The translations under genes were made by a program, and so were the position numbers. Source: Planctomycetota bacterium (GTDB taxonomy: Bacteria > Planctomycetota > PLA2 > JAEUHO01). Taken from it: 32,273 nt of DNA. Every line of letters starts with the position of its first letter. Within the stretch, counting starts at the first letter, position 1. The notes under the pieces are model-generated. The model worked only from the letters and a program-made list of their open reading frames with translations, searched no databases and was not told the origin of the DNA. This document shows positions 1 to 32,273 of this stretch, piece after piece. Location of the stretch: contig JAJDEM010000246.1 of assembly GCA_029259795.1 (NCBI GenBank), positions 1-32,273 of the forward strand. The letters are read 5' to 3'.

Positions 1-2
1 GC

Positions 3-1511
3 GAGCCGGCCCCGCGCGAGCCGGCCCCGAGCGAGCCGGCGCCTGCTGCGGGTGAGCCCGAGGACCCGTGGTCGACAGGCACGAGCACGCCGCAGCCCAG
101 TGAGCCGCAGCCCGCCGAGCCCCTGCCCGCCGAGCCCCTGCCCGTCGAGCCGCCGACCGAAGCGCCGCCGACCGAGCCTGCCCCCGTCGCCGGGGAGGCC
201 GAAGATCCGTGGCTGCCCGGCGCCCAGCCCGGGACGAAGCCTCCGAGCCCGCCCGTTCGCCCGCCTGCAGGCAACAAGCCGGTCGAGACGCCGCCGGCAG
301 CCCCCGCCGGCGAACCCGAGGATCCGTGGCTGCCTGGCGGTGCCGGCACGGCACCCGCCGCAGAGAAGCCCACGCCCCCCCGGGAGCAGCCGGAGCCTTC
401 CGGCGAACCCGAGGACCCCTGGTTGCCGGGCGGTGCCGGCGCGGCACCCGCCGCTGGCGCGGGGACCACGACCGAGGCCCCGCCGACCGAAGGCGAGTAC
501 GTCTCCTCGGACAAGGCGCGGCGTGCCATGGAGCAGGTCACCCGCCTGCTCGATCGGCCGGGCGCCAAGGATGTGCACGGCTACCCCGACGTCATCGTGC
601 GCGCGGACGATGCCGGCATGGCGTTGACGCCCGGCTCGAAGCCCGCCCTGCTCGTGTTCTACGACGACGGTGTGCGAGCCTCCGATCTCCAGGCCGCCCA
701 GCTGCTGCCGATGATCGTGCGCCTGCGCAAGAGCATCGACTTCGTGCCGCTTGATCGCGGGACGGGCGCCAAGCGCACGCGCGGTGGGGACGAGCTCGCG
801 CTGCGCTATCTCGACCACGTACCGACCGTCGTCGTCCTCGACGCCCAGCGCAAGGTGCGCCTGACGCGCTCGGGTCGCGTCGACGCGTCGCTCGTCGAGA
901 AGGCGATTCGCGAGGCGTTGGCTGCGCCGGCCCAGCCGGATCCCGCGCCTGCGGGCACGAACCCGGCCGCGCATCCCATCCCGGCCTCGCCCGGCGAGAC
1001 GGATCCCGTGGATCCGTTCGAAGGGCCTGAGGGCGCGAAGCCCGCCGGCGCGACGGCCGAGGAGCGCCGTGGCACGACGTTCACGCCGCCGAGCAGCTAC
1101 ACGGCACGTACGCACGCGGAGCGCCTCCGCAGCGGCCCCGGTGATTCAGCTGTTCCGGGCTACCCGCCCGAGCTGCTGCCCTCGGCGCCGGCAGCGCGCG
1201 TCCTCGGGACAAGCACCAAGCCGTGTGTGATCGTGTTCTACGACAACGCCTCCAAGGCGTCTGACCTCCAGGCGGCGGCGTACCTCGAGTTGCTCGTGCG
1301 TCGCAAGGGCGAGATCGACCTCGTGCTCGTGGATGTCGGTACCCAGGCCCGTTGGGACGCCGACCAGAAGCGCGTCGTCCGGACGTACTACAACTTCTAC
1401 GTCCCGACCACGGTCGTGCTTACGCCGAGCCGCACGCCGGTGAAGTCCTGGTACTCGCGCGTCGAGGCCTCGGCATTGGACGCGGCGATCAGCCAAGCGC
1501 TCGCACGCTAG
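3..1511 (+). CDS. Secreted-type repeat protein with two CxxC-less thioredoxin-fold domains (5' end cut off)
   Basis: The reading frame is open from base 3, so the listed ORF start at 423 is internal and the true start lies upstream of the window. The first ~150 codons are a Pro/Ala/Glu-rich linker holding four spaced PEDPW-type motifs. Two similar domains follow. The first runs from about 'KPALLVFYDDG' to 'VEKAIREALA', the second from 'KPCVIVFYDNA' to 'AISQALAR'. Both have the order expected of a thioredoxin fold: a beta strand, the helix 'ASDLQAA', a second strand, then a 'VPT-VVVL' strand where thioredoxins have the cis-proline loop. In both, the WCGPC position reads as a Cys-free segment, so oxidoreductase activity is unlikely and a binding or scaffold role is more plausible. 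A second Pro/Ala/Gly linker separates the domains. Its stop overlaps the stop of the convergent sigma gene in a CTAG. The thioredoxin-like call is by eye and the function is unknown. Confidence 0.72.
   Translation, partial: EPAPREPAPSEPAPAAGEPEDPWSTGTSTPQPSEPQPAEPLPAEPLPVEPPTEAPPTEPAPVAGEAEDPWLPGAQPGTKPPSPPVRPPAGNKPVETPPAAPAGEPEDPWLPGGAGTAPAAEKPTPPREQPEPSGEPEDPWLPGGAGAAPAAGAGTTTEAPPTEGEYVSSDKARRAMEQVTRLLDRPGAKDVHGYPDVIVRADDAGMALTPGSKPALLVFYDDGVRASDLQAAQLLPMIVRLRKSIDFVPLDRGTGAKRTRGGDELALRYLDHVPTVVVLDAQRKVRLTRSGRVDASLVEKAIREALAAPAQPDPAPAGTNPAAHPIPASPGETDPVDPFEGPEGAKPAGATAEERRGTTFTPPSSYTARTHAERLRSGPGDSAVPGYPPELLPSAPAARVLGTSTKPCVIVFYDNASKASDLQAAAYLELLVRRKGEIDLVLVDVGTQARWDADQKRVVRTYYNFYVPTTVVLTPSRTPVKSWYSRVEASALDAAISQALAR
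51..431 (+). repeat. Four spaced PEDPW(L)PG coding motifs
   Basis: The sequence G-E-(P/A)-E-D-P-W followed by LPG or a variant is encoded four times. The Trp codons end near 71, 212, 329 and 422, so the spacing shrinks (141, 117 and 93 bp). The intervening sequence is Pro/Ala-rich and not itself conserved. This looks like a short linear motif embedded in a disordered linker rather than a folded repeat. Confidence 0.7.
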
Positions 1512-2134
1512 CTCTCCTGGTCGATCGTCTCCGGTAGGAACGCCCGCAGGTGCGGGACACGCTTGGCGAGCCGCTGCTTCGCACGGTGGAGGAACTGGCC
1601 GACGCTCTCCGGGTTCACCCCGAGGGCCTCGCCGATGCTGCGGTAGTCCATGCCCTCGAGATACTTCATCGTGAGGAGTCGGCGGTCGCGCTCGTCCAAC
1701 TCATGCAGCGCCTCGCGCAGGGTGCGGATGGCGTCCATGCGTTCCTGGTCCTCGATGGCGCGCGACGGCCCGAGCGTGCCATCGGGCTCCGCGATCCGGG
1801 TTGCATCCTCGAGGTCGTGGGGGAGGCGGTTCCGGCGCCGCAAGTGCCGCAAGACCTCCGTGCGGCAGATGACCCCGAGGTACGTCGAGAGTCGGTACGT
1901 CGAGTCGTAGCGCTTGAGCAGGATCCGCTCGCGACGCACCAGCGCGAGGAAGACCTCGCCCGCAATCTCATCGACGTCGGCGTCGGGAGCGCGTCCGGTC
2001 CGACGCCCCAGCATCCGACGCGCGAGGGCGGTGATGAGGGGGCCGAAGCGATCGACGAATGTCTCCCACGCAGCGCGGTCCCCGTCCGCGCAGCGCGCGA
2101 CCAAAGCGGCCTCTTCTTGGTTGGGGGTCAACAT
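1508..2134 (-). CDS. ECF-type RNA polymerase sigma factor
   Basis: This 208-residue protein starts MLTPNQEEAAL. I prefer that ATG over the 377-residue ORF start in the track, because the extra N-terminus only shadows the upstream gene in another frame. Region 2 is seen as 'DGDRAAWETFVDRFGPLI', then 'DEIAGEVFLALVRRE', then 'STYLGVICRTEVLRHLRRR' (about residues 17-100). Region 4 is 'LHELDERDRRLLTMKYLEGMDYRSIGEALGVNPESVGQFLHRAK' (about 143-188), a helix-turn-helix typical of -35 recognition. It should redirect RNA polymerase to a small regulon. It lies 17 bp downstream of the secreted toroid protein on the same strand and is probably co-transcribed with it. No anti-sigma gene is adjacent, and no good Shine-Dalgarno is visible before the ATG. 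Confidence 0.88.
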   Translation of the reverse strand: MLTPNQEEAALVARCADGDRAAWETFVDRFGPLITALARRMLGRRTGRAPDADVDEIAGEVFLALVRRERILLKRYDSTYRLSTYLGVICRTEVLRHLRRRNRLPHDLEDATRIAEPDGTLGPSRAIEDQERMDAIRTLREALHELDERDRRLLTMKYLEGMDYRSIGEALGVNPESVGQFLHRAKQRLAKRVPHLRAFLPETIDQES

Positions 2135-2151
2135 GGTGGGGCGGGGGACTT

Positions 2152-3450
2152 CTACTTGGCGGGGGGCGTGACCACGGGCGGGGGCATGGGCTTCATCGGT
2201 CGCGTCGCCTTCTTCAGGAACAGGATGGCCCACGCGGTGTCGAGTACGGCGCTCGCCTTGTACTCCTTGCCGCCGAGCATGCCGGTGTTCCAGCTGCCGT
2301 CGCCGCCTTGGCGACCGACCAGATAGCGCGCGCCTTCCAGGTACCAGTCGTGCGCGCCGATCAGGGTGCGGCTTCCGTAGATGGCCGCGCGCTCCAGACC
2401 GTAGAGGTAGTAGAAGTGCCACGGCGGCGCGGCACGACCGGGGTTGCGTTCGACGGTGAAGTTCACGTCGAGCCACGCGAAGCCGTCTTGCACGGCGCGC
2501 TTGACCCGGTTCTCGAGCTTGCGGTTGTAGATGGGCAGGCGCTTCGGCTGGGTGAGGGCGTCGTGGCAGATGGCCAGGGAGGCGATGCCCGCCGTCGTCA
2601 TGCTGCCGGTGGCGCCCGGCGCGCTCGCCATGTACCCCCACCCCCGGGCGCGGTCACCGCCGTCGATCTTGTAGATCGAATCGCCCTTCTTCTCGCCGCC
2701 GAGGGTGCGCAGCACTTTCGGGCCGTCTTGCTCCTGCAAGATCAGTAGGCGATCGATGACGCGCTTGAATACGCGACCGGGGACGACGCCGCCGCACTCG
2801 CGAGCTGCACGCAGGCCCAGCAGGGCGTACTGCGTGTTCGACATGTCTTCGCGGGGCTTGGGGTAGCCGAACCCGCCGGCGTCTTCCTGGGTGTTCACCA
2901 AGAACATGGCCATGTCCTTGATCCACTCGAGCACCTCGCGGGGCAGGCTGCAGGGGTTGCGCTTCGCCTCCTTGGTGATGGTGTGGCGCTTCTTGCGCCC
3001 TCCGGCCTTGGCCTTGGACCGGTAGTACTGGGTGGCGAACATCAGGAGCGTCCCGGTGTCGTAGGTGGTCCGGCTGCCCGCAGCCCCGCGGTCCTTGTCT
3101 TGGCCGCGGCAGTAGGCCATGGCGGCGTCGACATGCTTGTCGCCCTGCTTGTCGCCGGCGGCCAGCAGGGCGAGCCCGCCAAGCGCCGTGGTGCCGACCG
3201 TGTAGTGGCGGTCGCTGCCGTGGTGCACGCCCCCGATGAGGCCATTTTGCTTCTGCTCGGAGCGCAGGTACACAGCCCCCTTCTCGATGGCCTTGTCGAT
3301 GGCCTTCTGAAGGGCGCGGTCGGGCACCCCCGGCGTGCCCTTGGGGGCCGCGAGCCCCTCCGGGGGGCTGCCAAGGAAGGCGAGGGCGAGGAGGGCCCAC
3401 AGGAGCCGCCCGCAGGGGCGACCGCGGGTGGGTCGGGATCGTTTGTGCAT
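2152..3450 (-). CDS. Secreted prenyltransferase/squalene-cyclase-like repeat protein
   Basis: The 432-residue protein opens with a signal peptide: Arg/Lys-rich n-region, 'LLWALLALAFLG', likely cut near 'GLAA'. The mature part is a run of helical repeats of the alpha/alpha-toroid type shared by prenyltransferase beta subunits and squalene-hopene cyclases. Examples are 'TVGTTALGGLALLAAG', 'NTQYALLGLRAARE', 'MTTAGIASLAICHDAL' and a C-terminal QW-like pair 'GGDGSWNTG' and 'LDTAWAILFLKKA'. I do not see the DxDD acid motif of squalene-hopene cyclases, so a cyclase reaction should not be assumed. Secreted proteins of this type are known from planctomycetes with no settled function. The start is supported by GAAGGG about 6 bp upstream. 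It heads a two-gene unit with the downstream sigma factor, which suggests the sigma may respond to, or control, this protein. Confidence 0.72.
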   Translation of the reverse strand: MHKRSRPTRGRPCGRLLWALLALAFLGSPPEGLAAPKGTPGVPDRALQKAIDKAIEKGAVYLRSEQKQNGLIGGVHHGSDRHYTVGTTALGGLALLAAGDKQGDKHVDAAMAYCRGQDKDRGAAGSRTTYDTGTLLMFATQYYRSKAKAGGRKKRHTITKEAKRNPCSLPREVLEWIKDMAMFLVNTQEDAGGFGYPKPREDMSNTQYALLGLRAARECGGVVPGRVFKRVIDRLLILQEQDGPKVLRTLGGEKKGDSIYKIDGGDRARGWGYMASAPGATGSMTTAGIASLAICHDALTQPKRLPIYNRKLENRVKRAVQDGFAWLDVNFTVERNPGRAAPPWHFYYLYGLERAAIYGSRTLIGAHDWYLEGARYLVGRQGGDGSWNTGMLGGKEYKASAVLDTAWAILFLKKATRPMKPMPPPVVTPPAK

Positions 3451-3680
3451 GCGTACCCTTCTCGCCGAGTGCCGGGCTGAATTCTACCCCTGGAAAACCG
3501 TCTGTGGTCGAGGTCCGGCGCCAACAGCGGCCGCGCCCCGGCGTAGAGGGGTAGGGCCGACCTGGAATCAGGCCCCCTGCCCTTCGCTTGGCCTGACAAT
3601 AGGCTCACCCACAGCCCGATCCGCCACCACCCGCCCCTTCCGATGATTCCCGTACCGCGCCTGGAGAGCCGACCCCACCG
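3451..3680. promoter_or_regulatory. Divergent promoter region between toroid gene and ECF sigma operon
   Basis: These 230 bp separate two divergently transcribed units and hold no plausible gene. On the minus strand TAGAAT (plus coordinates 3481-3486) matches a -10 box at five of six positions. It lies about 30 bp before the toroid start codon, but no convincing -35 sits at the right spacing. The plus-strand side has no clear consensus. GGAG near 3663-3666 is rather far (about 14 bp) from the sigma ATG. Confidence 0.35.
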
Positions 3681-4424
3681 ATGAGCGCCGCCTCGACCCC
3701 GACCCCGGCCGTTGTGTACGGCCCCGCCGTCGAGCCGGCCGCAGGGACGCGGCCGCTGGCGCCGCGTGCGCTGAGCCTGCCGATGAAGCGGCACCGGCGA
3801 GGCGATGCCGAGGCGCGCCGCACGCGTCAGGCCGCCGACCGGGTCCTCGTCGATGGCATCCTGCGGGGTGACGAGGACGCCTTCCGAGGGCTTGTCGAGC
3901 GCTATCAGCGCCCGCTCTTCTGGGTCGCCAACGACATCCTCCTCGATGCCGACGAGGCGCGGGATGTGGTCCAGGAGACCTTCATCCGCGTGCACGCGGC
4001 CATCGAACGCTACGACCGCAGCCGGGATCTCATGAACTGGCTGTTCCGGATTGCCCGCAACCTCGCGATCGACCACTACCGCCGCCGGCGTCGTCGCGCG
4101 CTGCCCGTCGAAGATGTCGCCCAGGTCGTCGGCGGTGCCGACGAGCGCTCCGGGGCCGCGTCGGCGCTCGAGGGCACAGACCACGCGCCGTCGGCCGACT
4201 TGCCGGACCAGGTCGCCGCGGTCCTGGCCTTGCTGCCTGTGGACTACCGCCTCGCGCTCACGCTGCGCGAGTTCCACGGACTCGCGCCCCGCGAGATTGC
4301 CCGCGTCACGGACTGCAGCTACCCGACGGCGCGCTGGCGCCTGCACCGCGCGCGTGCATTGTTCCGCAAGGCCTGGGAGGAGCGCTATGGCGCCGCCCCG
4401 GTCTTCGAGGGGGGCTCCGCATGA
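3681..4424 (+). CDS. ECF-type RNA polymerase sigma factor (RpoE-like)
   Basis: The 247-residue protein carries sigma region 2 at about residues 58-135 ('ILRGDEDAFRGLVERYQRPL', 'DEARDVVQETFIRVHAAIERY', 'NWLFRIARNLAIDHYRRRRR'). Region 4 is at about 178-232 ('ALLPVDYRLALTLREFHGLAPREIA', then 'YPTARWRLHRARALFRKAW'). The first ~52 residues are a low-complexity extension not needed for an ECF sigma. Met35 (ATG at 3783) is a possible alternative start, and neither start has a strong ribosome binding site. The stop overlaps the next ATG in ATGA, so the pair is translationally coupled. Coupling to a single-pass membrane protein is the classic sigma/anti-sigma arrangement. The PDZ protein that follows suggests the signal is extracytoplasmic. 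Confidence 0.9.
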   Translation: MSAASTPTPAVVYGPAVEPAAGTRPLAPRALSLPMKRHRRGDAEARRTRQAADRVLVDGILRGDEDAFRGLVERYQRPLFWVANDILLDADEARDVVQETFIRVHAAIERYDRSRDLMNWLFRIARNLAIDHYRRRRRRALPVEDVAQVVGGADERSGAASALEGTDHAPSADLPDQVAAVLALLPVDYRLALTLREFHGLAPREIARVTDCSYPTARWRLHRARALFRKAWEERYGAAPVFEGGSA

Positions 4425-5167
4425 GTGCGCCGCTGCCGCTTTGCGAAGCGCTCCGCGCGGCCGAGGCCGCGCTGGATGACCTCACCCGGGAGCGCCTGGC
4501 GCATCCCGAGCGAGAGGTCCATGAGGCCGAGGCGCGCGTACGCCGGGCGATGGCGACGCTGGGCGAGGCCGCACCGCAGCCGCTGAGTGCTGAGCTTCAG
4601 GCCCGCCTCGACACGCTGCTGGCGCGGCATGCCCTGCACGCACGGGCCGTCCCGGGGCGGGTCCTCGAGGGGCTGTTCGAGGCGGTGCAGGCGGGAGCTG
4701 GGGCCGATCGCTGGGGCCGGGCCGGCATGAGCGGTGCGTTCCTCGATGCCCCCCGCAGCCTGGGCCGCTGGCGGGCCTTGGCAGCGGCGGCCTGTGTGCT
4801 GTTGTTCGCTGGTGGCGGCCTCCTGAGCCAAGCGCGGGTCTCGTTCGACGAACCGCCCGGAGTGCAGCCGCTGCAGGATCCCCGCGATGAGCTCCTTCCG
4901 CGCCTCGACGCCCCAGCGGTCAGCGCTGCGAGCGCGCGTCGGGCACTCGAGCCGGTCGGGGACGCGGTGCCTGTGGGTCATGCGCCCGCGCGCAGGGACG
5001 GCCGGGGCGCCCCGCGTCGCGGCGTCGTCTCGTTTCACATCCTGGGTTCGGGCGGTGTCGCCGGTCGGATCTCCATCGACGAGGTCCGGGTCCTGGACGC
5101 GGCCGCGCGGCGCCTGCGCGTGCCGGGCCCGGTCCGGGTATCCGTCGATGACGATGAGACGAACTGA
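4421..5167 (+). CDS. Putative membrane-anchored anti-sigma factor
   Basis: The 248-residue protein has one clear transmembrane segment at about residues 117-135 ('WRALAAAACVLLFAGGGLL'). The first ~115 residues are predicted cytoplasmic and helical ('HPEREVHEAEARVRRAMATL', 'ELQARLDTLLARHAL'), and ~110 residues lie outside. That topology, plus the ATGA overlap with the ECF sigma gene, makes it the likely anti-sigma factor. I see no zinc-binding HxxxCxxC signature, so it would not be a standard ZAS-type anti-sigma. The family call therefore rests mainly on context. The outer part ends in a small predicted beta region ('GVVSFHILGSGGVAGRISIDEVRVLD'). Confidence 0.6.
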   Translation: MSAPLPLCEALRAAEAALDDLTRERLAHPEREVHEAEARVRRAMATLGEAAPQPLSAELQARLDTLLARHALHARAVPGRVLEGLFEAVQAGAGADRWGRAGMSGAFLDAPRSLGRWRALAAAACVLLFAGGGLLSQARVSFDEPPGVQPLQDPRDELLPRLDAPAVSAASARRALEPVGDAVPVGHAPARRDGRGAPRRGVVSFHILGSGGVAGRISIDEVRVLDAAARRLRVPGPVRVSVDDDETN

Positions 5168-5171
5168 TCCG

Positions 5172-6383
5172 ATGCCGGCCGTGCGTGCCGCGGCAGACTG
5201 CGCGTCCGGGCGGGCTGCCTGGGGCTTGCTCGTGGCGCTGGCCCTGACCGCGCCTTCGGCGTACGCCGAGGACGAGCCGAAGCCGGCCCCGCTGGTGCCC
5301 GCGAACGCGACCCCCGTCGCCCCGGCGACCCCGGCCGAGACAACGGCAGAGGCCGGCGCGAGCGCCGCCGAGCTGGCCGTGGCGCGCGCCGCCCGTCCCT
5401 CGGTGGCGCGGGTCCGCCTGCGCGACCCGCGCTTTGGCGATCGAACGATGACCCGGCACGCGGTCGTCGTGCGTCGCGACGGCCTGTTCCTCATGGCCGG
5501 GCCCCCGCCTGGGCGGGCGGGCACAATCACGCTGGTACTGCACGACGGCCGCCAACTCCGGGCGCGGCAGCTGGGCCACGATGCCGAGACCGCGCTCACG
5601 CTGCTTCGGGTTGCGACGACCAATCTGCCCGCGTTGCGCGGCGCGGCGGGGACGCCGCAGGCGGCGGGCTCGACGAAGACGCCGCGAGCCCCAGCGGCCA
5701 AGCCCGCGCCGCTTGGCCTGCCCGCCTTGGGCAGCCGGCTGGTCATGGTCACGGGGGATGATGCCGTCGCGGTGGGTCCCGTGCGTGCCCACGGCCGGAT
5801 CGGCTCGCTGCGCGACCCCGACCGGCGGATCGTGATTCGTACGACGGGTCTCGTCGGGGTGGCGCTGGCAGCGGTCGACACCGATGCCGGCGCGCCCTTG
5901 CTCGATGGGGCCGGTCGGCTGGCCGGTCTGCTCGTGGGGCGGAGAGCCACGATCGCGCCCGCCCCCGGCGAGCGTCCTGCGGCCCAGGGCCTGAAGGTCC
6001 GACCGCGTCCCGTCGAGGCCGTCATCGTGCCAGCTGAAGTGGTGCGGCTAATCTGGCCCCTCCTCGAGGAGCACGGCCGCGTGCCGCGCGCGGGGCTGGG
6101 GATCAAGACCCAGGCGCTGGACGAGAGCCTCCGCGCGCATCTCGGTCTGAAGTCCGGCGGCCACGTGATTCGGAGCCTCGAGCCTGGGGGCGCGGCGGCG
6201 CGCCAGGGCCTTCGCCGTCACGATGTGATCGTCTCCGTGGGGGGGCGCAAGGCTCCGCCCGGAACGAGCCTGCATGACCTCTTGCTGCCCTTCCGCCCTC
6301 GAGAGACGGTAGCCCTCGGCGTCACCCGTGGCGGCGCCTCGAAGCAGGTCTCCGTCGTTCTGGGCGAGCGCAGCCGCCGCTAG
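5172..6383 (+). CDS. HtrA/DegS-like PDZ pseudoprotease, exported
   Basis: This 403-residue protein has a signal peptide ('WGLLVALALTAPSAYA', cut near residue 32), an Ala/Pro linker to about 66, a trypsin-like HtrA-type domain (about 70-295) and a C-terminal PDZ domain (about 305-398, 'AGLGIKTQALDESLRAHL', 'GGAAARQGLRRHDVIVSVGG'). By-eye alignment to DegP/DegS keeps the frame motifs but loses all three catalytic residues. 'DGYVLTNNH' becomes 'DGLFLMAGP' (His to Pro111). 'DPRSDIAL' becomes 'DAETALTL' (Asp to Ala141). 'GNSGGPL' becomes 'TDAGAPL' (Ser to Ala239). It should therefore bind peptides, not cleave them. I chose the ATG at 5172; an in-frame ATG at 5154 would overlap the upstream stop and add six residues. 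It follows sigma and anti-sigma immediately and is probably in the same operon. Confidence 0.75.
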   Translation: MPAVRAAADCASGRAAWGLLVALALTAPSAYAEDEPKPAPLVPANATPVAPATPAETTAEAGASAAELAVARAARPSVARVRLRDPRFGDRTMTRHAVVVRRDGLFLMAGPPPGRAGTITLVLHDGRQLRARQLGHDAETALTLLRVATTNLPALRGAAGTPQAAGSTKTPRAPAAKPAPLGLPALGSRLVMVTGDDAVAVGPVRAHGRIGSLRDPDRRIVIRTTGLVGVALAAVDTDAGAPLLDGAGRLAGLLVGRRATIAPAPGERPAAQGLKVRPRPVEAVIVPAEVVRLIWPLLEEHGRVPRAGLGIKTQALDESLRAHLGLKSGGHVIRSLEPGGAAARQGLRRHDVIVSVGGRKAPPGTSLHDLLLPFRPRETVALGVTRGGASKQVSVVLGERSRR

Positions 6384-6562
6384 GCCAGCCCCCGCCAGGG
6401 CAGGCCCGAATTCCGCTGTCCGGTCGCAGCGCCGGGGGGCGTATATCCGAGTGGCACGGAGACCAGGCTGGGCAAGGACGCTCCGGTCGGTCGTAACTCA
6501 AGAAATGACAGGTCGTTACGGTCGAACCTCGTCGTAGATGACCCGCGCTTCAGGGCACACGC
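6384..6562 (+). promoter_or_regulatory. 179-bp intergenic gap with an inverted repeat
   Basis: No gene is visible. CGTAAC (6492-6497) and GTTACG (6515-6520) form an inverted repeat with a 17-bp spacer, in the least GC-rich part of the gap. This could be an operator or weak promoter area for the downstream membrane protein. AGGG about 8 bp before the 6563 ATG is a modest ribosome binding site. No rho-independent terminator is seen. Confidence 0.3.
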
Positions 6563-8326
6563 ATGACGGACTCCACCCCCAACACCCCCGATCTGCCGCA
6601 GGACGGCGGCGATGCCGAGGCCGGGTGTGGGCACACGGACGCTGACGCGGGGGCTGAGAGGGGGGCGGCGGAGCTTCTCGTGGACGCCCTGGCCCTCCTC
6701 GCCAGCGAACAGCATACGAACGGCCCAAGCGCTATCGGTGCCGAGCGGCTTCCTGCCGAGTTGCGCGCCCGGGCGCTGGCGGCGTTCGACGCGTCCCTCC
6801 GGGAGGCTGCCTCCGAGAGCCTGCCGGTCGAAGCGCGGCAGACCGCCGTCGCGGGCCACGCAGCCGAGCGCTTCAGCGATGACCTCCTCGCAGAGGCGCT
6901 CCTGCTGGAGGCCCTGGCAGCAACCCCCGCGGAGGGCCTCTCCCTCGGCGTCCGGCACGCGGCCCTTGCCTGCTTCGAGCCCGCGGCGGAGCTCGCGAGC
7001 GCTGCTGCCCCGGTTGGGCAGGCCGCCCCGGTTGGACAGGCCGCCCCGGTTGGACAGGCCGCCGTGCGCGCACGGCCGCTGCGGGGCCGCCAGCTGAAGC
7101 CCTTGTTCGGCGCCCGCGGGCTGGCCGTGGCTGCGCTGCTCCTGGTTGGCGTTGGGATCGCGTTCCTGCTCGCCGGCGACGGCGAGGAGGCCTACGCCGG
7201 TCTTACGCTGCGCGCCTTGGCGCGCGCCGACACCGCCGGGGCCGTTCAGACCTCGCGGGTCGAGCCCGGCTACCGCGCCGCGTTCGGGCGCCGCTTCACG
7301 CCGAGCGAGGACGAACTCCTGAGCTTCCGCTTCGCACACGACGCCATGCTCGTCGTCGGGGCGGGAGATGCCGTCCGCGTCAGCCGCACCGCGCTGGTCG
7401 ACGCCCAGGCGTTGCAGCGCGGCGCGACACGCACGCCAGTCCACCTCTTGCGTCTCGAGTCGGGCGAAGCCCAGCTCGCGACGCGCGAGCATCCCATCCC
7501 GTTGGAGATCGACGGGATTGGCGTGCTGGTGCTGGAGTCCGGCGCGGCGCATGTCGCGGTGGACGCCGGCGATGGTGCGCACGCACCCGCCGTTGCCCTG
7601 CACGCCCACAGCATCGCCCGCTTCTACCGCGCGGACGGAAGCGCGTCGGTGCCGCTCGTCGGTCCGGCCCGGGTCCTGCTCGCTGCCGACGGCATCAAGG
7701 CCTTCGGTGCGCCGGCCCGGGGGCTCTTCCACGATCTGCGCTTCTTCGGGGGCTCGCTGCCGGCGACCACGACGGAGCGGGCCGTGTCCGCGCGGCTCTT
7801 CCGCGCTCGCGCGACGAACGGCGCCTTGCGTCGAGGCCGGCAGGACGTTCGCGTCCTGGCGCGCAGCGGCGAGGCGGCCGACATGCTGCTCACGTGGACT
7901 CCGGAGCCGGCCGTCGGCGCGGCCTACGCGCTCAAGGTGGCGCTGCGGGCGCCTGCCGGCACGCGCGTGAGCCTCGCGCAGAAGCGCGCCGTCGAGGGCG
8001 AGACCGGGAACGCAGCACCGGCCCTGGCGACAGCCACCGTCGTCCGGACGGACGGTGCTGGCGAGCCGGACGGCGCCGGCGAGCCGGGCGTGGCCGTCGT
8101 CACGCTGGCTCTGCCGCGAGATTGGCTCGAGCGCCTTCCCGGCGGTCGGGTGGAACTTCGGCTGGAGTGCCCGGCAGCCACCAAGCCGGCGGCCACCAAG
8201 CCGGCGAGCGCCAAGCCCACGACAACGCCTGCGAAGACAGCCCGCGCCGTCATCGCCTGGTTTGACGGCATCGCGCTGGTCTTCGGTCCCGAGCCCGAGG
8301 GCCGGGATGGACGGCAGGCGCACTAG
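6563..8326 (+). CDS. Single-pass membrane protein with repeated cytoplasmic helices and FecR-like outer part
   Basis: The 587-residue protein has one transmembrane segment at about 186-203 ('GLAVAALLLVGVGIAFLL'). The cytoplasmic half contains three diverged copies of a short helix: 'ERLPAELRARALAAFDA' (~61-77), 'ESLPVEARQTAVAGHA' (~85-100) and 'EGLSLGVRHAALACFEP' (~124-140). 'ELLVDALALLASEQ' and 'DLLAEALLLEALAA' repeat likewise. An 'APVGQA' triplet repeat precedes the membrane. The outer ~380 residues are rich in predicted beta strands. The stretch 'HLLRLESGEAQLATREHPIP' followed by 'VLVLESGAAHVAVDAG' resembles a FecR-type domain, then comes an Ala/Thr/Lys/Pro linker and a final beta segment. 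FecR-type proteins relay outside signals to sigma factors, which fits the upstream ECF operon, but similarity is weak and the function is inferred. Confidence 0.55.
   Translation: MTDSTPNTPDLPQDGGDAEAGCGHTDADAGAERGAAELLVDALALLASEQHTNGPSAIGAERLPAELRARALAAFDASLREAASESLPVEARQTAVAGHAAERFSDDLLAEALLLEALAATPAEGLSLGVRHAALACFEPAAELASAAAPVGQAAPVGQAAPVGQAAVRARPLRGRQLKPLFGARGLAVAALLLVGVGIAFLLAGDGEEAYAGLTLRALARADTAGAVQTSRVEPGYRAAFGRRFTPSEDELLSFRFAHDAMLVVGAGDAVRVSRTALVDAQALQRGATRTPVHLLRLESGEAQLATREHPIPLEIDGIGVLVLESGAAHVAVDAGDGAHAPAVALHAHSIARFYRADGSASVPLVGPARVLLAADGIKAFGAPARGLFHDLRFFGGSLPATTTERAVSARLFRARATNGALRRGRQDVRVLARSGEAADMLLTWTPEPAVGAAYALKVALRAPAGTRVSLAQKRAVEGETGNAAPALATATVVRTDGAGEPDGAGEPGVAVVTLALPRDWLERLPGGRVELRLECPAATKPAATKPASAKPTTTPAKTARAVIAWFDGIALVFGPEPEGRDGRQAH
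7007..7060 (+). repeat. 18-bp direct repeat, three copies
   Basis: The unit GCCCCGGTTGGRCAGGCC is present three times back to back with one variable base. It encodes the in-frame hexapeptide APVGQA just before the transmembrane segment. Near-identity of the copies indicates recent slippage expansion. Confidence 0.9.
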
Positions 8327-8349
8327 ACATGCTGGATAGAATCACCAAT

Positions 8350-8393
8350 CGCACGCGGTGCGTTCGGCCTCTTCGCCGAACTCACCCCGGAGG
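8350..8393 (+). promoter_or_regulatory. Leader hairpins and strong Shine-Dalgarno before the giant pseudopilin gene
   Basis: Two adjacent perfect stem-loops are visible: CGCAC-gcg-GTGCG (8350-8362) and GTTCGGC-ctcttc-GCCGAAC (8362-8381), sharing one base. GGAGG at 8389-8393 follows, with seven bases to ATG 8401. This fixes the start at 8401 rather than the longer 8329 ORF start. With no T-run, the hairpins are more likely a structured leader than a classical terminator. Confidence 0.5.
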
Positions 8394-8400
8394 TACGACG

Positions 8401-11400
8401 ATGCTTACGACCAAACTTCGCTCCTTGGGTTCGTGTACGCACGCGGGGGCAACGGCCCGCTCGCGCGGTGTCGCGATGCTCATCGTCATCACGATCCTCG
8501 TGACGATGGTGCTTGTGGCCTTGCCCTTCGCGCTCTCCATGCGCCAAGGCCAGGACCGCACCCAGGCCGTCGGGGCCCGTGCGCGTGCGCGGCTCGAGGC
8601 AGAGAGCCTCGCCGAGATCGCCAAGCTCTACCTGGGCTCCACCACCCCCTGGCAGGAGCAGAAGCGCGCCAACCAAGGCGGCATGGGCGTCGACTCGATG
8701 CCGCTGGTCGACAGCCTCGCGGAGATCACCCCGAACGACGCGTTCCGGTCCACGATCGAGAACGAGATCATCACGATGTGGGAGAAGGACCCGTCCACAG
8801 CCGGTCGGGCCAAGTACCTCAAGTCGCGCGGCCTCGGCCCGATGAACGATGATCGTGGCTCCATCTGGACCGTCCTCATTGAGGATGCCCAGGCACGCGT
8901 GAACGTCAACGGCGGTCAGATGTTCCTGCTCGCCAACCTCATGGGGTCGGCTCTCCTTGCCGACGAGGTCGATACCGGCGGCGGCGATATTGCGGTCGAG
9001 CACGTGGTCACCGGCCGCTTTGGCGGTCTGCGCGGCTTCAACCCGAAGGGTGGCTACATCCGCATCGGTCGGGAAGTCATCAAGTACGAAGAGTTCGACG
9101 GCGAGGCCTTCCGGGGGTGCGAGCGTGGCGTCCTGATGGGCACACCGCTCGGCGACAACGGAACGGCCCAAGCGCACAAGCGCGGCGTGCCCGTGATCGA
9201 CTACACCGCCTACAAGCTCGCGACGCACATCATCGCGAGCCGCCCCGGCGAGCTCGCGCCCTTCGAAAACCTCGAGTCGCTGCGCGCCATCAGCGGCTGG
9301 GGCGAGGATGGCGTCCTGTCCGCCGATCGCCTCGAGCGCGTCCTGCCCTACCTCACCGTCTGGAGCAAGCGCGAGTCGTCCGCGACGTGGCTTGCCGATC
9401 AGCTCGTCATGAACGAGCTGCCCGGGTCCCTCGATGGCGGCGAGCCCGAGGAGCTGCAGCTGCGCGATTTCCGCGCCAACCCGTCCGGCACCTCCGCCTA
9501 CCTCAACCCGGGCTGCATCGCGCGCATCAGCAATGGCGTGCGCTCGGTCTACCAGGTCATCGATCAGGTCGGCGACCGTGAGGGTCGTCGCCGCGACGCG
9601 TTCGCGACCACAGCCGGCAGCGTCTCGGCAAGTGTCCCCGAGTCCCAGCGCGAGCACGTGAAGTACCAGGGCGGCGAGACCAAGGTCGCCGCGCTCGCGC
9701 CGTACCCGATCAACATCAACACGGCCTCGCGCGAGGTCCTCTACGCCGTGATGGCCAACGTCCAGCTCTGGCGCGCCGAGGGCAAGGACCAGGTCGTCAC
9801 CCCCGAGCTTGCATGGTCCCTGGCTGGCGAGATCGTTCGCGAGCGCAAGGGACCGCTGAGCGCGGACAAGGACTCCGGCGCCCGTAAGAGCGGTCCGTTC
9901 CGGCACGCGACCGACTTCGGCCGCTGGCTTGAGATGAAGGTCAAGAGCAGCGAGATCAAGCGTGAGCACCACGCGGCCCTCTACATCAACGCCATCAACC
10001 CGCACAGCTCGCAGCTGCGCTTCGGTACGGCGCCGTGGAACTTCCGTACGCTCGACGTCTACCACCTCGAGGCCCGCGTCGCCCTCAACAACCGTGCTGG
10101 TGAGCAGATCGCCGAGTCGAGTGTCCGTGAGGTCGTCGAGATCGGCTCGGACGCTGTCGCGAGCGCCACCCTCGACTCGCAGGACGACTTCGAGATGCGC
10201 CTTGCCATGGGCAGCGGTGCCAAGTGGGTCACGACCTACCCCTTCGGTGTGGCCTGGAAGAGCAAGTCCCACGCGCACATCCAGCCCGCCATCCGCGGTC
10301 CGAAGAGCATTCTCTACAACATCTACCCGAGCGTGACCCGCGGCCAGGACATGGGGGATGTGCGTCTCGAGCCCGTCCGCATGCTGCTGCCCGGCGCACA
10401 GGTGGAAGAGCACTTCGACAACAATCACTATGCCGACGGCCACTACACCGGCTACGACCAGGCCTACACGCGTCCCGTGAAGGACACCTTCATGGGCCGT
10501 ACGGACAACATGGTGCGGCCCTTCTCGATGTCCTTCTGGTGGCGTCCGTACAGCGACCAGGACTGGACCGTCTTCGACACCGGCGTCGAGGAGTACATGA
10601 ACCGTTTCGCGCTGTTCGTCCAGGATGGCGAGAAGGGGCAGGAACTCACCTTCCGCTGCTCGGCGGGCAACAACTGGCGACAGGCCGCCGAGGTCTACGT
10701 GCCGATGGAGCAGCTCGACTATGAGCCCGGCACCTGGTACCACATCCATGTCTCGTGCTTGGGCGAAGACCCCGCGACGATGCAGTTGCTCATCGACGGC
10801 GTCGACATCGGCAAGCGCCGCGGCATGACCCGCACCAGCGGTTCGGTCACCATGGACAGCGAGGAGATCGCCGTCGAGAGCACGGATGGCTTCCCGGTGC
10901 GTGGCTCGATCCGGATCGGCCGCGAGATCATCGAGTACGAAACCCTGACGGACTCCGCGTTCCGTGACTGCTTCCGCGGTCAGCGCGGCACCGCAGCGCT
11001 CGAGTACCCGGCGAACACCCCCGTCTACATCAACGGCTACTCGATGCCGCTCACAGTGGATGTGATGAAGGGCGGCGCGTCGATCAACGAGCGCCTCGGC
11101 AAGTGGTCGGCCCTGCGCATCTCCACCATGACCGGAACGCCGGCCCCGGACACCGTGCCTGTCGTTCTCGACGGCATGACGACGCCCATCATCCTGGCGG
11201 GCTTCGGGCCCGAGCAGCGCAACATCAGCGTGACGGGTGTTGGCATGTGGGGCCAGGACGACGCCGAGGGCGCTGAGGCGTTCCCGACGCGCGGCCTCGC
11301 GCTCATGGGCTGCCCGGAGATCGCGAACGCCACCACGGGCTCCGGCGGTCCCGCCGGCCCGGCCGCGAACGCAATGCGCAGCATCGCCGCCCCCGCGGAT

Positions 11401-14400
11401 GGCGAGCCGCTCCCTGAACAGCCCGAGGGCGACGAGGGTCCCGAGGAGGGCGGCGAGCCGCGTCCTGGTGACGGGGTACCTCCCGGTCGTGAAGTGCCGG
11501 ACGGCGAGGGCGGTGGCGATCCCGTGCCGGTCCCGGATGGCGAACCGGCGCCCGACACCGGAGACGGCGGCGGCGAGGACCCCGCCGCGGGCGGTGGCTC
11601 CGACATCAAGCTCGGCGGCTGGGAGGTCGTCTACTACGAGCGCAGTGGCAACGAATTCACCATCGAGCGCTACGTCAAGTCCGCGTGGCAGGGGGAAGCC
11701 GATCCGTACTTCCTCATCACCGAGAACCAGACCGCGCAGACCGAGTTCCCCGCGTTCCTGGTTCCGATCTCCGTGATGGCCTCGGGCGGCACCGAGCAGG
11801 GCCAGGACTACCTCGATCCGAGTGAGCCGGCGCACGAGACGATCCTCACCCGCTACTACCCGAACGAGCCGGCAAGCGCGTACGTCGCGCTGTCGACGGA
11901 CGGCGTGCCCGAGGGTGAACTCGAGATCATTCGCTACGACTCCATCGAGCGCAACCGTGCGGCACCGGACATCCTGTTTGTCCGTGATCGCAACATCGGT
12001 GGCGTGACCAGCCACTTCTTCGGCAACTCGCAGACGTTGGCGGGCGGATCGGCCACGCCGGATCCCGACGACACCGAGCCGCCGGTGCCGCCGCTCCCGG
12101 ATGAAGAGCCGCCGGTGCCCCCGCCGCCGGGCGATGACACACCCGATCTTCCGCCCCAGGACGGACCGGACAGCCCCGAGGAAGGCGGCGACCCGACGCC
12201 CGGCGACGGCCTGCCCCCCGGGCAGCGTCAGCCGACCGATCCCACCGGGGACGACGGCGGCGAGCCCACCGATCCCGGCGGTGGCGGTGACACCGGCGAC
12301 GGCGACGGCACCGGCGACGATGATGGCGCGCCCCTCCCGAGTCCGGGTCCCGGCGGTGATGTCGAGCCCGGCGACGACGAAGGCGAAGACGGCGAGCCGA
12401 TCGACCCGACCGACGACGGCAGTGGGTCCGGCGGCGGTGGCGGTGGTCCGCTGGATCCGCAGGACGGCGAAGGCGGTGAAGAAGAAGGCGGCAGCTTCGA
12501 TGGCGGTGACGACGTCGGACCCGGCGATCGCCCGGGTGGGGACGCCGACGGTGGCGGAGCCGCGCCCGGCGACGGCGCCGGCGACGGCCCCCCCGAAGAA
12601 GAGCCGGCACCGGATGAGTCCGGCGGCGGCTCCGGCGGCGGCGAAGAGGAAGAGGGCGATGCCAAGATCCCGAGCGTGCCCCCGGGCACCCGTGATCCGT
12701 CCGACGGCGATGCCGGCGGCGACCAGGAAGACAACGGCGACGAGATCGGCAACGGCGCCGTCTGGGAGCCCGAGGGCCCGACGACGGCAGCCGCCCAGCT
12801 CAGGTTCCGTGGCTACGTGGGTGACAACCCGCAGCAGCAGGATGGTGGCGGGGACGCCCTGGCCGCCCGCCTGGGTCTCGACCACGGCGGCGCCTCGGGG
12901 GACAACCTCGCGTACTTCCTGCCGTGCTTCCGTGCCTGGGAGGCGTCCAACGGGGCGGCTCTGGCTCGCACCGGCCGCAACGACGTGATCACCATCAGCA
13001 CGGGCGGCGAAGAGCCGACGCGCGTGGAGGTCGGCGTGCGGTGGGGCGATCCGACATCGGACTGGACGGCCCTCGACGACTGGGTGGAGAATCGCGTGGA
13101 GGCTCCGGCGACCGGGGCGACGACGCGTCGCAACGACCCGCGGGGTTACCCGCGCATTCTGCGCTTCCCCTGCGGTGAGCTGCCGGACGACATGAGCCAG
13201 GACGTCGAGTTCGGCCAGAGCCAACTCTCGGGCGCGGGCCTCGTGACGGCCTTCCTCGACGAACTGTTCGTCTGGCGACACACCCACGACACGCGGCTCT
13301 TCGTGAACAACAACGACGGCCTGACGGAAGAGGGCGATGAGATCCGCATTGCCAATGGTGGGACGAATCAGGACCTGAGTACGCTCGATGGCTACGACCG
13401 CAAGTGCGGACTCGTCCTGGTCGGCGGCGAGCTGATCGCCTACCGCGACAGCCGCATGGAGGGCACCAACACCCTCGTCCTCGAAGGCTGTGAGCGCGGC
13501 ATCATGGGGACGGCTACGGCCTTCCACCCCATTGGCGACCCGTTGCGCTTCCTGCCGGATCTGCCCGTGTCCTATCTTGAAGGCGGCATGACCGCGGAAG
13601 GGGCGAGCGTCCCGATGGCCCGCACGAACGGCTGGCCCAAGGAGGGCACGGTCCGGATCCTGCGGGAGGACACCGCGGAGATGGTGCACTACACGCGCAT
13701 GAGCAACGGCGAGTTGCTCATGCCGGAGTCGATCGACAACGACAACCGCTCCCGTGGGCGTGGACTGTTCCGAGGTCGCTACGGCACCGACGCCACCGAC
13801 CACGACTCGCGTGAGATCGTGCTCTTCCAGCCGTTCCGGTTCTGGGACCGCTACACCCCGCGGCGGGGCGAGAGTGCCGATGCCTTCGACGGCATCCACG
13901 ACCATCCCGAGTGCTCGTACCTGGAGCTCGGCTCCAAGGCCCGCTCTGCGCTCTGGCGTGGGTTCACGTGGTCGGAGAACCTGCGCGGTCGTCTCAGTGG
14001 CTCCGACGGGGGCGTAGGCAACAACGATGGCTCGGAAGCCAGCAGCGGCTACATGGACATCTACGTGCTCGCGCGCTTCAACCCGAACGTCCCGTGGGAC
14101 ACGGACCAGATCGTCGATCTGCGCCAGGACCAGGGCATGGGCCGCAAGGCCGACCTGTCCGGGAAGCAGAACTCCCACCTGTTCATCTTCGACGACACGG
14201 GCTCTTCCGCGATCGGCCACGGCCGCTCCGGCAACGAGCTCAACGTCGAGTCGGACACGGCGGAGTTCCGCCTCTACTTCGTGTACAAGGCCAATGCGTT
14301 CACGCCTGTTGACAGTGCGCGGCGTGGGGGTGGGGGCTCGCTCGAGGAACCCGTGCTCAGCAACCCCTGGAAGCAGACGCCCTGGCTGCGGGCGTTCAGC

Positions 14401-14451
14401 CTGAACTACTTCAGCCGGACCGAGACCCGCTACAAGGCCGTCGAGCGCTAG
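8401..14451 (+). CDS. Giant GspK-like pseudopilin with LamG-like domain and repeated surface modules
   Basis: The 2016-residue protein begins with a class III (prepilin-type) leader. 'SRG' then 'VAMLIVITILVTMVLVALPF' resembles the RG/VALL start of GspK minor pseudopilins, with cleavage expected after Gly23. 'YPININTASREVLYAVM' (~435-451) is the INxNTA signature of the GspK family. After this come a concanavalin/LamG-like domain (~705-807, 'FSMSFWWRPYSDQDWTVFDT', 'GTWYHIHVSCLGEDP'), a Gly/Pro/Asp/Glu linker (~996-1069), a middle domain, a second acidic linker of ~243 residues (~1216-1458) and a large C-terminal region. A module of the form I-x-I-G-x-E-x-I-x-Y ... RG-x-x-GT-A-x-x-H occurs near residues 218-268, 815-878, 1667-1715 and, more diverged, 1738-1815. 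Ordinary GspK is about 300-350 residues. The role is probably a pseudopilus tip or surface adhesin, by inference. Confidence 0.7.
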   Translation: MLTTKLRSLGSCTHAGATARSRGVAMLIVITILVTMVLVALPFALSMRQGQDRTQAVGARARARLEAESLAEIAKLYLGSTTPWQEQKRANQGGMGVDSMPLVDSLAEITPNDAFRSTIENEIITMWEKDPSTAGRAKYLKSRGLGPMNDDRGSIWTVLIEDAQARVNVNGGQMFLLANLMGSALLADEVDTGGGDIAVEHVVTGRFGGLRGFNPKGGYIRIGREVIKYEEFDGEAFRGCERGVLMGTPLGDNGTAQAHKRGVPVIDYTAYKLATHIIASRPGELAPFENLESLRAISGWGEDGVLSADRLERVLPYLTVWSKRESSATWLADQLVMNELPGSLDGGEPEELQLRDFRANPSGTSAYLNPGCIARISNGVRSVYQVIDQVGDREGRRRDAFATTAGSVSASVPESQREHVKYQGGETKVAALAPYPININTASREVLYAVMANVQLWRAEGKDQVVTPELAWSLAGEIVRERKGPLSADKDSGARKSGPFRHATDFGRWLEMKVKSSEIKREHHAALYINAINPHSSQLRFGTAPWNFRTLDVYHLEARVALNNRAGEQIAESSVREVVEIGSDAVASATLDSQDDFEMRLAMGSGAKWVTTYPFGVAWKSKSHAHIQPAIRGPKSILYNIYPSVTRGQDMGDVRLEPVRMLLPGAQVEEHFDNNHYADGHYTGYDQAYTRPVKDTFMGRTDNMVRPFSMSFWWRPYSDQDWTVFDTGVEEYMNRFALFVQDGEKGQELTFRCSAGNNWRQAAEVYVPMEQLDYEPGTWYHIHVSCLGEDPATMQLLIDGVDIGKRRGMTRTSGSVTMDSEEIAVESTDGFPVRGSIRIGREIIEYETLTDSAFRDCFRGQRGTAALEYPANTPVYINGYSMPLTVDVMKGGASINERLGKWSALRISTMTGTPAPDTVPVVLDGMTTPIILAGFGPEQRNISVTGVGMWGQDDAEGAEAFPTRGLALMGCPEIANATTGSGGPAGPAANAMRSIAAPADGEPLPEQPEGDEGPEEGGEPRPGDGVPPGREVPDGEGGGDPVPVPDGEPAPDTGDGGGEDPAAGGGSDIKLGGWEVVYYERSGNEFTIERYVKSAWQGEADPYFLITENQTAQTEFPAFLVPISVMASGGTEQGQDYLDPSEPAHETILTRYYPNEPASAYVALSTDGVPEGELEIIRYDSIERNRAAPDILFVRDRNIGGVTSHFFGNSQTLAGGSATPDPDDTEPPVPPLPDEEPPVPPPPGDDTPDLPPQDGPDSPEEGGDPTPGDGLPPGQRQPTDPTGDDGGEPTDPGGGGDTGDGDGTGDDDGAPLPSPGPGGDVEPGDDEGEDGEPIDPTDDGSGSGGGGGGPLDPQDGEGGEEEGGSFDGGDDVGPGDRPGGDADGGGAAPGDGAGDGPPEEEPAPDESGGGSGGGEEEEGDAKIPSVPPGTRDPSDGDAGGDQEDNGDEIGNGAVWEPEGPTTAAAQLRFRGYVGDNPQQQDGGGDALAARLGLDHGGASGDNLAYFLPCFRAWEASNGAALARTGRNDVITISTGGEEPTRVEVGVRWGDPTSDWTALDDWVENRVEAPATGATTRRNDPRGYPRILRFPCGELPDDMSQDVEFGQSQLSGAGLVTAFLDELFVWRHTHDTRLFVNNNDGLTEEGDEIRIANGGTNQDLSTLDGYDRKCGLVLVGGELIAYRDSRMEGTNTLVLEGCERGIMGTATAFHPIGDPLRFLPDLPVSYLEGGMTAEGASVPMARTNGWPKEGTVRILREDTAEMVHYTRMSNGELLMPESIDNDNRSRGRGLFRGRYGTDATDHDSREIVLFQPFRFWDRYTPRRGESADAFDGIHDHPECSYLELGSKARSALWRGFTWSENLRGRLSGSDGGVGNNDGSEASSGYMDIYVLARFNPNVPWDTDQIVDLRQDQGMGRKADLSGKQNSHLFIFDDTGSSAIGHGRSGNELNVESDTAEFRLYFVYKANAFTPVDSARRGGGGSLEEPVLSNPWKQTPWLRAFSLNYFSRTETRYKAVER
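11386..11607 (+). other. Coding low-complexity acidic linker 1
   Basis: About 74 codons rich in Gly, Pro, Glu and Asp ('EGDEGPEEGGEPRPGDG', 'GEPAPDTGDGGGEDPAAGGG') separate the LamG/module region from the middle domain. The composition suggests a disordered, negatively charged spacer. Confidence 0.8.
12046..12774 (+). other. Coding low-complexity acidic linker 2 (~243 residues)
   Basis: A long Gly/Asp/Pro/Glu-rich stretch ('DGDGTGDDDGAPLPSPG', 'DGEGGEEEGGSFDGGDD') joins the middle and C-terminal domains. It has almost no hydrophobic residues and a very high acidic charge. Short Asp/Gly runs recall calcium-binding loops, but I see no regular RTX nonapeptide (GGxGxDxUx) or DxDxDG register. The frame stays open throughout, so this is a real part of the protein. 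Confidence 0.8.
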
Positions 14452-14826
14452 GCACTGTCTGAAGACACAGCGTCGCGAGCCGGGGGAGGTCGAAGCGAGC
14501 CGTCGTCACGACGACGATCGGGCCCGGAGGCGTGCTCCTGCACGTTGAGGTGCCGTAGCGCCGTTGGGGCACGGATCGTGAGGGCATCGGCCGGCGCAGC
14601 AGGTGGGCCCAGATGGTGGACGCCGTAGACAGGCCCTCGAGGCACCCTGCCACAGGTGCCTCCCTGGAAGCCGGGGCGCCCCGGCGCGCGCGGGGAGCCT
14701 CCGTTGCCGCGGCGGGCCTGCTGACGGGGGCGAGCCGCGGGGTGTGCGTTCTGCTCGGAGGCGGCGAAGCCCCTGGGCGGGAGATGCCTTTGGGGACAGG
14801 CGCCGGTGAGGCAGTAGACTGCCGCC
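14452..14826. promoter_or_regulatory. 375-bp non-coding gap upstream of efp with two perfect inverted repeats
   Basis: No credible gene is seen; the ORFs here are high-GC shadows. GAGGCACC-ctgccaca-GGTGCCTC (14639-14662) is a perfect 8-bp-arm stem-loop. GCCGGGGCGCCCCGGC (14670-14685) is a perfect 16-bp palindrome only seven bases on. Neither has a T-tract. They may terminate the giant pseudopilin transcript or structure the efp leader. No clear -35/-10 pair was found. Confidence 0.45.
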
Positions 14827-15390
14827 ATGGACGCAACCAACATCCGCAAGGGCAGCTTCATCAAGCACAAGGACGACCTCTGGCAGGCCGTCGATGTGAC
14901 CCATCGCACCCCCGGGAACAAGCGGGGCTTCGTGCAGGTCAAGATGCGCAACATGCGTACGGGCTCGCATGTCACCGAGAAGTTCTCGTCCAACGAGAAC
15001 GTCGAGGGCGCCTGGCTCGACTCCCGCAAGGCGCAGTACCTCTACGATGACGCCCAGACCGGCCCGGTGTTCATGGATACCGAGAACTTCGAGCAATACA
15101 GCCTCGACCGTGAGGTGCTCGGCGACACGATGAACTACGTCAAGGAGAACGACGAGTTCGAGGTGACGTTTCACGAAGGCACGCCCATCGGCCTCAGTCT
15201 TCCGGCCAAGGTCGATCTCGTGATCATCGAGACCGACCCCGCCGTGAAGGGCGATACCGTCAACAGCGTCATGAAGGACGCCAAGCTCGAGACCGGCTTT
15301 GTGATCAAGGTGCCGGGGCACATTCGCCAGGGCGACAAGATCCGGGTCAGCACCGCGACCGGCGAGTTCCAGGAACGCGTCAACGACTGA
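14827..15390 (+). CDS. efp: Translation elongation factor P
   Basis: The 187-residue protein matches EF-P over its full length and has the usual three-domain size. Visible signatures include 'VQVKMRNMRTGSHVTEKF', 'NFEQYSLDREVLGDTMNYVK', 'VDLVIIETDPAVKGDTVNSVMKDAKLETG' in shorter pieces, and the C-terminal 'IKVPGHIRQGDKIRVSTATG'. EF-P binds between the P and E sites and relieves stalling at consecutive prolines. That suits this genome, whose proteins in this window carry many Pro runs. The domain I loop reads 'RTPGNKRGF'. The position of E. coli Lys34 (PGK) is Asn31 here, with Lys32 next, so the standard EpmA-type modification site seems shifted or absent. The DUF374 gene follows 17 bp downstream and is likely co-transcribed. 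Confidence 0.96.
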   Translation: MDATNIRKGSFIKHKDDLWQAVDVTHRTPGNKRGFVQVKMRNMRTGSHVTEKFSSNENVEGAWLDSRKAQYLYDDAQTGPVFMDTENFEQYSLDREVLGDTMNYVKENDEFEVTFHEGTPIGLSLPAKVDLVIIETDPAVKGDTVNSVMKDAKLETGFVIKVPGHIRQGDKIRVSTATGEFQERVND

Positions 15391-15407
15391 CGGATCGGCG
15401 TTCACGC

Positions 15408-16100
15408 ATGGCAGCGCGCAAGAGCATCCTGGCCCACCGCCTGACGCAGACGCTGATCGTCTTGCTCCTGCGCTGGTATCGCGGCTTTGTCTTCGGAACG
15501 TACTTGTTCCGACACGATCGACGCCTGCTGCGCGTGCTGCGGAGCGACGAACCGGTGGTGTTCGCCACCTGGCACCAGGACTTCGTACACACCTTCGGGT
15601 ACTTCTCCCGCTGGAACGCGCGCCGCAAGACCTACCCACTCGCGAGTGCGAGCCGTGATGGCGGCCTCGCCAGCGTGTCCGCGGAGGCGATGGGCTTTCG
15701 TCGGCCGATCCGCGGATCCTCGGCGCGCGGCGGCCAGAAGGCCTTGCTCCAGCTCACGCGCTTGCTCAAGGACGATCCGCGCGCGTCGGTCGGTGTCGTG
15801 TGTGACGGCCCGCGACCGCCCCCGCGGGTCCTCAAGCCGGGCATCCTGCATCTGGCCAAGACGTCCGGTCGCCCGATCTGGCTTGTGCGGACCTCGTATG
15901 AGCGCGTCAAGGTGCTCAAGCGCACCTGGGCGGCGTTCCACATCCCCATCCCGCTCTCCCGGGCCGTGGTGCTGGCCGATGGTCCGATCCGCGTGCCGGC
16001 CGACCTCGATCGCGCCGGCCTGGAGGCACTGCGCGTGGAGGTCGAGCAGCGGCTGAACGCCCTGGCCGACCGAGCGGACGCGCTGGTCGCGCGCGCCTGA
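15408..16100 (+). CDS. DUF374 family lysophospholipid acyltransferase-like protein
   Basis: The 230-residue protein has an N-terminal hydrophobic helix ('LTQTLIVLLLRWYRGFVFG') and DUF374 landmarks: 'ATWHQDF' (~54-59), 'SASRDGGLAS' (~80-89), 'RGSSARGGQKAL' (~102-113) and 'VCDGPRPPPRVLKPGILHLA' (~131-150). DUF374 proteins are membrane-associated members of the PlsC-type acyltransferase superfamily, thought to acylate a lipid or lipid A-like acceptor. The canonical HxxxxD is not clear-cut: His56 is followed by Asp58 and then 'FVH', so the catalytic pair needs structural modelling. It follows efp closely and faces the LpxL-like gene tail to tail, giving two acyltransferases side by side. Confidence 0.8.
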   Translation: MAARKSILAHRLTQTLIVLLLRWYRGFVFGTYLFRHDRRLLRVLRSDEPVVFATWHQDFVHTFGYFSRWNARRKTYPLASASRDGGLASVSAEAMGFRRPIRGSSARGGQKALLQLTRLLKDDPRASVGVVCDGPRPPPRVLKPGILHLAKTSGRPIWLVRTSYERVKVLKRTWAAFHIPIPLSRAVVLADGPIRVPADLDRAGLEALRVEVEQRLNALADRADALVARA

Positions 16101-16107
16101 CCCTACG

Positions 16108-16180
16108 CGCGATCGGGCCGCCGCTAGGCGCGGTCGGGCCGCCGCTAGGCGCGATCGGGCCGCCGCTAGGCGCGATCGGG
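16108..16180 (-). repeat. 21-bp tandem repeat over the 3' end of the LpxL-like gene (~3.5 copies)
   Basis: Units lie at 16108-16128, 16129-16149 (one A-to-G change), 16150-16170 and a 10-base partial at 16171-16180. Read on the minus strand in the gene's frame, each unit encodes Pro-Asp-Arg-Ala-stop-Arg-Arg. The gene's own last codons and stop have therefore been copied in frame into the region after it, giving serial in-frame stops. The repeat fills the 65-bp gap between the two convergent genes. Confidence 0.9.
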
Positions 16181-17203
16181 ATCGTGCAGGCTGTACGCGG
16201 GGTAGCGGCCCAGCTCGACCGTGGGGCGGCTCTTCCAGCGCTTCAGCGTCCAGTTCCACAGCTCGGGCTTGGCGCGAATGACCTCCTCGAGCACGCCGTT
16301 GATGCGCGTCAGCAGCGCGACCAGGCGCTCGTGTTCGTCGCCTTCGGGGAGGTCGGCGGCAAGGTTGGGGCCGAGCCAGAGGCGGTAGCGATCATCGTCC
16401 GTGGGGAAGCAGAAGATCGGGAAGACAGGCACGTTGTGGCGGAGTGCGATCCAAGCCGGCAAGGGGGATGTGCGTGCTTCAAGTCCCATGAACGGCGCGA
16501 ACACGCCGCCCTGCTTGCGGCGCACGTTGCGGTCGACCAGCAGTGCCGCGGTGCCGCCCTGGGCCACGGCGTTGATCACGGCACGCGCCCCGCCCTTGCG
16601 GAACGCGGCGATCACATCGCCGTGACTGCGCAGCCTCTTGAGCACGCTGTTGACCGCGCCGTGGGGGATCTGCTCGGCGAGGAACGCGGTCGGGGGGAAG
16701 TCTTGGAACAGGACCCGCAACCCCAACATCATCTCCCAGTTGCCGATGTGCCCGGAGACGAGAACGCCACCCTGCTCGCGGAGCATGTCCGCCTGCCAGG
16801 CATCGCGGATCGTCTCGGGAACATCGACCCACTTGTGATAGCGCTTCGCGCTCATCGGCTGCAGGTGGAAGAGCAGGAAGATCGCGCGCACCAGCTGGCG
16901 GTAGGCACGCCGGTGGATGCGCTGCTTCTGGGCTCGGGTCTTCTCGTCACCGAACACGAGGTCGAGGTTGGCGTGGGCGGCGCGCAGGCCCCGGCGATCG
17001 AGCACGGAGAGCGCATTGCCGAGCGCATCCGCCGTCGCAAGGACCCAACGCGAGGGCACCGCCGCGATGATCTTGATGCATCCCACGGCGACGGGCACGG
17101 CCACGGTTTCGACGAGCTTCAGGTGGCGCAGGCGCTGGCTCAGGCGCATCCAGGGGCTCCGCCGGGAGGCGGCGGTCTGGGAGGGAGGAGTGCGGGAAGC
17201 CAT
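16166..17203 (-). CDS. LpxL/HtrB-type lipid A acyltransferase family protein
   Basis: The 345-residue protein shows the LpxL/HtrB order. 'LDRRGLRAAHANLDLVFGDE' (~68-87) matches the conserved R-x-x-A-x-x-NL-x-x-x-FG segment. 'VSGHIGNWEMM' (~149-159) supplies the HxxxxE catalytic pair (His152, Glu157). 'VDRNVRRKQGGVFAPFMG' and 'TSPLPAWIALRHNVPVFPIF' follow, and 'WNWTLKRWKSRP' near the C-terminus matches the family's usual W-x-x-x-RW ending. The family adds secondary acyl chains to Kdo-lipid A from acyl-ACP on the inner face of the cytoplasmic membrane. An Arg-rich N-terminus and hydrophobic helix (~31-58) fit membrane attachment. Its exact acceptor cannot be read from sequence. The LptD-like gene later in the window supports LPS or a similar glycolipid here. 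The last codons overlap a tandem repeat. Confidence 0.85.
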   Translation of the reverse strand: MASRTPPSQTAASRRSPWMRLSQRLRHLKLVETVAVPVAVGCIKIIAAVPSRWVLATADALGNALSVLDRRGLRAAHANLDLVFGDEKTRAQKQRIHRRAYRQLVRAIFLLFHLQPMSAKRYHKWVDVPETIRDAWQADMLREQGGVLVSGHIGNWEMMLGLRVLFQDFPPTAFLAEQIPHGAVNSVLKRLRSHGDVIAAFRKGGARAVINAVAQGGTAALLVDRNVRRKQGGVFAPFMGLEARTSPLPAWIALRHNVPVFPIFCFPTDDDRYRLWLGPNLAADLPEGDEHERLVALLTRINGVLEEVIRAKPELWNWTLKRWKSRPTVELGRYPAYSLHDPDRA

Positions 17204-17309
17204 CGGGGGGATGGTACGCCCGAGGCCGACCCCCTGGGAGAAGGGCCATTCACGACCGGTGCGCCCAGGCCGCGGCAGCGGAGCGGGCTGGCCTCTTGGG
17301 GGGGCTGGC

Positions 17310-17525
17310 CTACAGGAAGAGGGCGATCACGATGCCGAGCGTGGTCAAGCCCGCCGTGAGGTACTCACCCCATCCGATCGACTCGCCCGGGCTCGTTCCC
17401 GCGCGCTGTCGCCCGGTCACACCCTCCGCGGTCATGGCTGCTGGTGTCATGGCTGCTGGTGTCATGGCCGCAGTTCCCATGGCCGCAGCTGTCGTTGCCG
17501 CTGGGGTCAGCATCCGTGTGGGCAT
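17310..17525 (-). CDS. Small tail-anchored membrane protein of unknown function
   Basis: The 71-residue ORF has the best ribosome binding site on this strand nearby: GGAGG five bases before the ATG (plus-strand CCTCC at 17531-17535). The protein has an Ala/Met/Thr-rich N-terminal half built from a degenerate five-residue repeat ('AAMTP'), a polar middle, and a C-terminal hydrophobic segment ('YLTAGLTTLGIVIALFL') ending exactly at the stop. That gives a tail-anchored topology. It lies 106 bp upstream of the LpxL-like gene on the same strand and may be its co-transcribed leader gene. I do not recognise a family. The plus-strand ORF over the same bases lacks a comparable ribosome binding site. 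Confidence 0.6.
   Translation of the reverse strand: MPTRMLTPAATTAAAMGTAAMTPAAMTPAAMTAEGVTGRQRAGTSPGESIGWGEYLTAGLTTLGIVIALFL
17431..17490 (-). repeat. 15-bp tandem repeat, four degenerate copies, in the small membrane protein gene
   Basis: On the plus strand GTCATGGCTGCTGGT occurs at 17431-17445 and 17446-17460. Two diverged copies follow at 17461-17475 and 17476-17490. They encode the Ala-Ala-Met-Thr-Pro repeats on the minus strand. A 15-bp unit keeps the reading frame when copies are gained or lost. Confidence 0.8.
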
Positions 17526-17737
17526 GGAATCCTCCCTCGATCGACAGCGAGGGTAGGTGGTTGGGGGGACAAGGATGTGGAGTGACGTAAAGTCTTTTCA
17601 TAGAATCTCTTGTGTCGTTTTGACTGGCATTTTCCCCGGAGTTTCCACCCACAATCCACACGGCTGGAGGCACTTGGGGTGCGCGCACCCCACGCCGGAG
17701 CCACGCCAGCGGGGCGGGCCACCCGTAGGCTGGGCCC
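17526..17737. promoter_or_regulatory. AT-richer divergent promoter region
   Basis: This 212-bp gap separates divergent genes. At about 17575-17655 it contains one of the most AT-rich patches in the window ('gtaaagtcttttcatagaat'). On the plus strand TTGACT (17620-17625) matches a -35 box at five of six positions, but I could not pair it with a good -10 at 16-18 bp. On the minus strand TATGAA (in 'GATTCTATGAA') could be a -10. The ribosome binding site of the minus-strand gene lies at 17531-17535. A promoter pair is likely here, but exact boxes are uncertain. Confidence 0.4.
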
Positions 17738-19600
17738 ATGCGTCGCTGCCTCATCGTGTGTCTGGTTCTCGCCGCGGGGGCGCCCGCGCGCGCCGAAGAA
17801 GGGAAGGAGGCGGCCTGGTTCACCAACGTCGCGGCCGAGGTGGGCCTCGGGGCAGTGAAGGCCAAGGACTGCATCTTCACCGATCTCGACGGCGACGGCT
17901 TCTGGGACCTCTGCATCGACCGGCAGCACTTCTACCTCTCGAAGGCAGGCCGCCGTTTCGAGGCGCATACCAAGCACGGCATCGAGTTCCCGGCCATCCG
18001 CAAGGTGCCGGTCGGGAAGGACGGCAAGGCCGACGAGGCCAAGGCGAAGGACATCACCTTTGCACCGCACTATCTCTACTTCGCGGATCTGAACAACGAC
18101 GGGCATCAGGATGCCGCCTGGGGCGTGCACGCGTGGTGGGAGCGCCTTGATGGGCGCACTTGGAAGGACGTCGAGGGGTGCGACCCGGGTGTGCGGAGCA
18201 CGATCTGGCTTGGCACCGGCAAGGGACGGTTCAAGCGCGGCCCCGCCTCGGGCTACACGGCCAAGGACGCCGTCGGTCCTGCGATGGCACTCGCCCTCGT
18301 CGACGTCGACAACGACGGGGTGCTCGACCTCTACGAGGGGCGGGAGTATCGGCAGTACGGACAGCTCGTCGGCTGCGGTGTCGACCGGCTCTGGAAGGGC
18401 GACGGCAAGGGAGGGTTTGTCGACGGCACCGAAAAGGCCGGTCTGCTGACGAGCCCGCAGCCCTTCACCGGGCGCACCCTCCCGGAGAAGGGCAAGCGCG
18501 ACGTCCTGCGCTTCTCCCGGCCGACGTACGGCGTCACGCACTGCGACTGGAACAACGACGGCCACCAGGACCTTCTGCAGCTGGCCTACGGACGGCAGTG
18601 GAACTACCTGTGGCGCAACAACGGCGACGGGACGTTCACCGACGTCGGCCTCGACACCGGCTTTGCCGGCGACGAGGTGACGGATGGCAAGTACCCGGCG
18701 TTCGTGCGCCGGCCGCCGGAAGCGCCCTTTCGAAGCAACGGCAACACGTTCGATTGCGCCATCGGGGATCTCGACAACGACGGGGACTTGGACTGCTTCC
18801 TCGGCGAGATCGCCCACTTCTGGGCAGGGCCCGCCTCCGATGTGCCGTCGCTGCTTCACAATGGAGGCAAGGAGGCGAGTTTCGCCTTCGAGCGGGAGAC
18901 GGTGCGCGAGGCGTTTCCGCTGCGGAAGTTCCGCACGCCCGATCGCTGGAACTTCGGCGATCTCCACGCGGCCTTTCTCGACGTCGACAACGACGGGCGG
19001 CTCGACGTCCTGATCGGCTCGGGTGACTACCCCGATGGCCAGTACTTGCGCCTCTATCGCCAGACGGAGGCTGGGGGGTGGGACGAGGTCACCCAGATCG
19101 CCGGCTTTGATTGGGAGGGGTGTGGCGATCTCTCGATCGGGGACTTCGATCGTGACGGGGACGTGGACATCCTCGCGGGACGCTCGTTCATGCGCTTGAA
19201 CAAGGCGCACCGCGAGCAGTACATGGGCGGCATCGAAACCAATCTCGTCGGACTCTTCCGCAACGACATCGCGAATCGCAACGGCAACCACTGGCTGAAC
19301 GTGCGCCTGGTAGGCAAGGGGCAGGGCGGCGCGAATCGCACCGGAATCGGCGCGCGCGTGAGCGTCACTGCCGGGGGCATTACCCAGATGCGCGAGCTGC
19401 GTGCTGGCAGCGGCCTCGCGAATCACCAGGACGCGCCCGAAGCCTGCTTCGGACTCGGCAAGGCCACCACGATCGACCGACTCGAGGTGCGCTGGCCCAA
19501 CGCCAAGCGTGACGTGCAGGTCTTCACGGACGTGCCCGTGGATCGGTTCCTGACCGTCCGTGAAGGATCGAAGCGATGGAAGGCGGAGAAGCCGCGGTAG
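17738..19600 (+). CDS. Secreted CRTAC1-type protein (VCBS/FG-GAP repeats plus ASPIC/UnbV domain)
   Basis: The 620-residue protein has a signal peptide ('CLIVCLVLAAGAPARA'). It carries at least seven calcium-loop motifs of the VCBS/FG-GAP propeller kind: DLDGDGFWD, DLNNDGHQD, DVDNDGVLD, DWNNDGHQD, DLDNDGDLD, DVDNDGRLD and DFDRDGDVD. The C-terminal ~100 residues form an ASPIC/UnbV domain ('NHWLNVRLVGKG', 'ARVSVTAGG', 'LRAGSGLANHQDAPEACFGL', 'IDRLEVRWPN'). Proteins of this architecture are exported or surface-exposed, bind calcium, and are abundant in planctomycetes and related phyla. Their roles are generally unproven, with adhesion or carbohydrate binding often suggested. It starts the plus-strand block leading into uppP only nine bases after its stop, so the two may be co-transcribed despite no obvious functional link. 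Confidence 0.88.
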   Translation: MRRCLIVCLVLAAGAPARAEEGKEAAWFTNVAAEVGLGAVKAKDCIFTDLDGDGFWDLCIDRQHFYLSKAGRRFEAHTKHGIEFPAIRKVPVGKDGKADEAKAKDITFAPHYLYFADLNNDGHQDAAWGVHAWWERLDGRTWKDVEGCDPGVRSTIWLGTGKGRFKRGPASGYTAKDAVGPAMALALVDVDNDGVLDLYEGREYRQYGQLVGCGVDRLWKGDGKGGFVDGTEKAGLLTSPQPFTGRTLPEKGKRDVLRFSRPTYGVTHCDWNNDGHQDLLQLAYGRQWNYLWRNNGDGTFTDVGLDTGFAGDEVTDGKYPAFVRRPPEAPFRSNGNTFDCAIGDLDNDGDLDCFLGEIAHFWAGPASDVPSLLHNGGKEASFAFERETVREAFPLRKFRTPDRWNFGDLHAAFLDVDNDGRLDVLIGSGDYPDGQYLRLYRQTEAGGWDEVTQIAGFDWEGCGDLSIGDFDRDGDVDILAGRSFMRLNKAHREQYMGGIETNLVGLFRNDIANRNGNHWLNVRLVGKGQGGANRTGIGARVSVTAGGITQMRELRAGSGLANHQDAPEACFGLGKATTIDRLEVRWPNAKRDVQVFTDVPVDRFLTVREGSKRWKAEKPR

Positions 19601-19609
19601 CGTGGTCCC

Positions 19610-20560
19610 ATGCCGCGTCTGGGTTGGATCGTCCTTGTTGCCTTGGTGATCCTCGCAGGGGTGCTGACGGTCGTGTTCGCGCCCGCGTACGACGCCCGGG
19701 ACGCCCAGAACATGACCCTCTGGCAGGCCGCGCTGCTCGGCACCATCGAGGGCGTGACGGAGTTCCTGCCCATCAGCTCCACGGGGCACTTGTTGGTGGC
19801 CCAGCAGGCGCTCGGGATCGGCACACGCGACGCCCAGGCCAAGCACGCAGCCGATGCCTTCGCCATCTGCATCCAGCTCGGAGCCATCCTCGCGGTGCTG
19901 GGCCTCTACGCCGGGCGGGTCGGCAGCATGACGCGCGGCCTCTTCGGCCGGGATCCCGCCGGGGCACGGTTGCTCGGTCGCGTGCTCTGCGCGTTCCTGC
20001 CCGCCGCTGTCCTGGGACTCCTCCTGGGTGAGCAGATCAAGGCACATCTCTTCGGCCCGTGGCCGGTCGTGCTCGCCTGGGCCGTCGGGGGCGGGGCGAT
20101 CCTCGCCGTCGTGTGGTGGCGGACACCCTCGGAAGGCGGCGCGGGGGCCCATGCGGGCAAGCGACTTGCCGAGCTCAGCGTGCGCGCTGCCCTGGTCATC
20201 GGGCTGCTGCAGTGCGTGGCCATGTGGCCGGGCGTGAGCCGTTCCCTCGTCACCATCGTGGGGGGGGTGCTCGCCGGGCTGAGTCTCGGGGCGGCGGTGG
20301 AGTTCAGTTTCCTGCTCGGGCTCGTGACCCTGAGTGCGGCGACGGGCTACGACGTCGTCCGCCACGGGGCGCAGCTCAACGAGGCCTACTCGCCCCCGGC
20401 GCTGCTCGTCGGGCTCTGCTTCGCCTTCGTCAGTGCGCTGCTCGCCGTCCACTGGATGGTCGGCTATCTGCGCTCGCATGGGCTTGCGCTCTTCGGCTAC
20501 TACCGCCTGGCCGTCGCGGCGCTGGTCGTCGTCCTGCTCCTGACGGGCGTGCTGGCGTAG
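19610..20560 (+). CDS. uppP: Undecaprenyl-diphosphate phosphatase (UppP/BacA)
   Basis: The 316-residue polytopic membrane protein has both UppP active-site motifs: 'EGVTEFLPISSTGH' (~47-60) and 'WPGVSRSL' (~206-213). It removes a phosphate from undecaprenyl diphosphate on the outer face of the membrane, recycling the lipid carrier used for peptidoglycan and surface polysaccharides. An extra N-terminal hydrophobic helix (~7-24) precedes the normal start of the fold, making it slightly longer than typical members (about 260-290 residues). An internal start is possible, but no better ribosome binding site is apparent. Its stop is three bases from the stop of the convergent CorC-like gene. Confidence 0.95.
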   Translation: MPRLGWIVLVALVILAGVLTVVFAPAYDARDAQNMTLWQAALLGTIEGVTEFLPISSTGHLLVAQQALGIGTRDAQAKHAADAFAICIQLGAILAVLGLYAGRVGSMTRGLFGRDPAGARLLGRVLCAFLPAAVLGLLLGEQIKAHLFGPWPVVLAWAVGGGAILAVVWWRTPSEGGAGAHAGKRLAELSVRAALVIGLLQCVAMWPGVSRSLVTIVGGVLAGLSLGAAVEFSFLLGLVTLSAATGYDVVRHGAQLNEAYSPPALLVGLCFAFVSALLAVHWMVGYLRSHGLALFGYYRLAVAALVVVLLLTGVLA

Positions 20561-20563
20561 GGC

Positions 20564-21847
20564 CTACTCCGCAGGCGGCGATCGGAGGGTGCGCACATGC
20601 ACGCGCAGGGCGGTACGCTCGTCGGCTTCGCGGACCTCGAAGCGCAGTGCGTTCGAGAGGGTGACATGATCGCCCTTGACCGGGATGCGCTCGAGCCGCT
20701 CCTGCAGGAGTCCGGTGATCGTCGTCGTCTCTTCGTCGACGCTCTTGAACTTGACGGTGGAGTGCAGGAAGCGCGCGACATCGCGAACGCGCGTGAGGCC
20801 GTGCACCAGCGCCTCGTCGCGCGAGAGGCGCTTGACGAGCCCCTCGCGAAGGTCGTTCTCGTCGATGGCCTCTCCAACGAGTTCCTCGACGAGATCGTCC
20901 ATCGTGATGATGCCCTCGGTGACGCCGTACTCATCGATCACGACCGCCAGGCCACCGTGTTCGGCCTGAAGGTCGCGCATGACATCGTCGACCTTGCGGG
21001 AGGTCGGCAGGAACAGCGGGGCGCGCTGGAGGTCGGCTACGGTGCGCTGCTCTTCCCCGCTCGCGAGGGCGGCCAGCAGATCGCGCAGCGTGACGATGCC
21101 GGTCACATGGTCCAGGTCCTCGGCGAACACCGGGAGCTGGTAGTGGTTGGTCGCGAGGATCACCTCGCGCAGGGAGCCGACGGTGTCGTCGGCGCGCAAG
21201 GCTTCAATCAACGGCCGAGGCGTCATGACGTCTTCGGCGGCGATGTCGTCGAGTCGGAACACGCGACGGATGAGCTCCGCCTCCTCCGGGTCGATGTGGC
21301 CGCCTTCTTCGCCAAGCCGGGCCAGTTCGCGGATCTCTGCTTCTTCGCCGGACTGCACGCGGTCCGAAGGCTTGGCGAACGCGACGAGCTTCTCGACGCA
21401 CCAGACCAGGGGACCCAGCAGGCGGCGCACCCAGACGAGGGACGGTGCGACCCGCGAGGCGATCACCTCGGGGCGGGCTTCGCCCAGCACCTTCGGAGCG
21501 ATCTCGCCGAACGCGATGATGAGCAGCGTCTGCAATGCGATGAAGCCGCCCATCGACACTGCGTCCGAGATCCCCGTGCCTGCAAACACCTCGGGCAGGA
21601 CCCGCGTGGCGATCGCCGCGGTGACCATGGTTCCCGCGATGGCGAAGATGTTGTTCAGGAACACGATCGAGGCGAGCGTACGCCCGGGATCTTCCTTCAG
21701 TTGCAGCAGGAGGACGGCGCGTCGGTCCCCGGCTTCGATGCGCGCACGCACGCGCGCCTCGCTGCTGGCCAGGAGGGCGGCTTCGCTCAATGAGCAGAAG
21801 AAGGAACCGGCGAGGTTCCCGATGACGAAAAGTAGAAGTTGGAGCAT
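20564..21847 (-). CDS. CorC/HlyC family protein (CNNM transmembrane plus tandem CBS plus CorC domain)
   Basis: The 427-residue protein opens with a CNNM/DUF21 membrane domain ('FFCSLSEAALLASSEARVRA', 'LASIVFLNNIFAIAGTMVTA', 'LIIAFGEIAPKVLGEARPE'). The linker 'HIDPEEAELIRRVFRLDDIAAEDVMTPR' leads into two CBS domains ('VILATNHYQLPVFAED', 'VTGIVTLRDLLAAL', then 'VVIDEYGVTEGIITMDDLVE') and a C-terminal CorC/HlyC transporter-associated domain. The 'DEYGVTEGIITMDDLVEELVGE' segment is diagnostic. Family members are implicated in Mg2+ or Co2+ transport or homeostasis; the older 'hemolysin' label is historical. It lies 39 bp downstream of the lipoprotein hydrolase on the same strand and converges on uppP. 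Confidence 0.93.
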   Translation of the reverse strand: MLQLLLFVIGNLAGSFFCSLSEAALLASSEARVRARIEAGDRRAVLLLQLKEDPGRTLASIVFLNNIFAIAGTMVTAAIATRVLPEVFAGTGISDAVSMGGFIALQTLLIIAFGEIAPKVLGEARPEVIASRVAPSLVWVRRLLGPLVWCVEKLVAFAKPSDRVQSGEEAEIRELARLGEEGGHIDPEEAELIRRVFRLDDIAAEDVMTPRPLIEALRADDTVGSLREVILATNHYQLPVFAEDLDHVTGIVTLRDLLAALASGEEQRTVADLQRAPLFLPTSRKVDDVMRDLQAEHGGLAVVIDEYGVTEGIITMDDLVEELVGEAIDENDLREGLVKRLSRDEALVHGLTRVRDVARFLHSTVKFKSVDEETTTITGLLQERLERIPVKGDHVTLSNALRFEVREADERTALRVHVRTLRSPPAE

Positions 21848-21886
21848 CGCGGCGGGGCGCCACTCTATCCGAGGGGCGCGGCGTGC

Positions 21887-22873
21887 CTATGGGGCGCCCA
21901 GGCGGCTTCCGAAGAACTCCTGGGCCTTTCCGAGCAGGTGCGGGAAGAACAGCCCCACCCCGACGTAGTGGCCTGTATCGATCGTGCGGGTCTCGGGGCG
22001 GCCTAGGGCCTCGCGCAGCGCCCACTGGGCGCTGGACGGCACCGAGTCGTCCTTGGTGGCGACGAACAAGAGGACGTCCTCTCGCGGCACGTGGCCGGCC
22101 AGGCGCAGCGGATCGGTGCGGATGCCCTGGGTGAGGCGCTGGCGGATGCCCTCGTTGGTCCAGCCACGCGCCGCCCGCACCTCCGCGAGGCCGCGCTGCA
22201 CCCGCCCCTCGCTCGAGTCGACCATCACATCGGCCAGGGGCCCGCCCGCGAAGACGAAGACCCCGGCGCGCACGCGTGGATCGATCGCCATCAACGAGAT
22301 CCCGAGCATCGCCCCCGCGCTCACGCCGAACACGCCGATGCGCCCGGCGTCGATCCGAGGATCGGTGGACAACCAGTCCAGCGCCTGGCGCTCGCGCATG
22401 ACGAGGAGCCGGAGCTCCTCCTCCGCAGCGTCCACCGAGCGATGCGGGTCGAAGCCGATGTCCTTGCGCGGCAGGATTGCCACCGCATAGCCCTGGCGGA
22501 TGAAGCCACTGCCGAACTCCGGCATGAGCAGGTTCGTGTTGTTGAGGATCGGCAGCAGCAAGACCAGCGGCAGCTTCTGCCCGGCGGGCCGCGGCAACCC
22601 GACGATGATCTCGATGGGGTCGTGGGCGTGGGGGACCTCGCTGAGCGCCGCCGGCACGCGGGCAGGCAGCTCGACGCGCCACCACTCCGTGTGGGCCTGG
22701 CGCGTGATGGGCTCGAGCAGCGTCGGGTGGGGGATCGGCCCCGGCGCGTCGTAGTAGCTGGAGGTCGTCGCGACCCGGCCGAGGCGCGCGCGCGCGTCGG
22801 TTCCGGGCGGCGTGTGGGCGCAGCCCGCGCCCAAGCTCACGAGAAAGGCGAGGGTGGCAACGGCGCGAAGCAT
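21887..22873 (-). CDS. Lipoprotein alpha/beta hydrolase (dienelactone hydrolase/peptidase-like)
   Basis: The 328-residue protein carries a lipoprotein signal: 'VATLAFLVSLGAGC' with Cys18 as the likely lipidated residue. The mature part is an alpha/beta hydrolase. The nucleophile elbow is 'GVFGVSAGAMLGI' (GxSxG). The acid is probably Asp in 'VATKDDSVP', and the catalytic His is in 'DTGHYVGVG'. The oxyanion side is 'PLVLLLPILNNTNLL', and 'GYAVAILPRKDIGFD' resembles the 'GY-x-V-x-x-x-x-x-RG' strand of esterases. A periplasmic esterase or acyl hydrolase tethered to a membrane is expected, but the substrate cannot be told. It lies upstream of the CorC-like gene on the same strand and is divergent from the ABC importer 147 bp away. 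Confidence 0.8.
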   Translation of the reverse strand: MLRAVATLAFLVSLGAGCAHTPPGTDARARLGRVATTSSYYDAPGPIPHPTLLEPITRQAHTEWWRVELPARVPAALSEVPHAHDPIEIIVGLPRPAGQKLPLVLLLPILNNTNLLMPEFGSGFIRQGYAVAILPRKDIGFDPHRSVDAAEEELRLLVMRERQALDWLSTDPRIDAGRIGVFGVSAGAMLGISLMAIDPRVRAGVFVFAGGPLADVMVDSSEGRVQRGLAEVRAARGWTNEGIRQRLTQGIRTDPLRLAGHVPREDVLLFVATKDDSVPSSAQWALREALGRPETRTIDTGHYVGVGLFFPHLLGKAQEFFGSRLGAP

Positions 22874-23020
22874 GGGCGCAGCCTACCTCTGGATGCACGG
22901 CCCGGCTCGCTTGGGGAATCGCCGCCGACTCGCCTTGACCCCCCGTCCCGGCCACCGGTACGATCCGCGCCGATCGCCCTGGAATCAGAGACTTTGCCTG
23001 GGCACGCGCGGGAGGTTTGT

Positions 23021-25036
23021 GTGAACGACAACCCCATTATGGGCCTGATCAAGGTGGGCGCCTTCGCCCTATTGGCCTTCTTCACGGCGATGGTCTTCTG
23101 GCAGCGCACCGAGCTCGAGGACAAGATCCAGGGCCTCACGACCAAGGTGAGCGGCCTCGAGGAGGCCACCGAGCGCCACACGAGTGCCGTCGAGCGCCTC
23201 GAGGCCAAGATCAAGGGCGGCGGTGGCGGTCTCACCAACGTCGCCGACGAGAAGCCCGCGGAGTTCTACGCCTGGGGCAAGACCCCGCCGCCGTGGGTCA
23301 AGGGCCGCGCCGCCGCGCTCTGGGGCAAGCACGGGGACAACTTCCTCCAGCCCGATCCCGACGAGCCGAAGTCGATCTCCATCGACGATCCGCGGGCAGA
23401 TCCCGACGGGACCATGACCCGCTACTACGGGAGCAATCCCCCCGACACGAACGCTGTGACGCTCAACGAGAGCGACTTCAACATGCGTATCCGCAAGACC
23501 TGCAGCGACTTGCTTGCCGTGGCGCACACGAAGAACCCCTACCGCTACGCGCCGAAGCTGGCCTACCGGGTGGAGCACTCGGCCGACCGCAAGCAGTGGG
23601 TGCTCTGGCTGCGCCCGGGCGTGAAGTGGCACACGCCCCAGGTCGACCTCGAGAAGTATCCGCACCTCAAGGGGGAGCACGAGTTCACAGCGGAGGACTG
23701 GGAATTCACCATGACCTGCGTCATGGACTCGACGGTGAACACCTCGCATCACCGCGCCTACTTCGAGGGCTTCGAGCGTGTCGAGATCGTGGATGATCAC
23801 TGCTTCATCATGCACTGGAGCAAGCCGACCTGGACTGCCATCGGCTCGAACCTGAACCTGCTTCCGCCGACTCCGAAGTTCGTTTACGGCTATGACGAGA
23901 GCGGGAATCCGATCGAGGAGGCCAGCCGCGGCCAACAGATCAACGAGCACTGGTTCGGCAAGGGCTATCACTACGTCGGCACGGGGCCGTACTACGTGCG
24001 CGAGTTCCGCAAGGAAGACGTCGTCATCTGCGAGCGCTTCAATGGCTACTGGGGTCCGGCACCCGCCATCAAGAAGCACGTGATGCCGGTGTTCTCTGGC
24101 GTTGCCGCCGCCCAGACCGAGTTCGAGGCCGGCCACTTCGCGCTGCAGGCCTACCGGGTCCCCACCTTCAAGAAGAAGGTCGAGACTCTGGACGCCTACA
24201 AGGAAGGCAAGATCGACAGTACGTGGTTCTGGTCTTCGTCCTTCAGCTACATCGGCTACAAGAATAGCCATCCGATCTTCAAGGACGTAAAGGTCCGGCG
24301 TGCAATGACCCACGCGTGCAACCGCGTGAAGATTCTCGACCTCGTCAATGAAGGCCGCGGAAGGATCCTGACGGGCCCCTCGTATTGGCGTGCGCCCACC
24401 GCGCCCAAGGACGTGCTCCCGCTCGCCTTCGACCTTGCGAAATCCGCAGCGCTACTCAAGGAAGCCGGCTGGGCCGACACGGACCAGGATGGCGTCCTCG
24501 ACAAGATCATCGACGGCAACAAGAAGAGCTTCGAGGTCGTCGCCAAGATCCCGAGCGGCGGATCTTGGATGCTGACAGCGTTCAAGGTCTTCAAGGAAGA
24601 TCTGCTGAAGGTCGGCGTGAAGCTCGAAGTCGAGACCCTCGTGTGGTCGCAGTACCTCAAGGAGGTGACCGAAGACCGCAACTTCGAGATCTGCGCGCTC
24701 GGCTGGAACACCAGCGGCTGGGACAACGACTTCACCCAGATCTGGAGCTCGACGATGATCGACGAGCCCAAGTCCAGCAACCACATCGAGTTCTCGGATC
24801 CCGAGGTCGACCGGCTCATCGAGAAGGCGCGCTTCACGTTCGAGGAGGAAGAGCGCATCAAGGTGCAGGGCGCGGTCCACCGCCGACTCAACGAGCTCCA
24901 GCCTTACACGTTCCTGTTCACCTTCGAGGCGAAGGTCGCGTGGTGGAAGGATCAGCTCTCGGACCTCAACGCCGGAAACCAGTGGTACACGCGACCGTTC
25001 CTGCGCCTGTGGCCTGTTTGCGTACCCAGGAAGTAG
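23021..25036 (+). CDS. Oligopeptide-type ABC transporter substrate-binding protein with membrane anchor and coiled-coil stalk
   Basis: I place the start at GTG 23021 because GGAGG (23011-23015) lies five bases upstream; the 981-residue track ORF extends artificially into the divergent gene. The 671-residue protein has a signal-anchor helix (~8-27, 'LIKVGAFALLAFFTAMVFWQ'), a heptad-like stretch (~29-65, 'ELEDKIQGLTTKVSGLEEAT') and a Gly5 hinge. A family 5 solute-binding fold follows: 'APKLAYRVEHSADRKQWVLW', 'LRPGVKWHTP', 'GTGPYYVREF', 'FKDVKVRRAMTHACNR', 'LKEAGWADTDQDGVLDKI'. No lipobox is present. The family delivers peptides, nickel or other small solutes to the permeases. The two permease genes follow 10 bp downstream and overlap. 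The anchor and stalk are unusual, since most members are lipoproteins or free periplasmic proteins. Confidence 0.88.
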   Translation: MNDNPIMGLIKVGAFALLAFFTAMVFWQRTELEDKIQGLTTKVSGLEEATERHTSAVERLEAKIKGGGGGLTNVADEKPAEFYAWGKTPPPWVKGRAAALWGKHGDNFLQPDPDEPKSISIDDPRADPDGTMTRYYGSNPPDTNAVTLNESDFNMRIRKTCSDLLAVAHTKNPYRYAPKLAYRVEHSADRKQWVLWLRPGVKWHTPQVDLEKYPHLKGEHEFTAEDWEFTMTCVMDSTVNTSHHRAYFEGFERVEIVDDHCFIMHWSKPTWTAIGSNLNLLPPTPKFVYGYDESGNPIEEASRGQQINEHWFGKGYHYVGTGPYYVREFRKEDVVICERFNGYWGPAPAIKKHVMPVFSGVAAAQTEFEAGHFALQAYRVPTFKKKVETLDAYKEGKIDSTWFWSSSFSYIGYKNSHPIFKDVKVRRAMTHACNRVKILDLVNEGRGRILTGPSYWRAPTAPKDVLPLAFDLAKSAALLKEAGWADTDQDGVLDKIIDGNKKSFEVVAKIPSGGSWMLTAFKVFKEDLLKVGVKLEVETLVWSQYLKEVTEDRNFEICALGWNTSGWDNDFTQIWSSTMIDEPKSSNHIEFSDPEVDRLIEKARFTFEEEERIKVQGAVHRRLNELQPYTFLFTFEAKVAWWKDQLSDLNAGNQWYTRPFLRLWPVCVPRK

Positions 25037-25046
25037 GCGGGCACCT

Positions 25047-26516
25047 GTGCTCACCTATGTAGTCAAGCGCGTCCTGATCATGATCCCGACGTTCTTCGGG
25101 GTCTCGCTGGCCATCTGGCTGGTCATGACGTCGGCGCCCGGTCGGCCGACCTCGGGACAGAGCCAGGGGCCAGGCGGCGGCGCCGATGGCGGCTCCAAGA
25201 TGGAGGGCCGCGCGGGCAAGAACGTGAGCGAGCGGATCTTCCGCCATCAGTTCGGCCTCAACCGGCCGCGCTTCTGGAACGACTGGGTTGCGCTGGAGAA
25301 GGACGAGGTCCTCGGCTTGGTCGTCACGCGGATGGAGGGCCCCGCAGAGCACGGCATCAAGGCCGTGACCAAGGCCTCGGACGCGCTGGAGAACTTCGAC
25401 CGCTTCGCTGTCCCTCCGCTCGTCGAACTCCTGCAAGAGACCGAAGGCAAGACCCAAGACGCCGTCCTTGGCTGGCTGCGTGCCAGTGCGTTCCAGTATC
25501 CGCCGCTCCTTGAGGACGGGAAGCAGCGTACCGATGCGGAGGTCGCGCGCGACCGCAAGATCGATCTCGAGAACAAGCGTCTCGATAGCGCTGAGTTGAA
25601 CTGGGAACCAGGCGCGTCGGCTCCAGAGCGCGCCTCCGTCGTGGCCAGCTGGAAGGCCTGGTGGGCCGAGCATCAATCGACGGCGCGCTGGAGCTATCTC
25701 GACGATGGCTGGGAGCGCACGAAACTGCGCTTCGCCGATACCCAGTTTGGCAAGTACTGGGCCAACCTCTTCTCCCTCGACTTCGGCAAGAGCTTCAAGA
25801 GCAACGAGCCGGTCGTCGACATCATCCTCGGCAAGCTCAAGTACAGCCTCTCGCTTGCGGTGCCGTCGTTCATCATCGCGTGGATCCTGGCTGTGCTACT
25901 CGGCGTGATGGGCGCCGCGAACCACAACAAGCCCTTCGATCAGGGCTCGGCGATCGTGCTGTTCATGCTCTACAGCATTCCAAGCTTTCTCATGGGCACG
26001 GTGTTGCAGCAGGCCTTCGCCGTGGACCTGGGCTGGTTCCCCGTTTCACGGTGGGAAAGCGTGGACGCCCAGTCTATGAATACGTGGGAGCAGTTCCTCG
26101 ACGTCATCACGCACCTCTGGCTGCCCATGATCTGCTACACCTACGGTTCGCTGGCGCTCATCTCGCGCCAGGCGCGCTCAGGCATGCTCGAGGTCCTCAG
26201 CAGCGACTTCATTCGTACCGCCTACGCGAAGGGCTGCACACGGCGACAGGTGATCTGGAAGCACGGCGTGCGCAACGGCATGATGCCGCTCATCACGATG
26301 CTTGGTACGGCGCTCCCGATTCTTCTCGCGGGCAGCGTCGTGATCGAGTCCATCTTCGGTATCCCGGGCTTTGGCAAGGCCATGCTCGACGCCATCCTGG
26401 CGAAGGACTACAACCTCGTCATGGGGGTCGCGCTGCTGTCGTCCGTGCTCACTCTCATCGGTCTCCTGATCGCTGACATCCTCTACGCCATCGTCGATCC
26501 GCGGGTGTCATACTGA
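25047..26516 (+). CDS. ABC transporter permease, DppB/OppB type, with large extracytoplasmic insertion
   Basis: GTG start, 489 residues, against the usual ~310-340. The start 'YVVKRVLIMIPTFFGVSLAI' and 'IFRHQFGLNRPRFWNDW' (~64-80) match the OppB N-terminus, and 'SLDFGKSFKSNEPVVDIIL' (~243-261) resumes the core. Between them lies an insertion of about 155 residues with HEAT-like helices ('FAVPPLVELLQETEGK', 'AVLGWLRASA') and a Trp-rich 'SWKAWWAEHQSTARW' segment. The remaining core has the permease EAA-like loop 'RTAYAKGCTRRQVIWKHGVR' and 'GSVVIESIFGIPGFGKAMLDAI'. The insertion would lie in the first outer loop, where it could contact the binding protein. It ends in TGATG with the next permease. 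Confidence 0.9.
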   Translation: MLTYVVKRVLIMIPTFFGVSLAIWLVMTSAPGRPTSGQSQGPGGGADGGSKMEGRAGKNVSERIFRHQFGLNRPRFWNDWVALEKDEVLGLVVTRMEGPAEHGIKAVTKASDALENFDRFAVPPLVELLQETEGKTQDAVLGWLRASAFQYPPLLEDGKQRTDAEVARDRKIDLENKRLDSAELNWEPGASAPERASVVASWKAWWAEHQSTARWSYLDDGWERTKLRFADTQFGKYWANLFSLDFGKSFKSNEPVVDIILGKLKYSLSLAVPSFIIAWILAVLLGVMGAANHNKPFDQGSAIVLFMLYSIPSFLMGTVLQQAFAVDLGWFPVSRWESVDAQSMNTWEQFLDVITHLWLPMICYTYGSLALISRQARSGMLEVLSSDFIRTAYAKGCTRRQVIWKHGVRNGMMPLITMLGTALPILLAGSVVIESIFGIPGFGKAMLDAILAKDYNLVMGVALLSSVLTLIGLLIADILYAIVDPRVSY

Positions 26517-27898
26517 TGGCCGGCAACGTAGAGCCCCCGACCCCGCACAGCCACGGCGAGACCCAGTGGCAGATCGCCTACCGGCAGTTCCGGAAGCGAG
26601 GCTCGGCCGTCTGGGGCCTTCTGGGCGTCCGGATTCTGTTCTATCTGGCTGTCTTCGCACCGGTTCTCTGTTGCGGCCTTCCGCTCGCGTGGCGGGAGCC
26701 CGGCGGCTCGTTGACCTTCCCGTGGTTGGCCAAGGTGTTCGATCGCCTCTACTGGGCCAATGGCGTCGATCGGTTCTTCAATCTTCTGATGTTCGTTGTG
26801 GTCGTCTGGTGGATTGTGCAACTCGTCCTGCACCTGACGTTGCCGGACCCGGCCGCACGGGCCCGCGCGCGCGGCAAGGCCATGCGGTGGGCCATGGGTG
26901 CTGTCGTCGTGCTTGGCCTCTTGCAGGGCTTCAAGGTGCCACCCTTGTGGTCCAGCGAGCCGTACACGGACTATCAAGAGCTCTCCGTCCGCTACTCGGC
27001 CCAGCAGGAACTCGCCGAGCAGCGCCTGCTAGCGATCGCTGTGGAGCAAGAGACGGCGACCCCCGACGAGAGCGCCACGCTTGACGAGGAACGCAAGACC
27101 GTGGCCGCCCGCCTTGCCGACCTCGAGGGTCGCACGGAGCTCTTCACGTTCGTGCCGTTCGGCCACCGCGAGCAGAGCGCCTTGGGATCCGTGGATCGCT
27201 TCCGCGGACCGATGGAGCGCTCAACTCACGGCTTCCATGTGCTGGGCACCGCGCTCGAGGGCCAGGATGTGCTTGCGCAGTTGCTCTATGGCACGCGCAT
27301 CTCGCTTACCGTCGGGCTGCTGGCCGTCGCGATCTACGTCACGATCGGCCTGATTCTTGGCGGCATCGCCGGCTTCGTTGGGGGGACCACCGATCTTCTG
27401 ATCATGCGGCTCGTCGAAATCGTGATGTCGGTGCCGGGGCTGTTCCTGATCCTCACGATCATCGCGCTGTTCAACAACCGGTCGATCTTCATGATCATGA
27501 TCGCCATCGGAATCGTCGGGTGGACAGGGATTGCACGTCTCGTGCGCGGCGAGTTCATCCGCGAGCGCGGCAAGGACTACGTGGCGGCGGCACGCAGCTT
27601 GGGCTTCTCCGGTCCGCGCATCCTTTTCCGTCACATCATGCCGAATGCCGTCGCGCCGGTCATCGTCGCCGCATCCTTTGGCGTGGCCTCTGCCATCATC
27701 GTCGAGTCCACGCTGTCGTTCCTCGGACTGGGCGACACCAACGTGCCCTCCTGGGGCCAGATGCTCAACGTGGGCCGCGAGAACGGGGAGTGGCACCTGA
27801 TCATCGTGCCGGGCTTGGCGATCTTCGTCACGGTCACGATGCTGAACCTCGTCGGCGACGGGCTGCGCGATGCCCTCGACCCGAAGATGAGGAAATAG
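26516..27898 (+). CDS. ABC transporter permease, DppC/OppC type, with extra transmembrane pair
   Basis: The 460-residue protein starts one base before the upstream stop ends (TGATG), implying translational coupling. The usual OppC N-terminal helix (~35-58) is followed by two extra hydrophobic helices (~88-106 'RFFNLLMFVVVVWWIVQLVL' and ~125-142). A charged, coiled-coil-like segment (~155-205) comes before the family motif 'HVLGTALEGQDVLAQLLYGT' (normally GTD-x-x-GRD). The core then follows with the EAA loop 'DYVAAARSLGFSGPRILFRH', 'PNAVAPVIVAASFGVASAII' and 'ESTLSFLGLGDTNVPSWGQM'. No DppD/DppF-type ATPase genes follow, so the ATPases must be encoded elsewhere or shared with another importer. 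The additions match the enlarged partner permease and suggest a specialised complex. Confidence 0.9.
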   Translation: MAGNVEPPTPHSHGETQWQIAYRQFRKRGSAVWGLLGVRILFYLAVFAPVLCCGLPLAWREPGGSLTFPWLAKVFDRLYWANGVDRFFNLLMFVVVVWWIVQLVLHLTLPDPAARARARGKAMRWAMGAVVVLGLLQGFKVPPLWSSEPYTDYQELSVRYSAQQELAEQRLLAIAVEQETATPDESATLDEERKTVAARLADLEGRTELFTFVPFGHREQSALGSVDRFRGPMERSTHGFHVLGTALEGQDVLAQLLYGTRISLTVGLLAVAIYVTIGLILGGIAGFVGGTTDLLIMRLVEIVMSVPGLFLILTIIALFNNRSIFMIMIAIGIVGWTGIARLVRGEFIRERGKDYVAAARSLGFSGPRILFRHIMPNAVAPVIVAASFGVASAIIVESTLSFLGLGDTNVPSWGQMLNVGRENGEWHLIIVPGLAIFVTVTMLNLVGDGLRDALDPKMRK

Positions 27899-27950
27899 TC
27901 CGCACGGCGGCCCGCCGAGCGACCGACTCCACTAGGTAGGAGCGCCTGCC

Positions 27951-29564
27951 TTGTCCGATCCGTCCGCCGCGCCTGAGCCCTCTCGACCGGATCGCGCTGC
28001 CGAGCCGGTCGCGAAGCCCGCGGGCAAGGTCGCGGCTGCGACGATGTGCTCGCGGGTCACCGGACTGCTCCGGGAAGCCGTGTTCGCGGCGCTCTTTGCC
28101 ACCCGGGGCGTTGCGGACGCCTACGTGCTGGCATTCCGCATTCCCAACCTGTTGCGCGACTTCTTTGCCGAGGGCGCCCTGGCCTCGGCCTTCGTCCCTG
28201 CCTTCGCCGAGGCGAAGGAGAAGGAGGGCGAGGCGCGCGCATTCGAGCTCGCCCGGCGGGTGCTCGGCACGCTGGGAGCGCTCGCGGCCTTGGTCGTGCT
28301 CCTGGGCATCGTCTTCGCCCCGGCGGTCGTTTCGCTGATCGCGATGGACGCGCGCGTTGAGTGGCGTCCCCTGACGATCCAACTCACGCGCATCATGTTC
28401 CCGTTCCTGCTGCTCGTCGCGTGGGCATCCGTGGCCATGGGCATTCTCAACACCTACCGGCGCTACTTCGTGCCGGCCGTTGCGCCGATGTTCTTCAACC
28501 TCATCGCCGTGGTCAGCGGCTCCGTCCTGCTCCTGCTCGATCTGGGGGAGACCGACGCAGCCGTGGTCTGGTCGGTCTTCGTCGTGGTGGGGGGGCTGGC
28601 TCAGTTGCTCGTGCAGCTCCCAGCGCTGCGGGCGATCGGGTTCCGCTTCCGCCCTCAGCTCGACCTGCGCTTGCGCGACCCGGGCCTGCGCAAGATCGTG
28701 CGGCGGATGGGGCCCGTGCTGCTCTCGCTGACTGCGACCAACGTGATGATCCTCATCACCACCGTCCTCGCTTGGCAAACGGAGGGCTGGGCCTCGTCGC
28801 TGCACTACGCCTTCCGTTTGGTGCATCTTCCGATCGGCGTGGTCGGTGTTGCCGTTGGAACGATCGTGCTCGCGGCCGGTGCCCGGCGCTCGGCCGTGAA
28901 TGACGTCGAGGGACTCAACGACATCGTGCGCCGGGGGCTGCGGCTGAACTGGTTCCTTGCGCTGCCCGCCGCGGTCGGACTCTTCGTCCTGGCCGAGCCC
29001 ATCGTGCGGCTCATCTATCAGCGGGGGACGTTCGACGCAGCCAGCACGGCGTCCGTGGCCGAGGCCCTGCGCTACTACGCGGGCGGCATCGTCTTCTACG
29101 CGGGGATCAAGGCCGCAGCCCCGCACTTCCTCGTGCGGGGCGATACCCGCACGCCCATGCTCTGCTCCCTGCTCGGGATCGCGGCCAACCTCATCGTGGC
29201 CCTGAGCCTCGTTGGCCCGCTGGGCATGCGAGCGTTGGCGTTGGCGGTCGCGGTGGGCGCCGCGACGAACTATCTCGCGCTGCGCTTCTTGGCCCGGCGA
29301 CGCTTCGGTCCGGGCTCCGGGCCCGGAGGCGGCTTTCTCCTGCGCTGCGGCGTCGCCGCGATCCTCTTGGGGGGCGCGGGAGCGTTCCTCGGCTCGGCGT
29401 GGCTCACCGGTGACCAAGCCGTGGCGAACGGCTGGCTCCGTGCGGCCCTGACCCTGGGGCTCGTTGCCGCGCTCGGCCTGCTGTATCTCTTTGTCGCAGC
29501 ACGACTTGGGATTGAAGAGGGGGCCTGGGTGCGGGCGCGGCTGCGGCGCGGCCGGGGCGCGTGA
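27951..29564 (+). CDS. murJ: Lipid II flippase MurJ (MviN)
   Basis: TTG start with GGAG about 8 bases upstream; 537 residues, close to the usual 510-530. The N-terminal core has the MurJ signature: 'SRVTGLLREAVFAALFATRG', then 'ADAYVLAFRIPNLLRDFFAE' and 'GALASAFVPAFAEAKEKEGE'. The rest is polytopic with MurJ-like 'IMFPFLLLVAWASVAMGILN', 'AVAPMFFNLIAVV', 'VVGVAVGTIVLAAGAR' and 'LAEPIVRLIYQRGTFD'. MurJ moves lipid II from the inner to the outer face of the cytoplasmic membrane for peptidoglycan synthesis, and its product undecaprenyl diphosphate is later recycled by UppP, also in this window. Presence of MurJ is informative because peptidoglycan was long questioned in planctomycetes. It lies 52 bp after the permease gene and 68 bp before the LptD-like gene. 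Confidence 0.96.
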   Translation: MSDPSAAPEPSRPDRAAEPVAKPAGKVAAATMCSRVTGLLREAVFAALFATRGVADAYVLAFRIPNLLRDFFAEGALASAFVPAFAEAKEKEGEARAFELARRVLGTLGALAALVVLLGIVFAPAVVSLIAMDARVEWRPLTIQLTRIMFPFLLLVAWASVAMGILNTYRRYFVPAVAPMFFNLIAVVSGSVLLLLDLGETDAAVVWSVFVVVGGLAQLLVQLPALRAIGFRFRPQLDLRLRDPGLRKIVRRMGPVLLSLTATNVMILITTVLAWQTEGWASSLHYAFRLVHLPIGVVGVAVGTIVLAAGARRSAVNDVEGLNDIVRRGLRLNWFLALPAAVGLFVLAEPIVRLIYQRGTFDAASTASVAEALRYYAGGIVFYAGIKAAAPHFLVRGDTRTPMLCSLLGIAANLIVALSLVGPLGMRALALAVAVGAATNYLALRFLARRRFGPGSGPGGGFLLRCGVAAILLGGAGAFLGSAWLTGDQAVANGWLRAALTLGLVAALGLLYLFVAARLGIEEGAWVRARLRRGRGA

Positions 29565-29632
29565 CCGGGCCCGGCCGACGCTATCCTGACGCCGATCGTG
29601 TGGGCGCCACGGGGGGTGCCCGCGGAGGGTGC

Positions 29633-32273
29633 ATGCAGCCGCCGAGGGATAGGCGCGAAACTCGTCGGAGCCTGCTGACCATCGCGCTCGTGGGCTGCGC
29701 GGTGTGGGGCAGCCTGCTGCTCGTCGACGCCGCCCGCGCCGACGAGAGCGCCTTGCCGCCGCCCAAGGTCATCCCGCGCCGCCGAGCGGGTGTGCCGGTA
29801 CCGGCCCCCGCCCGCCCGATCCCGCCCCGCCGGGCTCCGGCGCCCCAGCCCTCGGCCAGGCCGAACACCAAAGGACTGAACCCACGGAGGCAAGGCCCGC
29901 CGAACCTGATCCCGCCGCCCCGTCCGGCGCCGCCGAGCACGGTTGTGCCGCGCCGCCCGCGAGCACCGGCTCGGCGGCCGCGCGGGGCCGTGCCGATTCC
30001 CCCGCAGCCTTCAGCGACCGGACCCTTGCCGCCGCCGGTGGTACGCCGACACGGCTCTGCCCGCCGCCCCCAGCCGTCCCAGCCCCGACCGACGCGGCCG
30101 CCGGTCCGTCCGCGCGCGCCCGGCACGCCGCCCGGCGGCCCCGTGCTCCCGCCGCCGCCCCCCGGCGCGGGCGAGTCGATCCCGTTCGTCGGGGCCGGTC
30201 GCCCCGCCGTCAACGAAGAGCTCAGCGCGGGGGACTTCCTCTTCGAGACGGCCAAGCGACCGCTCGGTGGCATTCAGCGGGTCACGGGTGAATCCGACCC
30301 GGACGGGGTCGAGGTCTACCTGTTCACAGGCACGCCACACATGCAGCGGACGGCCTACGTCGAGGATGGTGTGCCGGTCGATGCGCTGAGCATCAAGGCC
30401 AACTCCATCGTCGCGTGGATCGACAAGGACGAGGCGCTGAAGGCGAGTGACCTGCAGCGCTTCGCCGGGGAGACGGCGAAGTCTTCCGAAGGGTCGAGCG
30501 CGGGTCCGGTGAGCGCCTCGATCATCCCCAAGGCCCTGCTCGGCATCTACGCCGAGGGCGCCGTCGAGCTGAAGTTTGGCAACATCAGCTTCACGGTCGA
30601 GCGGCTCTACAACGAGCCCCACTCCAACCGTGCCATGCTCGTCAATGCGCGCGTGGCGGGCCGCTCCATCGGCATTGGCGCCCTGGACGACCCGATCTCG
30701 CTGCATGTTCGGGCACCGCGGGTTCGGATGGTGTCCAAGGGCTTGATGGTCTTCGACGATGCGGAGGTCTCGACCAGCCGCGCCGATGACAGGATCTGGC
30801 TGCATCTCAAACAGCTCACCGCCGAGGAGATCAAGGACGCAGTCGATGAGAACGGCGTCGCGCGCTCGGAGGTCCTCGGCTTCTACGCAGACTCCTCCCA
30901 GTGGTACAGCGGTCGCCAGATGACCCTGCGCGCGGAGCGCATCCCATTGATCATGCTGCCGCGCGTCGACTTCGGGTACTCCGACAAGACCTCGGCCATC
31001 GCCTCGCCGATCAAGAGCATCGACATCGGGAACAAGAGCGAGGTGGGGCGGTTCGGCTTCCTGCGGCTGGGTTTCCCCATCGGCCCGCGGTCGGATCCAT
31101 GGTTTGACCTCTTCGTCGAGGGTGGGGGCTACTCCAAGCGCGGTGCTGCGGGGGGCATCGATCTGAAGTGGGACCACACCCGCGCGGGTGACCCGCTGCG
31201 CAGCCGTGGGCAGGTCGAGAGCTGGGGCGTCTATGACAACAAGACGCTCGACAGCGACGACTTTCGAGCCCCGGACGACTTCCGCTGGAAATTCCTCTCC
31301 GAGAGCAAGAACTGGATTGGCACGGAGCTCCAGGTCGACCACGAGTTTCACGCGTTCTCCGACCGCGGCTTCAACAACGAGTTCTTCGAGCGCGACGACC
31401 TCGCTCACAAGGACCGTGAGTCCTACGTCCGCGCCCGCTGGCAGCCCACGCGGCCCGGCAACTTCGTGGCGACGCTGGAAGGCAAGTGGCACCAGCGGGA
31501 CTTCGTGACCGAGACGACCCAGCTGCCCGAGGTCGGCGCGTGGCTCCTGCCGCTGCCCTTGCTGCGGCCCAGTCGGCGCGGCGGCCTCTCGCTGGACCTC
31601 ACTACGGAGACCCGGGCCGGCTACCTGGGTCGCGTGTTTGACACGGCTGTGCCCGACGAGGACTACGAGGCGTGGCGGCTGCACACGGACACGCTCGTCA
31701 ACGCGGGCGTCGATGCCGGCGACCTGCGCCTGAGTGGTCACCTGGGTGCTTCGGGCTCCGTCTACGCGGGTCGTACCGACCCCGGCCGTGATCTCGAGCG
31801 GGCGGCGCTCCTGGCCGGACTCCGCGCGAATCTGCAGTCATGGCGGGTCTTTGCCGCCCAGGGCGGCTTCTTCCAGCTCAACGGACTGCGCCACGTCATC
31901 GACGTGGACGGCAAGGTGGTCGGGCGCTTCTTCGACTCGCACGAGCCCGCCGATGTGCCGATCTTCGATCTCCACGAGGCCGAGCGGGAGCGCACCGCCC
32001 TCGTCGGGCGCTGGCGCAACCGTCTCCAGACGCGCCGAGCGCCCGCCGCAGAGCGGCTGCAGAGCAAGGAGTCCGGCGTCCCCGTCGCGTCGGCCACGCG
32101 GACCGTCGCCGATCTCGACCTGGGCTTGCGCTACTTCCTCGATCGCAAGGGGCCGTACGGCCGGGACACGCCAGGCGACTTCCAGGCACGCTTCTACGGT
32201 GAGGTCCTGCCGGGCTTCGAGATCACCAGCGAGACCGACGTCGACTTCGAGGACGGGGTCCAGACGGGCTCCA
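29633..32273 (+). CDS. LptD/OstA-like outer-membrane assembly protein (3' end cut off)
   Basis: The frame is open from ATG 29633 to the window end (about 880 codons) and is missing from the ORF track because it has no stop here. GGAGG ends four bases before the ATG. After a signal peptide ('LLTIALVGCAVWGSLLLVDA') comes a ~140-residue Pro/Arg-rich linker (~41-179). An OstA/LptA-like beta region follows ('VEVYLFTGTPHMQRTAYV', 'ALSIKANSIVAWIDKDE', 'YAEGAVELKFGNISFTVERL'). The body then resembles an LptD barrel: 'YSGRQMTLRAERIPLIMLPR', 'GYSKRGAAGGIDLKWDHTR', 'TELQVDHEFHAFSDRGFNNE', with alternating polar and apolar residues. LptD inserts LPS into the outer leaflet. The LpxL-like gene supports the pathway. 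The match is by eye; a related large outer-membrane beta-barrel is the alternative. Confidence 0.72.
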   Translation, partial: MQPPRDRRETRRSLLTIALVGCAVWGSLLLVDAARADESALPPPKVIPRRRAGVPVPAPARPIPPRRAPAPQPSARPNTKGLNPRRQGPPNLIPPPRPAPPSTVVPRRPRAPARRPRGAVPIPPQPSATGPLPPPVVRRHGSARRPQPSQPRPTRPPVRPRAPGTPPGGPVLPPPPPGAGESIPFVGAGRPAVNEELSAGDFLFETAKRPLGGIQRVTGESDPDGVEVYLFTGTPHMQRTAYVEDGVPVDALSIKANSIVAWIDKDEALKASDLQRFAGETAKSSEGSSAGPVSASIIPKALLGIYAEGAVELKFGNISFTVERLYNEPHSNRAMLVNARVAGRSIGIGALDDPISLHVRAPRVRMVSKGLMVFDDAEVSTSRADDRIWLHLKQLTAEEIKDAVDENGVARSEVLGFYADSSQWYSGRQMTLRAERIPLIMLPRVDFGYSDKTSAIASPIKSIDIGNKSEVGRFGFLRLGFPIGPRSDPWFDLFVEGGGYSKRGAAGGIDLKWDHTRAGDPLRSRGQVESWGVYDNKTLDSDDFRAPDDFRWKFLSESKNWIGTELQVDHEFHAFSDRGFNNEFFERDDLAHKDRESYVRARWQPTRPGNFVATLEGKWHQRDFVTETTQLPEVGAWLLPLPLLRPSRRGGLSLDLTTETRAGYLGRVFDTAVPDEDYEAWRLHTDTLVNAGVDAGDLRLSGHLGASGSVYAGRTDPGRDLERAALLAGLRANLQSWRVFAAQGGFFQLNGLRHVIDVDGKVVGRFFDSHEPADVPIFDLHEAERERTALVGRWRNRLQTRRAPAAERLQSKESGVPVASATRTVADLDLGLRYFLDRKGPYGRDTPGDFQARFYGEVLPGFEITSETDVDFEDGVQTGS

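Follow-up and report, generated by a model that had tools for sequence, protein, structure and literature searches.

The window analysed here, a stretch of 32,273 nucleotides, contains an operon in which the gene for a 489-aa DppB/OppB-type permease lies between those of an SBP_bac_5 binding protein and a DppC-type permease, partners that assign it to a type I importer (Table 1). The permease gene starts directly after the stop of the binding-protein gene, and its own stop shares bases with the ATG of the DppC gene (TGATG). Its core is that of an ordinary DppB/OppB permease: the Pfam domain BPD_transp_1 covers residues 282-488, the coupling-helix motif 'SDFIRTAYAKG' is present, and DppB/OppB proteins of E. 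coli and M. tuberculosis are the only strong sequence matches in the PDB as well as the best structural matches of the predicted model, E. coli DppB ranking first (8z1v_A, TM-score 0.77 by target). With E. coli DppB of the DppABCDF complex (PDB 8z1v, 8z1y; PMC12136057) it shares the transmembrane core and topology, the scoop region between TM1 and alpha3, and the RTA sequence of the coupling helix. NCBIfam Opp/DppB models match the protein only from about residue 232 onward, and none of the named NCBIfam equivalogs (Opp4B, DppB, NikB and others) scores above its curated cut-off, the top score being 227.5 bits versus a cut-off of 450. Elsewhere in the window, a 2040-aa ORF (8329-14451, +) matches no Pfam family above the curated cut-off, and two ORFs of 990 aa (17507-20479, -) and 587 aa (6563-8326, +), putative genes, gave no Pfam match.

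Table 1. Features of the importer operon, with positions in the window
Feature	Position	Strand	Remarks
SBP_bac_5 binding protein; N-terminal TM (predicted uncleaved), Q-x4-E exit motif, coiled-coil-like stretch	23039..25036 (putative start)	+	SBP_bac_5 1e-53
DppB/OppB-type ABC permease, 489 aa	25047..26516 including stop (ORF 25047-26513)	+	GTG start; Pfam BPD_transp_1 7e-37
Flexible Gly-rich linker, residues 35-57	25149..25217	+	pLDDT <50; position of the E. coli DppB scoop loop (presumed equivalence)
Inserted HEAT-like, W-x-x-W helical domain, residues 77-231 (~155 aa)	25275..25739	+	predicted folded, conserved; profile matches HEAT proteins
HEAT-like hairpin, residues 105-148 (AVPPLVELLQ / AVLGWLRASA)	25359..25490	+	predicted helices 104-131 and 134-148
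W-x-x-W cap and R-W-x-Y motif, residues 192-217	25620..25697	+	W202/W205 ~89%, R214 84% of 44 homologues; predicted helix 192-209
alpha3 and start of core (TQFGKYWANLFSLDFG...)	25740..25826	+	T232, F234 and Y237 invariant
DppC-type permease with two predicted extra TM helices before core	26516..27898	+	hydrophobic maxima at residues 87 and 126

The permease differs from E. coli DppB in the span from TM1 to the core, which measures about 200 residues compared to about 35 in the E. coli protein. When the protein is aligned with relatives that lack the insert, a single, sharply bounded block, flanked by GLNRPRF (70-76) and TQFGKYW (232-238), has no equivalent in them, and the insert is therefore placed at about residues 77-231; the initial annotation, which had put it at residues 81-235 (25287-25751), was correct to within a few residues. 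That annotation was also right to locate the block in the first outer loop of a DppB-type permease: in the alignment the block follows the scoop helix ('GLNRP') and precedes alpha3 ('TQFGKYWANLFSLDFG') of the first periplasmic loop.

AlphaFold2 prediction of the whole protein gave a pLDDT of about 85-95 over most of residues 71-240, with disorder confined to residues 35-57, and the insert modelled alone forms an all-helical domain (mean pLDDT 95.4, pTM 0.90). Across 44 homologues N176 is conserved in 98%, P123 and L125 in 95%, and W215 and Y217 are conserved as well, next to the tryptophans and arginine listed in Table 1. With the two nearest relatives in which the gene is complete as reference, dN/dS is about 0.2-0.3 for the insert versus about 0.15 for the core; for the insert the ratio climbs to about 0.7 with L005, which is more distant, at near-saturated synonymous sites. 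By these ratios the insert is under purifying selection, and the models point to a genuinely folded, conserved domain on the outer face of the permease. A disordered and unconserved insert, which the initial annotation had named as the outcome that would go against it, is contradicted by the confident predicted fold, the conserved residues and the dN/dS values. The chance that the block arose as an assembly artefact, by frameshift or by gene fusion is negligible: open frames with the same domain occur in dozens of independent assemblies, and nothing was found in favour of such an origin.

Full-length homologues bearing the insert were found in all genus and family relatives with a complete gene and on more than 40 further contigs. 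The full-length relatives carry the labels Planctomycetota, Myxococcota, other 'Deltaproteobacteria', Cloacimonadota, Sumerlaeota, Brocadiia and Lujinxingiaceae, which are names of metagenome-assembled genomes and may be wrong. At E<=1e-6 the insert occurs in 22 of the 149 sampled genomes of the phylum, and a Pfam scan of the insert matched no domain. This agrees with the earlier claim that the insert is not a standard DppB feature, and speaks against its presence as a known domain in most DppB proteins of the phylum. Protein-domain libraries and the literature, when searched, yielded no name for the domain, and no relevant paper on HEAT repeats or insertions in such permeases was found. In the source genome itself, the two other DppB paralogues matched, on C80 and C315, showed no match to the insert, the loop of the former being short on reading. 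On a tree of the core only, the insert requires 3 changes versus 20 with shuffled labels (by a quick method, and with several long branches in the tree), and it may have had a single origin. Together, these comparisons show that the insert is not peculiar to the source genome and that it characterises, in conserved form, a subfamily of permeases spanning several phyla. A conserved domain of a core transporter thus escapes annotation that relies on Pfam only.

When the profile of the insert was compared with the PDB, the best matches, at E values around 1e-4, were mostly HEAT/ARM proteins (CpcN, 1.4e-4; the synthetic fusion E4-NB2, 1.9e-4), together with designed alphaReps (7e-4 to 2e-3) and, only weakly, deoxyhypusine hydroxylase and transportin; the matches span profile positions of about 31-112. 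HEAT-repeat and alphaRep proteins share with the insert the hairpin pattern AVPxLxxLL ... A..L. They differ from it in that the insert has about one hairpin and gave no confident structural match: a Foldseek search against the PDB returned nothing below E 0.5, the top weak matches including the CLASP2 TOG domain and importin-9 (TM-score about 0.3), and the insert is therefore not a HEAT solenoid. Moreover, none of the Pfam HEAT models reaches its cut-off on the insert, and 2 of the 44 members match at E 0.08. A full multi-repeat solenoid being unsupported, we conclude that the insert is HEAT-derived, with about one recognisable hairpin followed by a tryptophan cap. The HEAT-like, helical character noticed in the initial annotation thus holds, whereas 'helical-repeat domain' is too strong for the 489-aa permease, because it has one hairpin and no PDB fold match; tandem copies are found in relatives. 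Within the order, relatives have the module in duplicate; the inserts of more distant relatives are longer, and W..WW recurs in them. Of the motif first described as 'W-x-x-WW ... W', the W-x-x-W is present; the wording was loose in that the conserved signature is W-x-x-W plus R-W-x-Y.

Within the source genome, the best profile matches of the insert (itself excluded) lie in contigs that are also matched by HEAT_2, a model with more than 150 matches in this genome. In 22 sampled ORFs for HEAT-region proteins, the motif W..W[WFY] was counted 11 times versus 0.12 expected, several times directly after the last repeat; these proteins resemble the insert both in the hairpin pattern and in carrying the cap after the repeat. 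This abundance of capped HEAT proteins, as well as the faster evolution of the insert compared to the core, would fit the view that the insert is a leftover of a HEAT-type module frequent in the genome, tolerated but lacking a specific role. Such a remnant is, however, highly improbable in view of the presence of the insert in several phyla, its near-invariant residues and its low dN/dS against close relatives. As a separate observation, HEAT-repeat proteins with the W..W[WFY] cap occur in the source genome and on L144, L147, L148, L149, L153 and L154, and there seems to be no Pfam model for the cap.

The neighbouring subunits have features of their own. Across the phyla with the insert, the gene order remains binding protein, DppB, DppC. 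At all 46 strongly insert-positive loci with a readable N-terminus, the binding protein has a predicted N-terminal TM anchor and no lipobox, tethering being judged by hydropathy and motif; a Q-x4-E follows the anchor in 38 of 39 checked loci, usually with a coiled-coil-like stretch behind it. Lipoprotein signals were seen on the binding proteins of 7 loci without this insert. In DppC at insert-positive loci, simple hydropathy counts nearly always place about three hydrophobic helices ahead of the core motif, compared to one in the plain homologues L086, L088, L097 and L098. In the window, the DppC protein (26516-27895, +) has, from its first TM to the core, two predicted extra TM helices and a probable coiled-coil region. 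On the tree, insert and anchor provide 1-2 independent pairs, essentially from one clade. These are too few to demonstrate co-dependence, and the co-occurrence may therefore reflect shared ancestry instead of coupled function; a claim of correlated evolution between insert and anchor was dropped for the same reason. What the comparison shows is that the insert, the TM-anchored binding protein and the enlarged DppC are inherited together in one clade. The binding protein of E. coli DppABCDF is soluble, unlike the present one. OppABCD/DppABCD of M. tuberculosis and importers of the OpuA type, whose binding domains are anchored or fused, also keep the binding protein at the membrane; there a lipid or a fusion takes the place of the TM helix and coiled-coil-like stretch predicted here.

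In E. coli, the scoop motif of DppB, which corresponds to the segment just ahead of the insertion point, binds in the DppA cleft and contributes to closing off the route of the peptide; without this motif, both growth and ATPase activity are impaired (PMC12136057). In the maltose importer, a segment of MalF-P2 contacts MalE directly (PMC3150292). MalF-P2 (residues 91-271) is, like the insert, an extra folded periplasmic domain in one type I permease near the binding protein; it belongs to a different family and fold, containing beta-sheets where the insert is predicted to be all-helical. Because the insert lies directly between the scoop helix and alpha3, it would be expected to project next to the binding protein in its docked state. 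On the grounds of this position, the role of the scoop motif and the MalF-P2 precedent, we favour a function as docking cradle for the tethered binding protein, a reading to which we give about an even chance. It is supported by the confident fold, the purifying selection, the TM-anchored binding proteins, the enlarged DppC and the kept operon order. Conversely, L078, L081 and L091, which have weaker inserts, encode signal-peptide or lipoprotein-like binding proteins without TM anchor, which counts against it. The system would be a type I peptide importer consisting of binding protein, DppB and DppC, its ATPase being encoded elsewhere. The N-terminal TM helix of the binding protein, with its coiled-coil-like stretch, would hold this protein at the membrane, the two extra TM helices of DppC could receive this anchor, and the insert, standing beside the docked binding protein, would keep it in register over the channel as MalF-P2 does for MalE. 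We infer that the insert touches either the binding protein or the stalk of the latter, and that it has an effect on transport; the outcome would be a permanently assembled importer. The enlarged DppC in the same operons would also fit an insert that only stabilised the complex, for instance by packing on DppC, with no part in docking. We consider this rather unlikely, given that the DppC additions are partly intramembrane and that a conserved 155-aa periplasmic domain seems more than packing requires.

Few bacterial transporters are as common as peptide importers, and debate continues over the way in which their binding protein is held and then released. A subfamily that spans several phyla and combines an added periplasmic domain with an anchored binding protein and an enlarged DppC would offer a natural test of tethered versus freely diffusing delivery.

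Other DppB proteins also carry additional modules in the same loop. L026 (331-2310, +) and L178 (4142-6127, +), from genome G042, have a WD40 beta-propeller there (5 WD40 stretches, PF00400 8e-31), and their binding protein may be TM-anchored too. A second DppB paralogue (L115, L116, L117 and L118, of genomes G009, G004, G010 and G003, respectively) has a different insert of about 150 aa, probably beta-rich, which in L116 gave no Pfam match. In Bacteroidota DppB the loop holds a sequence-unrelated, helical-looking block.

WD40 propellers and sequence-unrelated inserts in the loop, typical protein-binding modules, together with the conserved W202, W205, R214, W215 and Y217, would suit an insert that binds another envelope partner or, via its aromatics, a peptide or ligand, acting as sensor or second capture site. 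This is an improbable alternative, as the insert adjoins the docking site of the binding protein, and no conserved nearby partner gene was found beyond the importer subunits (SBP, DppB, DppC and ATPases were looked for). The loop between scoop helix and alpha3 might be a domain-swapping hot spot, in which unrelated modules (HEAT-W helical in one or more copies, WD40 propeller, probably beta-rich, and helical in Bacteroidota) hold a membrane-tethered binding protein in an importer architecture not described before. We propose this tentatively, giving it somewhat less than an even chance.

Genes for oligo_HPY ATPases were not found in the 89%-complete assembly; in G008 two separate genes adjoin the operon. 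In other close relatives, the peptide-importer ATPases are apparently fused, in ORFs with two domains and a length of about 610-630 aa that are not linked to the operon (G003:C322, G005:C52, G005:C11, G006:C127 and G007:C196). Finally, L087, L090 and L096 bear, in addition to the insert in the loop, a further segment ahead of the 'FPTG' region, at about residues 340-415 of the ORF, which contains hydrophobic, helix-like stretches.
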